This document shows, one piece after another, positions 1 to 64,000 of a DNA stretch of 64,000 bases. The DNA is taken from positions 1,178,001-1,242,000 of the forward strand of contig NZ_JAXOJT010000001.1 of assembly GCF_036663835.1 (NCBI RefSeq), in the 5' to 3' direction. This stretch comes from Sphingomonas sp. LT1P40. GTDB lineage: Bacteria; Pseudomonadota; Alphaproteobacteria; Sphingomonadales; Sphingomonadaceae. The notes beneath the pieces were generated by a model. The model saw only the letters and a list, made by a program, of their open reading frames with translations. It was not told the DNA's origin and did no database searches. Every line of letters begins with the position of its first letter. Position 1 is the stretch's first letter. The position numbers and the translations under genes are program-made.

Positions 1-598
1 CCGCCAGCACATCGCCCTCGATCAATGGCCCACGATCCACGCCATCCCAGCCCGCAAACACCGGCCCTGTCGCGACCGCCACACCCGGATTGACCAGCAA
101 AACGGCTGTCCCAGCCGCCCCGGCAACCGGCGTTAGCAACTCGCCCCGCCCCCGCCCGATTGCCGTTCCCCCGTACAGACACGCCGGAACATCAGACCCC
201 AGCCCATCGGCCACCGCAAACAACCACGCATCGTCCAGCGCCACCCCATGCCAGCGCGCCAGCAACCGCAACGTCGCCGCCGCATCCGCCGATCCCCCGC
301 CCAGCCCCGACGCCACCGGCAGCCGCTTGGTCAGCGTGATCCGCCCGGGCACCGTCAGCCCGAAAACCTCAACAAACCGCGCCGCCGCCCGCGTTACCAG
401 ATTGTCGCCCTCGCCCGACAGCGCGCCGGCAAACGGCCCCTCGACCGCAAACCCCTCGCCCTCGTCCGACAGCGTCACCGTGTCGCCATCCGCCACGAAC
501 GCGAACAGCGTTTCCAGTTCGTGATAGCCGTCATCCCGCCGCCGCCGCACATGCAGCGCCAGGTTCAGTTTCGCACGCGCCTGTTCGGTGACGATCAG
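1..598 (-). CDS. ispE: 4-diphosphocytidyl-2-C-methyl-D-erythritol kinase IspE (partial, C-terminus beyond window)
   Basis: Cytoplasmic GHMP-family kinase of the MEP isoprenoid pathway; it phosphorylates the 2-hydroxyl of CDP-methylerythritol. The minus-strand reading begins VTEQARAKLNLALHVRRRR and continues DGYHELETLFAF, the standard IspE N-terminus. The ATP-binding GHMP motif LPVASGLGGGSADAAATLR follows about 90 codons in. About 199 codons are visible and the C-terminus is outside the window. The gene overlaps the stop of the upstream TPR gene. No ATG, GTG or TTG lies in frame near the expected start, and the codon sharing bases with the TPR stop is CTG (598-596). The start is therefore inferred to be a non-canonical CTG or to need revision. 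The ispE assignment itself is secure. Confidence 0.88.
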   Translation of the reverse strand, partial: MIVTEQARAKLNLALHVRRRRDDGYHELETLFAFVADGDTVTLSDEGEGFAVEGPFAGALSGEGDNLVTRAAARFVEVFGLTVPGRITLTKRLPVASGLGGGSADAAATLRLLARWHGVALDDAWLFAVADGLGSDVPACLYGGTAIGRGRGELLTPVAGAAGTAVLLVNPGVAVATGPVFAGWDGVDRGPLIEGDVLA

Positions 599-2271
599 TT
601 TGCCGCAACCCGTTGCGCCAGCCCATCGGCCAGCTTGCCCGACAGCCGCGTCTTCTGCTCACCCTCGGCATAGAGTGCCGCCGCGCGCCACGCATAGCGA
701 GCCTCATACCGCCGACCCGCCCTCCAATAGGCATCGCCCAGATGTTCGTTGATCGTGGCACTACCGGGCTCGCCCTGCGCCGCCTTTTCCAGCAGCGGCA
801 GTGCCCGGGCGACATCACCGCGCCGGAAATAGGCCCAGGCCAGCGAATCGGTGATCGCTGCATCGTCGGGCCTGAGCGCGCTCGCCCGCTCCAGCAACGC
901 CTGCGCCGCGTCCAGATTCTCGCCACGCTCGACCTGCGCATAGCCCAGATAGTTGAGCGCGACCGGCTGTTCCGGTGCCAGTTCCACCGCCTTGAGTAAA
1001 TGCGGCAATGCCGCATCCCACTGCCCCGCCCGCTCCAGCGCGCCGCCCAGTTGCAGGTAATTGACCCAGCTCGCCCCGGCCCCCGCCTGTGTCAGCGCGT
1101 CGGCATAGACTTTCGCCGCCTCGGCCTCTCGCCCCGCCGTGTCGAGCATATCGGCATAACGCTGGCGATCCGCGACCGTCGCGTCCGGCGAACCCGCCAG
1201 CGTCGCGGCCAGTGTCAGCGCGCCCGCCGGATCGCCCTGCTTGCGCCGCAAGTCGATCCGCTCACCCAGCGCGGCGGCATAAAAGGGGCTTTCCTTCGTG
1301 ACCCCGTCCAGCACCGCCGACGCGCGGTCATATGCCTGTTCACCCGCCAATGCCGCCGCCAGCAACAGCCGCGCACGATCATCCGCCGGATCGAGCAGCA
1401 ATGCCGAGCGCGCGAGCAGGATCGACAGCGACTGCGTCTCCTGTTCGGCCAGGTCGCTCGCCAGCCGTGTCAGCGTACGGCTGACCCCGAACGCCGCGCC
1501 CGGCTTCGGTCCGCGCTTCAGGCGTTCCCGCAGCCCCGTCATCACCGGATCGTCGCCTGACAGCAGCGACAACCCGATGTTGCGCTTGCCCTTCGCCGCC
1601 AGCAAGGTTGCGGCGTTCCAGCGCAAATCGACGCTGCCCGGGTCCGCACTCACCGCCACATGCAGTGCCGATACCCCCTCGTCCGTGCGGTTCGAAGCGA
1701 TCAGCAACAGCGCACGATGCTCGGCGATATAGCGGCGACTGAGCGCACTCTCCGTGGAGGCGTCGAGCGGCGCAAACGGGTCCTCCCCGCGATCATAGGC
1801 CAGCCAGGCACGCAGGATCGGCGTCAGAAAATCGAGCGGTCCCGCACCGATCCGCCCGACCGCGTCATCCGCCGCCGTCCGATCGCGGCTGCGCAACGCA
1901 TCGGCGAACATCAGGATCGACACATCCGGCGGCGCGACCCCCGATCGCGTCAGCACCCCTGCGGCCCGTTTCGCCAGCACCAGATCGCCCGCCGCGAGCG
2001 CATTGCGATACGCACGGATCGCAACCACTTCGTCGTCCGGCGCGGTCGCCATCACCACGGCATAACCCGCTGCGGCAACCCCCACTTCGCCATCCGCCGC
2101 CGCCGCCCGGGCCCGGACATAGGCCCGCGCATCGGCCAGCGCCGTCTGTGGCATCATCACCGCCAGCGCGACCAGCGGCAGGACAAACCTCTTACATGTT
2201 GGGATAATTCGGTCCTCCGCCGCCCTCCGGGACGACCCAGTTGATGTTTTGCGTCGGGTCCTTGATGTCAC
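595..2271 (-). CDS. TPR repeat protein with N-terminal signal-like segment
   Basis: Tetratricopeptide-repeat protein of up to 558 residues. The C-terminal third carries TPR-type helices (for example ALNYLGYAQVERGENLDAAQ, then ITDSLAWAYFRRGDVARALP and INEHLGDAYWRAGRRYEARY). The N-terminal part is Ala/Leu/Arg-rich with weaker repeats. A hydrophobic stretch KRFVLPLVALAVMMPQTALA looks like a signal peptide, suggesting a periplasmic scaffold. The start is unclear. The longest frame begins with a GTG at 2271, 80 bases inside the ETF-QO gene and without a Shine-Dalgarno sequence, while the signal-like segment (near 2195) has no ATG, GTG or TTG directly before it. The next in-frame starts (2160-2154) would cut the segment. 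The neighbours ETF-QO and ispE overlap it on both sides, so co-transcription is likely. The precise role is unknown. Confidence 0.8.
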   Translation of the reverse strand: MTSRTRRKTSTGSSRRAAEDRIIPTCKRFVLPLVALAVMMPQTALADARAYVRARAAAADGEVGVAAAGYAVVMATAPDDEVVAIRAYRNALAAGDLVLAKRAAGVLTRSGVAPPDVSILMFADALRSRDRTAADDAVGRIGAGPLDFLTPILRAWLAYDRGEDPFAPLDASTESALSRRYIAEHRALLLIASNRTDEGVSALHVAVSADPGSVDLRWNAATLLAAKGKRNIGLSLLSGDDPVMTGLRERLKRGPKPGAAFGVSRTLTRLASDLAEQETQSLSILLARSALLLDPADDRARLLLAAALAGEQAYDRASAVLDGVTKESPFYAAALGERIDLRRKQGDPAGALTLAATLAGSPDATVADRQRYADMLDTAGREAEAAKVYADALTQAGAGASWVNYLQLGGALERAGQWDAALPHLLKAVELAPEQPVALNYLGYAQVERGENLDAAQALLERASALRPDDAAITDSLAWAYFRRGDVARALPLLEKAAQGEPGSATINEHLGDAYWRAGRRYEARYAWRAAALYAEGEQKTRLSGKLADGLAQRVAAN

Positions 2272-3853
2272 AGGTCTTGCAGTGAACGCAATTCTGCGCG
2301 TTGATCACGAATTTGGGCTCGCCCACATCCTCGCCCACGATCTCGTAAACGCCCGCCGGACAATAACGCTGCGCGGGCTCGTCGTACATCGGGAGGTCGT
2401 ACTCGACCGGAATGTCGGGGTCTTTCAGCGTCAGATGGACCGGCTGGTCCTCCTCGTGATTGGTGTTCGAGATGAACACCGACGACAGTCGGTCGAACGT
2501 CAGCACGCCGTCGGGCTTGGGATAGTCGATCGGTTTGACCAGATCCTTTCGCCACAGGCTTTCATGGTCCGGATGATGCTTCAGCGTGAACGGCATCTTC
2601 ACGCCCCAGCTTTCCAGCCACATCGTCACGTTCGCCAGCCCCGACCCGACCAGATCGCCGAATTTCTTGACCAAAGGCACGACGTTACGGACGATGCTCA
2701 GCTCCTTATAAACCCAGCTCGCCTCGAATGCCTCCGGATAGGCCGTCAGCTCATCCGATGTGCGATCCGCCTGCACCGCCGCAAAGGCCGCTTCCGCCGC
2801 CAGCATGCCGCTCTTCATCGCGGTGTGCGTGCCCTTGATCCGCGGTACGTTCAGGAACCCGGCGCTGTCACCGATCAGCGCGCCACCAGGGAACACCAGC
2901 TTCGGAATCGACTGCAAACCGCCATCGCTGATCGCCCGCGCGCCATAGCTGACCCGCTTGCCGCCCTTCAGGATTTCCGCGATCGCCGGATGCGTCTTCC
3001 AGCGCTGCATTTCCTGAAACGGCGACAGATACGGGTTGGTGTAATTCAACCATGTCACGAACCCGAGCGCGACCTGCCCGTTCGCCTGATGATAGAGGAA
3101 CCCGCCGCCATTCGACCCGGCGGTCTCGTTCAATGGCCAGCCCTGCGTATGGATCACCCGCCCCGGCTGATGCAATCCAGGATCGATATCCCACAATTCC
3201 TTGACGCCCAGGCCATAGACTTGCGGGTCCGAATCCTTCGCCAGGTCGAACTGACGGATCAGCTGCTTGGTCAGATGCCCGCGCACGCCCTCGCCAAAGA
3301 AGGTGTAGCGCGCATGCAGTTCCAGCCCCGGCTGGTAATCATGCTTGTGCGTCCCGTCGCGCGCCACGCCCATGTCGCCGGTCGCGACACCCTTGACCGA
3401 CCCATCCTCATTGAACAGGATTTCGGCGGCGGCGAAGCCGGGGAAAATCTCGACCCCCAGCCCTTCGGCCTGCTCTGCCAGCCAACGGCACAGACTGCCC
3501 AGGCTGCCGGTATAGGTGCCCTTGTTGTGCATGAAGCCCGGCGTAATGAAATGCGGCACGCCGATCTTGCCGGCCTTGCTCAGCATCCAATGCTGGTTGT
3601 CCGTCACCGGCACTTCGGCCAGCGGACAGCCGCTGTCGCGCCAATCGGGCAACAATTCGTCGAGCGATTTCGGATCGATTACCGCGCCCGACAGGATGTG
3701 CGCGCCGACCTCGGACCCTTTTTCCAGGACGCATACGCCGATCTCGCTGCCCGCTTCGGCGGCCAGCTGTTTCAGCCGGATCGCCGCCGACAGGCCCGCT
3801 GGCCCGGCACCGACGATCACCACGTCGTAAGGCATCGACTCGCGTTCGCTCAC
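2192..3853 (-). CDS. Electron transfer flavoprotein-ubiquinone oxidoreductase
   Basis: ETF-QO passes electrons from reduced ETF (fatty-acid and amino-acid dehydrogenases) to ubiquinone at the inner membrane. The protein is 553 residues from the chosen GTG start. It opens with the FAD dinucleotide-binding motif VVIVGAGPAGLSAA and has the GD motif GGALIGDSAGFLNVP in the middle. It ends in the [4Fe-4S] ferredoxin-like segment with cysteines in CPAGVYEIV and NCVHCKTCDIKDPTQNINW. The start at 3853 (GTG) is preferred because a GGAGGAG Shine-Dalgarno sits about 9 bases upstream; an ATG at 3835 and a longer frame to 3892 are less likely. It is the first gene of an overlapping minus-strand run with the TPR gene and ispE. 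etfAB are not in the window. Confidence 0.95.
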   Translation of the reverse strand: MSERESMPYDVVIVGAGPAGLSAAIRLKQLAAEAGSEIGVCVLEKGSEVGAHILSGAVIDPKSLDELLPDWRDSGCPLAEVPVTDNQHWMLSKAGKIGVPHFITPGFMHNKGTYTGSLGSLCRWLAEQAEGLGVEIFPGFAAAEILFNEDGSVKGVATGDMGVARDGTHKHDYQPGLELHARYTFFGEGVRGHLTKQLIRQFDLAKDSDPQVYGLGVKELWDIDPGLHQPGRVIHTQGWPLNETAGSNGGGFLYHQANGQVALGFVTWLNYTNPYLSPFQEMQRWKTHPAIAEILKGGKRVSYGARAISDGGLQSIPKLVFPGGALIGDSAGFLNVPRIKGTHTAMKSGMLAAEAAFAAVQADRTSDELTAYPEAFEASWVYKELSIVRNVVPLVKKFGDLVGSGLANVTMWLESWGVKMPFTLKHHPDHESLWRKDLVKPIDYPKPDGVLTFDRLSSVFISNTNHEEDQPVHLTLKDPDIPVEYDLPMYDEPAQRYCPAGVYEIVGEDVGEPKFVINAQNCVHCKTCDIKDPTQNINWVVPEGGGGPNYPNM

Positions 3854-3988
3854 TTCCCGTCTCCTCCGGGGACACTCTCGTCGCATAACCATCGCGCGCG
3901 CGGGGCGTCCTGTCCTTCCCCCGATGGAGGGAAGTTGACGGTGGCGTCAAGCCGTGACTCTATGTGATTTATGGGCATAGAGGGGGCA

Positions 3989-4702
3989 ATGGACTGGCGC
4001 GAAGCCACGATTAGCGCACTGGATTGGTGGCAGGAGGCTGGCGTCGACACGCTGGTCGATGAATTGCCGCGTGACTGGAGCGCCCGCGAAGCCGCGTCCG
4101 CCGTCCCCGGTGCAGTCCCTCCACCACCGCTGGTCGAAGTCGAAGCCCCTCTCCCCGTGACGCTGGAGGCCTTCGTCGATTGGCGTTTCGGCGGCCATGC
4201 ACCCGAATCCAGCTGGGGCGAGCCGATCCTGCTACCGATGGGCAACCCCGCCGCACCGCTGATGGTGATGACCGACCTGCCCGAGCCCACCGATGCGGAG
4301 GCGGCGTCGCTGCTCACCGGCCCCTCGGGCCGGTTGCTCGACCGCATCCTCGCGGCGATCTGCTACAGCCGCGACAGCGTCTATCTAACCTCGCTCTGCG
4401 CCGCGCGCCCGGTCACCGGACAGGTGCCGCGCGATGCGGAGCCGCGACTGGCCGAACTCGCCCGCCACCACATCGCGCTCACTGCCCCCAAACAGCTGCT
4501 ATTGCTGGGTCAGACGGTGAGCCGTGCCATTCTCGGGGCCGAATCCGCAAGCGGCCGTGAACGTTTGCACAAGGTTAACTATGAAGGCGGACAATCGGCA
4601 GCGGTCACGGTCCGGCATCCCCGGTTCCTGATCGACAAGCCTGCGGCGAAAGCCGACGCCTGGAAAAATCTGCAGTTGCTTATCGGGGGGCAAGACACGT
4701 GA
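3989..4702 (+). CDS. Uracil-DNA glycosylase family-4-like protein, apparently degenerate
   Basis: A 237-residue protein whose second half aligns by eye with family-4/SPO1-type uracil-DNA glycosylases: GPSGRLLDRIL (residues 111-121), VYLTSLCAARP, a PKQLLLLGQ strand and HPRFLIDKPAAK (210-221), the counterpart of the HPS/A-x-L motif. Two family hallmarks look altered. The catalytic GExPG loop is replaced by MTDLPEPTD (94-102), and only two cysteines (125 and 137) remain, too few for the usual four-cysteine Fe-S cluster. It may therefore not excise uracil. The start at 3989 has GAGGGGG just upstream; an ATG at 3971 lacks a ribosome site. The stop overlaps the GTG of the transglycosylase gene (GTGA), so the two are translationally coupled. 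Confidence 0.75.
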   Translation: MDWREATISALDWWQEAGVDTLVDELPRDWSAREAASAVPGAVPPPPLVEVEAPLPVTLEAFVDWRFGGHAPESSWGEPILLPMGNPAAPLMVMTDLPEPTDAEAASLLTGPSGRLLDRILAAICYSRDSVYLTSLCAARPVTGQVPRDAEPRLAELARHHIALTAPKQLLLLGQTVSRAILGAESASGRERLHKVNYEGGQSAAVTVRHPRFLIDKPAAKADAWKNLQLLIGGQDT

Positions 4703-6465
4703 AGTTGCCGATTATCCTGGCCGCCCTGGCCCTCACCCTGCCGGTCGTCGCGCAGGCGGATGACCGCCCGAGCGGCTTTGACAAGCGCGCCGCCGACGGC
4801 ATCCCGGCCCAGCTCGATGCCGCCCAGCGTACCGGCTACCGCACCGTTTTCGCCGCGATCCGCGCGCAGAAATGGACTGACGCCCAGATCGCGCTCGATT
4901 CAATGCGCCCCGGCCCGCTCCACGCGCTCGCCCGCGCCGAACTCTATCTGGCGAAGGGTTCGCCCCGCACCGAATTGCCACAGCTGATGGCTGTGCTCGC
5001 CGAAGCCCCCGAACTGCCACAGGGCGAACAGCTAGCCCGCCTCGCCAAGACGCGCGGCGCGACCGAACTCCCGCTCCTCCCCGCCGCACAGCGCCTGATC
5101 TGGCATGATGCCGCCCCGACCCGCGTGCGCGCCCGCTCGATTCGTTCCGACACTGCCGCCGCCGAAATCGCCACCGCAATGCAGCCGTTGATCAAGGTCG
5201 ATGACGCCAGCACCGCCGAAACATTGGTCGAATCCCGCTCCGCCGACCTCACCAGCGAAGCGCTGACCGAATGGCGTCAGCGCGTCGCATGGATGTATTA
5301 CACGCTTGGTCGCGACAGCGATGCCCGTCGTGTCGCCGCCCGCGCGCAGACCGGCACCGGCGATTTCGCCCCGCTTGCGGATTGGGTTCAGGGTCTCGCC
5401 GCATGGCGGCAAAAGGATTGCGCCGCCGCGCAAATCGCATTCGCCTCCGTCGCCCAGCGCGCGGTCGATACCGAGAAGCGCTCGGCCGGCCTTTACTGGG
5501 CCTCGCGCGCCGACATGGCATGCGGTCGCCCCGATCTGGTAGGTCAGCGGCTCAAGGTCGCTGCGCTGCACGGTGAGACCTTCTACGGCATGCTCGCGCG
5601 ACAGGCGCTGGGCCTCAAGGACATTCCCACCCGCGCCGAACGCTTCGTCGCCGCCGATTGGCGCGCGCTCGAACGCCGCCCCAATGTCCGCGTTGCCGCC
5701 GCCTTGGCCGAAATCGACGAGGATACGCTTGCGGCCGACGTTATCCGGCAACAGGCGAAGATCGGCGACGCGCGCGAACACGCCTCGCTCACGCGTCTTG
5801 CAGGTCGCCTCGGCCTCCCCTCGACTCAGCTTTGGCTAACGCACAATTGTCCGGCGGGCACGATGCCGCTTAGCGAAGCCCGTTACCCGACGCCGGACTG
5901 GACGCCAGATGGCGGCTGGCGAGTCGATAAATCCTTGGTGTTCGCCCACACGCTTCAGGAATCGAAGTTCAATCCGACAATACAAAGCCCCGCTGGCGCA
6001 TACGGCCTGATGCAGATCATGCCCGCCGCCGCCACCGATATTGGCCGCAAACAGGGCCGCACGATCGTACGCGGCGACCTCTCGCGCCCCTCCACCAACA
6101 TGGAGGTAGGCCAGTCCTATATCGAGCAGCTGCGAGATCAGCCCTTTACCGGCGGTCTGCTGCCCAAGGTGATCGCGGCGTACAATGCCGGCCCCACCCC
6201 GGTCACCAACTGGAACGTCCAGATCCGCGACAATGGCGACCCGCTGCTCTACATCGAGAGCATCCCATACTGGGAGACGCGCGGTTACGTCATGACCGTG
6301 CTGCGCAACTACTGGATGTACGAAAAGAAAGACGGCCGTGACGGCACCAGTCGCGCCGCATTGACTCAGGGGCTGTGGCCGCGCGTGCCCGGCACCACTG
6401 GTGCGACCTCGGTCCGCTTGCAAGCATCGGCCTCCGGTCCGGCCAGTGTCATCCGTGCCAATTGA
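4699..6465 (+). CDS. Periplasmic lytic murein transglycosylase (SLT family)
   Basis: A 588-residue exported protein that cleaves peptidoglycan glycan strands to 1,6-anhydro products. A signal peptide [19 protein letters not shown] opens the protein. A long alpha-helical superhelix of the Slt70 type follows, and the catalytic SLT domain lies at about 400-535. The domain motifs are clear: QESKFN, with the catalytic Glu at about residue 421, then [13 protein letters not shown], and [13 protein letters not shown]. The GTG start at 4699 shares bases with the stop of the upstream gene, and its own stop lies inside moaB. Length and architecture are normal for the family. Confidence 0.93.
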
Positions 6466-6979
6466 TGAAAGCATCGCGTTCCGCCCGGTGCGGATCGCGG
6501 TGCTTACCGTATCCGATACGCGCACGCTGGCTGACGACCGCTCCGGCGATACGCTGGTCGATCGCCTGACGGCGGCAGGCCATATACTGGCCGATCGCGC
6601 CATCGTGACCGACGACCCGGACCAGATCGTCGGCAAGCTTCATGCGTGGGTCGACGATGACGAGATCGACTGCATCATCACCACTGGCGGCACTGGCGTT
6701 ACCGGCCGCGACGTGACGCCGGAAGCGCTGGAGCGCGTCGCCGACAAGATGATCCCCGGCTTCGGCGAGCTGTTCCGCTGGCTCAGCTACGCCAAGATCG
6801 GCACCTCGACGATACAGTCGCGTGCCACCGCCTGTGTCACGCGCGGCACCTATATCTTCGCGCTCCCCGGATCGACCGGCGCGGTGAAGGACGGCTGGGA
6901 CGACATTCTCGCCACGCAACTCGATATCCGGCACCGCCCGTGCAATTTCGTCGAGTTGATGCCCCGACTTCAGGAATAG
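6455..6979 (+). CDS. moaB: Molybdenum cofactor biosynthesis protein B
   Basis: MoaB/MogA-fold protein of 174 residues, taking part in the molybdopterin adenylylation step of molybdenum cofactor synthesis. Motifs seen are [20 protein letters not shown] near the N-terminus, the central [17 protein letters not shown], and [16 protein letters not shown] near the C-terminus. The GTG at 6455 is chosen because it gives the usual short N-terminus; a few upstream in-frame codons also exist. The gene starts 8 codons' worth of bases inside the end of the transglycosylase gene and is likely co-transcribed with it. No other moa or moe genes are in the window. Confidence 0.92.
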
Positions 6980-6983
6980 CGAC

Positions 6984-7097
6984 TCATCCGCACCATACCA
7001 GCGCCGCGCCTAATGCGACGTCCACCCCGATCCGGCTCCACAGCCACCAGCCGCCAGCCAGCACCGCCGCCAGTGCGATAAGGCCCAGCGCCTTCAC
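6984..7097 (-). CDS. 37-residue single-span membrane peptide, coupled to the MFS gene
   Basis: Short minus-strand reading frame starting with a GTG whose last bases form the stop of the MFS gene (GTGA overlap). The product is KALGLIALAAVLAGGWWLWSR plus 15 more residues, mostly hydrophobic, so one or two membrane passes are possible. Support comes from the translational-coupling geometry, which recurs in this operon, and from the coherent hydrophobic composition. I recognise no family and infer no function. It could be a conserved small membrane protein or a chance frame. Confidence 0.45.
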   Translation of the reverse strand: MKALGLIALAAVLAGGWWLWSRIGVDVALGAALVWCG

Positions 7098-8290
7098 GCT
7101 TCCGCCGTCCGCAAGCGCACCACCGGCCGCTCCGAAATCGGCAAATGCAGCGCCGCCGCCGCGAACGCCAGCACCACCGACGCCACCCACACGCTATCGT
7201 AACTGCCGGTCCGATCGAACATCAGCCCCGCGCTCCATGCGCCGAAGAAACTGCCGACCTGATGGCTCAGAAACACGATGCCATAAAGCGTGGACAAGTA
7301 CCGGATGCCGAAAATCTGCCCGATCAGCCCGCTCGTCAACGGCACCGTCCCCAGCCACAGCAATCCCATCGTCGCGGCAAAGACCAGTGCGGTGACCGGC
7401 GTCAGCGGTAGCACCAGGAACACGATCATCGCCACCCCGCGTGCGGCATAGAGCCCCGACAACAACCGCGTCTTGCTCCACCGGTCCGCACCCATGCCCA
7501 ACAGATACGACCCGAAGATATTGAACAGCCCGACCAGCGCCAGCGCCGTCGCGCCGATGCTTAGGCCCAGCCCCATGTCCGACAGATAGGCCGGGAAATG
7601 CGTCGCCAGAAACGCGATGTGAAATCCGCAGACGAAGAAGCCGGCGTTGAGCAGCCAGAATCCGCGATGCGCCGCGGCCTCGCCAAGCGCCTCGCGCATC
7701 GACTGCGCAGGTCCTGCGGCCACCGCGGCCTGCGGCTTGCCCGCTACGCCGACTGCCAGCACCAGCATCACCGCCACGATCCCGGCCAACGCGATCAGTG
7801 CCATCCGCCAGCCCAGTTCGGCGATGAACAGCTGCCCCACCGGCACCAGCAGAAATTGCCCCAGCGATCCGCCCGCCGTGACGATGCCGAACGCCATCCC
7901 GCGTTTTGCCTCCGGCACCACCCGCCCGACCGCGCCCAGCACGGTGACGAACGTCGTCGCCGACATCGACATGCCCACCAGCAGCCCGAACGACACATAG
8001 AGCCCGAAAGCGCCCGCCGCGAACGATGCGCCGATCAGCCCGGCGACATAGAGGACCGTCCCTGCTGCCACGATCCGCCCCGCGCCATATTTGTCACCCA
8101 GCGCGCCGACGAATGGCTGTGCGAACCCGAACAACAAATTCTGCATCGCCAGCGCCAGCCCGAACTCGCTCCGTCCTATGCCCAGATCGGTGCTCATATC
8201 GGGCAGGAACAGACCGAACGACTGCCGCACGCCCATCGCAATCGTGACGATCGCGGCGGCCGCGAAGATGACAATCGAAGCGCGCTTCAC
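7094..8290 (-). CDS. Major facilitator superfamily transporter
   Basis: A 398-residue inner-membrane protein with about twelve hydrophobic segments. It has the MFS inter-helix signature LGDKYGAGRIV after helix 2 and a second-half counterpart GADRWSKTRLLS, so it is a secondary transporter driven by ion gradient or facilitated diffusion. The substrate cannot be read from the sequence; the general look (FGLFLPDMSTDLGIGRSEFG) is that of monocarboxylate/oxalate-type or drug-type members. The start is GTG at 8290, overlapping the stop of the MarR gene as GTGA, so the transporter is translated together with its probable repressor. An efflux role under MarR control is inferred. Confidence 0.9.
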   Translation of the reverse strand: MKRASIVIFAAAAIVTIAMGVRQSFGLFLPDMSTDLGIGRSEFGLALAMQNLLFGFAQPFVGALGDKYGAGRIVAAGTVLYVAGLIGASFAAGAFGLYVSFGLLVGMSMSATTFVTVLGAVGRVVPEAKRGMAFGIVTAGGSLGQFLLVPVGQLFIAELGWRMALIALAGIVAVMLVLAVGVAGKPQAAVAAGPAQSMREALGEAAAHRGFWLLNAGFFVCGFHIAFLATHFPAYLSDMGLGLSIGATALALVGLFNIFGSYLLGMGADRWSKTRLLSGLYAARGVAMIVFLVLPLTPVTALVFAATMGLLWLGTVPLTSGLIGQIFGIRYLSTLYGIVFLSHQVGSFFGAWSAGLMFDRTGSYDSVWVASVVLAFAAAALHLPISERPVVRLRTAEA

Positions 8291-8700
8291 GGGCGTAATT
8301 CCTCCATACGGGCAAGCAGAGTGTGGAGCGTTTCCAAATCACCGCCCATGCGCGCATGAACGCTCGCCTGCGCTTTTTCCCACAGCGGCGTGGCTCGCTT
8401 GATCGCGGCCTTGCCCGTATCACTCAGCCGAACGATGCGCGCGCGGGCATCGGTGCCGCTTCCCGACACCACAAATCCCAGATCTTCGAGTGGACGCAGC
8501 AGCCGGTTGAGCGTGGAGCGATCATAACAGGCCGCCTCGCCAAGTCCCGTCAAAGACGTTGCGCCAATTCGATCAAGCGTCCGCAGAATGGCAAATTGGG
8601 TCGTGCTGAGACCCGCGGGTAAAAGCGCTTCGTCGTAAAGCGTCGCCGCCACTCGCGTCGCACGGCGAAGGCGTGAACAAGTGCAAGAGGCAGGTGTCAT
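8287..8700 (-). CDS. MarR-family transcriptional regulator
   Basis: A 137-residue winged-helix regulator. Visible parts are a dimerisation helix RLRRATRVAATLYDEALL, a helix-turn-helix around TSLTGLGEAACYDRSTLNRL and the wing with VVSGSGTDARARIVRLS. Start at 8700 (MTPASCTCSRLRR); an upstream ATG at 8748 would read through the operator-like palindrome and is less likely. The N-terminal region holds two cysteines (residues 6 and 8). Redox or metal sensing is possible but untested. The gene overlaps the MFS gene, and a 20-base palindrome lies directly before its start, so autorepression of the marR-MFS operon is the likely circuit. Confidence 0.9.
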   Translation of the reverse strand: MTPASCTCSRLRRATRVAATLYDEALLPAGLSTTQFAILRTLDRIGATSLTGLGEAACYDRSTLNRLLRPLEDLGFVVSGSGTDARARIVRLSDTGKAAIKRATPLWEKAQASVHARMGGDLETLHTLLARMEELRP

Positions 8701-8701
8701 A

Positions 8702-8721
8702 AAGCGTGCATATACACGCTT
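8702..8721. promoter_or_regulatory. Near-perfect 20-bp palindrome, probable MarR operator
   Basis: AAGCGTGCATATACACGCTT has 7-base inverted arms (AAGCGTG and CACGCTT) around an almost symmetric centre with one mismatched pair. It sits immediately upstream of the MarR start codon, where autoregulating MarR proteins usually bind, and its length fits a MarR dimer site. An overlapping perfect 12-base palindrome CTTATCGATAAG follows at 8719-8730. The site also lies between the divergent marR and radical SAM genes and could affect both. Confidence 0.65.
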
Positions 8722-8793
8722 ATCGATAAGTCGCAACCCGTGCCTCATAGCGATTGTTCTTTATTTGTTCTATCGTTGCGCCTAGCCTGTGAC

Positions 8794-9864
8794 ATGGCCA
8801 AGACTCGCTCAGTTCGCGGCGCCACCAACAACACCGACAGCACGCGCTTCAATGTACCGCAGCGCGAAGCCGATGGCGATTGGCTGGACGAGCGCGAAAC
8901 AATTGACGGCGACCTGCCTCCATTGCGCACCACCGTCACGGTCGAAAAACCCCGCACGATCCTGACCCGCAACCAGTCCCCGGACATCGCCTTCGACCGC
9001 TCGGTAAATCCTTATCGCGGGTGCGAGCATGGCTGCATCTACTGCTTTGCCCGGCCCAGCCACGCCTATCTCGACCTCTCCCCCGGCCTCGATTTCGAGA
9101 CGCGCCTGTTCGCCAAGCGCGACGCCCCGGTCCTTCTGCGCCAAGCCCTCTCAAAACGCGGCTATAGCTGCCAGCCGATTGCGTTCGGTACCAACACCGA
9201 CCCCTATCAACCGATCGAACGCGAATGGCGGATCACGCGCGGCTGTATCGAGGTGCTGGCCGCGTGCGACCACCCGATCACAATCACCACCAAGTCCGAC
9301 CGCGTCACCCGCGACATCGATCTGCTTGGGCCCATGGCGGCGAAGGGCCTTGCCGCCGTGATGATCTCGGTCACCTCGCTCGACCCGAAAATCGCCATGA
9401 CCGTCGAGCCCCGCGCGCCGCATCCCGAACGCCGCCTTGCCGCCGTCGCCAAATTGCGCGCGGCGGGCATCCCGACCTATGTCTCGCTCTCCCCCGTCAT
9501 CCCCGCGATCACCGATCACGAGCTGGAACACATCATGCAACGCGCGGCGGAGGCAGGGGCTATGGGCGCATTCTTCCTGCCTGTCCGATTGCCTCACGAG
9601 GTTGCGCCGCTGTTCCGCGCCTGGCTCGACACCCACTTCCCCGATCGCGCGGCAAAGGTGATGGCGACGATCCAGTCGATCCGTGGCGGCCGGGACAATG
9701 ATCCCAACTTCCACACGCGCTTTCGCGGACAGGGACCCTGGGCGGACCTGCTTCACACGCGCTTCAAGATCGCGGCGAAGCGTTACGGCCTCGACAGCGC
9801 CTATATTCCACTGCGCCGCGATCTGTTCCGCCCGCCTGCCGGGCCGCAGGGCGAGTTGTTTTAG
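8794..9864 (+). CDS. PA0069-type radical SAM protein (spore photoproduct lyase-like)
   Basis: A 356-residue radical SAM enzyme homologue. The CxxxCxYC cluster motif is seen as CEHGCIYCFARP at about residues 80-91, preceded by NPYRG as usual in the Rv2578c/PA0069 group. TIK-barrel segments such as AFGTNTDPYQPIER and TYVSLSPVIPAI follow. The enzyme should bind a [4Fe-4S] cluster and cleave S-adenosylmethionine; the substrate of this family is unknown, and the relation to spore photoproduct lyase suggests nucleic acid. Start MAKTRSVRG at 8794 rather than a longer frame from 8740. It is divergent from marR and its stop overlaps the convergent AAA+ gene by four bases. Confidence 0.9.
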   Translation: MAKTRSVRGATNNTDSTRFNVPQREADGDWLDERETIDGDLPPLRTTVTVEKPRTILTRNQSPDIAFDRSVNPYRGCEHGCIYCFARPSHAYLDLSPGLDFETRLFAKRDAPVLLRQALSKRGYSCQPIAFGTNTDPYQPIEREWRITRGCIEVLAACDHPITITTKSDRVTRDIDLLGPMAAKGLAAVMISVTSLDPKIAMTVEPRAPHPERRLAAVAKLRAAGIPTYVSLSPVIPAITDHELEHIMQRAAEAGAMGAFFLPVRLPHEVAPLFRAWLDTHFPDRAAKVMATIQSIRGGRDNDPNFHTRFRGQGPWADLLHTRFKIAAKRYGLDSAYIPLRRDLFRPPAGPQGELF

Positions 9865-11813
9865 AACCCGATCCGCCCACCCCCGCACGGCTTCGCCGCG
9901 ACCTCGTCCCGCAGCCGCTCAACGATCCACGCGGCATCACCCCCGCTAAAGCGCAGCTGCCGCTTTACCACCGCGAAATCCCCCGGCGTCAGCCCGGCAA
10001 TTTCCGCCAGCCCCGCCGGTGCCGTCATGCCAAAGAACCGCTCGAACGCCCGCACCGCCCGCGTCGGCGACAGCGCGCCAAGGTCGAGCTTGAACACGAA
10101 CCGCCGCAACGCCGCCGGATCGAGTCGCCCGGCATGATTGGTCGCGGCCACGAACGGCAACGGATGCCGATCGAGCCAGGTCAGCAATTCGTTCACCTGC
10201 GTCACTTCCCAGCTCGCCTTCGCGGTGCTGCGATCGAACAGGATCGAATCCGCCTCGTCGAACAACAGCACGCCCTCGCGCCGCTCCGCCTCACGAAAGG
10301 CGTCGGCGATATTCTCCTCGGTCCCGCCCACCCATTTAGACAACAGGTCGGACGCGCGCTTGACGATCAGCGGCCGGTCGAGCGTGCGCGCCAGATGCCC
10401 CGCCAGCCCGGTTTTGCCAGTCCCCGGCGGTCCGGTCAGCAACAGCGAAACGTCCGCCGCCGCCCCCGACGCGGTGATCGCGGCGAACAGCGCCGGAATA
10501 TCGCGGTCGGCCTCGAACAGGTCGAGATCGATTGGGTCTTCCTGCGCCCGCACTGGCTCTCCGCGACGCAGCGCCCCGACCAGCGACGCCGCCACCCGTG
10601 CGACATCCTCGCCGCCTTCGCCCAACCGTCCCGCGCGCGCCGCCACCCGCATGACACTCGCCGTCTCCGACGCGACACCCGCAAGCGAGCGCACCGATTC
10701 CGGGATCGCGACACCCTCTTCGCCCGCAATCCGGTCGATCATCGCCGCCGCCGCCCGCGCCGACGGCGGGTCGAGCCGCAATACGAAGCTCATTCGCCGC
10801 AGGATCGCCGGATCGATATTGCCGACCGCATTGGTGGTCCAGATCACCGGCACGGGGTTGGTTTCGATCATGCGGTTGACCCACAATTTCGACCCCTGCC
10901 GCCCTTTCATCCAGTCGCCGTCGGACGGTCCGGCATCGCCGATCATGTCTTCCATCTCGTCAAACAACAGCGCCGCCTGGCCACGCGTGGCCAGCATCCG
11001 TTGCGCCAGCCGCAGTGCGGTCACGCGATCCCAGCGGGTCGGTTCGTCGCCATCCTCATCCGCCTCGCCGACGCTGTAGAGCGCCGCAGCCGCATCGCCC
11101 GCCAGCGTCCGCGCAAGCTCGGTCTTGCCGGTTCCGGGCGGCCCGTGAATCAGGATATTGACCCCTTCCGCCCGCCCCGCGACAGCGCCGCGCAGCAATC
11201 GGACGAGGAATCCCAGATCGTCCTGCTGCCCGCCGAAATCGCCCAGCGCGATCCGCGCCTGCTGACGCGGACCGACCACGATCTCCAGCAATTCGTCGCC
11301 CGAACTGCCAGGGCGATCGAGCAACCGCTCCAGCGTCCAGCCGATCTCGATCTCGACACCGCCGCCGCGCCGGTCGTGCAGCCGGACCAGGCCCAGCCGC
11401 ACCGGCTGGCACCGCCGAATCGCATGCGGATCGACGCCCGCAATCTCCGCCAGCATCGCCGCCAGATCGCGCTCCTGATCGAGCAACAGCCGCGACAGGC
11501 CGCGCGCGCGCGGACAACGCTCCATCGCGACCGCCGCTATCAGCACGCGCGCGTCCACTTTGCCCAGGCACAGTGCCTCGGCCAGCCGCGCCGTAACCTC
11601 AAGCGGGCGCGACTCCACATCTGCCCGCTCATCGACGACCGCCATCGCGGCGCGCAGCTCGCGCCAGTTCAGCCGCTCGGCACGCTTGCCCAGCAGCCAT
11701 TTCGCATTTGGCCGCGCCCAACCGAGCACGGCCTTCGCCAATGGCGAGGTGCCGGGCGTGTCCCGGCCGATCCGCAGCAATATCGCGCGGACCACATCAT
11801 GTTCGTCCAACAT
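9861..11813 (-). CDS. Tandem AAA+ ATPase with N-terminal helical domain
   Basis: A 650-residue cytoplasmic ATPase with two AAA+ modules. Module 1 has Walker A HGPPGTGKT (about 223-231), Walker B LLFDEMED (about 283-290) and an IWTTNAVGNIDPAILRRMSF sensor/arginine segment. Module 2 has Walker A TGPPGTGKT (about 460-468), Walker B LLFDEADS (about 517-524) and sensor segment FVAATNHAGRLDPAALRR. The first 200 residues are helical with no recognised domain. The arrangement recalls CDC48/VAT-type unfoldases or protein-remodelling ATPases, but it is shorter and lacks their N-domain. The ATG at 11813 is preferred (AGGG six bases upstream); ATGs at 11819 and 11849 are alternatives. No operon partner is adjacent on this strand, so the client is unknown. 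Confidence 0.85.
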   Translation of the reverse strand: MLDEHDVVRAILLRIGRDTPGTSPLAKAVLGWARPNAKWLLGKRAERLNWRELRAAMAVVDERADVESRPLEVTARLAEALCLGKVDARVLIAAVAMERCPRARGLSRLLLDQERDLAAMLAEIAGVDPHAIRRCQPVRLGLVRLHDRRGGGVEIEIGWTLERLLDRPGSSGDELLEIVVGPRQQARIALGDFGGQQDDLGFLVRLLRGAVAGRAEGVNILIHGPPGTGKTELARTLAGDAAAALYSVGEADEDGDEPTRWDRVTALRLAQRMLATRGQAALLFDEMEDMIGDAGPSDGDWMKGRQGSKLWVNRMIETNPVPVIWTTNAVGNIDPAILRRMSFVLRLDPPSARAAAAMIDRIAGEEGVAIPESVRSLAGVASETASVMRVAARAGRLGEGGEDVARVAASLVGALRRGEPVRAQEDPIDLDLFEADRDIPALFAAITASGAAADVSLLLTGPPGTGKTGLAGHLARTLDRPLIVKRASDLLSKWVGGTEENIADAFREAERREGVLLFDEADSILFDRSTAKASWEVTQVNELLTWLDRHPLPFVAATNHAGRLDPAALRRFVFKLDLGALSPTRAVRAFERFFGMTAPAGLAEIAGLTPGDFAVVKRQLRFSGGDAAWIVERLRDEVAAKPCGGGRIGF

Positions 11814-12002
11814 ACCCATCCCTGCCCGCCGGACGGCACGCAGATGCATGCAGTGGTGCGGGACTTGTCCAATTTGTTCTGGGATTTTCGCGGAGGTGCC
11901 TTCACCCGCCGCAGCGCTTGGGCAGGCGCTTTACGGAAGGGTGCTGACGGTCCCGGGGTTCATCCCCAACAGGAAATAACGGTCCAGCAATTCACGTCTC
12001 CA
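11814..12002. other. Intergenic region between divergent AAA+ and LuxR genes
   Basis: About 190 bases separate the AAA+ start from the first plausible codon of the LuxR-type gene. No tRNA, terminator hairpin or clear repeat was found. The promoters of both divergent genes should lie here, but I could not assign boxes with confidence. Confidence 0.4.
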
Positions 12003-12551
12003 ATGGCTCCGGGCTTGGCCGCGAGCGGCTGGCCGATTAGCCGAATCGTTCCGCTTGCGCAAGACCGGCACATTGCGAACCCATCCAGCATCGGCGATGA
12101 CAGAATAAAGCGGAACACTGCGACACGATCAACCTTCTGGTGGCGGCAGGTCGCGGTCTATGGTGTCCTGCTCGCGCTCGGCACGGCGCTGTTGCAATTG
12201 CTCGACTATCGCTGGCTGGCGCGGGCGCATTCGACCGAACTCTACCTGCTGATCGTCGCCGGAGCGTTTCTCGCGCTTGGATTGGTCATCGGCGCGCGGG
12301 TGCTGGGATCGTCTCCCCTCGCCCGGTCTGCGCGTAATCCCGCCGCTCAAGCCACGCTCGGCATCAGTGAGCGTGAGATGGCCGTGCTCCGCGAGATCGC
12401 CGCGGGCCACAGCAACAAGCAGATCGCCCGCAACCTCGGCATCTCGCCCAACACCGTCAAAACCCATATCGCCCGGCTGTTCGAGAAACTGGGCGCCAGC
12501 CGTCGCACCGACGCGCTCGCCCGTGCCCGCGAGCTTGGTCTGATCGGGTGA
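12003..12551 (+). CDS. Membrane-anchored LuxR-type (HTH) transcriptional regulator
   Basis: A protein of up to 182 residues with two transmembrane segments (VAVYGVLLALGTALLQLL and LYLLIVAGAFLALGLVIGA) followed by a C-terminal LuxR/GerE helix-turn-helix, ISEREMAVLREIAAGHSNKQ then ISPNTVKTHIARLFEKL. There is no receiver or autoinducer domain, so the sensing part must be the membrane segments or a partner. The start is uncertain. The ATG at 12003 is the only in-frame one but lacks a ribosome site, and the conserved part begins only near codon 40. The next gene, 84 bases downstream, is a DUF4199 membrane protein, a pairing that suggests a shared function. Confidence 0.8.
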   Translation: MAPGLAASGWPISRIVPLAQDRHIANPSSIGDDRIKRNTATRSTFWWRQVAVYGVLLALGTALLQLLDYRWLARAHSTELYLLIVAGAFLALGLVIGARVLGSSPLARSARNPAAQATLGISEREMAVLREIAAGHSNKQIARNLGISPNTVKTHIARLFEKLGASRRTDALARARELGLIG

Positions 12552-12635
12552 TTTTCCAGAAATCACCTTTTTGGGCGATTGCCGACCTTCGATCCCACCG
12601 CTCTGTTCACCGCATCGATCAACAGGGGAAATCGC

Positions 12636-13232
12636 ATGCTTAGAACCATTTTGACCTACGGCCTGATTGCAGGCGTCGTCGTCGGCACGCCGCTGTTCCT
12701 GATGGGCACGCTGATGGCCGACAACCCGCCGACGGGCGCGATCGGCATGGCGATTGGCTATCTGACGATGCTGATCGCGCTCAGCGCCGTGTTCGTCGGG
12801 GTGAAAAGGTGGCGGGATCACGAACTGGGCGGGGTAATCCGCTTCCTGCCCGCCTTCGGACTTGGCCTAGCCATCTCGGTCGTCGCGGGCTTGGTCTATG
12901 TGCTGGTGTGGGAGGGTGTTCTCGCGGTCAATAGTGGCAACTTCATCGCCGACATGAGCGCACGGATGATCGAGGAGCGCCGCGTCGCCGGGGCCAGCGC
13001 TGCCGACCTCGCCGCGCTTCAGGCGCAGATGGCGAGCATGCAGACGCTCTACGCCAACCCGTTCGCCCGCCTCGCCATTACTTTCAGCGAGATTTTTCCG
13101 GTTGGTCTGCTGGTCTCGCTGCTCTCCGCAGCGCTCCTTCGCAACCCGCGCTTTCTGCGGCTCCCGATCAACGCTGACGACACTTCATCAGAGGCTGAAT
13201 CCGTGTCCCGAACGCCTCCACCCCCTCGATGA
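12636..13232 (+). CDS. DUF4199 family membrane protein
   Basis: A 198-residue inner-membrane protein with four hydrophobic segments ([59 protein letters not shown] and [20 protein letters not shown]). Between segments 3 and 4 is a charged loop with a KR-poor, Ala/Gln-rich helix (about 100-140). This layout matches DUF4199, whose function is unknown. Start at 12636, with AGGGGA upstream; a longer frame from 12579 lacks one. It follows the membrane-anchored LuxR regulator and could be its signal partner. Its last 65 bases overlap the convergent rutA gene, so the short C-terminal tail may be dispensable. Confidence 0.8.
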
Positions 13233-14229
13233 AGTCGTCGAACGTCAACAACACGCCGCCCGTGTTCGGCACCTCCGACATCTCGTCCAGCATCCGCGCA
13301 ACGCTCTCATAGCTGCCGACCAGCGTCCCCATATTGATGTTCACCGCCCCCTCCGGCGCGGCGAGCTGGCGGACATTGGTGGTGGCATTATGCTTGTCCG
13401 CCGCGCCCTGATCTTTGAGCCACGCGATCGCGTCGATATCGACGCCATCATTATACGATTTCCACTTCGCCATCGCCGCTTCGTCGGTCTCGTCGGCGAT
13501 AATCATGACCAGCACGAAAACCTTCACGTCGCGGCCCGTCTTGGCGGTCGCCTCGGCCAGCCGTTCGTTGTTGAAGGCGAACGCGGTCGGCGTATTCACG
13601 CCCTTGCCCAGGCAAAAGGCATAGTCGGCCCATTTTGCGGAGAAGGCGAGCCCCTCGTCCGACGATCCCGCACAGATGATCTTCATGTCGCCTCCGGGCT
13701 TCGGACGGACGAGGCAATCGTCCATCTCGTAATAATCGCCCTTGAAGTCGCTTCGCCCGGTTTCCCACAGTTCACGCAAGATGCCCGCATATTCGTCCAG
13801 CATCTTGTAACGATTCCGGAAATGCTCGTCGCCGGGCCACAATCCCATCTGGCTATATTCGGGCCGCTGCCATCCCGTGATGAGGTTCAGCCCGAAGCGG
13901 CCATGACTGATCGAATCGATCGTATTGCACATTCGCGCGGCAAAGGCGGGCGGAATGACCAGCGTGGGACAGGTGGCATAGATCTTGATCTTCTCGGTCA
14001 CCGCGGCCAGCCCCGCCATCAGCGTGAAGCTTTCCAGCCCGTACTCCCAGAACTCGGTCTTGCCCCCGAAACCGCGCAGCTTGATCATCGACAACAGGAA
14101 ATCGAGGCCGTGCTTTTCGGCACTCTGGGCGATCTGTTTATTGAGATCGAACGACGGCATGTACTGCGGCGCGTTCTCGCTGATGAGCCAGCCATTGTTG
14201 TTGATGGGGACAAAAACGCCGACTTCCAT
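13168..14229 (-). CDS. rutA: Pyrimidine monooxygenase RutA
   Basis: Flavin-dependent LLM-class monooxygenase of 353 residues that opens the uracil ring to ureidoacrylate peracid, the first step of the Rut pathway. It needs reduced FMN from a flavin reductase such as RutF. Characteristic stretches are [20 protein letters not shown] at the N-terminus, [17 protein letters not shown] and [13 protein letters not shown] near the end. Length is normal. A GAGGAG ribosome site precedes the ATG. It lies 4 bases after rutD and is the last gene of the minus-strand rut cluster. rutF, rutE and rutG are not in the window. Confidence 0.95.
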
Positions 14230-14233
14230 GGCC

Positions 14234-15019
14234 TTAGCTCCTCAGAAATTCGAGAATGATGCGGTTGAACAGCGCGGGATCGGTAACGTTACAGGCATGA
14301 CCGCCCCGCGGCATATTTTCGAGCGAGCACGAACCCAGTTCGTGGTGCAACCGGCCACCCGCCGACGCCGGGACCAGCATGTCATCGGCGGCGACCAGCA
14401 CCAGTACACGGTCCCCCAACTCGGAAAGTTTCCCCCGCGCGTCGAATCCGGCGAGTGCGGCAATCCGCTTCTCCATCGTTTCGCGGCCCGGAAACGCCGC
14501 GATCTGGTGAGGCAGTTCGGCATCGAGTTCGGCGCTGTTCGCGCTGATCCAGTCGGCGGGATAGAGAAAGATCGGCTGTGCGCGCAGAAAAGCCTCCACA
14601 CCCGAATGCCGCAACAGGTTCAACCGCGCCTCGAAACAGCGCAGAAAATGCGGGTCCGCGCTCGCCCACCCATTGACCACCACGAGCTTGTCGAGCCGTT
14701 CCGGAGCCTTGATTCCCAGCGCCAGCCCCGCGACGCCACCTGCGGCATGTCCGACGATGCCGGCGCGATCCCAGCCCAGCGCATCCATCAGGCCAAGCAT
14801 ATCGTCTGCGAGGTCGTCGACGGTGACCGCATCCGGCAACGCCCGGTCGCTGCGCCCGGTCCCGCGATGATCGTACGCCAGCACGCAATGCCCAGCGGCC
14901 AGCGCTTCCAGATTGAGCTGCCAATAGCTCGCCGACCCACCCAGCCCCGACGACAGAATCAGGGGCGGCCCGTCCGACGGACCATGAAGCTCAAAATAGA
15001 TTCCCGCCGCATGCGGCAA
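14234..15019 (-). CDS. rutD: Putative aminoacrylate hydrolase RutD
   Basis: An alpha/beta-hydrolase of 261 residues assigned to aminoacrylate hydrolysis to malonic semialdehyde and ammonia in uracil breakdown. It carries [25 protein letters not shown], the GHAAGG region in place of a classic GxSxG nucleophile elbow, [10 protein letters not shown] and the family tail [14 protein letters not shown], which closely resembles E. coli RutD. The likely start is TTG at 15019, with GGGGGGAGA about 8 bases upstream. It directly precedes rutA. The alanine at the nucleophile position is also known from other RutD proteins. Confidence 0.93.
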
Positions 15020-15097
15020 AACGCGATCTCCCCCCAGCGAGAGGCGAGCATAAGAGAGCGTACGTTGTTGTCCAGTTGCACCCGGTTATCATGGGGC

Positions 15098-15313
15098 ATG
15101 AGCAATCAAGTGCATGCAGCGATCGAGGCTCTGCTCGACGCCATCGAAGCGGACAATAAAGACCGCATCGAATATGAACCCGCAGTCACGCGCGCGGCGA
15201 CGCGTGACGTGCTAGGTGCGATCGCATGGCTCTATGGTGCGCGAAACGGATCGGCGGCGAGCATCTACGCCGCCGATTCGCTTCAGAACGCGACCAAGGC
15301 GATCACATGGTAG
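15098..15313 (+). CDS. Hypothetical 71-residue protein inside the rut cluster, opposite strand
   Basis: A small plus-strand gene in the gap between rutC and rutD, both on the minus strand. The product MSNQVHAAIEALLDAIEADN and onward is mildly acidic and helix-forming, with TRAATRDVLGAIAWLYGARN in the middle; it has no signal peptide or membrane span. GGGG lies just before the ATG and its stop abuts the stop of rutC. I do not recognise a family. If the rut genes are one transcript, this gene is antisense within it. Otherwise rutD-rutA need their own promoter. Confidence 0.6.
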   Translation: MSNQVHAAIEALLDAIEADNKDRIEYEPAVTRAATRDVLGAIAWLYGARNGSAASIYAADSLQNATKAITW

Positions 15314-15697
15314 TCAGCCGATATGCGCGATCGATGCAATCTCGATCAGGCAATCGGCCTTGACCAGATCGGTCTTGATGCAAAACCGCGCAGGTTTCGC
15401 GCCGGGGAAATACTCGGCATAGACGATGTTGAACGCGGCATAATCGGCATAGTCCTTCAGGAAGATATGGTTCATCGCCACATCCTCCAGCGTCGCCCCG
15501 CCCGCCTCCAGCGTCGTCTTGATCACCTCCAGCACGTGCCGCGTCTGGGCCGCCGCGTCACCGACATGCAGCACCACCCCGCCTTCGCCCAGCGCGAGCA
15601 CGCCGGACACGTAAACGGTGTTACCCGCCTTGGATCCTGCCGAATAGGGCGCGATCGGCGTCGGGAATTGCGGCGGGTTGATCGGCTCGAAGGGCAT
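15314..15697 (-). CDS. rutC: RidA-family aminoacrylate deaminase RutC
   Basis: A 127-residue YjgF/YER057c/UK114 (Rid) protein, expected to be trimeric. In the Rut pathway it deals with aminoacrylate intermediates (described as peracid reductase or deaminase). Seen: PIAPYSAGSKAGNTVYVSG, a GGATLEDVAMNHIFLKDY segment and GAKPARFCIKTDLVKADCLI near the C-terminus. The conserved Arg before the F-C segment fits the Rid active site. AGGAG precedes the ATG, and the gene starts 3 bases after rutB. The gene order rutB-rutC is the same as in E. coli. Confidence 0.93.
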   Translation of the reverse strand: MPFEPINPPQFPTPIAPYSAGSKAGNTVYVSGVLALGEGGVVLHVGDAAAQTRHVLEVIKTTLEAGGATLEDVAMNHIFLKDYADYAAFNIVYAEYFPGAKPARFCIKTDLVKADCLIEIASIAHIG

Positions 15698-15700
15698 TAT

Positions 15701-16432
15701 TTACTCCTGTGGACGCTGGCCGAAACTGCCGCAGAAATCGGCAGTCGTCGAAACCCAGCCAAAGAATTTCTCGATATTATAGACGCTCGCCGCCTGCATT
15801 TCTGGCGGCCCCAGATGGTGCGTCGCATCCTCCAGCATCACCCCGAAATATTCCAGGTGAAATCCGTCGCGCAGCGTGCTCTCGACACAGACATTGGTGG
15901 CGATGCCGACGAATATGATCGTCCGAATGCCGCGCGATCGCAGCACGCTGTCCAGTTGCGAGTTGAAGAAGGCGGAATAGCGCGTCTTGCCGATGACGAT
16001 GTCCTGCGGCTGCGGTTTCAGCGCATCGACCAGATCATAATCCCACCCGCCGCGCGCGAGCAACTTACCCGCCAGATCCGGCCGCTTGCGCATCGTCTTC
16101 AGCGCGTTGGACTTGTGCCAGTTCGGCGACCCCGGCCCGCCTGCCTCGACATAATCGGCGTCCCAGCCATTTTGCAGATACACGACCTGCACGCCCGCGC
16201 CGCGCGCCGTATCCAGCACCTGCGCGATCTTGCCGATCACCCCCGCCGCGCCCGAAATGTCGAACCCCGCCTGATCCACATAACCGCCGGACGAGGCATA
16301 GGCATTCTGCATATCGATGACGACGACGGCCGTTTCGGCAGGATCGATCCGCAACGCCTCGGGCCGCGCGCTCAGCGTCACCCCCGGTCCATTCGTCGCC
16401 GCACCGATATTCAGGGGTTCGCGTTGCTCCAT
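15701..16432 (-). CDS. rutB: Ureidoacrylate amidohydrolase RutB
   Basis: Isochorismatase-fold cysteine hydrolase of 243 residues that splits ureidoacrylate (peracid) into carbamate and aminoacrylate. The Asp-Lys-Cys triad is visible as [20 protein letters not shown] and [15 protein letters not shown]. It is the promoter-proximal gene of the minus-strand rut group, followed after 3 bases by rutC. The divergent gene on the other side is a diguanylate cyclase 108 bases away. A RutR regulator gene was not found in the window. Confidence 0.94.
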
Positions 16433-16540
16433 GCCCGCGAAGGTGAACCATTCACCGCATCCAGCGCAAGTGCCGCAAGCCTCTGTTTACCAGTCGGGCT
16501 TATATCAGCGCTTTGGGGGCGACCGGCTCAAAGGACGCTC

Positions 16541-17740
16541 ATGGACATCACGACCCACTTCGATAACGATCATCGCAGCAGCCGCAGCCGCCATATCTGG
16601 GGCTTTGGCGCGCTGATCGCCGCAGTGCTTCTGCTCGCGGCGATGACCGCGAACGCGATCTGGACCGCCAACGCCCGCAAATCGGCACAGCGATGGCAAA
16701 TGCACACGCTGGAAGTACTGCTGACCGCCGAACAGGTGCGTTCGGCGACCAACAAGGCGTTGCGCGGCGAGCGCGGCTATCTGTTGACCAATGACGAACG
16801 GTTCCTGGAGCCGTTGCGGCAGGGCCGCGTCGAGGCGCCCCGCGCCGCCGCGAAATTGCGCGCACTGACCGCCGACAACCCACTTCAGCAGCGCGACGTT
16901 GCCCGGCTGACGCAGCAACTCCCGCCCTATCTGCGACTGCTCGAACGCGCCACCGCTCTGGCGCGACAAGGGCGGCAGAGCGACGCAATTGCCATCGTAA
17001 GATCGGGGACCGGACGGCGCGAGATCGAAGCGATCCTTGCCATCCTCAACCGCATCGAGGCCGAGGAGCGCCGTCTGCTCGACGTACGCACCGCCGCCAA
17101 TGACCGCTCGGCCTGGGCCAGCGAGCTTGCCGATTATGCGCTGGCGACGCTGGCATTGCTGTTCCTGCTGGGTGTGGGCGCCGCCGGATATGGCGCGTCG
17201 AAGGCACGCATGCGGACGATTTTGGCCGAGGCTGCCCTGCGCCGTGCTGCGACGATAGACGATCTGACCGGCCTCCTCAATCGGCGCGCTTTTCTCGCCG
17301 CGCTTGATGTCGAGATTGCCCGTGCGACGCGCAGCGGCGGATCGATGGCGGTGGCGTTGATCGACCTGGACCATTTCAAGCGGATCAACGACCGCTTCGG
17401 CCATCAGGGCGGCGACGAAACGCTCCGGAAATTCGCCGAAATCGCGACTCAGACCATGCGCAACACCGACGCGATGGGGCGGATCGGGGGCGAGGAATTC
17501 GCGCTGCTGATGCCCGATACCGACCAAATCCAGTCGGGGATCGCCGGTGAACGCCTACGTGAAGCGATCGCCCGCCGCCATTTCATCCTGCCGAGCGGCG
17601 GCATTGCCCCGGTTACGATCAGCGTTGGCGTCGCGCACTTCAAACCGGGCGAAACCGCCGAACAGTTGCTTCAGCGCGCGGACGAGGCGTTGTACGAAGC
17701 CAAGGACAGCGGTCGCAATATGACCCGGCTTGCCGCTTAA
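16541..17740 (+). CDS. Membrane-bound diguanylate cyclase with CHASE3-like sensor
   Basis: A 399-residue protein that should make cyclic di-GMP. It has an N-terminal transmembrane helix (FGALIAAVLLLAAMTANAIW), then a periplasmic helical sensor typical of CHASE3 (KALRGERGYLLTNDERFLEP), a second transmembrane helix (LATLALLFLLGVGAAGYGA) and a C-terminal GGDEF domain. The domain starts at DDLTGLLNRRAF and has its active-site loop GGEEF at about residues 316-320. No RxxD product-inhibition site was noted four to five residues before the loop. No EAL domain is present. AAGGA lies upstream of the ATG. The stop overlaps the convergent acyl-CoA ligase by four bases. Confidence 0.92.
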   Translation: MDITTHFDNDHRSSRSRHIWGFGALIAAVLLLAAMTANAIWTANARKSAQRWQMHTLEVLLTAEQVRSATNKALRGERGYLLTNDERFLEPLRQGRVEAPRAAAKLRALTADNPLQQRDVARLTQQLPPYLRLLERATALARQGRQSDAIAIVRSGTGRREIEAILAILNRIEAEERRLLDVRTAANDRSAWASELADYALATLALLFLLGVGAAGYGASKARMRTILAEAALRRAATIDDLTGLLNRRAFLAALDVEIARATRSGGSMAVALIDLDHFKRINDRFGHQGGDETLRKFAEIATQTMRNTDAMGRIGGEEFALLMPDTDQIQSGIAGERLREAIARRHFILPSGGIAPVTISVGVAHFKPGETAEQLLQRADEALYEAKDSGRNMTRLAA

Positions 17741-19335
17741 GCCGCCGCGAGTTTGAAGTCCTTGAACTGCTCGCGCAGCGCGGTCTTCAGCAGCTTGCCC
17801 GTTGCGGTATGCGGCAATGAATCGACGAACACGATCTCATCGGGCAGCCACCATTTCGCAACCTGCGTCGCCAGATGCGCCCGGATCGCCTCGACCGTCA
17901 CGTCGCTATCCGGCTTGCGCACCACGACCAGCAACGGCCGCTCGTCCCAGCGCGGATGATAGATGCCGATCGCCGCCGCCTCGGCCACGCCCGCGCACCC
18001 GACTGCCGCATTCTCCAGATCGACCGAGCTGATCCATTCGCCGCCGGACTTGATGACGTCCTTTGCCCGGTCGGTGATCTGCATGATGCCATCGGGGTGC
18101 AGCACCGCCACGTCGCCGGTATCGAACCAGCCGTCGTCAGTAAGACAAGGGCCGCCCTCGTCCTTGAAATACTGCTTGATGATCCACGGTCCCTTGACCT
18201 GCAAATTGCCTGAACTGGTGCCGTCACGGGGCAATATATTCCCCTCCGGGTCGACCACGCGCAGTTGCACACCGAACGGAGCTCGGCCCTGATAGACGGT
18301 CTGGTCGATCTGCTGCTCGAACGACATATCGTCCCAGTTCCACGGCGGCGCCCCCATCGTGCCGATCGGCGACGTTTCGGTCATGCCCCAGGCATGGTTG
18401 ACGCGTACGCCCATCTTCATGATCCGCTCGATCATCGCGCGCGGGGCAGCCGATCCGCCGATGGTGACGACCTTCAGGTGCCGGGGCGCATCGCCGGTCG
18501 CATCCATATGCTGGAACATGGCGAACCACACGGTCGGCACGCCTGCGGTGTGCGTCACCTTCTCACGGTTCATCAGTTCGCACAGTATCTTGCCCTCGTT
18601 GATCGCGGACATGACCAGCTTCGCGCCCACCATCGGCGCGGCAAAGGGCATGCCCCAGCCGACAGCGTGGAACATCGGGACCACGGGAAGCGCCACCGTC
18701 TGCGTCGACATGTCGAACACCGCCGGCTGAATTTCCGCCATTGCGTGGATCACCGACGAGCGGTGGCTGTACAGCACCCCCTTCGGATTGCCGGTCGTGC
18801 CGCTGGTGTAGCAGAGCATGCACGGCTCGCGCTCGTCGCCCTCGACCCAGCGATAATCGCCATCCTCCGCGCCGATCACCGCCTCGAAACTGTCCGCGCC
18901 GTCGCCGTCAAAGACGATATAATGCTCGATCGTCGTCCATTGCGATTTCAGACGGTCCACGATCGGCTGGAACATCTTGTCATACAGCAGCACGCGATCC
19001 TCGGCATGGTTGCCGATATAGGCGAGCTGATCGTCGAACAGCCGCGGGTTGATCGTGTGGATCACGCCGCCCATCCCGATCGCGCCATACCAGGCGACCA
19101 GATGACGGCTGTGGTTCATCGCCAGCGTCGCCACGCGATCACCGGGCCTCAGCCCCATCCGTTCCAGCGCCTGCGCCAGCCTGCGGGCATCGCGCGCGAT
19201 CCCGGCCCAGTCGGTGCGCGTCTCGCTGCCATCGGCCCAGCGGCTGACGATCTCACGCTGCCCGTGCTCGCGCTCGGCATGCTCGATCAGTCGCGGCACC
19301 CGAAGCTCGAAATCCTGCATCGCGCCCAGCATCAT
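17737..19335 (-). CDS. AMP-dependent fatty acyl-CoA synthetase
   Basis: A 532-residue ANL-superfamily ligase that activates a carboxylic acid, probably a medium- or long-chain fatty acid, to acyl-AMP and then acyl-CoA. The P-loop-like motif [18 protein letters not shown], the A5 motif [11 protein letters not shown], the [13 protein letters not shown]7 motif and the C-terminal [13 protein letters not shown] with the catalytic lysine are all present. Close relatives are annotated as FadD-like long-chain or 3-methylmercaptopropionyl-CoA ligases, so the substrate is open. AGGAG just precedes the double-ATG start. It is separated by 75 bases from dnaE. Confidence 0.92.
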
Positions 19336-19410
19336 ACTCTCCTGAATCTCGCGGCTAACCCGCGTTTTGCGCCATCCTGCGGATTCGATGGGGCGGATGC
19401 AAGGGGGCGG

Positions 19411-22400
19411 CTAACTCGCCAGCGCCAGCCTCGGCTGTTCGGTGGGTTTCAGCTCGGCGCGCACGATCCCCGCAAGCGCCTCGATCCGCGTCGCCAGTTC
19501 TCCGTCCAGCCGAAAATTGCGGCCCAGCACCAGTTCGGCCTCGCCACCGTCGGGCAGGGGCGCGTCGAGGATCACCTCGCACCGCCCGCCGCGTGCGTCG
19601 TCCAGCAATCGTGCGACGTCGGGCAACACCCCCGCCGCCTCCACCGCCAGCCGCAATGTCAGCCGCACGTCCTTGGCCATGGTCTCGAACGGCTGCACCT
19701 TGCGTACCGTAACGCGCGGCGTGTCCTCGCCGGCACGCCGATCCAGTTCGATCGTCAGCAATCCGCACCCGCCGACGCGCGACGCATCCTCCATCTCCTT
19801 GGCGGTATGCTCGTCGAAACAGGTGCAGGGCACCGTCCCGCTCGCATCGGACAGCGTCGCCATCATATATTTCTTGCCGCGCGCCGAAGTTCGCCAGCGC
19901 GCATCCTCGATCAGCGCGGCAATGGTCGCGCCCGCACGCCCGCCTTCGGCAATGTCGATTTCGCCCAGCGTCGCAATGCTGCGTGCCGCGTGGATGCGCG
20001 CAAGATGCTGATAGCGGTCGAGCGGATGCGCGGAAAAGAAGAAGCCGAACGCCTCCTTCTCCGCCTCGATCCGCTGACTCAGCGTCCAGCTGGCGCTTTT
20101 GGGGAGCTGGATCGCCGACCCCACCGGCTCGGATTCGCCGAACAGCCCGCCCTGCCCGCTGGTGCGGTTGGCGTGCGTGCGTTGCGCCACCGCCAGAATC
20201 GTTTCCGCCGCCATGTAAACAGCGGGCCGGTCTGGCGCGACGCTATCGAACGCCCCCGCCCCCGCCAGCGCCTCAACCTGCCGCTTGTTGAGGAGCCGTG
20301 GATCGACCCGCCTCGCAAAATCGTCGAGGCTCTGGAACCGCCCCGCATTCTCGCGCTCCTCGACGATCAGTTCCATCGCCTTTTCGCCGACGCCCTTCAG
20401 CCCCGCCAGCGCGTATCGCACCGCAAACCCGTCATCGACCGCCTCGACCGAGAATTCGGCATGGCTGGCGTTGATGTCGGGCGTCAGGCAAGCCGCCCCC
20501 AGCCGCTTCATATCCTCGACGAAGATCGCCAGTTTCTCGGTCTGGCCAAGCTCGAAGCACATCGATGCCGCGTAGAATTCGTGCGGATAATGCGCCTTGA
20601 ACCACGCCGTGTGGTACGCCAGCAGCGCATAGGCGGCCGCGTGCGACTTGTTGAAGCCATAGCCCGCGAACTTGTCGATCAAATCGAACAACTCGTTCGC
20701 CTTGCCCTCGGCGATATTGTTCAGTTTCGCGCAGCCCTCGACGAAGATCGCGCGCTGCGCATCCATCTCCGACTTGATCTTCTTGCCCATCGCCCGGCGC
20801 AACAGGTCCGCGCCGCCCAGCGAATAGCCGGCCAGGATCTGCGTGGCCTGCATCACCTGTTCCTGATAAACGAAGATGCCGTAGGTTTCCTTGAGGATGT
20901 CCTCCAGCAACGCGTGCGGATATTCGATCGGCTCCTGCCCCTGTTTGCGGCGTCCGAACATCGGGATGTTGTCCATCGGGCCGGGGCGATAGAGCGAGAC
21001 GAGCGCAATGATGTCGCCGAAATTGCTCGGCCGCACCGCTGTCAGCGTGCGCCGCATCCCTTCGGATTCCAGCTGGAACACGCCGACCGTGTCACCGCGC
21101 TGAAGCAATTCGTACACCGCCGGATCGTCCCAGCCGAGCGTCTCCAGGTCGATCGAAATGTTGCGTTCGGCCAGCAACTCGACGGCCTTTTGCAGCACCG
21201 AAAGTGTTTTCAGGCCAAGGAAATCGAACTTCACCAGCCCCGCACCCTCGACATATTTCATGTCGAATTGCGTGACCGGCATGTCCGATCGCGGATCGCG
21301 ATACAGCGGCACCAGTTCCGCCAGCGGCCGGTCGCCGATCACCACGCCCGCCGCGTGGGTCGAGCTGTGGCGCGGCAACCCCTCTAGCTTCATCGCCAGG
21401 TCGATCAGATGCCGGACCGCATCGTCGCCCTTATATTCGGCGTTGAACTCGTTCACCCCGTTCAGCGTGCGGGGCAGCGTCCACGGATCGGTCGGGTGGT
21501 TGGGCACCAGCTTCGCCAACCGGTCGATCTGACCATAGCTCATCTGGAGCACGCGCCCGGTGTCCTTCAGCACGGCGCGCGCCTTCATCGTCCCGAAGGT
21601 AATGATCTGCGCCACCTGATTGCGGCCGTATTTTGCCTGAACGTAACGGATTACTTCCCCACGCCGCGTTTCGCAGAAATCGATGTCGAAATCGGGCATC
21701 GACACGCGTTCCGGGTTCAGGAATCGCTCGAACAGCAGCCCCAGCGGGATTGGATCGAGATCGGTGATCGTCAGCGCCCAGGCGACCACCGAGCCCGCAC
21801 CCGAACCGCGCCCCGGACCCACCGGAATCCCGTTCGCCTTTGCCCATTTGATGAAGTCGGCAACGATCAGGAAATAGCCGGGGAATCCCATCTGGACGAT
21901 GACGTCGGTCTCGAAATCCAGCCGGTCGAAATACTCGGTGCGGCGCTCGGGATCGGTAATCCCCAGCTTCTCCAGCCGCGCTTCCAGCCCGGCGCGCGCA
22001 TCCTCACGCAACTGCGTCGCCTCGCCCGTCAGATCGCCAGCCAAGCTCGGCAGGATCGGCTTGCGATAGGGCGCGGCATAGGCACAGCGCTGTGCGACGA
22101 CGAGGGTGTTGTCGATCGCCTCCGGCAAATCGTCGAACAGCCGCTTCATCTCGCTCGCTGGCTTCACCCACGCATCGGGTGAGGAGCGCGCGCGTTCGTC
22201 GCTGGCGACATAGCACGACCCGGCAATGCACAGCATCGCGTCATGCGCTTCGTGAAACCCCGGCTCGGCGTAACAGGCCGGGTTGGTCGCCACGAGTGGC
22301 AGATTGCGGTCATAGGCCAGTTCGAGCAGCTTCGGCTCGGCCTTGCCCTCGACCTCATCCAGCCGCCGCACGATCTCGATATAGAGCCGGTCGCCGAACA

Positions 22401-22893
22401 GCCCTTGCAACCGGTCGGCATAGGCGAAAGCGGCGTCGTCCTGTTCCTCCGCGAACAACTGCGCCAGCGCGCCTTCCTTGCCAGCCGTCAGTGCGATCAG
22501 CCCGTCGCTGCGCCCCTCCAGCGCCGCGAACGACACATGCGCATCCTTTTCGATCGGCCGATCGAGATGCGCCATCGAGACGAGGTAACAGAGGTTCTGA
22601 TACCCAACTTCGTCCTGCGCAAACAACGCCAGCCAGTCCAGCGGCGGCGTCACGCCTTCCGGCACATCCGGACGCTCGACGCACAGCAAGGTGCCGACGA
22701 TCGGCTGCACCCCGGCCTTTTTCGCCGCATCCCCGAACGGCATCGCGCCGTACAGCCCGTTGCGGTCGCACAGCCCCGCGGCAGGAAAGCCCAGCTCGCG
22801 CGCGCGCGCCGCAATCGCCTTGGGCTCGATCGCCCCTTCGAGCATCGTGTAGGCGGAAAAGACACGGAGGGGCACGAAGCCGGAATGGGGCAT
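19411..22893 (-). CDS. dnaE: DNA polymerase III alpha subunit
   Basis: Replicative polymerase subunit of 1160 residues, normal for the DnaE1 type. The N-terminal PHP domain starts FVPLRVFSAYTMLEGAI. The polymerase active site is in GPGRGSGAGSVVAWAL and PDFDIDFCETRRGEVIRYV, which holds the catalytic aspartates. KKIKSEMDAQRAIFVEGC and the YGFNKSHAAAYALLAYHTAW fingers follow, then an HhH region and an OB-fold. It is distinguished from the error-prone DnaE2 by the YxxP-type start and gene context (no imuA or imuB nearby). The gene stands alone, with a repeat element upstream. Confidence 0.97.
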   Translation of the reverse strand: MPHSGFVPLRVFSAYTMLEGAIEPKAIAARARELGFPAAGLCDRNGLYGAMPFGDAAKKAGVQPIVGTLLCVERPDVPEGVTPPLDWLALFAQDEVGYQNLCYLVSMAHLDRPIEKDAHVSFAALEGRSDGLIALTAGKEGALAQLFAEEQDDAAFAYADRLQGLFGDRLYIEIVRRLDEVEGKAEPKLLELAYDRNLPLVATNPACYAEPGFHEAHDAMLCIAGSCYVASDERARSSPDAWVKPASEMKRLFDDLPEAIDNTLVVAQRCAYAAPYRKPILPSLAGDLTGEATQLREDARAGLEARLEKLGITDPERRTEYFDRLDFETDVIVQMGFPGYFLIVADFIKWAKANGIPVGPGRGSGAGSVVAWALTITDLDPIPLGLLFERFLNPERVSMPDFDIDFCETRRGEVIRYVQAKYGRNQVAQIITFGTMKARAVLKDTGRVLQMSYGQIDRLAKLVPNHPTDPWTLPRTLNGVNEFNAEYKGDDAVRHLIDLAMKLEGLPRHSSTHAAGVVIGDRPLAELVPLYRDPRSDMPVTQFDMKYVEGAGLVKFDFLGLKTLSVLQKAVELLAERNISIDLETLGWDDPAVYELLQRGDTVGVFQLESEGMRRTLTAVRPSNFGDIIALVSLYRPGPMDNIPMFGRRKQGQEPIEYPHALLEDILKETYGIFVYQEQVMQATQILAGYSLGGADLLRRAMGKKIKSEMDAQRAIFVEGCAKLNNIAEGKANELFDLIDKFAGYGFNKSHAAAYALLAYHTAWFKAHYPHEFYAASMCFELGQTEKLAIFVEDMKRLGAACLTPDINASHAEFSVEAVDDGFAVRYALAGLKGVGEKAMELIVEERENAGRFQSLDDFARRVDPRLLNKRQVEALAGAGAFDSVAPDRPAVYMAAETILAVAQRTHANRTSGQGGLFGESEPVGSAIQLPKSASWTLSQRIEAEKEAFGFFFSAHPLDRYQHLARIHAARSIATLGEIDIAEGGRAGATIAALIEDARWRTSARGKKYMMATLSDASGTVPCTCFDEHTAKEMEDASRVGGCGLLTIELDRRAGEDTPRVTVRKVQPFETMAKDVRLTLRLAVEAAGVLPDVARLLDDARGGRCEVILDAPLPDGGEAELVLGRNFRLDGELATRIEALAGIVRAELKPTEQPRLALAS

Positions 22894-22954
22894 GGGCCGG
22901 TTATAGGTAGGGATCGGGAAGGGTCAAAGCGACTGGCCGTGTTTTCCACAGCTA

Positions 22955-23085
22955 ATCCTCCTCGACGCGGGGAGGTGGCAGCGCGCAGCGCTGACGGAGG
23001 GGCTATCCGCAGCTGACTCCGTTGTCCTATGCCCCTCCACCACGCCGCTTCGTGTCGCGGTCCCCCTCCCCGTGCCGGGGAGGAT
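22955..23085. repeat. Compound-hairpin intergenic repeat, copy 1
   Basis: A roughly 130-base element between gpx and dnaE with inverted ends (a CCTC..GGGGAGG block at the left and CCCTCCCCGTGCCGGGGAGG at the right). It has small internal hairpins, including one with arms AGCGC and GCGCT. The same design, in nearly the same sequence, occurs at 26414-26541, so it is a dispersed REP- or MITE-like repeat. It ends three bases before the gpx stop codon and may act as a transcript-end hairpin. It encodes nothing. Confidence 0.8.
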
Positions 23086-23087
23086 AT

Positions 23088-23567
23088 TTAAAGCAACTTC
23101 TCGATATCCTTGGCGATATCCTCGGGCTTGGTCGTCGGGGCATAACGATCGACGACCTTACCGTCGCGGTTCACCAGGAACTTGGTGAAGTTCCACTTGA
23201 TCGCCTCCGACCCCAATATCCCAGGCGCTTCTTTTTTGAGGTGCCGGAACAGCGGCGCGGCATCGTCGCCGTTGACATCGACCTTGCCGAACACGGGAAA
23301 GGTCACGTCATAGGTCAGCGAACAGAAACTCGCTATTTCCGCCGCATCGCCCGGCTCCTGCGCGCCGAACTGATTGCACGGAAACCCCAGCACCGCGAAC
23401 CCGCGATCCTTGTCCTCCCGATAGAGCTTTTCCAGCCCCTCATATTGCGGCGTGAACCCGCATTTTGAGGCAACGTTGACGATCAGCAGCACTTGTCCGG
23501 CATAGGTCGACAGGTCTGTTTCGCTGCCATCGGCCTTCGTGACAGGAATGTCCGTGATAACGCTCAT
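23088..23567 (-). CDS. Glutathione peroxidase (cysteine type)
   Basis: A 159-residue thiol peroxidase of the GPx family that reduces hydroperoxides using thioredoxin or glutathione. NVASKCGFTPQYEGLE contains the peroxidatic cysteine (no selenocysteine), FPCNQFGAQEPG holds the resolving-type cysteine and the catalytic glutamine, and KWNFTKFLVNRDGKVV holds the catalytic tryptophan and asparagine. There is no signal peptide, so it is cytosolic. It starts 9 bases after the signal-peptidase-like gene and is probably the last gene of the lol operon. Confidence 0.93.
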   Translation of the reverse strand: MSVITDIPVTKADGSETDLSTYAGQVLLIVNVASKCGFTPQYEGLEKLYREDKDRGFAVLGFPCNQFGAQEPGDAAEIASFCSLTYDVTFPVFGKVDVNGDDAAPLFRHLKKEAPGILGSEAIKWNFTKFLVNRDGKVVDRYAPTTKPEDIAKDIEKLL

Positions 23568-23576
23568 CTTACCTCC

Positions 23577-24179
23577 CTAACCGCCGTCGATTTCCTCGGG
23601 CGGCACAATGCCATAGACATTCTCGAATGACACGAGCCCGCTTCCCCCGACGGGACCGGCTGGAAAACGGCTGTCCGCCGCATTGTCGCGATTGTCACCC
23701 AGCACGAACAGCCGCCTTGCAGGCACTGTCACGTCGGGAACATTGTCTCCCTGCGTCGGTTCGAGATCGAGCACGCGATGCGATTGCGCCTCTCCCGGAA
23801 GACGTTCGGTGCGCACCCGTGCCTCGCGCCCTTCGATGCTCAGCTTGCCCGCATCGGTCTGCGCGATCGGCTTGCCGTTGAGGATAACCACACCATCACG
23901 CATCCCGATCCGATCGCCTGGAAGTCCTGCGACTCGCATTATCCAGAACGAATCGCCGACCGAAAAGACCGCGATGTCGCCCCGTCGCAGTTCTGCGGGC
24001 GCTCGCTTTCGCGCAGTGATCGTCGTGCCGGACCGCAGCGTCGGCGCCATGCTTTCCGACACTGTACGCATCTTCCGGAACGGGAGCCCGTCATTCAGGA
24101 CGAGCACCGCCGCGCCATAGCCGGCCACCGCGAGGATCAAAACGATCACAGCCAGCAGCAATCCGGTGCGCAGTTTCAC
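23577..24179 (-). CDS. Signal peptidase I (S26) homologue lacking the catalytic lysine
   Basis: A 200-residue membrane-anchored member of the type I signal peptidase family. It has one N-terminal transmembrane helix ([20 protein letters not shown]), a box-B motif SESMAPTL with the nucleophile serine at residue 43, and box [12 protein letters not shown]. Box D, which normally reads KRVxGLPGD with the general-base lysine (Lys145 in E. coli), reads MRVAGLPGD here, so residue 81 is methionine. Without that lysine the usual Ser-Lys dyad is incomplete, and activity is doubtful. It starts with a GTG overlapping the stop of lolD. It may be a pseudoenzyme, or use another base; this is inference. Confidence 0.85.
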
Positions 24180-24850
24180 TCCAGCACACCCTCGTGCAAC
24201 CGCATCACGCGGTCCATCTTCGCTGCCAGCCGCTCGTTATGCGTGGCGATCAGTGCCGCCGCGCCTTCGCCGCGAACCAGCCGCAACAGTTCGGCCAGAA
24301 CGATGTCCGCCGTCTTTTCGTCCAAGTTGCCGGTCGGTTCGTCCGCCAGCACAAGGTTAGGCCGGTTGGCGAGCGCACGCGCCACGGCGACCCGCTGTTG
24401 CTCACCGCCCGACAGCTGGCTTGGCCGGTGCGTCAACCGCTCGCCCAGTCCCAAAGCCGTCAGTAAGGATTCCGCCCGCGCCCGCGCATCGGCCAGCGTG
24501 GCATTCTGGATCAGCTGCGGCAGCTCGACATTCTCGACCGCGTTGAAATCCGGCAGCAGATGATGAAACTGATAGACGAAGCCGAGCTTGTCGCGCCGGG
24601 TGATCGTGCGTTCATGACTCTCCAGCTTGGACGCCTCGACACCCGAGATGCGGATCGATCCCTCGAACCCGCCCTCCAGCAGTCCGACCGCTTGCAACAA
24701 GGTCGATTTGCCCGAACCGGACGGGCCGAGGAGCGCGACGATCTCACCCGGCTCCACGGTCAGGTTGACCCCGCGCAGCACATGGATCGTCACCTCGCCC
24801 TGTACGAACGCGCGGCACAGGCCCGTGGTCTGGAGGACAGGCTCACTCAT
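24176..24850 (-). CDS. lolD: Lipoprotein-releasing ABC transporter ATPase LolD
   Basis: ATP-binding subunit (224 residues) of the LolCDE-type complex that extracts lipoproteins from the inner membrane. Walker A is GPSGSGKST, the Q-loop is [20 protein letters not shown] (a hallmark of LolD/MacB-type ATPases), the signature is [15 protein letters not shown], and Walker B is [16 protein letters not shown]. Start [10 protein letters not shown] at 24850 overlaps the permease stop by eight bases. Its stop overlaps the next gene's GTG. A longer upstream frame is within the permease gene and unlikely. Confidence 0.95.
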
Positions 24851-26093
24851 AACGCAACACCTGCACCGGATCGGTGCTTGCCGCCTTGAACGCCGGGTAC
24901 AGCGTCGCAAGGAAGCTGAAGCCCAGCGCCATCAACGCGATTCCGGCAATCTCGACCGGATCGGTCTTGGACGGCAATTCGGTCAGATAGCGCATCGACG
25001 GATCCCAGATTTCCTGCCCCGTCAGGAACCCCAGCACGGTCAGCACGCCCTGCCGGAAATAGAGCAGGATGAACCCCAGGATCAGTCCGGCGACGATCCC
25101 CAGCGATCCGATCACCGTTCCCACCGTCACGAAAATCTTGATGAGGCCGCTGCGCGTCGCCCCCATCGTCCGCAATATCGCGATGTCGCGGGTCTTGGCG
25201 CGCACCAGCATGATGAGCGACGACAGGATGTTGAACACCGCCACCAAAATCAGGATCGACAGCACGGTGAATGTCACCAGCCGGTCCACCGCCAGCGCCT
25301 CGAACAACGTCGCATTCAGCGTGCGCCAGTCGGTCAGTTGGCCATATGCCGCAACCTTCTGCGCCAGCGGACGCAGGATTTCGCCGACCTGATCCGGGTC
25401 GTTCGTGTCGATCTCCACCATCCCGACCGCATCGCCCATCAGCAACAGGGTCTGGGCGTCCTCCATCGGCATGACCACGAACGCCTTGTCATAGTCATAG
25501 ACGCCGACCTCGAAGATCGCGGCAATGCGGTAGGACACGATCCGCGGTACGGTCCCGAACGGGCTGGTCAGCCCCTGTGGACTGAGCAGCGACACCGTGC
25601 TGCCCACCGAAGCGCCCAGCGATTGCGCCAGCCGCGACCCCACCGCGACGCACTCGCAATCGGGTGACAGTTGTTTCAGGTCGCCCAGTACGACATTGCG
25701 ATTAAGCGTCGGGTTGGCGCGAATGTCGGACACGTTCATCCCGCGCACCAGCACGCCCTCGACGCGACCCTGAAAGCTGGCCATCAGCGGCTGCTCGATC
25801 AGCGGCGTCGCGCTCACAACGCCGGGTGTCTTGCGCGCTTCGTCGGCAATCTCGCGCCATCCGCGCAGCTGGCCGCCATAGCCCTGCACCACCGCATGGC
25901 CGTTCAGCCCGGTGATCTTGTCGAACAGCTCGGCGCGAAACCCGTTCATCACGCTCATCACGATGACCAGAGCGGCGACGCCCAGCATCACCGCGACCAG
26001 GCTGATCGCAGCCACCAGGAAGATGAAAGCCTCGCCCCGCCCGGGTAACAGGTAGCGGCGCGCGATCATCCGTTCATATCGGGAAAGCAACAT
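24843..26093 (-). CDS. Lipoprotein-releasing ABC transporter permease, LolC/LolE family
   Basis: A 416-residue permease with one N-terminal transmembrane helix, a large periplasmic domain and three C-terminal helices ([20 protein letters not shown] is the first of these). The opening [19 protein letters not shown] and the [17 protein letters not shown] segment are typical of LolC/LolE. Only one such permease is in the operon, as in many alphaproteobacteria, where it probably forms a homodimer with LolD. Start at 26093 with GGCGGGG upstream; the frame open to 26198 is rejected as too long. It is the first gene of the lol operon. Confidence 0.94.
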
Positions 26094-26191
26094 ATCCCCG
26101 CCTGTTAGGGCGGCGTGAAGGGCGGCGCAATCACGCTGTTGCCGATTCAACACAGGATCGTCGCAAAGCGTGCGCGTGACGTCATCGACCG

Positions 26192-26220
26192 GTGACAAGC
26201 GCCGATCCGCGTCCTAGCAG
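26192..26220 (+). promoter_or_regulatory. Possible promoter of the putative sRNA
   Basis: GTGACA (26192-26197) followed after 17 bases by TAGCAG (26215-26220) gives a weak sigma-70-like pair at the right distance upstream of a strong intrinsic terminator. It is a weak match to the consensus and is given only because something must drive the plus-strand transcript. Confidence 0.3.
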
Positions 26221-26226
26221 AACGCT

Positions 26227-26377
26227 ACGAAGCGCAGGCAATGGCCGTGGTTCGGGGAGGCTTTTCTGCCCCGTCGGTTTTCGGATCGATGTGCGGGCGA
26301 AAAGGCCATCAAGGGGGCTGACGAGGCATCGTCACGCAGGGGCCCGGGTCGGAAACGGCCCGGGCCTTTGCTTTTTT
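26227..26377 (+). ncRNA. Putative small RNA ending in an intrinsic terminator
   Basis: No open reading frame of note lies on the plus strand between the lolC/E start (26093) and here, yet the region ends in a strong plus-strand terminator. Before it are two further hairpins: CGGGGAG with CTGCCCCG (26253-26273) and TGACGA with TCGTCA around a GGCA loop (26319-26334). This modular three-hairpin layout and about 150-base length fit a trans-acting sRNA. The 5' end is a guess from the weak promoter. I could not match it to 6S, 4.5S, tmRNA or another known family. Confidence 0.5.
26341..26377 (+). terminator. Intrinsic terminator with GAAA tetraloop
   Basis: Stem GGCCCGGG paired with CCCGGGCC, extended by a wobble and two more pairs to 11 bp and closed by a GAAA loop, followed by TTTGCTTTTTT. 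It works only in the plus direction because the minus strand has no T-tract after the stem. It does not belong to any annotated protein gene. Confidence 0.85.
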
Positions 26378-26413
26378 GGGCATTCCGACATTAGCGCACG
26401 AAGATCGATGTCT

Positions 26414-26541
26414 TATCCTCCCCGGCACGGGGAGGTGGCATCGCGCAGCGATGACGGAGGGGGCCGCCTCACCGGATTCCGCTGCCTCGCTCCCTCTCCA
26501 CCGCTCTGCGAGCGGTCCCCCTTCCCGTGCCGGGGAGGATT
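26414..26541. repeat. Compound-hairpin intergenic repeat, copy 2
   Basis: About 128 bases with near-perfect terminal inverted repeats (ATCCTCCCCGGCACGGGGAG at the left, its complement at the right) and an internal hairpin CATCGC-GCA-GCGATG. It matches the element at 22955-23085 in layout and most of its sequence. It lies between the putative sRNA and the TonB receptor and encodes nothing visible. Likely a non-autonomous dispersed repeat of the genome. Confidence 0.8.
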
Positions 26542-26652
26542 AATAGGGTCAGGGAGGAGAACTGCAGGAGCCTAAATTGCAGCTCCCCTCCCCTAGCTTC
26601 TGCCGTCCGCGCTTTCCCATATGTGTTCAATCGCGGGGGCAGATGCGTCTCG

Positions 26653-29157
26653 TCAGAAACTGAACTTTATCGTACCGCCATAGGTACGCGGATCGCCGAC
26701 CTGTGCCGCGATCAGCCCTGTGTTGCCGCCCGTGCCCGCCAGATACAGGTCGATATAGTCCTGGTCGAACGCGTTGCGGACCCAACCGAAAACATCGAAC
26801 TTCCCAGTGCGGAACCCCGCACGGAAATTGTGCAGCGAGTAGCCATCGACCCAGGTGTACCTCGAGGGCGACGGGTTGGACGACCAGCGCGAGCGCGAGC
26901 TGGCGTCATAGCCGAGATAGAACTGACCATCTTCACCGAACAACTTGCTCGGCTGATTGACCTCGCCACCCCAGGAGAATGCCCATTTCGAAACGCCCGG
27001 CAGTGGCGCGCCGGAAGCGTCGTAGACCGGCGGACTGTTACCACCTGGCGTACCCGGCGCGCTGGGCGTCCCGACATAGGCGCATTTGTCGCCCGCCACG
27101 CCCGGCAGCGCCGTCCCGCCTGCGAGTTCCGGCGGCGGCGGCGCGTCGCAGAAGCTGTCGAACTTGGCATCGGTGTACGCGCCGCTGACATAGGCGCTGA
27201 ACCGCGCGCTCGGCCGGACCGAGAAGTCTGCCTCGATCCCTTTGCTGCTGACCTTGTCGGCATTGGCGAGATAGCCGCGCACCGTGGTGCCTTGGCCATT
27301 GCTGACGCTGGCCTGGAAGTCCTTGATCTTCGTGTAGAAGCCCGTGAGATTGAACGTCGCGCGACGATCCCAGAACTGCGTCTTGAGGCCGATTTCAAAG
27401 TGATCGACCTTTTCCGGTTTGATCTGGAAATAGATCGGGATTGCGACGCCCGCACTGTCCGCCGGCACGCCATTCAAGTTGAGACCCGCCGTTTTGAACG
27501 AACGCGCATAGGTTGCGTAGGCGTTGACGTTCTCCGTCACCTCATAACGCAGGTTAAGATCGTAGGACAGGTTCCACGCGCTGACCTCCGGCGCATAGTT
27601 CTGCGATGCCTGCACGCCGCGCTGCGCCGCCGTCCATGCATCGGTATAGGACGGCGAGGCGGGATTGGCCGAAACAATCTGTCGCGTGCCGTTGGACGCC
27701 GTGCCAGTCACCACCGAGTCGTACAGGCCATCCTTCTTGTCGTAATTGACACGAATGCCCGGCGAAACGGTGAAGCGATCGGTCACTTCCCAATTCAGCT
27801 TCGCAAAGGCGGCAACACTGGTGTTATCGAGGCGGATGTCGTTGATCGCCACGACGTTGTTCAGCACTGCCGGATTGTTCGACAAGGCGCTGGTCGGATT
27901 GAGCAACCACTTGCTGGCGCCCAAACCAGTTTCCTGAATACCGCTGGTGCGGATCTTCTGGTGGAAGCCGAACAGGCCCACGGTCAGGTTGTAGCCTTGC
28001 CCTTCATGGTTGAAACGGAACTCCTGGGTGTACTGGTTCTGCCGCGTCGGATTGTTGACCTTGGTATAGACTGGGTAGATCGTGTAATCGCGGTCGTTCG
28101 CCGGCTTCCAGTCCCAATAGCGCCATGCGGTGATCGAGGTCAGCGTGTTGCTGTCGTCAATGTCCCACACCCCGCGCAGCGACAGGCCGCCATGCTCATT
28201 GCGGGCTCGCAGCTGAGCATCGACGTCGGTGGTGCGGTCATAGGGATTGGCATTGGCCGGCACGACACCGGGAAACTGCACCTGCTGTGCGGTAACAAGT
28301 GCGGGGTATTGCCGGTTCGCGGCGCGCTGGGTCGGGCCATAACCGCCATATTGAAACGCGCAGCAGATTGGATCCTGCAGGTTCCAGTCGCCCGACAGCG
28401 TCAGGTTGAAGTTGTCGCTCGGCTTGTACAGCAGCGAGCCGCGAATACCGATGCTGTCCTGCGACTGGATGTAGTTGCCGGTCCGCGTGTTGTAGATCGT
28501 ACCGCGACGGTCGGTCGAAGTGACACTGATGCGCGCGGCCAGATTCTCGCTGAGCGGCCCGGAAATCGATGCCTTGCCCTGCTTGAAATTGAGGTTGCCG
28601 AGCGAAACCTCGGTCTTGCCCTCGAACTCGAACGATGGTGCGCGGGTAGTGATGTTGATCGCGCCGGCAGTCGTATTTTTGCCGTACAGCGTGCCCTGCG
28701 GCCCGCGCAGCGTTACGATCTGATCCACGTCGACGAAATCCAGCGTCGCTGACGCGATGCGGTTATAGAACACGTCATCGACATAGATGCCAACGCCCTG
28801 TTCGAACCCGTCATTGGTCAAGCCGAACGGCGCGCCGATGCCGCGGATGTTGATGAAGGTGTTGCGCGGGTTCTGCGAATAGAATTGCAGCGTCGGCTGA
28901 AGCCGCGTCAGGCCGCTGATGTTATAGGTGCCCTGCGCATCGAGCGTGGTCGAATCGACGACCGAGATCGCGACCGGCACCTCCTGCACATTTTCCGAGC
29001 GGCGGCGCGCGGTGACGACGATCTCGGCTTGGCCTGAAGGTTCCGGATCGGCCTCACTGGAAGGCTCAACCGCTACCGGTACGGGCGCTGGCTCTTCCGC
29101 GAGCGCCGCTGGCGACGTGCTGGCTAACAACAGAACTGAAAGTGCGCTCAAGCTCAT
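26653..29157 (-). CDS. TonB-dependent outer-membrane receptor
   Basis: An 834-residue outer-membrane active transporter. Signal peptide MSLSALSVLLLASTSPAALA, a linker rich in Pro and Glu, TonB box EIVVTARRR, plug domain (PVAISVVDSTTLDAQGTYNI, and VTLRGPQGTLYGKNTTAGAI) and a 22-strand-type barrel ending in the aromatic terminus GGTIKFSF. Start 29157 is chosen because AAGGGAG lies six bases upstream and the signal peptide then begins at residue 1; an ATG at 29220 adds a non-signal-like extension. The ligand cannot be read. No TonB, ExbB, FecI/FecR or metabolic genes are adjacent. Closest in style to the large sphingomonad receptor family for plant-derived or aromatic compounds. Confidence 0.93.
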   Translation of the reverse strand: MSLSALSVLLLASTSPAALAEEPAPVPVAVEPSSEADPEPSGQAEIVVTARRRSENVQEVPVAISVVDSTTLDAQGTYNISGLTRLQPTLQFYSQNPRNTFINIRGIGAPFGLTNDGFEQGVGIYVDDVFYNRIASATLDFVDVDQIVTLRGPQGTLYGKNTTAGAINITTRAPSFEFEGKTEVSLGNLNFKQGKASISGPLSENLAARISVTSTDRRGTIYNTRTGNYIQSQDSIGIRGSLLYKPSDNFNLTLSGDWNLQDPICCAFQYGGYGPTQRAANRQYPALVTAQQVQFPGVVPANANPYDRTTDVDAQLRARNEHGGLSLRGVWDIDDSNTLTSITAWRYWDWKPANDRDYTIYPVYTKVNNPTRQNQYTQEFRFNHEGQGYNLTVGLFGFHQKIRTSGIQETGLGASKWLLNPTSALSNNPAVLNNVVAINDIRLDNTSVAAFAKLNWEVTDRFTVSPGIRVNYDKKDGLYDSVVTGTASNGTRQIVSANPASPSYTDAWTAAQRGVQASQNYAPEVSAWNLSYDLNLRYEVTENVNAYATYARSFKTAGLNLNGVPADSAGVAIPIYFQIKPEKVDHFEIGLKTQFWDRRATFNLTGFYTKIKDFQASVSNGQGTTVRGYLANADKVSSKGIEADFSVRPSARFSAYVSGAYTDAKFDSFCDAPPPPELAGGTALPGVAGDKCAYVGTPSAPGTPGGNSPPVYDASGAPLPGVSKWAFSWGGEVNQPSKLFGEDGQFYLGYDASSRSRWSSNPSPSRYTWVDGYSLHNFRAGFRTGKFDVFGWVRNAFDQDYIDLYLAGTGGNTGLIAAQVGDPRTYGGTIKFSF

Positions 29158-29282
29158 GTGGGGCTCCCTTTTTGCGATGTTGAGCGCAAACTCCACTATT
29201 TCGATGGGGTTTAGCGACAAAGTGATTCTATTCCCATCTGTTCACTATGCTTTATATCGCAATCGCGGCACATTCCGTCGCT

Positions 29283-29310
29283 CTTGAAACCGCAAACACC
29301 ATCCCCAAAT
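29283..29310 (+). promoter_or_regulatory. Sigma-32 (RpoH) heat-shock promoter of hsp20
   Basis: CTTGAA at 29283-29288, a 14-base spacer, and CCCCAAAT at 29303-29310 match the RpoH consensus (CTTGAA, 13-15 bases, CCCCATNT) at all but one or two positions. The position, about 100 bases before a small heat-shock protein gene, supports the call. Transcription would start near 29318. Confidence 0.75.
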
Positions 29311-29317
29311 CAATGCT

Positions 29318-29408
29318 GCATGGTGCCTTCGGGGCCATGCTGGCCACGCGTCGCGGACTGTCCGGGCGCAGCCAAGACGTTGAAATTGCTCATTGGAGGA
29401 TTAACACC
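29318..29408 (+). promoter_or_regulatory. ROSE-type RNA thermometer in the hsp20 leader
   Basis: The 90-base leader ends with TTGCT (29386-29390), a short CATT loop, and the Shine-Dalgarno GGAGGA (29395-29400). This is the ROSE element signature, U(U/C)GCU masking the ribosome site at low temperature. An upstream hairpin with a TTCG loop (arms around 29327-29345) fits the multi-hairpin ROSE layout. ROSE elements are known in front of hsp20/ibpA genes of alphaproteobacteria. Folding was judged by eye. Confidence 0.7.
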
Positions 29409-29873
29409 ATGCGTCAGATCGACCTTACCCCCTTCCGCCGCTCCGCGATCGGCTTCGACCGGCTGTTCGACATGCTCGAAACCAGCGCGCGCCAGTCCGG
29501 CGGAGAGAATTACCCTCCCTTCAACCTCGAACGCATCACCGACGACCGCTATCGGATCACGATCGCCGTCGCAGGCTTCAAATCGGACGAGATCGAAATC
29601 ACCGCTCAGCAGAACCTGTTGCTGGTGGCTGGCAAGAAGATCGAATCGCAGGATAATGAACCCGCGCAGATGCTGCATCTCGGCATCGCCAACAGGGGCT
29701 TCGAGCGGCGCTTTGAACTCGCCGATTTCGTGCTGGTGGAAAGCGCCGACCTGACCGACGGTCTGCTGGTCATCAACCTGCTGCGCGAAGTGCCGGAGGC
29801 GATGAAGCCCAAAAAGATCGCCATCGGCGGCACCGCCACGGCGACCCCGATCGAGCATAGCTCGGCGGCCTGA
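29409..29873 (+). CDS. Small heat-shock protein, Hsp20/alpha-crystallin family
   Basis: A 154-residue ATP-independent holdase that keeps unfolding proteins soluble for DnaK and ClpB. The opening MRQIDLTPFRRSAIGFDRLF and NYPPFNLERITDDRYRITIA are typical of IbpA-like proteins of alphaproteobacteria. The alpha-crystallin core ends in ADLTDGLLVINLLREVPEAM, and the C-terminal KPKKIAIG holds the I-x-I oligomerisation motif as IAI. A sigma-32 promoter and a ROSE leader precede it and an intrinsic terminator follows, so it is a single-gene heat-shock unit. Confidence 0.94.
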   Translation: MRQIDLTPFRRSAIGFDRLFDMLETSARQSGGENYPPFNLERITDDRYRITIAVAGFKSDEIEITAQQNLLLVAGKKIESQDNEPAQMLHLGIANRGFERRFELADFVLVESADLTDGLLVINLLREVPEAMKPKKIAIGGTATATPIEHSSAA

Positions 29874-29921
29874 CCCGCACCAAAGGCGGCGCGTTTCTCC
29901 CCCTTTTCGCGCCGTCCCAGG

Positions 29922-29957
29922 GCGCGCTCGGACGCAAGTCCGGGCGCGCTTTTGTTT
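29922..29957 (+). terminator. Intrinsic terminator of hsp20
   Basis: Stem GCGCGC-T-CGGAC pairs with GTCCG-G-GCGCGC around a GCAA tetraloop, followed by TTTTGTTT. It lies 49 bases after the hsp20 stop, in the plus direction only. The convergent pyrG stop is 20 bases further on. Confidence 0.85.
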
Positions 29958-29976
29958 GGATCAGACCTCTATTTGG

Positions 29977-31614
29977 TCAGACGAGACGCGACTGCTTTAC
30001 CGCCGCTTCGATAAAGCTGGCGAACAACGGGTGCGGGTCGAACGGCCGGGATTTCAGCTCCGGGTGGAACTGCACGCCGACGAACCACGGATGGTCGGGT
30101 CGTTCGACGATTTCGGGCAGCATCCCGTCGGGTGACATGCCCGAAAACACCAGTCCGCCCTGCTCCAGCGCATCACGATATCCGGTGTTCACCTCATAAC
30201 GGTGGCGGTGCCGCTCGCTGATCTCGTCGCCGCCATAGATCGATGCGACCACCGAATTTCCGTCAAGCTTCGCGGGGTACGCGCCCAGCCGCATCGTGCC
30301 GCCCAGATCGCCGCCGTCCTCGCGCGTCTGCACGCCTTCCGCCGACATCCATTCGGTGATGATGCCGACCACCGGCTCGTCGGTCTTGCCGAACTCGGTC
30401 GATGACGCGGCCTCGATCCCCGCCAGATTCCGCGCGCCTTCGACGCACGCCATCTGCATCCCGAAGCAAATGCCGAAATACGGCACTTTGCGTTCACGGG
30501 CAAAGCGCACACTGGCAATCTTGCCTTCGGCACCGCGTGACCCGAAAGCGCCTGGCACAAGGATGGCGTGACAGGATTCAAGGTTCGCAGCGACCTCGGC
30601 ATCGTCGCCCTTCTCGAACAGTTCGGCGTCGATCCAGCGGATATTGACCTTCACCCGGTTGGCGATGCCGCCATGCGCCAGCGCCTCGTTCAGCGACTTG
30701 TACGCATCGGGCAAGCCGACATATTTGCCGACGACGCCGACGGTCACCTCGCCTTCCGGATTGAACAGTCGGTCTGTGATGTCGGACCAGCGGCTCAGGT
30801 CAGGCGCAGGCCCGACTTCCAGTCCGAATGCACGCAGCACTTCGCTGTCCAGCCCCTCGGCATGATATTGCATCGGCACCGCATAGATGCTTTTCGCATC
30901 CAGCGCCGGGATCACCGCGCTTGCAGGCACGTTACAGAATTGCGCGATCTTCGCCCGCTCCCCCACCGGCAACGGATGCTCGCACCGGCACACCAGCACG
31001 TCCGGTTGCACGCCCAGCGACGCCAATTCGCGCACGCTGTGCTGCGTAGGCTTGGTTTTTAATTCGCCTGCCGCCGCAATATACGGCACCAACGTCACAT
31101 GCACGCTGATCGAGCGTCCCCGACCGAGCTCGTTCTTCAACTGGCGGATCGCCTCGATGAATGGCAGCGATTCGATATCGCCAACCGTGCCCCCGATTTC
31201 GCACAGCACGAAATCCAGCCCCTCGGTCTCGGCCTGTGCGAATTCCTTGATCGCGTCGGTGACGTGCGGAACGACCTGCACCGTCGCGCCGAGATAGTCC
31301 CCGCGACGCTCGCGCTGAATGATCTGCTGATAGATACGGCCGGAGGTGACATTGTCCGACTGACGCGCTGAAACCCCGGTAAACCGCTCGTAATGGCCAA
31401 GATCGAGGTCGGTTTCCGCGCCGTCGTCGGTCACATAGACTTCGCCATGCTGATACGGCGACATCGTCCCCGGATCGACGTTCAGATAGGGATCGAACTT
31501 GCGAATGCGCACCGTGTAACCGCGCGCCTGAAGCAGCGCGGCGAGGCTGGCGGCCATCAGGCCTTTGCCAAGCGAGGAGACCACGCCGCCGGTGATGAAA
31601 ATATACCGCGTCAT
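29977..31614 (-). CDS. pyrG: CTP synthase
   Basis: A 545-residue amidotransferase that converts UTP, ATP and glutamine to CTP. The N-terminal synthetase domain starts [20 protein letters not shown] and includes [18 protein letters not shown]. The C-terminal class-I glutamine amidotransferase domain has the nucleophile cysteine in [14 protein letters not shown] and the His-Glu pair in [20 protein letters not shown]. Normal length. It is 84 bases downstream of secG on the same strand, the usual alphaproteobacterial pairing. Confidence 0.97.
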
Positions 31615-31698
31615 GGGAGTATTCGCCTAGCCGTTATGCACGTGTGGGGGCAAGCGCCCGACTCCGGGCGCTGCCGAAAAAACTGTTGAAACGCGGTT

Positions 31699-32049
31699 TT
31701 AGTTGGCGAGCGGAACGGCGCTGTTGTCGGCCGGAGCATTCGGCTGTGCGGCCGGTGCCGGGCCGCTGGCCGGTGCGCTCTGCGTCGGCTGCGCCGCCCG
31801 GCTGGTGTCGATCTTGTCGTTTGTCCTAGTCGCCGCCAGCACGGCCAGCGTGATGCTCATCGCCACGAACAGCCCCGCCAGCACCGCCGTCGCCCGCGTC
31901 ATGAAGTTGGACGCGCCGCGCGCCGACATCAGCCCCGATGGACTCCCACCGGTGGTCAGACCGCCGCCTTCCGAACGCTGCATAAGAATCACCGTCACCA
32001 GCAAGGCTGCGATGATGGCGTGAACGACGAGGAGGAAGGTGAACAGCAT
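31699..32049 (-). CDS. secG: Preprotein translocase subunit SecG
   Basis: A 116-residue inner-membrane subunit of the SecYEG channel. Two transmembrane helices (LFTFLLVVHAIIAALLVTVI and VLAGLFVAMSITLAVLA) flank the conserved cytoplasmic loop QRSEGGGLTTGGSPSGLMSA. The C-terminal 35 residues are Pro/Ala-rich, a common extension in this group. It precedes pyrG. tpiA, often the next gene upstream, is absent here; the divergent neighbour is a MarR regulator. Confidence 0.93.
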   Translation of the reverse strand: MLFTFLLVVHAIIAALLVTVILMQRSEGGGLTTGGSPSGLMSARGASNFMTRATAVLAGLFVAMSITLAVLAATRTNDKIDTSRAAQPTQSAPASGPAPAAQPNAPADNSAVPLAN

Positions 32050-32237
32050 ATCGGTCTTTCGCGGGAAAGCGGCGACATAGGGGAGGTGCGCCCCGCGATC
32101 AACCGCTCTTCGCCCCGCCGATCGTCACAGAAGTGGAACATTTCCCGCCCGCCCTGAAACTCGTTGGCTATCGGGGCGTTAATGTCGCTGAAAGCCCGGA
32201 CCTTTGCGGGTGTGTAACGGAAAACGAGTGTAATGCG

Positions 32238-32597
32238 ATGAACGCCGTGAGCGACCATTCGCTGTATCAGTGGAAAACCACACTGATCCATTATGTCCGG
32301 TCAGGCGAGCCGGATCTTACCAATCGCCAGATGGCGCTGATGCTGCTGGTCTATCTCGATTCCGGCCCGCACACCGTGCGTGGACTGGCCAAGGCGTTGA
32401 ACGTATCGAAGCCGGTCGTCACGCGCGCCTTGAACAGACTGGGTGCCCTAAGCTATCTGCGCCGCCAGCGTGACGATACCGACAAACGAAACATCTTCGT
32501 CGCGCGCACACCGGAAGGGGCGGACTTTCTTGCAGAATTCGGGCAATTCGTCACCGGCGACGGCGGCACCGGGCAACCTCTCAGGCGCAGCGCGTAA
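32238..32597 (+). CDS. MarR-type winged-helix regulator
   Basis: A 119-residue DNA-binding protein. The helix-turn-helix is in GPHTVRGLAKALNVSKPVVT followed by RALNRLGALSYLRR, and the wing is RQRDDTDKRNIFVARTP. The N-terminal helices (YQWKTTLIHYVRSGEPDLTN) are shorter than in classical MarR proteins. Start MNAVSDHSLYQ at 32238; the frame is open further upstream but without a ribosome site. The next gene, an SH3-domain protein, overlaps its 3' half, suggesting coupling. Related regulators often sit before NlpC/P60 peptidase genes in this group, which informs the reading of the SH3 neighbour. Confidence 0.82.
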   Translation: MNAVSDHSLYQWKTTLIHYVRSGEPDLTNRQMALMLLVYLDSGPHTVRGLAKALNVSKPVVTRALNRLGALSYLRRQRDDTDKRNIFVARTPEGADFLAEFGQFVTGDGGTGQPLRRSA

Positions 32598-32907
32598 CCG
32601 ATTCGCACTGACCGGTCGCTCGGCCCATATCGATCCGCGCACGGACGCTGCACGCCGTGACCTTGCCGATGTGCGCCTCGCCGATCGCGTGTTTGCGCCG
32701 CATTACGCTGCCGCGATCACGCGCGTCGTCAGCGTCGCCATCGCGCTGCGCGCCAGCCGCGACGCTGACTCGCAAACGCTCGTGACGCTTGCGCCGGGCG
32801 ATGTGTTCGAGGTGCTCGAGCTTTCGGCCGGGAGCGCATGGGGCCGTGCGCCCGCCGCCGGTCTGGTCGGCTATGTCGATGCCGCCAGCCTGACCGCTGC
32901 CGCATGA
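32470..32907 (+). CDS. Bacterial SH3-domain protein, possibly a truncated NlpC/P60-type protein
   Basis: A protein of up to 145 residues whose conserved part begins only near codon 43 (FALTGRSAHIDPRTDAARRD, LADRVFAPHYA) and ends with an SH3-like segment (LVTLAPGDVFEVLELS, AWGRAPAAGLVGYVDAASL). This looks like the N-terminal SH3 half of alphaproteobacterial NlpC/P60 (C40) peptidases, but the peptidase domain with its Cys-His residues is absent: a stop follows directly, overlapping the argC start (ATGA). The GTG at 32470 lies well inside the MarR gene and is poorly supported; the true start may be a TTG near 32528 or later. Truncation or an SH3-only protein are both possible. Confidence 0.6.
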   Translation: MTIPTNETSSSRAHRKGRTFLQNSGNSSPATAAPGNLSGAARNRFALTGRSAHIDPRTDAARRDLADVRLADRVFAPHYAAAITRVVSVAIALRASRDADSQTLVTLAPGDVFEVLELSAGSAWGRAPAAGLVGYVDAASLTAAA

Positions 32908-33836
32908 CCGTCAGTGTTTTCATCGACGGTGCCTTCGGGACCACTGGTCTCGAAATCCGCGAACGGCTTTCCGGCCGTAGCGAGATCGAATTGATCTCGC
33001 TCGCCGACAAGGATCGCAAGAACGCAAAAAAGCGCGCCCAAGCGCTCAATTCCGCCGATTTCGTGATCCTGTGTCTGCCCGACGACGCCGCGCGTGAAGC
33101 GGTCGAGCTGGTCACCAACACCGCCACCCGCATCATCGACGCATCGACCGCGCACCGCGTCGTCGATGGCTGGACCTATGGCTTTCCCGAGCTCGAACCC
33201 GCCCAGTCCGCGCTGATCGCCGAGGCACCGCGCGTATCGAACCCGGGCTGCTGGCCAACCGGCTTTCTCGCGCTCGTCCGCCCGCTGGTGCGCGCCGGCT
33301 TCATTCCGCCCGACTGGTCGCTCACCGCCAGTGGTGCTTCGGGCTATTCCGGCGGCGGCAAGGCGATGATCGCCGAGTTCGAGGACGGCGCCGACGCCAC
33401 CGGCTATCGCGCCTATGGCCTGGATCTCGAGCACAAGCATCTGCCGGAAATGCAGAAGCATGCCCGGATCGGACACGCCCCGATCTTCCAGCCCGCCGTC
33501 GCCCGCGCCTATCGCGGCATGCTGATCGAAGTGCCGCTCGCACTCCATTATCTGCCGCGCAAACCTTCGCCTGCGCAGGTCGAACAGGCGCTGGCCGATG
33601 CCTATCGCGATTCGCCCATCGTCCGCGTGTTACCGACCGAGGATGTTTCCGTCGTGCGGATCGAGGATGATGCGAACACCGATCGCCTGAGTATCCGCGT
33701 GTTCGGCAATGCCGATCGCGGTCAAGTTCGTCTCGTCGCCACGCTCGACAATTTGGGCAAGGGCGCGGCGGGTGCGGCCGTCCAGAACCTCAACATCATG
33801 GCCGGGTTCGACCAGACCGTCGGACTCGTGCTTTAG
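32904..33836 (+). CDS. argC: N-acetyl-gamma-glutamyl-phosphate reductase (short form)
   Basis: A 310-residue NADPH-dependent enzyme of arginine synthesis that reduces N-acetylglutamyl phosphate to the semialdehyde. The nucleotide-binding start SVFIDGAFGTTGLEIRERL, the catalytic cysteine in VSNPGCWPTGFLALVRPLV and the C-terminal GKGAAGAAVQNLNIMAGFDQ are clear. It belongs to the shorter type-2 ArgC common in alphaproteobacteria. The ATG overlaps the stop of the SH3 gene. No other arg genes are in the window. Confidence 0.95.
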   Translation: MTVSVFIDGAFGTTGLEIRERLSGRSEIELISLADKDRKNAKKRAQALNSADFVILCLPDDAAREAVELVTNTATRIIDASTAHRVVDGWTYGFPELEPAQSALIAEAPRVSNPGCWPTGFLALVRPLVRAGFIPPDWSLTASGASGYSGGGKAMIAEFEDGADATGYRAYGLDLEHKHLPEMQKHARIGHAPIFQPAVARAYRGMLIEVPLALHYLPRKPSPAQVEQALADAYRDSPIVRVLPTEDVSVVRIEDDANTDRLSIRVFGNADRGQVRLVATLDNLGKGAAGAAVQNLNIMAGFDQTVGLVL

Positions 33837-33911
33837 CGGTCAAAAGCTCAAGCGCGCTTCGCATGTCGCGCAACCGCTGCTAGGGACCGCGCGACGACAA
33901 TGGGAGGATCG

Positions 33912-35369
33912 ATGCGACAGCCATTCGGCAAACTGCTGCTGTTCGGAGCGACCGGCGATCTGTCGCAGCGAATGCTGTTGCCGTCGCTCTACGGCCTCCA
34001 CGCCGATGGATTGCTCCCGCCCGCACTGACCATCACCGGTACGGCGCGGTCAACGCTGTCAGATGCCGAGTTCCGCGACTTTGCCGCCAAGGCGCTCGAC
34101 ACCTATCTGCCCGATGATCGCAAGGATCAGGCGACGATCGCCGCCTTCCTCGACCGACTGCAATATCAGGCGCTGGATGCATCGAACCTCGATGGTTATG
34201 CGGAGCTGGCTACGAAGCTCGGCGATATCTTCGACGGTCTTGCCATTTTCCTGTCCACCGCACCGAAATTTTTCGAGCCGACGATCAAGGGCCTCGCGTC
34301 GGCCGGACTCGCGGGCCACAACGTCCGCATCGGCCTCGAAAAGCCGCTCGGCTTCGACCTGGAGTCGAGCCGCGAGATCAACGACGCCGTTGCCGCCGTA
34401 TTCCCCGAAGAACGCACCTTCCGCATCGACCATTATCTGGGCAAGGAAACTGTCCAGAACATCCTCGCACTGCGCTTCGGCAATTCGCTGTTTGAACCCA
34501 TCTGGAACGCGGCGGGCATCGATCATGTCCAGATTACCGTGTCCGAGACCGTGGGTCTGGAAGGGCGCGCGGGCTATTATGACGATGTCGGCGCATTGCG
34601 CGACATGGTCCAGAACCACATCCTGCAACTGCTCGCGCTGATCGCGATGGAGCCGCCTGCCCGCTTCGACGGCACCTCGATCCGCGATGAGAAGGTCAAG
34701 GTTCTCCGCTCGCTCCGTCCGATTGCGGGTGCCGATGCGGGCAACCTCACCGTCACCGGCCAATATACCGGCGGCGCATCGAACGGAAAGATCGTCGCGG
34801 GCTATGCCGAGGAGCTTGAAAAGCCCTCGCGCACCGAAACCTTCGTGTCGATCAAGGCCAATGTCGACAATTGGCGCTGGCAGGGCGTCCCCTTCTACCT
34901 GCGCACCGGCAAGCGCATGACCGAGCGCCGCAGCGAAATCGTCGTCCAGTTCAAGCCCGTCCCCCACTCGATCTTCGCCGAACGCGGCGGCGTGCTGCAA
35001 TCGAACACGCTCATCATCCGCATTCAGCCGGAAGAATATGTCCGCCTGCTCGTGATGGCCAAGGAACCCGGCCTCGACCGCGAGGGTGTGCGGCTGCGCG
35101 AGGTGCCACTGAACCTCAGCCTCGACACCGAATTCGCCGGCACCCGCCGCCGCATCGCCTATGAACGGCTGTTGCTGGACTTGCTCGAAGGCGATCCCAC
35201 ATTGTTCGTGCGCCGCGACGAGGTCGAGGCGCAATGGCACTGGATCGACGCGATCCGCGCGGGCTGGGAAACCGCCGACGTGAAGCCCAAACCTTATGCA
35301 TCGGGCACGTGGGGGCCATCCGCCTCCGTCGCGCTGACCGAGCGCGACGGCGTCACCTGGAACGAATAA
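33912..35369 (+). CDS. zwf: Glucose-6-phosphate 1-dehydrogenase
   Basis: A 485-residue NAD(P)-dependent oxidoreductase that turns glucose-6-phosphate to 6-phosphogluconolactone, the entry to the Entner-Doudoroff pathway. The cofactor motif LLLFGATGDLSQRMLLPSLY opens the protein and the active site is FRIDHYLGKETVQNILALRF. Start at 33912 with GGGAGG five bases upstream, preferred over the ATG at 33900. It is the first gene of the plus-strand zwf-pgl-edd-glk-eda operon, with gaps of 21, 14 and 9 bases and a final overlap. Confidence 0.97.
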   Translation: MRQPFGKLLLFGATGDLSQRMLLPSLYGLHADGLLPPALTITGTARSTLSDAEFRDFAAKALDTYLPDDRKDQATIAAFLDRLQYQALDASNLDGYAELATKLGDIFDGLAIFLSTAPKFFEPTIKGLASAGLAGHNVRIGLEKPLGFDLESSREINDAVAAVFPEERTFRIDHYLGKETVQNILALRFGNSLFEPIWNAAGIDHVQITVSETVGLEGRAGYYDDVGALRDMVQNHILQLLALIAMEPPARFDGTSIRDEKVKVLRSLRPIAGADAGNLTVTGQYTGGASNGKIVAGYAEELEKPSRTETFVSIKANVDNWRWQGVPFYLRTGKRMTERRSEIVVQFKPVPHSIFAERGGVLQSNTLIIRIQPEEYVRLLVMAKEPGLDREGVRLREVPLNLSLDTEFAGTRRRIAYERLLLDLLEGDPTLFVRRDEVEAQWHWIDAIRAGWETADVKPKPYASGTWGPSASVALTERDGVTWNE

Positions 35370-35390
35370 AGCTCACCTGGAGAAGTTGAA

Positions 35391-36098
35391 ATGGCCGAAG
35401 AAATCGAATGGTGGGACTATGAGGACACCGATGAGTGGTCCGACGCGCTCGCCGGTGACATCGGTTTCATCATCGAAAGCGCGATCGACGCGCGCGGCGG
35501 TGCTGTGATTGCGCTGGCCGGTGGCCGCACCCCGGCCCCGGTCTATGAAAAGCTGGCCAAGGCCAAGCTCGACTGGAAGCGCGTAACGATCATTCCGACC
35601 GACGACCGCCTCGTGCCGCTCGGCGATGCAATGTCGAACGTCACCGGCCTCGCCAAGGTCTTCCTGTCGAAGGGCGCGCGCGTGATCCCCCTTATCAGCG
35701 AGAAGGCCGACGACTATAAGGCCGCCGGTCGCGCGGCGGACGCCCGGCTTCAAGATCATCACTGGCCGCTCGACCTCGTCCTGCTCGGCATGGGCGCGGA
35801 CGGCCATACCGCCTCGATCTTCCCCGGCCCCGATTTCGACGAAGCGATGAATGGTCCAAAGGATCGCCGCGCATTGGGCGTCATGCCCGACCCGCTGCCG
35901 CCCGAAGCCCCCGTCGCCCGCGTCACCCTCTCGTCGGCCGCCATCGCATCGGCCAAGTCGCTGATCGTCGCCATCACCGGCGCGGAAAAGCGCAAGGTGC
36001 TGGAGGCCGCCGCCGAACAGGGACCGTCGTCGGCCTACCCGATCGGCCGCGTCCTCGCCGAAACTGAACTGCCCGTCGATATCCACTGGGCCGCCTGA
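35391..36098 (+). CDS. pgl: 6-phosphogluconolactonase
   Basis: A 235-residue DevB-type lactonase that hydrolyses the zwf product to 6-phosphogluconate. Motifs seen are IALAGGRTPAPVYEKLA, IIPTDDRLVPLGDAMSNVT, and the active-site stretch LLGMGADGHTASIFPG with the catalytic histidine. An aromatic, acidic start EEIEWWDYEDTDEW is somewhat unusual but common in sphingomonads. Second gene of the Entner-Doudoroff operon. Confidence 0.95.
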   Translation: MAEEIEWWDYEDTDEWSDALAGDIGFIIESAIDARGGAVIALAGGRTPAPVYEKLAKAKLDWKRVTIIPTDDRLVPLGDAMSNVTGLAKVFLSKGARVIPLISEKADDYKAAGRAADARLQDHHWPLDLVLLGMGADGHTASIFPGPDFDEAMNGPKDRRALGVMPDPLPPEAPVARVTLSSAAIASAKSLIVAITGAEKRKVLEAAAEQGPSSAYPIGRVLAETELPVDIHWAA

Positions 36099-36112
36099 AA
36101 CCGGAGCGAAAA

Positions 36113-37930
36113 ATGTCCCTCCATCCCGAAGTCGCCGCCGTCACCGACCGCATCATCGAGCGGTCGAAGCCGGGTCGTGCCGCCTATCGCGCGCTGATGA
36201 CGCAGCAGCGCGAAGGCGGCGTCGGTCGACCGCGGCTCGGCTGCGCCAACCTCGCCCATGCCTATGCCGGCACGGACGAGCAGCGCGACGCGATGAAGGA
36301 CGGGCGGCGGATGAATATCGGCATCGTCACCGCCTATAACGATATGCTCTCCGCCCACGCGCCCTATTACCGTTATCCCGAACAGATGAAGGTCTGGGCG
36401 CTGGAGGCGGGTGCCACGGCACAGGTCGCGGGCGGCGTCCCCGCGATGTGCGACGGCGTGACTCAGGGCTACGCCGGCATGGAGCTCTCGCTGTTCAGCC
36501 GCGACACCATCGCGCTGTCCACCGCCATCGCGCTCAGCCACAATGTGTTCGAGGGCGCGGCACTGCTCGGCATTTGCGACAAGATCGTCCCCGGCCTGCT
36601 GATGGGCGCACTGCGCTTCGGCCATCTGCCGATGGTGCTGATCCCCGGTGGGCCGATGCGCACCGGCATCGCCAACAGCGCCAAGGCCCGCGTCCGCGAA
36701 TTGTATGCCGAGGGCAAGGCAAGCCGCGACGAACTGCTTGACAGCGAAATCGCCGCCTATCACGGCAAGGGCACCTGCACCTTCTATGGCACCGCCAATT
36801 CCAACCAGATGATGGTCGAGGCGATGGGCCTGCACATGCCCGGCGCCGCCTTCATCAACCCCGGCACGAAATTGCGGCAGGAACTGACCAAAGCTGCGGT
36901 CCAGCGCCTCCCCGAAATCGGCTGGAACGGCGATAATTACCGCCCGATCGGTGAGATTGTGGACGAACGCGCCATCGTCAACGCCGCCGTCGTCCTGCTC
37001 GCCACCGGCGGCTCGACCAATCACTTGATCCACTTGCCCGCCATCGCGCGCAGTGCCGGGATCATCATCGATTGGGAGGATTTCGACCGCCTCTCCCGCG
37101 CTGTTCCCCTGCTCGCCCGCGTCTATCCAAACGGGTCAGCCGACGTGAACGGGTTTGAGGATGCCGGTGGCCCGACCTTCGTTATCCGCGAATTGCTGCG
37201 CGGCGGCCTGATGCATGGCGACACAATGACCATCGCTGGCGACAGCCTTGCCGCATACGGCCAGCATCCCGCATTGGAGGACGACAAACTCGTCTGGCGC
37301 GATCATGCCCCGGCCAGCGGCGACGACACCATCCTGCGCACGATCGACGCGCCCTTTTCCGAAGAAGGCGGCTTCCGCATCCTTTCCGGCAATTTGGGTC
37401 GCGCCTGCATCAAGGTCAGCGCCGTCGAGCGCGACCGCTGGACGATCGAGGCTCCGTGCCGCGTGTTCAGCGACCAGCACGCGGTCCATGACGCCTTCAC
37501 CGCGGGCGAACTGAATCACGATGTCGTCGTCGTCGTCCGCTTTCAGGGGCCACGCGCCAACGGCATGCCTGAACTGCATAAACTTACCCCCCCGCTCGGC
37601 GTGCTTCAGAACAAGGGCTATCGCGTCGCGCTGCTCACCGATGGCCGCATGTCCGGTGCGTCGGGCAAGGTGCCGGCCGCCATCCACCTCTCACCCGAAG
37701 CAATCGGCGGCGGCCCGATCGGCAAGCTGCGCGATGGCGACATCGTCCGCCTCTGCGCGGAGGAGGGCATTCTCCAGGCGCTGGTCGACCCCGCCGAATG
37801 GGACGCCCGCGAACTTGCCCCCGCCCCGCCGCCCGAACTGGGCACGGCCCGCGAACTCTTTGCAATGATGCATCAGGCGGACGAAGCCGAAAAAGGCGCG
37901 TCGGCCATGCTCGCCGCCGCCGGATTGTAG
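36113..37930 (+). CDS. edd: Phosphogluconate dehydratase
   Basis: A 605-residue [4Fe-4S] IlvD/Edd-family dehydratase converting 6-phosphogluconate to KDPG. Conserved segments are NIGIVTAYNDMLSAHAPYYR, GVPAMCDGVTQGYAGMELSL with a cluster cysteine, LLGICDKIVPGLLMGALRFG, GTCTFYGTANSNQMMVEAMG, and the C-terminal VALLTDGRMSGASGKVPAAI. Length is normal. Third gene of the operon and the committed step of the pathway. Confidence 0.97.
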   Translation: MSLHPEVAAVTDRIIERSKPGRAAYRALMTQQREGGVGRPRLGCANLAHAYAGTDEQRDAMKDGRRMNIGIVTAYNDMLSAHAPYYRYPEQMKVWALEAGATAQVAGGVPAMCDGVTQGYAGMELSLFSRDTIALSTAIALSHNVFEGAALLGICDKIVPGLLMGALRFGHLPMVLIPGGPMRTGIANSAKARVRELYAEGKASRDELLDSEIAAYHGKGTCTFYGTANSNQMMVEAMGLHMPGAAFINPGTKLRQELTKAAVQRLPEIGWNGDNYRPIGEIVDERAIVNAAVVLLATGGSTNHLIHLPAIARSAGIIIDWEDFDRLSRAVPLLARVYPNGSADVNGFEDAGGPTFVIRELLRGGLMHGDTMTIAGDSLAAYGQHPALEDDKLVWRDHAPASGDDTILRTIDAPFSEEGGFRILSGNLGRACIKVSAVERDRWTIEAPCRVFSDQHAVHDAFTAGELNHDVVVVVRFQGPRANGMPELHKLTPPLGVLQNKGYRVALLTDGRMSGASGKVPAAIHLSPEAIGGGPIGKLRDGDIVRLCAEEGILQALVDPAEWDARELAPAPPPELGTARELFAMMHQADEAEKGASAMLAAAGL

Positions 37931-37939
37931 GAGCCTAGA

Positions 37940-38911
37940 ATGGAAGTCGTCGCGGTCGATATCGGCGGAACCCATGCCCGCTTCGCCATTGCCGAGGTGG
38001 CGGGCGGTCGCGTCGTCTCCATCGGCGAACCGGTCACACAGAAAACCGCCGATCATGGCAGCTTCCAGCTCGCCTGGCAGGCATCGGCGGAGGCCTTCGG
38101 GCGCGACATGCCCCGCGCCGCCGCCATCGCCATCGCGTCGCCGATCAACGACGAACTGATCAAGCTCACCAACAACCCGTGGATCATCCGCCCGCCGCTC
38201 ATCAAGGATCGGCTCGACGTCGACAGCTTCTCGCTCATCAACGATTTCGGCGCGGTCGGACATGCCGTGGCACAATTGCCGTCAGAGCATTTCCTGCACC
38301 TCTCCGGTCCGGACGTGCCTTTCCCCGAAAAGGGTTCGATCACCGTCTGCGGCCCCGGCACCGGCCTCGGCGTCGCACAGGTGTTCCGTACCGGCGCACT
38401 CAGCTATCACATCATCTCGACCGAGGGTGGCCATATCGACTTCGCCCCGCTCGACACGATCGAGGACGCCTTCGTCAAGCGGCTGCGCACGACCTACACC
38501 CGCGTCTCCGCCGAACGCATCGTCGCCGGCCCGGGCATCGTCCCGATTTACGAGACGCTCGCGCATCTGGAGGGCAAGCCGGTCCACAGCCGCAACGACA
38601 AGGATATCTGGACGCTGGCGCTGGAGGGCAAGGACAGCCTCGCGATGGCCGCGCTCGACCGTTTCTGCCTCAGCCTTGGTGCGGTGGCGGGCGATCTCGC
38701 GCTCGCGCACGGCCCGACCGGCGTGGTCATCGCGGGCGGCTTGGGTCTGCGGCTCAAGGATCACCTCCTCAATTCCGGTTTCGCCCAGCGCTTCACCGCC
38801 AAGGGGCGGTTTCAGTCGTTGATGGCGTCGATTCCGGTCAAGCTCATCACCCATCCCCAGCCCGGCCTCTATGGCGCAGCGGCAGCCTATGCGCAGGAGC
38901 ACACGCAATGA
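37940..38911 (+). CDS. glk: Glucokinase
   Basis: A 323-residue ROK-independent, E. coli-type glucokinase that phosphorylates glucose with ATP. The phosphate-1 motif VDIGGTHARFAIAEV, the adenosine region CGPGTGLGVAQV and the sugar-site EGGHIDFAP are recognisable, with VVIAGGLGLRLKDHL near the end. It supplies glucose-6-phosphate for the preceding enzymes. Its stop overlaps the eda start as ATGA. Confidence 0.95.
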   Translation: MEVVAVDIGGTHARFAIAEVAGGRVVSIGEPVTQKTADHGSFQLAWQASAEAFGRDMPRAAAIAIASPINDELIKLTNNPWIIRPPLIKDRLDVDSFSLINDFGAVGHAVAQLPSEHFLHLSGPDVPFPEKGSITVCGPGTGLGVAQVFRTGALSYHIISTEGGHIDFAPLDTIEDAFVKRLRTTYTRVSAERIVAGPGIVPIYETLAHLEGKPVHSRNDKDIWTLALEGKDSLAMAALDRFCLSLGAVAGDLALAHGPTGVVIAGGLGLRLKDHLLNSGFAQRFTAKGRFQSLMASIPVKLITHPQPGLYGAAAAYAQEHTQ

Positions 38912-39528
38912 GCCCAGCTACGAATATCGAAACCATCATGCGCACCAGCGCCGTCATCCCCGTGCTGGTGATCGACGACGCCGCCACCGCCCGCCCATTG
39001 GCCGAGGCTTTGGTGCGCGGTGGCCTGAAGGTTCTCGAAATCACCTTGCGCACCCCCGCCGCGCTCGATGCGATCCGTGAGATGAAAAAGGTCGAGGGCG
39101 CGATCGTCGGCGCAGGCACGGTCGTGAATACCGAACAATTCGCGCAGGTGATGGACGCCGGCGCGGAATTCATCGTCTCCCCCGGCCTGACCACGAAGCT
39201 GGGCGAAGTGATCGTCCAGAGCGGCGTCCCCTTCCTCTCCGGCATCGCCAATGCCGGCGACATCATGCGCGGCTATGACCTGGGCCTGCGCCACTTCAAA
39301 TTTTTCCCCGCCGAAACCAGCGGTGGCCTGAAAGCGCTCAAAGCCCTCGCCGCCCCCTTTTACGAAGCCAAATTCTGCCCCACTGGCGGTATCAGTCCGG
39401 CAACCGCCCCTGACTGGCTCAGCTTCGACCCCGTCCTGTGCGTCGGCGGCAGCTGGATCACGCCAAAGGGCGCGAGCATGGACGAAGTCGAGGCACTGGC
39501 GCGTGATGCGGCGGGGATGCGATCTTGA
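38908..39528 (+). CDS. eda: 2-dehydro-3-deoxy-phosphogluconate aldolase
   Basis: A 206-residue class-I aldolase that cleaves KDPG to pyruvate and glyceraldehyde-3-phosphate. Catalytic glutamate in VLEITLRTPAALDAI, Schiff-base lysine in LRHFKFFPAETSGG and phosphate-binding FCPTGGISPA are present. Last gene of the Entner-Doudoroff operon; translation is coupled to glk. A longer upstream frame is simply glk read out of frame. Confidence 0.96.
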   Translation: MSPATNIETIMRTSAVIPVLVIDDAATARPLAEALVRGGLKVLEITLRTPAALDAIREMKKVEGAIVGAGTVVNTEQFAQVMDAGAEFIVSPGLTTKLGEVIVQSGVPFLSGIANAGDIMRGYDLGLRHFKFFPAETSGGLKALKALAAPFYEAKFCPTGGISPATAPDWLSFDPVLCVGGSWITPKGASMDEVEALARDAAGMRS

Positions 39529-39532
39529 CCGT

Positions 39533-39554
39533 CATCCCGGCGAAAGCCGGGACC
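39533..39554. repeat. GTCATCCCGGCGAAAGCCGGGA-type hairpin repeat
   Basis: A short hairpin with arms CCCGGC and GCCGGG around a GAAA loop, five bases after the eda stop. This motif is a widespread dispersed intergenic element in sphingomonads and other alphaproteobacteria. Placed between the convergent eda and mltG genes, it may serve as a transcript end. No T-tract follows. Confidence 0.6.
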
Positions 39555-39587
39555 CCGTGTGAAGGAGCAGGGCGCTCGGCATACGTC

Positions 39588-40556
39588 CTACATCTCGCCC
39601 TTCGCCCGGCGCAGCGCATACCATTTCTGCACGTTCGCGTTGTGCTGCTCCAGCGTGTCGGCAAAGATATGCCCGCCGGTGCCATCCGCCACGAAATACA
39701 GCGCGCTGGTCGCCTCCGGGTTCAGCACCGCGTCGATACTCGCGCGCCCGGGATTGGCGATCGGCCCGATCGGCAGCCCTGCGCTGGCATAAGTGTTATA
39801 CCCGTTCTTGTCCTGAAGCTCCGAACGCAGGATGCGGCGGCCCAGCGGCTTCCCCTTTGTCACCGGGTAAATCACCGTCGGGTCGGCCTGTAATGGCATC
39901 CCCCGCTTCAGCCGGTTGGAATAGACGCCCGCCACCATCCGCCGCTCCTCCGCCTTGCCCGTTTCCTTCTCGACGATCGAGGCCAGGATCAGCGCCTCGC
40001 GCGGCGTATTCACCGCGATACCCGGCTTGCGCTTCTCCCACGCGCTCGCCAGATATTTCACCATCGCCGTCTGCATACGGTCCAGCACCTGCTGCCGGGT
40101 GTCGCCGCGATTATAGGCATAGCTGTCGGGCAGCACCGTGCCCTCGACCGGCACCTTCGCCTCGCCCTGCAATTGCGGCGCGGCCATCAGCCGTTCGTGG
40201 ACCAGCACCGACGGCATTCCTTCCGGCACCATCACGAAGCGCTGGAGCGTCTTGCCGCCCTGAAGCATCTTGAGGATATCGGACTGGCTGATCCGCGCTG
40301 GCACGCGATATTCGCCCGCCTGAATCGGCCCGTCCCCGCCGAACACCCGCGCCATCCACAGAAACGTGTCGGCGGAGCGCAACGCCCCCGCCTTTTCCAT
40401 CTCCTGCGCCGCTGCGGTCATCGTCGCGCCCTCCGGCACCTGCACGGTGACATTCCGCGCAGCCGGTCCCGGCCCACCCCACAACTGCATGGCATAAAAG
40501 CCCGCCCCGATCAGGGCGAGGATAACGATCACGCCAAAGCAGCCGATTTTACGCAT
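39588..40556 (-). CDS. mltG: Endolytic transglycosylase MltG
   Basis: A 322-residue inner-membrane protein (YceG family) that cuts nascent glycan strands and terminates their elongation. One N-terminal transmembrane helix (GCFGVIVILALIGAGFYAMQ), a LysM-like part (GGDGPIQAGEYRVPARISQ) and the catalytic YceG domain are present, with the active glutamate in ILASIVEKETGKAEER and the motif LQADPTVIYPV. The C-terminal LPIGPIANPGRASIDAVLNP is also characteristic. The ATG at 40556 has GGAG six bases upstream; a TTG four codons earlier is an alternative. It follows fabF on the same strand, a common order in proteobacteria. Confidence 0.94.
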   Translation of the reverse strand: MRKIGCFGVIVILALIGAGFYAMQLWGGPGPAARNVTVQVPEGATMTAAAQEMEKAGALRSADTFLWMARVFGGDGPIQAGEYRVPARISQSDILKMLQGGKTLQRFVMVPEGMPSVLVHERLMAAPQLQGEAKVPVEGTVLPDSYAYNRGDTRQQVLDRMQTAMVKYLASAWEKRKPGIAVNTPREALILASIVEKETGKAEERRMVAGVYSNRLKRGMPLQADPTVIYPVTKGKPLGRRILRSELQDKNGYNTYASAGLPIGPIANPGRASIDAVLNPEATSALYFVADGTGGHIFADTLEQHNANVQKWYALRRAKGEM

Positions 40557-40743
40557 TCCAGTCTCCAATTCCTCTCCAGGTGGGAGAAGATTAGCGCAGC
40601 TTGGCGGCGTGCCGCCTAGCGGAGCTTGGTGAGGGTCTCACGCTGTCGAGAGGGGGACACCCTCACCCAGCTCCGACTAGAGCCGCGTGAAGAACGCGAC
40701 CGTAGTCTGCGCAACCCTCTCCCACAGGGAGAGGGATCGTTCG
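40557..40743. repeat. Intergenic repeat-like hairpin region between fabF and mltG
   Basis: About 187 bases without a gene, containing several inverted segments: TCTCCAGGTGGGAGA at the left end, GCGGCGTGCCGC, GAGGGTCTCACGCTGTCGAGAGGGGGACACCCTC-type blocks, and CTCTCCCACAGGGAGAG at the right end. The layout resembles the compound-hairpin elements elsewhere but the sequence differs. It probably forms a long structured RNA between fabF and mltG. Confidence 0.5.
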
Positions 40744-42003
40744 TCAAACCGCCTTCATCACCAGCGAAGCGTTGGTGCCGCCGAACCCGAACGAGTTGTT
40801 CAGCACCGCCTTGATCTTCCGCTCCTTGGCCTTGTGCGGCACCAGATCGACGCCCGCGCAATTCTCGCTGGGATTGTCCAGGTTCAGCGTCGGCGGCGCG
40901 ATGCCGTCGCGCATCGCCAGGATACAGAAAATGCTCTCGACCGCGCCCGCACCGCCCAGCAGATGCCCGATCGCGGACTTGGTCGACGACATCGACAGAT
41001 CCTCGATGCTGCTGCCGAACAGCTTGCGCACCGCACCCAGCTCCAGCTCGTCGCCCAGCGGGGTCGAGGTGCCGTGCGCATTGATATAGTCGATGTCCGA
41101 CAGATCGAGCCCGGACTTCTTCATCGCCATCTGCATCGACCGGAACGCGCCCGACCCTTCGGGATGCGGTGCCGTCACATGATAGGCATCGCCCGACAGG
41201 CCATAGCCGACCACTTCGGCATAGATTTTCGCGCCGCGTGCCTTGGCGTGCTCATATTCTTCCAGCACCACGACACCCGCGCCTTCGCCCATGACGAATC
41301 CGTCGCGGCCCTGATCCCATGGACGGCTCGCCCGCCACGGCTCGTCGCGGAATCCGGTCGACAGCGCGCGTGCCTGGCCGAATCCGGCAATGCCGATCGG
41401 GCAGATCGCGCATTCGGCACCGCCCGCCAGCATCACATCGGCGTCGTCCATCGCGATCATCCGCGCGGCGTCACCGATCGAATGCGCGCCGGTCGAACAT
41501 GCCGTTACGACTGCATGATTCGGCCCCATCAGGCCGTATTTGATGCTGACCTGACCCGAAATCAGGTTGATGAGCCGCCCGTGGACGAAATGCGGCGAAA
41601 CGCGCTTCGGTCCCTTCTCCGCCAGCACCAGCGATTCGCTCTCGATCCCCGGCAACCCGCCGATGCCGGAGCCGATCGAACAACCGGCGCGAAACCGCTG
41701 CTCCTCGGTCATGTCCAGCAGTCCGGCATCCTCGATCGCCTGCCCTGCGGCATCGATGCCATAGATGATGAACGGGTCGACCTGACGCTGCACTTTGTGG
41801 TCCACGCGCTTGTTCGGGTCGAATCCGTAATCGTGATCCGCCGGTTTGATCTCACACGCATAATTGCTGTGATAATCGGTCGCATCGAACCGGGTGATCG
41901 TCGCCGCGCCCGATTTGGCGGCGATGATGTTCTTCCACGCGGTTTCGACATCCGCCCCCAACGGGGTCACGAGGCCCAGGCCTGTCACGACGACGCGGCG
42001 CAT
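40744..42003 (-). CDS. fabF: 3-oxoacyl-[acyl-carrier-protein] synthase II
   Basis: A 419-residue condensing enzyme that elongates acyl-ACP with malonyl-ACP. The active-site cysteine is in VTACSTGAHSIGDAARMI, the first histidine in NAHGTSTPLGDELEL, and the second histidine and lysine in STKSAIGHLLGGAGAVE. The C-terminus LNNSFGFGGTNASLV is standard. It follows acpP after a hairpin-bearing gap. Confidence 0.96.
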   Translation of the reverse strand: MRRVVVTGLGLVTPLGADVETAWKNIIAAKSGAATITRFDATDYHSNYACEIKPADHDYGFDPNKRVDHKVQRQVDPFIIYGIDAAGQAIEDAGLLDMTEEQRFRAGCSIGSGIGGLPGIESESLVLAEKGPKRVSPHFVHGRLINLISGQVSIKYGLMGPNHAVVTACSTGAHSIGDAARMIAMDDADVMLAGGAECAICPIGIAGFGQARALSTGFRDEPWRASRPWDQGRDGFVMGEGAGVVVLEEYEHAKARGAKIYAEVVGYGLSGDAYHVTAPHPEGSGAFRSMQMAMKKSGLDLSDIDYINAHGTSTPLGDELELGAVRKLFGSSIEDLSMSSTKSAIGHLLGGAGAVESIFCILAMRDGIAPPTLNLDNPSENCAGVDLVPHKAKERKIKAVLNNSFGFGGTNASLVMKAV

Positions 42004-42020
42004 AACGATTCTCCGTAGTC

Positions 42021-42068
42021 TTAAAAGCGAAACGGCTCCCCACCCCTTTCGGGAACGGGAAGCCGTTC
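42021..42068 (-). terminator. Hairpin between acpP and fabF (partial terminator or processing site)
   Basis: Read on the minus strand, ACGGCTTCCC pairs with GGGGAGCCGT, with an inner CCGAAAGG-type loop, followed by TTCGCTTTT. It sits 41 bases after the acpP stop. Such a stem can end part of the transcripts so that acpP, needed in large amounts, is made in excess over fabF. Judged by eye. Confidence 0.6.
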
Positions 42069-42109
42069 GTCAAATCCTGCCCATGCGGGCCGGCATAGCG
42101 GTTGCCCGC

Positions 42110-42346
42110 TTAGCCCTGATTTTCGTCGATAAAGGTGATCGCGTCCTTGACGGTCGTGATCTTCTCAGCGGCGTCGTCGGGAATTTCGACGCTGAACTCT
42201 TCCTCGAACGCCATGACCAGCTCGACGATGTCGAGGCTGTCCGCACCCAGGTCGTCGATGAAGCTCGCATCCTCGGTCACCTTCTCGGCTTCGACGCCAA
42301 GGTGCTCGACGACGATCTTCTTTACGCGATCTGCGGTCTCGCTCAT
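42110..42346 (-). CDS. acpP: Acyl carrier protein
   Basis: A 78-residue acidic carrier of fatty-acid intermediates. The phosphopantetheine attachment serine is in [20 protein letters not shown]. The start [18 protein letters not shown] with AAGGA upstream is the usual one; a longer frame is rejected. It lies in the fabD-fabG-acpP-fabF order typical of bacteria. Confidence 0.97.
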
Positions 42347-42449
42347 GCCCTGTTCCTTCTTAAATTGGGTCGTTGAATGTCTGGTTCCTGAACGCACGTA
42401 GAACGCCACTTGGCCCCGCGCAAGGGGTCCCGAGTGGCACCCTGCCCGT

Positions 42450-43187
42450 TCAAATCATCGCCATGCCGCCATTCACGTGGATGGTTTGCCCGGTCACGTA
42501 ACCCGCTTCCTTGCTGGCGAGATACACCACAGCCGCGCCGATATCTGCGCCATCGCCCAGATCGCCCGCTGGAATCTTCGTCAGCAGCGCGGTTTTCTGC
42601 GCCTCGGGCAGCCCGTCGGTCATCGCCGACCGGATAAAGCCGGGTGCCACGCAATTCACCGTGATATTCCGGCTCGCGAGTTCCTGCGCCAATGCCTTGG
42701 ACATTCCGACCAGACCCGCCTTCGACGCTGCATAGTTCGCCTGACCCGGATTACCGGTCGTCCCGACGACAGAGGTGATCGAAATCATCCGTCCGAACCG
42801 CGCCTTCATCATCGGCTTGGCGGCGGCGCGCATCAGGCGGAAAGCTGCCTCCAGATTGATGCGGATGACCGTGTCCCACTCCTCATCCTTCATCCGCATC
42901 GCCAGATTGTCGCGCGTCACCCCGGCATTGTTGACCAGGATATCGACCTTACCCAGCGCCTCGACGGCTGAAGGCACCAGCGCATCCACCGCCGCCCCGT
43001 CCGACAGATTGCACGGCAATGCGACGTGCTCGCCCCCCAGCGCGGCCCGAAACGCCTCCAATTTCTCCGCATTGGACCCCGAAACCGCCAACCGAGCCCC
43101 CTGCCCCGCCAACGCCTGCGCAATCGCCGAGCCAATCCCCCCGGATGCGCCAGTCACCAGCGCAGTCATGCCTGTAAGGTCGAACAT
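42450..43187 (-). CDS. fabG: 3-oxoacyl-[acyl-carrier-protein] reductase
   Basis: A 245-residue short-chain dehydrogenase that reduces 3-oxoacyl-ACP with NADPH. The cofactor motif TGASGGIG, the NNAG element in [20 protein letters not shown], catalytic Ser in [12 protein letters not shown] and YxxxK in NYAASKAGL are present, with [14 protein letters not shown] after them. Start 43187 with GAGGAG upstream. Located 10 bases after fabD. Confidence 0.96.
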
Positions 43188-43197
43188 GCTTTTCTCC

Positions 43198-44133
43198 TCA
43201 GAGCGCCTTAACCAGCGCTTCAATATCATCCATCGTCAACACGCTGGTCGTGGTCGCGTCCGGCGCGCTGCGCTTGACCATCGCGCCTAGCACCTTGCCG
43301 CCCAGCTCGACATAATCCGTCACCCCGGCGTCGAACATCGCCACCACCGACTCGCGCCACCGCACCATGCCGGTGACTTGCTCGACCAGCAGCGTACGGA
43401 TCGTGTCGGGGTCGCTCACCGGGGCCGCCGTCACATTCGCGTACACCGGCACCAGCGGTGCCTGGATCGCGACATCGGCCAGCGCCTTTTCCATCGCATC
43501 CGCAGCGGGCTGCATCAGCGGGCAATGAAACGGCGCGGACACCGGCAGTAGCACCGCCCGCTTCGCCCCATGCTCCTTCGCAATAGCTACGGCCCGGTCG
43601 ATCGCGCCCTTCGCCCCGGAAATCACCACCTGTGACGGGTCATTGTCATTGGCGACGGTGCAGACCTCGCCTTCCGCCGCTGCATCGGCAATCGCCTGTG
43701 CCTTGACCAGATCCGCGCCCAGCAAAGCCGCCATCGCACCGACGCCAACCGGCACCGCCGCCTGCATCGCCTGCCCGCGCAGCTTCAGCAGCTTCGCTGT
43801 CGTCGACAGATCGATCGCCCCCGCCGCACACAGTGCCGTATATTCCCCAAGCGAGTGCCCTGCGACATAGTCCGCCTTGTCCGCCAGCCGCACGCCGCCT
43901 TCACGCTCCAGCACGCGCAGTACCGCGACGGCATGCGCCATGATCGCCGGCTGCGCATTCTCGGTCAGCAACAGCTGATCCTCCGGTCCCTCGGTCATCA
44001 GCTTGAACAGATTCTGGCCGAGCGCGTGGTCCACTTCCTGAAACACTTCGCGCGCGATCGCGCTGGCGTCCGCCAACGCCTTGCCCATGCCGACGGACTG
44101 GCTGCCCTGCCCCGGAAAGATGAAGGCGCGCAT
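43198..44133 (-). CDS. fabD: Malonyl-CoA:ACP transacylase
   Basis: A 311-residue transacylase that loads malonate on ACP. The opening AFIFPGQGSQSVGMGKALAD, the active-site serine in YVAGHSLGEYTALCAAGAID, and the catalytic histidine in VSAPFHCPLMQPAADAM are clear. First gene of the minus-strand fatty acid cluster. Length is normal. Confidence 0.96.
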   Translation of the reverse strand: MRAFIFPGQGSQSVGMGKALADASAIAREVFQEVDHALGQNLFKLMTEGPEDQLLLTENAQPAIMAHAVAVLRVLEREGGVRLADKADYVAGHSLGEYTALCAAGAIDLSTTAKLLKLRGQAMQAAVPVGVGAMAALLGADLVKAQAIADAAAEGEVCTVANDNDPSQVVISGAKGAIDRAVAIAKEHGAKRAVLLPVSAPFHCPLMQPAADAMEKALADVAIQAPLVPVYANVTAAPVSDPDTIRTLLVEQVTGMVRWRESVVAMFDAGVTDYVELGGKVLGAMVKRSAPDATTTSVLTMDDIEALVKAL

Positions 44134-44329
44134 GATCGGGTTCCTCTCAAAAATCAGGTCGCCGCCCTATGACGCCCCGCGCAATCCCGCAAGATGAACG
44201 AACCCGTCAGCCTTGCGACAAACGGCGACCATTTAGCCGCATCCCCGCGATACTTCCGCGACACCCTGCGCCCATTTTGTGGATGTCGCCAATCACGGTG
44301 ACCGCCTGAAACGACGAAGGAAACATGAG

Positions 44330-44707
44330 ATGAAAAAGTTCGTACTCGCGGCGGTGGCCGCATCGATGATCGCCAGCCCGGTCCTGATGGCCGCTCCGGC
44401 AGCCGCAGCCCCGCAGCGCCACCAGACGGTGGTCAAGCAGAAGCCAAACGGCAAGATCGTCGTGAAGCAGAAGGTCAACAAGCAGGCTGCCAAGCGCGCC
44501 CAGCGGGTTCAGTATCGCACCTTCCAGCGCGGCCAGCGCTTCGATCAGCGCTATGCCCGCAACTATCGCCAGGTCGATTACCGCCAGTATCGCGGTCTTC
44601 GGGCTCCCCCGCGCGGCTACCGTTATGTCCAGTCGGGCAATGACGCGGTGCTCGTCGGGATCACCAGCGGCATCATCGCCGCCGTGTTCTCCGGCATGAT
44701 CCGGTAA
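44330..44707 (+). CDS. RcnB-like periplasmic protein
   Basis: A 125-residue exported basic protein. The signal peptide KKFVLAAVAASMIASPVLMA ends at an AxA site. The mature part is rich in Gln, Arg and Tyr (QRVQYRTFQRGQRFDQRYAR), and the C-terminus LRAPPRGYRYVQSGNDAVLV with GITSGIIAAVFSG matches the RcnB family (named for an E. coli protein of nickel/cobalt homeostasis). Members in sphingomonads are numerous and mostly uncharacterised, so no metal role is claimed. AAGGAAA precedes the ATG. Confidence 0.85.
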   Translation: MKKFVLAAVAASMIASPVLMAAPAAAAPQRHQTVVKQKPNGKIVVKQKVNKQAAKRAQRVQYRTFQRGQRFDQRYARNYRQVDYRQYRGLRAPPRGYRYVQSGNDAVLVGITSGIIAAVFSGMIR

Positions 44708-44757
44708 CGCGACACCATCGCCACCCTTTCCTTCCTCCGGGGGTGGCGAACCGGGCG

Positions 44758-44816
44758 GCGGGGCAGCAATGCCCCGCGGCTTATTTGTTGAGCGGCTTGG
44801 GGGGCAGCAATGCCCC
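44758..44816 (+). repeat. Two GGGGCAGCAATGCCCC hairpins in tandem
   Basis: Copy 1 (44758-44777) has an 8-bp stem closed by a GCAA tetraloop; copy 2 (44801-44816) has the same core stem and loop. Both are followed by GC-rich GCGGCTT or GCCGCTT tails, with CCTTTT after copy 2. The pair lies between the RcnB-like gene and rpsF and could end the former's transcript or be part of the ribosomal leader. Confidence 0.65.
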
Positions 44817-44860
44817 GCCGCTTGCCTTTTCCATCACCCGCGCGTAATGGCGCGTCGTTG

Positions 44861-44886
44861 AGCGGCAGCTTCGGCTGGCCGCTTTT
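44861..44886 (+). terminator. Terminator- or attenuator-like hairpin before rpsF
   Basis: AGCGGC-AGC, a TTCG loop, and GCT-G-GCCGCT form a 9-bp stem with one bulged base, followed by TTTT. It lies 75 bases before the rpsF start in the sense direction, so it either stops upstream transcription or attenuates the rpsF operon. Confidence 0.5.
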
Positions 44887-44961
44887 CATGTTTGAACGAC
44901 AGCCGGAGGGGCGTTTCGCATGGTGCGGGCGTCAGCGATCGGCCAAAAGTGAGAAGAAAGC

Positions 44962-45357
44962 ATGGCTCTTTACGAGCACGTCTTCCTTGCGCGCCAGGAT
45001 CTGGCACAGGCGCAAGTCGACGTATTGGCGGAAACCGCCACCAAGATCATCGAAGACAACAAGGGCAAGGTCATGAAGACCGAATCCTGGGGCCTTCGTT
45101 CGCTTGCCTACAAGATCGCGAAGAACCGCAAGGCGCATTACGTGATGCTGGAAATCGACGCCCCTGCCGGTGTCGTTGCTGAGCTGGAGCGCCAGACGCA
45201 GATCAACGAAGACGTGATCCGCTACATGACTGTCCGCGTGGACGAGTTGGAAGCAGGTCCGACGGTGATGATGCGCAAGGGTCAGGACCGCGAGCGTCGC
45301 GGCCGTCGTGATCGTGAAGAAGGTGGCAACACCGGCTTCGGCGGCACTGGCGAGTAA
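44962..45357 (+). CDS. rpsF: 30S ribosomal protein S6
   Basis: A 131-residue ribosomal protein. [20 protein letters not shown] and [20 protein letters not shown] are typical, and the C-terminal tail is rich in Arg, Glu and Gly ([20 protein letters not shown]), longer than in E. coli but common in alphaproteobacteria. First gene of rpsF-rpsR-rplI with gaps of 12 and 11 bases. Confidence 0.97.
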
Positions 45358-45369
45358 GGAGAAGATATC

Positions 45370-45594
45370 ATGGCACGCCCATTTTTCCGCCGCCGCAAGA
45401 GCTGCCCCTTCTCCGCGAAGGACGCGCCCCGGATCGACTATAAGGACGTACGTCTGCTTCAGGGCTTCGTGTCCGAGCGTGGCAAGATCGTCCCTTCGCG
45501 CATCACTTCGGTGAGCGGGAAGAAGCAGCGCGAACTCGCAATCGCGATCAAGCGCGCTCGCCATTTGGGCCTGCTGCCCTTCATCGTTAAGTAA
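45370..45594 (+). CDS. rpsR: 30S ribosomal protein S18
   Basis: A 74-residue ribosomal protein that pairs with S6 on the 30S platform. Seen: [40 protein letters not shown] and [23 protein letters not shown] ending (here REL). The cysteine in KSCPF is the usual one. GGAG precedes the ATG. Confidence 0.97.
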
Positions 45595-45605
45595 GGAGCG
45601 GACCC

Positions 45606-46217
45606 ATGCAACTCATTCTGCTCGAACGAGTCGAAAAGCTCGGTCATATCGGCGACGTTGTGACCGTTAAGGACGGGTTCGCCCGTAATTACCTGCTGCC
45701 CAACAAGAAGGCGCTTCGTGCCAACGAAGCCAACCGCAAGGTTTTCGAAGCCAACCGTGAACGCATCGTGGCCGAAAACGCCGTGAAGCGCACCGAGGCC
45801 GAAACCGAATCGAAAACGCTTGAGGGCGTTTCGGTGACCCTGATCCGTCAGGCATCGAACACCGGCCAGCTGTACGGCTCGGTCGTGGTTCGCGACATCG
45901 TCGACGCGCTCGTCGCCGATGGTCACAAGGTCAACAAGTCGCAGGTCGTGCTGGACAAGCCGATCAAGTCGATCGGCCTGACCACGGTTCGCGTTGCACT
46001 GCACGCCGAAGTCGCCGTGACCGTAAAGGTCAACGTGGCGCGCTCGCCTGAAGAGGCCGAGATGCAGGCACAGGGCGTCGACGTGATGACCGCGATGTTC
46101 GAAAAGGACGAAGCGGGCTTCGTCGAGGCTTACGACCCCAACGCCGAACCCGGCGCGACGGCCGACAAGCCCGAAGCATCTGACGACGCGGATCAAACGG
46201 AGCAGGCAGAGGGCTAA
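45606..46217 (+). CDS. rplI: 50S ribosomal protein L9
   Basis: A 203-residue L9, about 50 residues longer than the E. coli protein. The N-domain MQLILLERVEKLGHIGDVVT with VKDGFARNYLLPNKKALRAN is followed by a long helix and the C-domain (GQLYGSVVVRDIVDAL). The extra length is an acidic tail (EPGATADKPEASDDADQTEQ), common in sphingomonads. Last gene of the operon, closed by an intrinsic terminator. Confidence 0.96.
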   Translation: MQLILLERVEKLGHIGDVVTVKDGFARNYLLPNKKALRANEANRKVFEANRERIVAENAVKRTEAETESKTLEGVSVTLIRQASNTGQLYGSVVVRDIVDALVADGHKVNKSQVVLDKPIKSIGLTTVRVALHAEVAVTVKVNVARSPEEAEMQAQGVDVMTAMFEKDEAGFVEAYDPNAEPGATADKPEASDDADQTEQAEG

Positions 46218-46248
46218 CCCTCAGCCGCTATCAGTCGAACACAAAATC

Positions 46249-46285
46249 GAGGCCGCCCGGATCACTCCGAGCGGCCTCTTTTTTC
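46249..46285 (+). terminator. Intrinsic terminator of rpsF-rpsR-rplI
   Basis: GAGGCCGC (46249-46256) pairs with GCGGCCTC (46271-46278), followed by TTTTTT. It lies 31 bases after the rplI stop and points in the sense direction of the operon. Confidence 0.88.
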
Positions 46286-46309
46286 GCTTGGGGGCGAAGG
46301 GTATGCGGT

Positions 46310-46387
46310 TCAGGGAACCGCGATAACGACTGTCAGCATGGCCAAAAACGGACCGAGCGCGAGAGCCAGTGGCATAACCTTGTTCAT
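46310..46387 (-). CDS. Candidate 25-residue hydrophobic peptide
   Basis: A minus-strand frame of 25 codons: MNKVMPLALALGPFLAMLTV plus VIAVP. It is one hydrophobic helix with a basic N-terminus, as in single-span membrane microproteins. GAGG lies about 8 bases before the ATG, and a perfect inverted repeat (46399-46416) lies just upstream. Nothing else explains the stretch. Too short for statistical support from one genome. Confidence 0.45.
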   Translation of the reverse strand: MNKVMPLALALGPFLAMLTVVIAVP

Positions 46388-46398
46388 CTCAGCATCCT

Positions 46399-46416
46399 CA
46401 TGAACGCCTGTTCATG
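46399..46416. promoter_or_regulatory. Perfect inverted repeat CATGAAC-GCCT-GTTCATG
   Basis: Seven-base arms separated by four bases, 12 bases before the start of the 25-residue peptide frame and about 90 bases before the CAP-domain gene. It could be an operator for either gene or an RNA hairpin. Confidence 0.4.
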
Positions 46417-46506
46417 GCTAATAATGCGTTGCTGTGAATAAGGTTGCATCGGTCGAAACCTGACAGCGCTATGGCATCGAAAATATCTGGCGGTTAGGCT
46501 GGCACA

Positions 46507-47121
46507 ATGCGTTTGCTTGCCATTCCCTGCCTTCTCGCCGTTGTTGCACAACCCTCCGCCGCCAGCCCCCGGCTGGAACGCGAAATTCTCGAAGAAATCA
46601 ACCGCGCCCGCAGCAACCCTGCGGCCTATGCGGATCGCTTGCGCATCTATCGGGGCTATTTCCGGGGAAAGGTCGTTCGCTACCCCGGAAATCCCAACGG
46701 TCTGCGCACCGCAGAGGGGACCGCCGCCGTCGATGAGGCAATCGCAGCGTTGCGACGTCAGCAACCACGCACGCTTGTAAAGCCAGCCACCCTGCTCGCC
46801 CACGCCGCCCGCGATCATGTCGCCGAACAGGGGCCACGCGGTGTCACCGGGCACGAATCCGCGAATGGCGATCGCGCGCCCAAGCGCGTCGTGCGACGCG
46901 GCGGCGGTAACTATGTCGCAGAAGTCATCACTTACGGCCCACCCAGCGCGGTAGAGGTCGTTCGGCAACTGATCGTCGATGACGATGTCCCCGGTCGCGG
47001 TCACCGCATCACCGTCTATGCCGCCGAATGGGCATTCGCCGGTGCCGCCTGCGGCCCGCACAAACGCTATGGCACGATGTGCGTCGTCAACTTCGCTCGC
47101 ACGCCGACGGGCATTCCCTGA
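46507..47121 (+). CDS. CAP-domain (SCP/PR1-like) exported protein
   Basis: A 204-residue protein with signal peptide MRLLAIPCLLAVVAQPSAAS and a CAP domain of the bacterial YkwD type. It contains REILEEINRARSNPAAYADR, LLAHAARDHVAEQGPRG with the first histidine, TGHESANGDRAPKRV with the second, and YVAEVITYGPPSAVEVVRQL then WAFAGAACGPHKRYGTMCVV. The two histidines and glutamates fit the CAP cavity. Function in bacteria is mostly unknown. Its stop is two bases from that of the convergent mutL gene. Confidence 0.88.
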   Translation: MRLLAIPCLLAVVAQPSAASPRLEREILEEINRARSNPAAYADRLRIYRGYFRGKVVRYPGNPNGLRTAEGTAAVDEAIAALRRQQPRTLVKPATLLAHAARDHVAEQGPRGVTGHESANGDRAPKRVVRRGGGNYVAEVITYGPPSAVEVVRQLIVDDDVPGRGHRITVYAAEWAFAGAACGPHKRYGTMCVVNFARTPTGIP

Positions 47122-47123
47122 AG

Positions 47124-48896
47124 TTATTTTCGCCCGAACAACTTCTCGATATCGCCATGCGCCAGTTTCACCCAGGTCGGGCGGCCGTGGTTGCACTGGC
47201 CCGAATGCGGCGTGACCTCCATCTCGCGGAGCAGCGCATTCATCTCGGCGACCGACAGCACCCGCCCCGCCCGCACCGATCCGTGGCACGCCATCGTCGC
47301 GGCGACATGATCCAACTTTTCCTTCAACGACAATGCCTCGTCGAACGCCGCCAGCTCATCGGCGATATCCGTGACCAACGCGCTCACATCCCCCGCCCCC
47401 AACAGCGCCGGGGTCGCCCGTACCAGCATCGCGCGCGGCCCGAACCGTTCCAGCTCCAGCCCGAATTCGGCAAGCTCCGCCGCCCGTGCCTCCAGCCGGT
47501 CGCACGCCGGTTCGTCCAGTTCGACCACTTCGGGCAGCAACAATGCCTGACTCGCCACCCCGCCGCTGTTCACGGCGCGCCGCATCCGCTCCAGCACCAG
47601 CCGCTCATGCGCGGCATGCTGATCGACCAGCACCAGCCCGTCCTCGGCCTCAGCCACGATATAGGTACGCGCCACCTGCCCCCGCGCCACGCCCAGCGGG
47701 AATCGCGCCGTCTCCGGCACCGGTTCTGCGGCGGGTTCAGCGCGAGCCTGCGGTGGCGCGATAAACGATGAGCGGCGATCGAACACCGCGTGCTGGCGCG
47801 GCATCGTTGCCACCCCGCCGCTGCCCCATAAATCGTCCTGCGGGGGTTCGACGCGCACCGGCTCCGACGTCCAGTTCCCCATCACCACCGCATCCGCGCG
47901 CTGCGCACTCCGATGCCCCGCCTCGTCCAGCGCGCGCCGCAGCCCGCTGACGATCAGCCCCCGCGCCAGTTGCGGATCGCGGAAGCGCACCTCGGTTTTC
48001 GCCGGATGCACGTTCACATCCACCTGATCCACCGGCACGTCCAGGAACAGCGCGACCACCGGATGCCGGTCGCGTGCCAGCATTTCGGCATAGGCACCGC
48101 GCACGGCACCGGTCAGCAACCGATCCTTCACCGGGCGCCCGTTCACGAACAGATATTGATGATCCGCCACCCCGCGATTGAATGTCGGCAGGCTGGCTAC
48201 CCCGCCCAGCGCAATCCCCTCCCGATCGAAATCCACACCCACACTGTTCGCCACCAGATCGCGATCCGTGAGTGCCGCGACACGCTCGGGCCGCGTCACC
48301 CCCTCCTGCACGCTCAGCACGCGCCGCCCGTCATGCTCGACCGAAAAGCCGATATCCGGCCGCGCCATCGCCAGCCGTTTCACCACATCCATGCACGCCG
48401 CATATTCGGAGCGCGCCGATCGCAGGAATTTGCGCCGCGCCGGCACCTTCTCGAACAGCGCCTCGACCCGCACCCGCGTACCCGGCGGCAGCGCCGCTGG
48501 CCCCTCCGCCACGACGACCCCATTATCCACCGCGCGCGACCAGCCCTCAGCGCCCCGCACCCGGCTCTCGATCGTCAGTTGCGCCACGCTGGCGATCGAC
48601 GGCAACGCCTCCCCCCGAAACCCCAATGTCGTCACCGCTTCGATCGCGTCATCGGGCAGTTTCGACGTCGCATGCCGCTCCAGCGCCAGCGCCATTTCGG
48701 CCCGGTCCATCCCGCATCCGTCATCGGTCACTTCGATCAGATCGGTGCCGCCCCCGGCCAGTCGCACGGCGATCCGCACCGCGCCGGAATCGATCGCGTT
48801 TTCCACGAGTTCCTTCAGCGCGCTGGCGGGGCGTTCCACCACTTCGCCTGCGGCAATTCGGTTGACAAGATGCTCGGGCAAACGGCGTATTGACAT
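47124..48896 (-). CDS. mutL: DNA mismatch repair protein MutL (with endonuclease motif)
   Basis: A 590-residue GHKL ATPase that links MutS recognition to strand incision. N-terminal ATP-site motifs: RIAAGEVVERPASALKELVE, NAIDSGA, TDDGCGMDRAEM and GFRGEALPSIASVAQ. The C-terminal domain has DQHAAHERLVLE, which fits the DQHA(x2)E(x4)E metal-dependent endonuclease motif, as expected for bacteria without MutH. A 100-residue Pro/Ala-rich linker joins the domains. Confidence 0.96.
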   Translation of the reverse strand: MSIRRLPEHLVNRIAAGEVVERPASALKELVENAIDSGAVRIAVRLAGGGTDLIEVTDDGCGMDRAEMALALERHATSKLPDDAIEAVTTLGFRGEALPSIASVAQLTIESRVRGAEGWSRAVDNGVVVAEGPAALPPGTRVRVEALFEKVPARRKFLRSARSEYAACMDVVKRLAMARPDIGFSVEHDGRRVLSVQEGVTRPERVAALTDRDLVANSVGVDFDREGIALGGVASLPTFNRGVADHQYLFVNGRPVKDRLLTGAVRGAYAEMLARDRHPVVALFLDVPVDQVDVNVHPAKTEVRFRDPQLARGLIVSGLRRALDEAGHRSAQRADAVVMGNWTSEPVRVEPPQDDLWGSGGVATMPRQHAVFDRRSSFIAPPQARAEPAAEPVPETARFPLGVARGQVARTYIVAEAEDGLVLVDQHAAHERLVLERMRRAVNSGGVASQALLLPEVVELDEPACDRLEARAAELAEFGLELERFGPRAMLVRATPALLGAGDVSALVTDIADELAAFDEALSLKEKLDHVAATMACHGSVRAGRVLSVAEMNALLREMEVTPHSGQCNHGRPTWVKLAHGDIEKLFGRK

Positions 48897-49042
48897 GCAG
48901 GTTGGTGTAGCCCAAGCGACGCCATCCCGCGACCCGTATCCGCCAGATTTCCGAGGTTGGAGTAATCCACCCCGGGCAGGTCGAGGCTAAACCATAGTGC
49001 GAACCGCGCCGCCCCTGTCGAGCGCGAAGGACGGAACAATAA
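48897..49042. other. Intergenic region between divergent mutL and mreB
   Basis: About 146 bases with no reading frame or clear hairpin. The mreB promoter should be here, ending in a purine-rich GAAGGACGGA stretch close to the mreB ATG that probably contains its ribosome site. Confidence 0.4.
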
Positions 49043-50086
<1,044 letters not shown>

Positions 50087-50101
50087 TAGGATAACGGGGG
50101 T

Positions 50102-50983
50102 ATGGCGCCGCCACTGAACCGGCGCCCGGGATTTTCGCGGCGGGCGCAATACGGCCTTTTCATCAGCTATGTGCTCGCGGTCGGCGGTGCGCTGGTCGGC
50201 GTGGCCTTGCTGCTGCTCTCGACGTTCAACCCGCCTGCCTATGCCGTGGTGCGCGGTGCCTTCTCCGAACTGGTCACCCCGATCGCGTCCGGGCTGGACT
50301 GGACCCGGCGCGGCGTTTCCAGCATTCCCGGTGGCGTTTCCAGCTATTGGGGGGTGCGCGCCGACAATGCGAAGCTGCGCGCCGAACTCAAATCGAACAG
50401 CACGCTGGTCGATCGCGCGCGTGTCATCAGCCATGAAAATCGCCGGTTGCGTCAGCTGCTCAAGCTGCGCGACCGGATCACCAACCCCATCGTCGCGGCG
50501 CGCCTCGTCTATGCCACCGGTTCCAGCACGCGGCGCTTCGCCACCCTCAACGCCGGTTCGTGGCAGGGTGTGCGGGCGGGCCAGCCCGTGCGCGGCCCCG
50601 ACGGACTGATCGGCCGCGTGGTCGAGGTCAGCCCGAATACCGCACGCGTGCTCCTGATCCTCGATCCCGAAAGCATCGTGCCGGTGCGGCGCGTGAGCGA
50701 CGGGCTTCCGGCGATCGCTGCCGGACGCGGCGACGGGCTGATCGAGATTCGCTCGGCGGGTGCCGCGCAAGCGCTGTTCGAGGCTGGCGACGCCTTCGTC
50801 ACTTCCGGCACCGGCGGGATCTTTCCGCCCAACATCGCCGTGGCGCGCGTCCGTGAACGCGCGCGCGACATCGCCCAGGCGGCCCCGCTCGCCAGCCCGG
50901 ACTCGCTCGACTACGCCCTCGTCCAGCAAAGCTATTTCCCGGAGGCGGGTGAGGTGCGCGCGCCAGAGGCAGCCCCCCGGTGA
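50102..50983 (+). CDS. mreC: Rod-shape determining protein MreC
   Basis: A 293-residue inner-membrane protein with one N-terminal span (YGLFISYVLAVGGALVGVAL) and a periplasmic part. A coiled coil with NAKLRAELKSNSTLVDRAR and HENRRLRQLLKLRD is followed by the beta-domain with VIGRVVEVSPNTARVLLILD-like sequence (here LIGRV). It connects MreB with PBP2 and RodA. Starts 15 bases after mreB and overlaps mreD. Confidence 0.95.
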   Translation: MAPPLNRRPGFSRRAQYGLFISYVLAVGGALVGVALLLLSTFNPPAYAVVRGAFSELVTPIASGLDWTRRGVSSIPGGVSSYWGVRADNAKLRAELKSNSTLVDRARVISHENRRLRQLLKLRDRITNPIVAARLVYATGSSTRRFATLNAGSWQGVRAGQPVRGPDGLIGRVVEVSPNTARVLLILDPESIVPVRRVSDGLPAIAAGRGDGLIEIRSAGAAQALFEAGDAFVTSGTGGIFPPNIAVARVRERARDIAQAAPLASPDSLDYALVQQSYFPEAGEVRAPEAAPR

Positions 50984-51492
50984 GAGGGTCGCCCTTTGTC
51001 GGCCTGGGCAAGGCGGATACATCGACCCGCGCCAACTGGCTGGCCCCGCTGACCATCGTCATCGGATCGCTGCTGACCTTGCTGCCGTTCAAGGCGTCGT
51101 TCCCGATCCTTCCGCCGTTCGGCCTCATGATGCTGCTCGCCTGGCGTCTCCACCGGCCCGATCTGCTCAAACCGTGGTCACCCGTGCTGCTCGGCCTGCT
51201 CGACGATCTCGTCAGCGGACAGCCGCTGGGCAGTTCGATGCTGTTCTGGACGGTGTCGTTCATCGCCATCGATGTGTTAGATACGCGCATCGTGTGGCGT
51301 GATTTCTTACAGGACTGGCTATTGGCTGCGGGCGCGATCGGCTTTTGCCTGATCGGCGGACGCCTGGTCGCGGCTCCGATCGGCGCGCATGTCGATACCG
51401 TGCTGCTGATCCAGATTTTGATCTCGGTCGCCTTGTTCCCGGTCCTCTCTCGTCTCGTCTCGCGCCTCGATGGCAAACGGCGGACGCGATGA
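50980..51492 (+). CDS. mreD: Rod-shape determining protein MreD
   Basis: A 170-residue integral membrane protein with about five hydrophobic segments (LAPLTIVIGSLLTLLPF, FGLMMLLAWRLHRPDLL, VLLGLLDDLVSGQPLGSSML, LLAAGAIGFCLIGGRLVAA and others). PVLLGLLDDLVSGQPLG is the conserved MreD core. It starts with a GTG overlapping the mreC stop and ends in an ATGA overlap with mrdA. Confidence 0.93.
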   Translation: MRGSPFVGLGKADTSTRANWLAPLTIVIGSLLTLLPFKASFPILPPFGLMMLLAWRLHRPDLLKPWSPVLLGLLDDLVSGQPLGSSMLFWTVSFIAIDVLDTRIVWRDFLQDWLLAAGAIGFCLIGGRLVAAPIGAHVDTVLLIQILISVALFPVLSRLVSRLDGKRRTR

Positions 51493-53537
51493 GCGGTCCC
51501 ATCCGCATGATTAGCGAGGCGCAACAGGGTTACAGCTTCTCGCGTCGTGCAGTGTTCCTCGGCGCGGCACAGGCGACCCTCGGTCTCGTGTTGGCGGGCC
51601 GGATGACCTGGCTCGCGGTCTATGAGAATGATAAATACAAGCTGCTGGCGGAGAGCAATCGCGTCAACCTGACGCTCATTCCGCCCCGTCGCGGCTGGAT
51701 CGTCGACCGGCGCGGCGTGCCGATCGCCAACAACCGCACCGATTTCCGCGTCGACATCATTCCCGACCGGCTGGAGGGCAAGGGCCGAGTGCTCACCACG
51801 CTGCGCGACCTGCTCGCGCTCACGCCCGAAGACATCGCCCGGATCGAACGCGATCTGAAGGACGCGGCAGGTTTCCAGCCGGTGCAGGTCGCGGAAAATC
51901 TCGACTGGGAACGTTTTGCCGCAGTCAGCGTCCGCCTGCCCGAACTGCCCGGCGTCGCCCCCACCCGCGGCTTTGCCCGCAACTATCCGGCGGGCGCGGC
52001 GGTCGGCCATCTCGTCGGCTACGTCGGCGCGGCCACCGCCGAACAGTTCAAGGAAACGAAAGACCCCTTGCTCGTCACCCCCGGCTTCAAGCTTGGCAAG
52101 GACGGTCTCGAAAAGATGCTCGAAGGGCCGTTGCGCGGCAAGGCGGGTGCCAAGCGGGTGGAAGTCACCGCGCGCGGAAAGCTGGTTCGTGAGCTTGCCA
52201 CCCGCCCCGACGAACCCGGCAGCACCGTCCGCCTGACCATCGACGCCGGGCTTCAGGAATATGCCGCGCGCCGCCTGGGCAATGAATCCGGTTCGATTAC
52301 CGTATTCGACGTCACCAATGGCGACATTCTGGCGATGGTGTCGATGCCTTGTTATGATCCGAACGCCTTCTCGGACGGGATCAGCCGAACCGAATGGGCC
52401 ATGCTGTCAACGGACGACCATCTTCCGCTGATGAACAAGACGCTTCAGGGCCTCTACCCGCCCGGATCGACGTTCAAGCCCGCCACCGCGCTCGCCATTC
52501 TGGGCACGGGGGTCGATCCGAAGCGGGTGGTCTATTGCAATGGCGGCTATCAGCTCGGCAATCGCCGCTTCGGCTGCCTCGGTCGTCACGGCCCGATGAC
52601 GATGCACACCGCCATCGCGCGCAGCTGCAACACCTATTTCTACACGATGGGGCGTGAGATCGGCATTGATCCGATCGCCGTCGCCGCGCGAAAGCTGGGC
52701 TTTGGCGCCGAGTTCAAGCTGCCCACGCCGTCACAACGCTATGGCACGATGCCCGACAGTGCCTGGAAGCTGCGGCGCTACAAACAGGAGTGGACGCAAG
52801 CCGACACGCTCAACGCGTCGATCGGTCAGGGTTATGTGCTGGTCAGCCCATTCCAGCTCGCGCTTTCCGCCGCGCGTCTGGCCTCCAGCCGCGAACTTAT
52901 TCCCGCACTCGTCGTCGGCAAACCGACCCCGCCCCGCCGCCTCGATTTCCCCGAGGAGCACATCGCCATCGTTCGCGCAGGCATGGACGAGGTGGTGAAC
53001 GGCCACGGCACGGCGGGCGCATCGAAACTGCAACTCGACGGCATCCGCATGGGCGGCAAGACCGGTACCGCCCAGGTCCGTCGCATCATGGACCGCAATC
53101 GCGGTCAGGGTGGCGACTGGAAATATCGTGACCACGGCCTGTTCATCTGCTTCGCGCCGGTCGAAAACCCGCGCTATGCCGCGTCCGTCGTGATCGAACA
53201 CGGTTTGGGCGGGGCGAGAGCGGCAGCGCCGGTGGCCAAGGATGTCCTCACTTGGCTGTTCGACCGCGAACAGGCGATGGAGGCACTGTTGCGGCGTGAG
53301 GTGGAATGGGGCGGCGACATCCGCACCCGCATGGCGGCGAAGGAGGCAGCCTATCGCGCTGCCGAGGGGCTTCCCGCCCCGAAGCCCACGCCGGGCGCAT
53401 CCCCCGTTCCGCTGACGACGCCAACGCCACGCGCCACGACAAGCGCGGGACCCGCATCGACGCCAGCACCTGTACGCACCACGCCCGCTGAGCCCGTCGC
53501 AACACTCACGCCACAACCCCAGGTGCCCAGCGAATGA
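51489..53537 (+). CDS. mrdA: Penicillin-binding protein 2
   Basis: A 682-residue peptidoglycan transpeptidase of the elongasome. One transmembrane helix (AQATLGLVLAGRMTWLAV), the pedestal/dimerisation domain (PPRRGWIVDRRGVPIANNRT) and the transpeptidase domain are present. Its SxxK motif is PPGSTFKPATA (Ser at about 327), its SxN is ARSCNTYFYTMG and its KTG is MGGKTGTAQV. The last roughly 55 residues after YRAAEGLPA are Pro/Thr/Ala-rich low-complexity sequence, an unusual tail for PBP2. Coupled to mreD and rodA by ATGA overlaps. Confidence 0.96.
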   Translation: MSGPIRMISEAQQGYSFSRRAVFLGAAQATLGLVLAGRMTWLAVYENDKYKLLAESNRVNLTLIPPRRGWIVDRRGVPIANNRTDFRVDIIPDRLEGKGRVLTTLRDLLALTPEDIARIERDLKDAAGFQPVQVAENLDWERFAAVSVRLPELPGVAPTRGFARNYPAGAAVGHLVGYVGAATAEQFKETKDPLLVTPGFKLGKDGLEKMLEGPLRGKAGAKRVEVTARGKLVRELATRPDEPGSTVRLTIDAGLQEYAARRLGNESGSITVFDVTNGDILAMVSMPCYDPNAFSDGISRTEWAMLSTDDHLPLMNKTLQGLYPPGSTFKPATALAILGTGVDPKRVVYCNGGYQLGNRRFGCLGRHGPMTMHTAIARSCNTYFYTMGREIGIDPIAVAARKLGFGAEFKLPTPSQRYGTMPDSAWKLRRYKQEWTQADTLNASIGQGYVLVSPFQLALSAARLASSRELIPALVVGKPTPPRRLDFPEEHIAIVRAGMDEVVNGHGTAGASKLQLDGIRMGGKTGTAQVRRIMDRNRGQGGDWKYRDHGLFICFAPVENPRYAASVVIEHGLGGARAAAPVAKDVLTWLFDREQAMEALLRREVEWGGDIRTRMAAKEAAYRAAEGLPAPKPTPGASPVPLTTPTPRATTSAGPASTPAPVRTTPAEPVATLTPQPQVPSE

Positions 53538-54664
53538 ACCGCAGCAGTTCCAGCACCGGCTTCGTCCCCGCCCCGCTCGCACAACTGCCATGGATGGTGA
53601 TCGTTCTGGTCTGCGCGATCGGCGGCTTTGGCGTGCTCGTCCTGTTTTCCGCCGCCGGTGGCGACCCCAAATGGGCGATGCCCCAGGGTGTGCGCTTCTC
53701 CGCGTTTCTCGCCATGGCGCTTCTTCTGTCGCGCGTGCGACAGGATATGTGGTCAATGCTCGCCTTCCCGCTCTTCGGCATCTTTCTCGTCCTGCTGATC
53801 GGCGTCGAACTGCTCGGCGCTGTCGCCGGCGGTAGCCAGCGTTGGCTCGACCTTGGCATCATCCGCATTCAGCCGTCGGAGATGATGAAGGTCGCCATCG
53901 TGCTCGCCTGCGCCCGTTTCTATGAAATGCTGCCCGCCGGCGAGACGCGCAGCTTCACCGCCGTGGCCGCACCCGCCGCGATGATCGGTGTGCCGTTCGC
54001 GCTGGTGATGCTTCAACCCGATCTCGGCACCGCGCTGATGATCGTCGCGGGCGGCCTCACGGTGATGTTCCTCGCGGGCATCCCGCTGCGCCTGTTCATC
54101 GGTGGGGCGATGGCACTGGCGGTTTCGATCCCGATCGTCGTCAATTACGTGCTGCACGAATATCAGCGCAACCGCGTGCTGACCTTCCTCAACCCCGAAA
54201 ACGATCCGCTCGGCACCGGCTATCACATCAGTCAGTCCAAAATCGCGATCGGATCGGGCGGCTGGTTCGGCAAGGGCTTCCTGAACGGCACGCAAAGCCA
54301 CCTCGACTATCTGCCGGAGGGGCACACCGATTTCGCGCTGGCCACGATGATGGAGGAATGGGGCCTGATGGGCGGCCTGTTCGTCATCATCGCCTATGGC
54401 TTGCTGATCCGCTGGGGCATCGTCGTGGGCATGCGCAGCCAAAGCCGGTTCGGCAAGCTCACCGCCGCCGGCATCTCGACCACCATCTTCTTCTATGTGT
54501 TCATCAACATGGCCATGGTCATGGGCCTGGCCCCCGTTGTCGGCATCCCGCTGCCGCTCATCAGCTTCGGCGGATCGGCCCAGATGACGACGCTGATCTG
54601 CGTGGGCCTGCTGATGTCGTTGGACCGCCAAAATCGCCAGAGCAGCCTTGCCGCGCGCTGGTAA
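53534..54664 (+). CDS. rodA: Rod-shape SEDS glycosyltransferase RodA
   Basis: A 376-residue SEDS protein with about ten transmembrane segments that polymerises lipid II with PBP2. Characteristic stretches: AGGSQRWLDLGIIRIQPSEM, LMLQPDLGTALMIVAGGLTV-like (VMLQPDLGT), YQRNRVLTFLNPENDPLGTG, and PEGHTDFALATMMEEWG with LPLISFGGSAQMTTL near the end. Last protein gene of the mre operon; tRNA-Lys follows 100 bases later. Confidence 0.96.
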   Translation: MNRSSSSTGFVPAPLAQLPWMVIVLVCAIGGFGVLVLFSAAGGDPKWAMPQGVRFSAFLAMALLLSRVRQDMWSMLAFPLFGIFLVLLIGVELLGAVAGGSQRWLDLGIIRIQPSEMMKVAIVLACARFYEMLPAGETRSFTAVAAPAAMIGVPFALVMLQPDLGTALMIVAGGLTVMFLAGIPLRLFIGGAMALAVSIPIVVNYVLHEYQRNRVLTFLNPENDPLGTGYHISQSKIAIGSGGWFGKGFLNGTQSHLDYLPEGHTDFALATMMEEWGLMGGLFVIIAYGLLIRWGIVVGMRSQSRFGKLTAAGISTTIFFYVFINMAMVMGLAPVVGIPLPLISFGGSAQMTTLICVGLLMSLDRQNRQSSLAARW

Positions 54665-54684
54665 CAGAAAACACCGATAGGGTG

Positions 54685-54710
54685 TTGCAATCCGCAAACC
54701 CGGATAGTAT
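54685..54710 (+). promoter_or_regulatory. Possible promoter of tRNA-Lys
   Basis: A TTGCAA box (54685-54690) and TAGTAT (54705-54710) lie about 60 bases upstream of the tRNA. The spacing of 14 bases is short for sigma-70, so the -35 may begin a few bases earlier. A small inverted repeat AACACC..GGTGTT (54670-54686) overlaps it. Confidence 0.3.
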
Positions 54711-54767
54711 GCGCCCCCCTCCCACCGAGGCAGCGCCATCCAACGGCGCATCAAACTTCCCCGGAAC

Positions 54768-54843
<76 letters not shown>

Positions 54844-55051
54844 CATTCCAATGACTTAGGGCGGCAATTCAACTCATCCTATAGCGCTTTCATGGCTGCT
54901 CTTGGGCCGACTGCCGACTGACAGTATCAAAACGATTTCAGCGGTTAGCTGCCCGTAGTTCATATAAGCTGCTACGGTCTTCATGCCAAAATGATCGCTT
55001 GCGCCTATCTGCGGCGACATCTCAACCGCCGTGCCGGGCTGCAAGGACGAA
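54844..55051. other. Gene-free stretch after tRNA-Lys
   Basis: About 200 bases with a slightly lower GC share than the neighbours and no coherent frame, hairpin terminator or known repeat. A remnant of integration at the tRNA 3' end is possible, but I saw no direct repeat of the tRNA end downstream. Confidence 0.35.
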
Positions 55052-55459
55052 TCACGTCGCGATCTCGATCACCGCATCCACCTCGACGGCATAGCCCATC
55101 GGCAGTCGGAAGACGCCGACCGCCGACCGGGCATGGCGTCCACGATCGCCGAACGCCTCGACGATCAGGTTGGACGCGCCGTTAATGATGGTTGGTATCG
55201 CCTCGAAATCCGGGCCAGCCTGCACGAACCCGCCCAGCTTCAGCACGCGGGTTACACGGTCGAGATCGCCGTCACAGGCGGTCTGAGCCTGGGCGATGAG
55301 GTTGATCGCACAAAGCCGCGCAGCGTACACCGCGCGGTCGAGATCGACATCGACGCCGACCGTCCCGCGCACTTCGTCGGCCACGCCCCTGGAGAGCTGA
55401 CCCGACAGGTGGACGATCCGCCCGGACACGGTGAACGGCACATAGTTGACGATCGGCAA
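55052..55459 (-). CDS. RidA-family protein, probably N-terminally truncated
   Basis: A 135-residue Rid-superfamily protein of the longer type. NYVPFTVSGRIVHLSGQLS, then CAINLIAQAQTACDGDLDRV, KLGGFVQAGPDFEAIPTIIN, GASNLIVEAFGDRGRHARSA and VGVFRLPMGYAVEVDAV match the family to its end. Members of this subgroup normally start about 15-20 residues earlier. Here an in-frame TAG lies four codons before the only usable start, a TTG at 55459. Loss of the 5' end by rearrangement is likely, which would place a break near 55460. It may be a pseudogene. Confidence 0.7.
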   Translation of the reverse strand: MPIVNYVPFTVSGRIVHLSGQLSRGVADEVRGTVGVDVDLDRAVYAARLCAINLIAQAQTACDGDLDRVTRVLKLGGFVQAGPDFEAIPTIINGASNLIVEAFGDRGRHARSAVGVFRLPMGYAVEVDAVIEIAT

Positions 55460-55642
55460 GACGACACGGCGCTACTTCACCGAACTCCGGCGACCGCGCT
55501 GAAGGCCGAGCCTGAAGAATAAGGGCGCGGTGCTGCGCTGCGTATTCCTTGTTTCGATGTGCTCAGGAGAGCCTCTCGTTACTCGCCGATGAAAGGTCGC
55601 CGTGATGACAAGTCCTGCACAGCGCGGTATGCGGCGGTAGAA

Positions 55643-55972
55643 ATGACCCGCCTTGTTACCTTGATGTTCCTGGCATTTGCGGTGCTGTCGCTCGGCACTG
55701 CGCCGGTCGTGCATGCCGCAGAACAGGTGATTTGCGTCGAGGGCACAGAGACGGCGCATATCGATGTCGATCAGAGCGGCGGGGATTCGCCGGAAACCGA
55801 CAAGACCGTTCAGCACCAGCATGGCGGCTGTCATGGCCATCATTGTGCCTCGCTGACCGCTGGTTCGGCGACCGCGAGCCTCGTGCGCGCCGCTGGATTG
55901 CGCATTACCGGCCCCGCCTCCGTGCTGGCCGCCAGCGCCCCCGATCCGGCGCTGAGACCGCCGCAAGCCTGA
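55643..55972 (+). CDS. His-rich periplasmic protein upstream of czcCBA
   Basis: A 109-residue exported protein. Signal peptide MTRLVTLMFLAFAVLSLGTA with cleavage near VVHAA, then a short acidic part and HQHGGCHGHHCASLTAG with five His and two Cys, suited to binding a soft or borderline metal. No domain family recognised. Start at 55643 gives a perfect signal peptide; a longer upstream frame (55559) does not. It precedes the CzcC-like gene by 60 bases and probably belongs to the efflux operon as a metal chaperone or sensor. Confidence 0.75.
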   Translation: MTRLVTLMFLAFAVLSLGTAPVVHAAEQVICVEGTETAHIDVDQSGGDSPETDKTVQHQHGGCHGHHCASLTAGSATASLVRAAGLRITGPASVLAASAPDPALRPPQA

Positions 55973-56032
55973 CGACCGTTTCGCCGCCGGCTTGAAGCCG
56001 GGCGGCCTCTTCGGTTGTCAGGAGCTATCATC

Positions 56033-57316
56033 ATGAAATCTGTTTATGCGGCGCTGCTTGCCGCAGCGTCGTGCGCAGCGAATGTGCAGGCGCAAAGCGC
56101 GCGCCCTGTCGCCTTGGGCGAAGCGGGCGATACGCTGACGCTCGACGCCGCATTGGCGCAGGCCGACGTGAATTCCCCTGCAAACGACGTCGCAACGCTC
56201 GGTGTCGAGGTGGCCGAAGCCGGACGTGCGGTCGCCGCGCTGCGACCGAACCCGACGGTGAGCGCGGATGTCGAGAATGTCGTCGGCACCGGTCCTTACA
56301 GAGGGATCGACGAAGCCGAGACGACGATCGTTTTCGCATTGCCGTTCGAGCTCGGCGGCAAACGCGGGGCGCGTGTCGCATTGGCCGATGCGCATACGGC
56401 ACGCGCACGCATAGATGCCGTCATTGCACGGGCCGACCTGAGGCTACAGGTGACCAAGGCCTATATCGAGACGGCCGTTGCCGAGCGCCGGCTGGCAGTG
56501 GCGCAGGATCAGTTCGGCGTCACCGTCGAGAATCTGCGGATTGCACGCGACAGGGTCACGGTGGGCGCCAACTCCCCCATCGACGAAGAACGCGCGTCGC
56601 TGCTTGCCGCAAATGCGGCGGCCGCGCTTGAAAATGCGCGATACGATGTCGCGGCAAGTCGGTTCGCGCTGACGCAGTTGATCGGCACCGACCTGCGCGG
56701 ATCGCTCGATCAGGCGTGGTTCGATGCGGTCGACACTGGTCGCGCGGGGCCGGTCGTCCCCGCAAATGCCGATGGCACCCTCGCGCTTAGCGCAGCCGGT
56801 GCAGACATCACCGCCGCCGAGGCGCAACTGCGTCTGGCGCGTAGTCAGCGCATCCCCGACCTGACGGTCAGTGCAGGCACGCGCCGCCTGCACGCCAGTG
56901 GCGACATGGCAATGGTGTTCGGCGTGTCCGTGCCCTTGCCCGTTTTCAACAATGGCCGTGCTGCGCTGGATCAGGCGGGGGCGTTGCGCAGGCAGAGCGA
57001 GGCAAGGCGCCGCCTGGCGCGATTTGAAGCAGAGCGGGCGATCATCGCTGCCCGCGCTGACCGTGACCGGGCGGCTGCCAGCGTGCGCGCGCATCGCCCC
57101 GCTTTGGCGGCGGCACAGGAGGCGGTGCGCATCGCGCGGATCGGCTATGGCGAGGGAAAGTTTGACCAACTCGTTCTGCTCGAAGCGGAGCAGGCCTTGC
57201 TCGACACGCGCACCGCCGGGATCGACGCGCGGGCGCAATATCACGACGCTCAGGCACGGCTGACCCGGCTTACCGCCGCGGTCCCGACCCCGCCGGTAAC
57301 AGGAAACGCCCCATGA
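56033..57316 (+). CDS. Outer-membrane efflux protein, CzcC type (TolC family)
   Basis: A 427-residue TolC-family channel with signal peptide MKSVYAALLAAASCAANVQA. Two repeats of the OEP helix-strand unit are present, for example LTLDAALAQADVNSPAND, PNPTVSADVENVVGTGPYRG, TIVFALPFELGGKRGARVAL and RIPDLTVSAGTRRLHASGDM, VFGVSVPLPVFNNGRAALDQ. This fits the outer-membrane part of a heavy-metal RND pump. AGGAG lies eight bases before the ATG at 56033. It overlaps the next gene by an ATGA. Confidence 0.92.
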   Translation: MKSVYAALLAAASCAANVQAQSARPVALGEAGDTLTLDAALAQADVNSPANDVATLGVEVAEAGRAVAALRPNPTVSADVENVVGTGPYRGIDEAETTIVFALPFELGGKRGARVALADAHTARARIDAVIARADLRLQVTKAYIETAVAERRLAVAQDQFGVTVENLRIARDRVTVGANSPIDEERASLLAANAAAALENARYDVAASRFALTQLIGTDLRGSLDQAWFDAVDTGRAGPVVPANADGTLALSAAGADITAAEAQLRLARSQRIPDLTVSAGTRRLHASGDMAMVFGVSVPLPVFNNGRAALDQAGALRRQSEARRRLARFEAERAIIAARADRDRAAASVRAHRPALAAAQEAVRIARIGYGEGKFDQLVLLEAEQALLDTRTAGIDARAQYHDAQARLTRLTAAVPTPPVTGNAP

Positions 57317-58494
57317 AGAAGCCCATGTCCGGAGCCACGGCCACATTTGCTTTGGCGATGTTGCTTGCCGGCTGCTCAGGCGGTGAACCAGCCGCCGACG
57401 ATATCGCGCCGGCCGAAACGGAGACCGAAGCCCATGGCGACGATCATGGTGAGAACGAAGCGGCCCATGACGAAGAAGAAGGCGCAATCACGCTGACGTC
57501 GCAACAGATCAAAGCAGCGGGAATCGAGGTCGTGCGGACATCATCCAACAGTGGTGGCGCACTGACGCTGCCCGCGACGATCGATGGCGACCCGCAGGAA
57601 ACGCAAGTCGTCTCCGCGTCGATCGGGGGCCGCGTCGTCGCGCTCAACCGCAATCTCGGCGAACCGGTCGTGCGCGGGCAAATTGTCGCTGTGATCGAAA
57701 GCCGGGAGGCCGCTTCGCTGCGCGCCGAGGTCGAAGCATCGCGTGCGCGCGCCGCTCTCGCCCAGTCGAACTTGCGACGTGAGGAACGGCTGTTCAAACT
57801 GCGGGTCTCGCCCGAGCGCGATCTCATCGCCGCACGCACCGGAGCGACCGAGGCCGCCATCGCGCTGAGACTGGCGCAGCAACAGCTTTCGGCGGCAGGT
57901 GTCGGCGGCGGCGCGCTGAACCGGATCGGCATCGCCGCGCCGATCGCCGGTCGCATTACCGCACGGTCGGTGGTGCTGGGCCAGACGGTCGCGGCCGATG
58001 CCGAGCTGTTTCGCGTGTCCAACCTTTCGCGCGTTGCAGTGAGCATCTCGCTGTCACCCGCCGATGCCGCTCGCATTTCGGCAGGAACGCCGGTGGAAAT
58101 CAGCGCGGCCGGTCGGCGTTCGTCGGGTCACGTCAGCTTCGTCTCCCCCGTTCTCGATGAAACCACGCGCCTCGTCACGGCAATCGCACTGATCGACAAT
58201 CGCGCGGGCCAGTGGCGGGTTGGCGAGCCGGTTACCGCGATACTCGGCTTGCCGGGCGAAGGGGGCGGTGCGGTGAGCGTGCCCGCCGCTGCGATCCAGA
58301 CGGTCGAGAACCGCAATGTCGTGTTCGTGCGCACTGCCGGTGGCTTTCGTGCGCAACCCGTGACGCTCGGCGCGCGCGGCGCGGGCAATGTGACCGTCAC
58401 TTCCGGCCTTACGGGGCGTGAGGAAGTGGCGGGAAATGGCAGCTTCACCCTCAAAGCTGAGCTCGGCAAAGGCGAAGCGGAACACGGACACTAA
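57313..58494 (+). CDS. Periplasmic adaptor protein, CzcB type (membrane fusion protein)
   Basis: A 393-residue lipoprotein adaptor: LAMLLAGCSGGEPAADD is a lipobox. An His/Asp/Glu-rich N-terminus (EAHGDDHGENEAAHDEEEG) and the C-terminal GEAEHGH likely bind metal. A barrel-sandwich (GGRVVALNRNLGEPVVRGQI), an alpha-hairpin (RARAALAQSNLRREERLFKL) and a beta-barrel domain follow. It joins the inner-membrane pump and the CzcC-like channel. Coupled to both neighbours. Confidence 0.92.
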   Translation: MKKPMSGATATFALAMLLAGCSGGEPAADDIAPAETETEAHGDDHGENEAAHDEEEGAITLTSQQIKAAGIEVVRTSSNSGGALTLPATIDGDPQETQVVSASIGGRVVALNRNLGEPVVRGQIVAVIESREAASLRAEVEASRARAALAQSNLRREERLFKLRVSPERDLIAARTGATEAAIALRLAQQQLSAAGVGGGALNRIGIAAPIAGRITARSVVLGQTVAADAELFRVSNLSRVAVSISLSPADAARISAGTPVEISAAGRRSSGHVSFVSPVLDETTRLVTAIALIDNRAGQWRVGEPVTAILGLPGEGGGAVSVPAAAIQTVENRNVVFVRTAGGFRAQPVTLGARGAGNVTVTSGLTGREEVAGNGSFTLKAELGKGEAEHGH

Positions 58495-58498
58495 ACCG

Positions 58499-61400
58499 AT
58501 GATCGAACGCATTGTTACTTTTGCGGTCGAGCGGCGCTGGTTCGTGCTGCTGCTGACCCTTATCGCTGCGGTTATCGGCGCGGTCTCACTGTCGAGGCTG
58601 CCGATCGACGCCGTTCCCGACATCACCAACAATCAGGTGCAGATCAACATTCGCGCGCCCGCGCTGGCACCCGAGCTGGTCGAGAAGCAAGTCGCCTTCC
58701 CGATCGAAACCGCGCTGACCGGTATCCCCGGCCTTGAATACACCCGATCGTTGAGCCGCAACGGCTTTGCGCAGGTCACCGCCGTCTTCACCGATGGCAC
58801 GGACATATATTTTGCGCGTCAGCAAGTGGCGGAACGCCTGCGCACGGCGGAGGCGAGCCTGCCGGTCGACGCGGTGCCGGAGATGGGACCGATCGCCACC
58901 GGCCTGGGCGAAGTCTATATGTGGACCGTCCACATGGCGCACCGGAAGGAGGATCGGCACAGGCCGGGCGATCCCGGTCTTCAGCCGGACGGCAGCTACA
59001 TCACGCCCGAAGGCGACCGGCTGGTCAGCGAGGCCGACCAGGCGACCTATCTGCGCACCGCGCAGGACTGGATCATCGCGCCCCTGCTCAAATCGGTTCC
59101 GGGCCTTGCGGGCGTGGACGCGATCGGCGGCTATGTGAAACAATATCAGGTGGTGCCTGACGTTCAGCGTCTCGCGGCGCTCAAGCTCAGCCTGGGCGAC
59201 CTCGCCACGGCGCTGGAGCAGAATAACAGCGCAGTCGGTGCGGGCGTCGTCGATCGCAACGGCGAGGGGCTGGCGGTGCGGTCGGACGCGCGCATCGCCA
59301 GCGCCGATCAGCTCGCCCGCACCGTCATCGCCACGCGCGAGGGGGTGCCGATCCCGCTCGATCAGGTCGCGTCGATAAAATTGGGCCAGGCCATCCGCAT
59401 GGGTTCGGGGTCTGAAAACGGCAGGGAGGTTGTCGTCGGCACGGCGGTCATGCGGATCGGCGAGAACAGCCGCAACGTCGCCTCCGCCGTCGCGGCGCGG
59501 CTTAAGGAGGTCAATGCCTCTTTGCCCACCGATATCATCATCCAGCCGGTGCTCGACCGCACCGGTCTAGTCAATTCGACGATCCGGACGGTCGGCAAGA
59601 ACCTCACGGAAGGCGCATTGCTGGTCGTGGTCGTGTTGTTCCTGCTGCTCGGCAATTTCCGCGCGGCGCTGATCGCCGCTCTGGTGATACCGGTCACGAT
59701 GCTGATGACCAGTTTCGGCATGTTGCAGGGCGGAGTTTCGGCGAATTTGATGAGCCTGGGGGCGCTGGACTTTGGGCTGATCGTCGACGGCGCGGTGATT
59801 ATCGTCGAGAATGCGCTGCGGCGGATCGCCGAGCGACAACATCAAATCGGCCGGACCCTGGACAAGGGCGAACGGCTGCAAATTGTGGCAAGTGCGACGC
59901 GCGAGATGATCCGCCCGAGCGTCTATGGCCAGACGATCATCATCCTGGTGTATTTCCCGCTGCTCACTCTGGCGGGGGTGGAGGGCAAGACGTTCACGCC
60001 GATGGCGCTCACCGTCATCCTCGCGCTCGTCTTCGCCTTCATCCTCTCGCTCACCTTCGTACCGGCGATGCTGGCGATCTGGCTGTCGAGGCCGGTGGCG
60101 GAAAAGGAAGGGCGGATCATGGCATGGCTGAAGCGGCGATACGAACCGGGGCTGACGGGCGCCATGCGTCGCCCGCGCACGACCATCGCCGCCGCGGTCG
60201 GCGCGTTCCTGATCGCGATCGGCATATTCGCCATGCTGGGGCAGGAGTTTCTGCCGCAGCTGGATGAAGGCGACGCGACGGCGCAGGTGCTGCGCGTGCC
60301 GGGGACATCGGTCGAGCAGAGCCAGGCGATGCAGTTTCGTGTCGAGCGCGCCATCTCCGCCATTCCGGAAGTGAAGTTCGTCTTCTCCAAAACCGGCACT
60401 GCGGAGCTCGCATCCGATCCGATGCCGCCCAACATTTCAGACACGTTCATCATCATAAAGGACCGCAAGGACTGGGCCGATCCGAAACTGCCCAAGGCCG
60501 AGCTGGTCGGCAAAATCGAGAACGCCCTGAAAGGGTTACCGGGTAACGCATTCGAGATCAGCCAGCCGATCCAGATGCGGTTCAACGAGCTGATCGCGGG
60601 CGTGCGCGGCGACATCGCAGTCAAGGTGTTCGGCGACGACACCGACACGATGAATGCCACCGCAAACCGGATCGCGGGCATCCTGCGCGAGGTCGAGGGC
60701 GCGACCGATGTGCGGGTCGAGCAGACCGAGGGTCTGCCGATGCTCGATATCAGACCCAACCGCGATGCGATGGCCCGGATCGGAATCACCGCGCGCGTGA
60801 TGCAGGATACGCTTGCTGCGGCCATCGGCGGGCGCGATGCGGGGATGATCTTCGAGGGCGACCGGCGCTTTGCGGTGACCATCCGTCTGACCGATGCAGC
60901 GCGTGCCGATCTCCAGACGCTGGGCCAGATCCCTGTGCCGACCCCGGACGGCGCATTCGTACCGCTGGAAACGATCGCCGACATCGCCGTGACCACCGGC
61001 CCCAACCAGATCAGCCGCGAGAATGGCAAACGCCGGATCGTCGTGCAGGCAAATGTCCGCAACCGCGACGTGGCGAGTGTCGTGGCGGACGCACAGACAG
61101 CCGTCGCCGTGCAGCTGCGCCTGCCCGCTGGCGAATATCTGGAATGGGGTGGGCAATTCGAGAATCTCCAGTCCGCCACCCGGCGATTGATGCTGGTGGT
61201 GCCGGTGTGCTTCGCGCTGATTATCCTGTTGCTCTATGGCGCATTGGGGAGCGTGCGCGATGCCGCGATCGTGTTTACCGGCGTGCCGCTGGCCCTGGTC
61301 GGCGGGGTGCTCGCGCTGTTTCTGCGCGGCATGCCGTTCTCGATCTCCGCTGCCGTCGGGTTCATCGCGCTGTCGGGTATCGCGGTGCTCAACGGGCTGG

Positions 61401-61732
61401 TCATGGTCACCTCGATCCAGGATCTAATGGCACGCGGCGTCGGCCGGGCCGAAGCGGCATGGCAAGGCGCGCTTGCGCGGTTGCGACCGGTGGTGATGAC
61501 CGCGCTGGTGGCCTCGCTCGGGTTCGTGCCGATGGCAATTGCCACCGGGGCAGGTGCCGAGGTGCAAAAACCGCTGGCCACCGTCGTGATCGGCGGTCTC
61601 GTCTCGGCCACGCTGCTGACGCTGTTCGTGCTTCCCACGCTTTATGCCCGCCATGGTCGGCGGGACACTGGCGTGGCCGAGACAAAGCGGATCGAAACGA
61701 CCGAATTGAGCTGGGTGCCAGTGCCGCCATAG
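58499..61732 (+). CDS. Heavy-metal RND efflux pump, CzcA type
   Basis: A 1077-residue inner-membrane proton/metal antiporter with 12 transmembrane helices in two repeats. It opens MIERIVTFAVERRWFVLLLT and has PDITNNQVQINIRAPALAPE. The TM4 signature DFGLIVDGAVIIVEN matches the HME1-type pattern DFGxxxDGAVxxxEN of pumps for divalent ions such as cobalt, zinc and cadmium, not the CusA-type copper/silver pattern. The exact metal is not certain. Starts four bases after the adaptor gene. Confidence 0.94.
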   Translation: MIERIVTFAVERRWFVLLLTLIAAVIGAVSLSRLPIDAVPDITNNQVQINIRAPALAPELVEKQVAFPIETALTGIPGLEYTRSLSRNGFAQVTAVFTDGTDIYFARQQVAERLRTAEASLPVDAVPEMGPIATGLGEVYMWTVHMAHRKEDRHRPGDPGLQPDGSYITPEGDRLVSEADQATYLRTAQDWIIAPLLKSVPGLAGVDAIGGYVKQYQVVPDVQRLAALKLSLGDLATALEQNNSAVGAGVVDRNGEGLAVRSDARIASADQLARTVIATREGVPIPLDQVASIKLGQAIRMGSGSENGREVVVGTAVMRIGENSRNVASAVAARLKEVNASLPTDIIIQPVLDRTGLVNSTIRTVGKNLTEGALLVVVVLFLLLGNFRAALIAALVIPVTMLMTSFGMLQGGVSANLMSLGALDFGLIVDGAVIIVENALRRIAERQHQIGRTLDKGERLQIVASATREMIRPSVYGQTIIILVYFPLLTLAGVEGKTFTPMALTVILALVFAFILSLTFVPAMLAIWLSRPVAEKEGRIMAWLKRRYEPGLTGAMRRPRTTIAAAVGAFLIAIGIFAMLGQEFLPQLDEGDATAQVLRVPGTSVEQSQAMQFRVERAISAIPEVKFVFSKTGTAELASDPMPPNISDTFIIIKDRKDWADPKLPKAELVGKIENALKGLPGNAFEISQPIQMRFNELIAGVRGDIAVKVFGDDTDTMNATANRIAGILREVEGATDVRVEQTEGLPMLDIRPNRDAMARIGITARVMQDTLAAAIGGRDAGMIFEGDRRFAVTIRLTDAARADLQTLGQIPVPTPDGAFVPLETIADIAVTTGPNQISRENGKRRIVVQANVRNRDVASVVADAQTAVAVQLRLPAGEYLEWGGQFENLQSATRRLMLVVPVCFALIILLLYGALGSVRDAAIVFTGVPLALVGGVLALFLRGMPFSISAAVGFIALSGIAVLNGLVMVTSIQDLMARGVGRAEAAWQGALARLRPVVMTALVASLGFVPMAIATGAGAEVQKPLATVVIGGLVSATLLTLFVLPTLYARHGRRDTGVAETKRIETTELSWVPVPP

Positions 61733-62057
61733 CTCCGCGCGACATGTCCCAGATACTCCTTGGATATTGAGTTTCAGGGTCGCCATAAATCACCCCAGCC
61801 TTTGAGGCGTCGCCCACCCTCGTGTGAAGGGACTGCTGACGAGGCACATGACCGACGTCATCGGTCGGCATGCAATACGTCCGCATCCAAAGTCACGCGA
61901 TACAGGTTGCCTGAAACATCGATCCCGAACCGCTTTGGGTGCTTTTGCTTTCACGACCGCATCGGAATTCATGCTAGTCTTGTCGCGCTACGCGAGCGCG
62001 CCAGGTATCCGCCGATTCGCACAGCAGATATGCGTGCCACTTCTTCGGGGGATAGAA
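61733..62057. other. Gene-free region between czcA and the subtilase gene
   Basis: About 325 bases with no convincing gene. A 60-codon minus-strand frame (61790-61972) exists but has no ribosome site or recognisable composition. The stretch is less GC-rich than its flanks. The promoter of the subtilase gene should lie in its last 100 bases; I could not define it. Confidence 0.4.
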
Positions 62058-64000
62058 TGGCTGGACCGCTGGATCGCCTGACCAAGCTCGACAGCCGCCT
62101 GCGGTGCGTCGCCAATGGTGCCACCGAGGTCAACGCCATCCGTGCCGAACAGAATGGCGCTGTCCGGCTCACGCCTCGCTCGCATCAGGCGATGGCGTCA
62201 TCGCTCGCCATTCCGACCGACGGCGAAAGCCTCAAATCGCGTGGCCAACCCCTTCGCGCCGTCAAACGCGGCAAAAGCCAAGCCAGCCTGCCCACCGACG
62301 TCGAGGTCAGTGTGTTCGTGCTATTCAACCAGATCGACGCCCCGACCCCGGCGATCGTCTCGCGACGAAACGGCCGTGTCGGCGTAGCGATTGCTACGCT
62401 CGCCGAACTCGAGAAGCTGAACGACAACCCCGCGATCCAGTCGATCGAGCTTGGCGAGACGCTCAAGCTGCCAACGCCGTCGGTTGCCGATGCCATTCCG
62501 CTGGCACCCGCCGCCAACCGTCATGCCCATCTCAACAAGGGCATGCTCAACATCGCGGGAGGCGCAAGCGTCTCGCTCGACACTGTCGGTGAAAATGTGC
62601 TGATCGGCATCATCGATGTCGGTGGCATTGATTTCGCACACCCTGATTTTCTCGACGACGCCGGCGCATCGCGCGTCATCGCGATCTGGGACCAGGGTGG
62701 CGACGCCTTTGCGCCGCCGGACCTGACCGTCAGCGAAGGCAAGGCCGGCAAGCTGACCGGTTATGGATCGGAGATCCGCGACACCGACATCGCGTTCGCC
62801 ATAGCCCAGGCCAAGACGTCAAAATTGTCGCCGCATGACCTCGCACCGCAATCGGTCCGCGAACGCGGATCGCACGCGACGCATGTTGCCAGCATCGCTG
62901 CCGGGCGTTCGGGGCTGTGCAAGCGCGCGAAGATTGCCGGTGTGATGATCGCGCTGAGCGAGCGGGATTACGATCGCGGCCGCAGTTTCTACGACACGAC
63001 GCGCATCGTCGATGGCCTCGCCTATCTGTTCGACCTCGCGCGCCGCGAGAAGTGCGACGCGGTGTCGATCAATATCAGCCTTGGAACCAATGGCGGCGCG
63101 CATGACGGGTCCGAGTTCGTCTCGCGCTGGATCGACACCTCGATGTTCGAGCCGGGTCGCGCGATCTGCGTCGCTGCCGGCAATAGCGGTCAGGACCAGC
63201 CGCAGTTCGATGGCGATCTCGGCTTCTGGTCGGGACGCGTCCATGCCAGCGGCACGATCCCGGCGGCGAGCCTTCGCCGCGATCTCGAATGGACCGTGGT
63301 CGGCAACGGTCTTGAGGACATATCGGAGAACCAGATCAACATCTGGTATGGCGCGGAGGACGAGTTCCTGGTCGAACTGTTCGCACCTAATGGCGAGCGC
63401 ATTGGCGCGGTCGCGCCCGGCGAGCAGATCGAGAACCAGATGCTCGCCGATCGAACGATGGTGTCGATATATAACCGGCTGAGCGATCCGAAGAACGGCG
63501 ACAATTGCATTTCGGTATTCCTGAGCCCGTTCATGGGCCGGCCGGTGATCGGCATCACGGCCGGGTCGTGGAAAGTCCGCCTGACCGGCAAGGTCATCCG
63601 CAGCGGCGCGTTCAATGCCTGGATCGAGCGCGATGATCCCGGACAAGGCGCTGCCGGTGGGCAATGGAGCCTGCCCTCCTTCTTCGGCAACACCACCTAT
63701 ATCGACAATTCGACCTTGAGTTCGCTCGCTTGCGGCCCTCGGGTTACTGGCGTCACCAACTATGATCAGGCGCGCGAGGCGCTTGCCGCCTCGTCGAGCC
63801 AGGGACCGACTCGCGATGGTCGCCCCAAGCCGGAGATCGCGGCACCCGGCACCGATATTGTCGCCGCCAGCGGGTTCGATCCCACCGCGCTGTGGGTGGC
63901 GATGAGCGGGACCAGCATGGCCAGTCCTTATGTCGCCGGCGTGTCCGCGCTGATGCTCTCACTCAACCACAAGCTCACCGCAGCACAGATCAGCGGCATC
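62058..64000 (+). CDS. S8 (subtilisin-like) serine protease, partial at window end
   Basis: At least 647 codons, cut by the window edge. There is no signal peptide (MAGPLDRLTKLDSRLRCVAN), so it appears intracellular. A helical N-terminal region of about 175 residues precedes the S8 domain. The triad is complete: Asp in LIGIIDVGGIDFAHPDF, His in RGSHATHVASIAAGRSG, and Ser in MSGTSMASPYVAGVSALM; AAGNSGQ contains the oxyanion-hole Asn. The Asp and His motifs deviate slightly (a GG insertion, HATH for HGTH). A large insert separates His and Ser, as in clostridial Csp-type subtilases. GGGGGATAGA precedes the ATG. Confidence 0.88.

Follow-up and report, generated by a model that had tools for sequence, protein, structure and literature searches.

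The short gene that follows lolD in the window, by which I mean the whole stretch of 64,000 nucleotides of Sphingomonas sp. LT1P40 DNA analysed here, encodes a signal-peptidase-like protein, hereafter SPL, that retains the nucleophilic serine of type I signal peptidases and carries methionine in place of their catalytic lysine. SPL is probably a membrane-anchored pseudo-signal peptidase that would bind peptides and not cleave them. It would be a single-pass inner-membrane protein with its S26 domain in the periplasm, and the cleft of this domain may still accommodate extended peptides, either the C-regions of signal peptides or other membrane-proximal segments. Deprived of a general base, Ser43 would be inactive, and the protein would hold, shield or present the peptide instead of cutting it. 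SPL belongs to a paralogue family, known to date from Sphingomonadaceae-like genomes and from metagenomes, that appears to have lost one catalytic residue many times with much of the remaining core kept.

The SPL reading frame runs from a GTG start to a TAG stop on the minus strand (Table 1), the strand having been left unstated in the preliminary description. Two profiles place the protein in the family: the peptidase S26 domain PF10502 (92.1 bits, against a cut-off of 22.9) and the type I signal peptidase model TIGR02227 (91.5 bits, against a cut-off of 47). Box B reads SESMAP, with Ser43 at the nucleophile position, and Met81 is aligned to the K of YVKRIIGLPGD in 4nv4 and of YVKRVIGVPGD in 4wvh; the E. 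coli box D, for comparison, is YIKRAVGLPGD. Codons and alignments thus confirm what had been read from the letters, namely that Ser43 and box E are kept and that Met replaces Lys in box D. At the base position, held by Met81, SPL has neither the general-base lysine of box D nor a histidine of the SEC11 type. The scaffold residues of the type I enzymes, R82, G161, D162, R164, D169, S170 and R171 (query numbering), are all present. In an AlphaFold2 model built on 27 sequences, residues 166-178 have a pLDDT below 50. Third-position GC content is 0.71 in SPL and 0.74-0.84 in its neighbours, a difference that neither proves nor excludes transfer.

Table 1. Features of the SPL region, in window positions
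Feature	Positions	Strand	Remarks
SPL	23577..24179	-	200 aa; 4-base overlap with lolD
Predicted N-terminal membrane helix, SPL residues 2-28	24096..24176	-	AlphaFold2 helix, block pLDDT 74-90; hydrophobic by inspection
SPL codon 43, AGC: Ser at the nucleophile place (E. coli Ser90)	24051..24053	-	
SPL codon 81, ATG: Met at the catalytic base place (E. coli Lys145)	23937..23939	-	
SPL box E, residues 161-171	23667..23699	-	Ala167 is the counterpart of E. coli Ser278
lolD, lipoprotein-releasing ABC transporter ATPase	24176..24850	-	likely ATG 24850; ORF to 24910
lolC/E-type permease	24843..26093	-	likely ATG 26093 by inspection; ORF to 26198
Gpx, glutathione peroxidase family	23088..23567	-	PF00255; start 10 bases past the SPL stop
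dnaE-like gene, downstream landmark of the lol cluster	19411..22893	-	presumed dnaE

Codon 81 is a single base away from AAG. A sequencing slip or chance was rejected as the source of Met81, since lysine is absent from 24 of 27 close orthologues and from 13 of 14 lol-linked members, and a frameshift or annotation artefact is ruled out by the intact, conserved reading frames.

A PF10502 search of the window's genome finds three S26 genes, whose dyad states (residues at the places of Ser43 and Met81) are S/K, S/K and S/M. One S/K gene, L001 on contig 2, adjoins the ribonuclease III gene rnc and an era-like GTPase gene; the other, L002, lies on the same contig in a separate neighbourhood, beside acpS-type and pdxJ-type genes. 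Both rnc/era and acpS/pdxJ are usual settings of lepB. The housekeeping lepB that had been presumed to exist elsewhere is therefore present in two intact copies, which rules out SPL as the genome's sole signal peptidase and means that general secretion need not rely on it. Unlike the LepBs, SPL is short, lacks their long loop before RGD and does not lie beside rnc or acpS.

The 27 nearest proteins, SPL included, are 200-211 aa long and 47-67% identical to the query. Their residues 43 and 81 are S/Q in 14, S/M in 10, S/K in 2 and N/K in 1, so that position 81 is Gln in 14, Met in 10 and Lys in 3, one of the Lys members having lost Ser. The earlier proposal of a non-cleaving pseudoenzyme draws support from the prevalence of non-lysine residues among these orthologues (24/27), from purifying selection on the gene, from the two LepBs and from the lack of a conserved substitute base; it does not hold uniformly, since P0008 and P0009 combine Ser with Lys, and orthologues with Lys had been named in advance as an observation that would speak against it. 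These two are among 71 members of the wider family that have both residues and count against this reading. P0008 nests among Met forms in a tree of 95 rows; P0009 is outside that tree. Several of these proteins bear the database name signal peptidase I, a name that may be wrong for much of SPL's family.

SPL might still be an active peptidase, either through a general base other than the counterpart of Lys145 or by a substrate-assisted mechanism. Ser43 and most motif residues of boxes C to E are kept, as this would require, and a relative in genome G580 has His at the base place, as does the human enzyme; the eukaryotic signal peptidase is of the Ser-His type, with His as base, according to PMC12984324. 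SPL resembles SEC11 in belonging to the same superfamily and in having a residue other than Lys at the base place, but its Met is not a base. Across the orthologue clade (30 rows, residues 30-193) no Lys/His column is conserved that could stand in for the lost lysine; the highest Lys/His frequencies are 0.60 (residue 103) and 0.57 (residue 134). His134 was rejected as a replacement base because Lys/His there is untied to the loss of Lys: its frequency is 57% in the orthologue clade, 91% in Ser-only, 100% in Lys-only and 65% in S/K forms. None of Met, Gln, Gly, Ala, Ser and Thr can act as a general base, Lys145 mutants of E. coli LepB are inactive, and 91 family members have lost Ser instead. 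Retained peptidase activity is thus very improbable.

In the 95-row tree, computed without the dyad columns, 81 rows including SPL are set apart from 14 canonical LepB rows by a branch of 0.71 with an SH-aLRT of 99, a support that is less safe on long branches in a quick search of hand-picked rows (L013 and L036 are missing). SPL does not group with canonical LepB in this tree; its side contains SPL and its kin, a set of longer proteins (about 300 aa) and a group that has only the Lys. A rougher FastTree tree of 370 rows was made from 63 of 70 locus ORFs, with mechanically called starts, and 307 proteins, leaving out L003, L012 (the window itself) and the ORFs of at least 460 aa L013, L030, L036, L040 and L048. 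The 307 proteins were drawn from the best 120 of 2708, of 935 and of 4059 matches above the threshold, mostly with no organism recorded, and do not amount to a census. The family clade of this tree comprises 338 rows, with a base support of only 85 and five doubtfully placed locus rows (L009, L011, L020, L022, L067). Its states are S/K in 71, S/x in 165, x/K in 91 and x/x in 8, x being any other residue; three further rows are gapped at one of the dyad columns and were left uncounted as unreadable. Ser or Lys is therefore absent from 264 of the 335 readable members and both are absent from 8, while the rows outside the clade are S/K without exception (32/32).

Two broader searches delimit the phenomenon. 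Among the best 30 of many more loci matched class-wide by a Lys-less profile, all 29 besides the window's are S/K, 28 of them in other families and one, G041, in the same family. An order-wide search with P0028, from which 29 loci were read, gave 27 S/K loci. Every one of the 19 loci outside the window's family is S/K, as are 8 of the 10 within it, G580 and G348 being the two that differ. Among the genomes examined, the broken dyad is confined to the window's family, the organisms behind the metagenome proteins being mostly unassigned.

Outside the dyad, 19 of the 29 other motif positions are at least 97% identical within the 338-row clade. Met44 is found in 338/338 rows, Arg82, Asp162 and Arg164 each in 337/338, and Asp169, Ser170 and Arg171 each in 335/338. 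The ten remaining positions are less conserved, among them S41 (254/338), P87 (236/338) and the place of E. coli Ser278 (Ser in 289, Ala in 47). None of these three varies in the 32 rows outside the clade. Ser278 helps to hold the catalytic lysine in E. coli, according to PMC4049620. In comparison with E. coli LepB (S26, TIGR02227), SPL thus lacks the catalytic Lys and also has Ala at the counterpart of Ser278. The variation at these three places indicates that the neighbourhood of the active site is somewhat relaxed beyond the dyad, which weakens the pseudo-signal peptidase reading and strengthens the rival view that SPL is a weakly constrained, decaying paralogue, LepB doing the work, catalysis having been lost by drift and the family being on its way to vanishing.

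In ten pairs of lol-linked SPL genes, NG86 dN/dS is 0.17-0.46, as compared with 0.01-0.22 for lolD in the same pairs; these values are rough, since six of the ten SPL pairs have a dS above 1, and L078 was read from an internal alignment start over 188 codons. The SPL/LolD ratio of dN/dS lies between 1.8 and 4.7 in nine pairs and reaches 22 in the pair L125/L128, where LolD scarcely changes. SPL is maintained by purifying selection, under a looser constraint than lolD. This excess over LolD is what decay would produce, as are the relaxation of S41 and P87, the many independent losses, the apparent return of Lys in P0008 and the patchy presence of the gene, with 14 lol-linked members found in 295 genomes, of which the 30 best loci were read. 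However, the reading frames are intact across deep divergence, dN/dS is well under 1 and most of the motif core is nearly invariant. Moreover, once one dyad residue has gone, its partner is in most cases retained, a tendency that drift would leave unexplained (this holds by parsimony; an independent-pairs test is non-significant). Decay is thus rather unlikely to account for the family.

The distribution of the losses deserves a closer description. Eight double losses are seen, against about 47 expected under independence (99 non-Ser x 173 non-Lys / 367 readable rows), a contrast that the relatedness of the rows inflates. Parsimony assigns 22 losses of Ser to branches that bear Lys and 6 to branches that lack it (p ~0.001), although the latter account for about half the tree length on which Ser is present. 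When gains are made costlier, the Ser losses become 35-40 versus 4-6, with a smaller p, and parsimony over the whole tree agrees (24 versus 4). The independent-pairs test leans the same way without reaching significance (median p 0.125), and a matching bias for the loss of Lys is non-significant (p 0.07 to 0.27). The mutual exclusion of Ser and Lys loss is the new part of this analysis and a good lead, for which the phylogenetic support is mixed. It invites a bolder hypothesis, possible although I hold it doubtful: a Sphingomonadaceae family of S26 fold would have been selected for not cutting, its members serving in the envelope to chaperone signal peptides and lipoprotein N termini or to act as decoys for them. 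Either Ser or Lys would have been hit many times, and rarely both, because the remaining residue belongs to the peptide-holding site; the short form would be tied to the lolD operon, and some relatives would by now be lipoproteins themselves.

The coexistence of Ser-only and Lys-only forms could also be taken to mean that SPL is a split or regulatory subunit with LepB or a Lys-only relative as its partner, acting either as a dominant-negative competitor or by swapping an arm into a shared active site. An arm-swapped dimer is within the capability of SipA (4k8w; PMC4049620). Yet the window's genome, with its S/K, S/K and S/M genes, offers no Lys-only partner, and such a pairing is most improbable.

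Non-cleaving homologues of signal peptidase are already known from Gram-positives. In Staphylococcus aureus, SpsA is a dyad-broken paralogue that exists beside an active signal peptidase and has lost both residues. SipA (LepA), a pilus assembly factor of Streptococcus pyogenes, keeps the cleft and is devoid of peptidase activity; peptide binding was proposed for it, and pull-downs yielded no partner, according to PMC4049620. Peptide contacts in SipA, again in the absence of the dyad, are described in PMC12984324. SipA works without the dyad and so sets a precedent for a non-cleaving S26 fold, which SPL resembles in combining this fold with a broken dyad. The two differ in that SipA serves pili and has neither residue (Asp48 and Gly85 stand in their places), whereas SPL keeps Ser, comes from a Gram-negative with a lolD/gpx neighbourhood, and belongs to a large family in which either residue is lost. 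In the literature, as covered by titles and the openings of abstracts, with subscription papers mostly outside that scope, neither a dyad-broken S26 family in Sphingomonadales nor an S26 protein tied to lolD was found. A Gram-negative family in which one or the other dyad residue has been lost again and again would provide a natural series for studying roles of the S26 cleft besides cutting. It could also be used to ask whether any protein binds signal peptides or lipoprotein N termini on the way from Sec/LspA to Lol.

The preliminary description had considered SPL to be translationally coupled to lolD, itself part of lipoprotein export, and had suggested a helper in lipoprotein or signal-peptide handling. 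The neighbours are as named: TIGR02211 is the best family for lolD (254.7 bits, yet under the strict cut-off of 307.75), and TIGR02212 matches the permease above its cut-off (376.9 bits, over 362.45). The overlap is real, the GTG of SPL occupying 24177-24179 and the TGA of lolD 24176-24178. Across 295 genomes of the genus, that of the window among them, a search of which only the 30 best loci were read for linkage gave three close orthologues (54-63% identity) and 22 further loci at 40-48%. At 13 of these 25 nearest loci (L042-L066) lolD is close to the SPL gene, which encodes 200-242 aa in twelve cases and, with a mechanically called start, 298 aa in L062; at the other 12, whose ORFs are of at least 267 aa, no lol gene occurs within the 3.5 kb read. 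With the window, the lol-linked members are 14 (L042, L043, L044, L045, L046, L052, L054, L056, L057, L059, L061, L062 and L063 being the others), and their states are S/M 3, N/K 1, S/T 1, S/D 1, S/G 4 and S/A 4. Of the 14, 13 lack Lys and none has an intact dyad.

As to the slot itself, 80 lol regions (L072-L151) were inspected. SPL lies between lolD and gpx or dnaE in 12 of them, a proportion that is not a frequency, since G290, G269, G352 and G348 were added as known carriers and others come from the top of a similarity list. In the other 68, lolD is present and SPL undetected, so that the association with lolCD is not constant. The next gene detected past lolD, from which unprofiled ORFs can separate it, is Gpx in 37 regions, a GNAT acetyltransferase (PF13302) in 28, SPL in 10 and dnaE in 5. 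The slot is therefore variable, occupied by SPL, the acetyltransferase or further short ORFs whose order differs between regions. Judged by alignment starts, the 4-base overlap with lolD is found for 9 of 10 SPL (the tenth alignment begins inside the gene), 24 of 37 Gpx and 23 of 28 GNAT genes, which makes the coupling a property of the slot, not of SPL.

Some relatives may themselves be lipoproteins. By a simple pattern, five short ones (P0028, P0030, P0034, P0054, P0067) have a lipobox-like N terminus, the same pattern also matching apparent transmembrane Cys residues in P0083, P0146, P0149, P0163 and P0170. A similar N terminus was recognized by eye in the G580 protein (L153, the ORF part beginning MAAPHRT). 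The base-position residues of these six are, in the same order, T, S, S, M, L and H, with Lys in none. Five of the six cluster together in the 95-row tree and P0054 stands apart. The window's SPL has LAVAGY where P0028 has LAVAGC. To judge from these N termini, the lipobox-bearing side branch of the family probably consists of lipoproteins. The G580 protein presents a candidate Ser-His pair.

A special case of the peptide-binding pseudo-signal peptidase can be derived from these data, in which SPL would be a dedicated lipoprotein-export factor, capturing pro- or apolipoproteins by their N-terminal segments for delivery to the co-translated LolCDE. The proximity of lolD at about half of the nearest genus loci, the overlap in the SPL-adjacent regions and the lipobox-like side branch would all agree with it. 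So would the sharing of the lolD slot by several deep subclades, which suggests that the linkage is probably old. The same overlap in Gpx and GNAT genes, the variability of the slot, the many lol regions in which SPL is undetected and the 12 longer members with no lol gene nearby speak against it. The lol link, old as it probably is, therefore argues only weakly for a role in lipoprotein export; of the earlier reading, the overlap with lolD stands and the lipoprotein role is weak. I consider such a dedicated factor unlikely.

Three minor observations were made on the lol regions and their surroundings. In another genus (G112), the interval between lolD and dnaE holds an S/K member of the family, L014, encoded on the other strand. 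In the matched LolC/E permease stretch of each of G414, G170, G228, G257 and G218 there is one stop codon, which may be due to the choice of start site, to an error or to a gene that is truly broken. Finally, the GNAT genes that follow lolD in L133 (1918-3018) and L143 (lol-oriented 1918-2877) contain in-frame repeated segments such as PPPFALSEVEGPGTAQGLRLRSARTE, in a repeat block that splits the GNAT domain and resembles a protein-coding repeat insertion.
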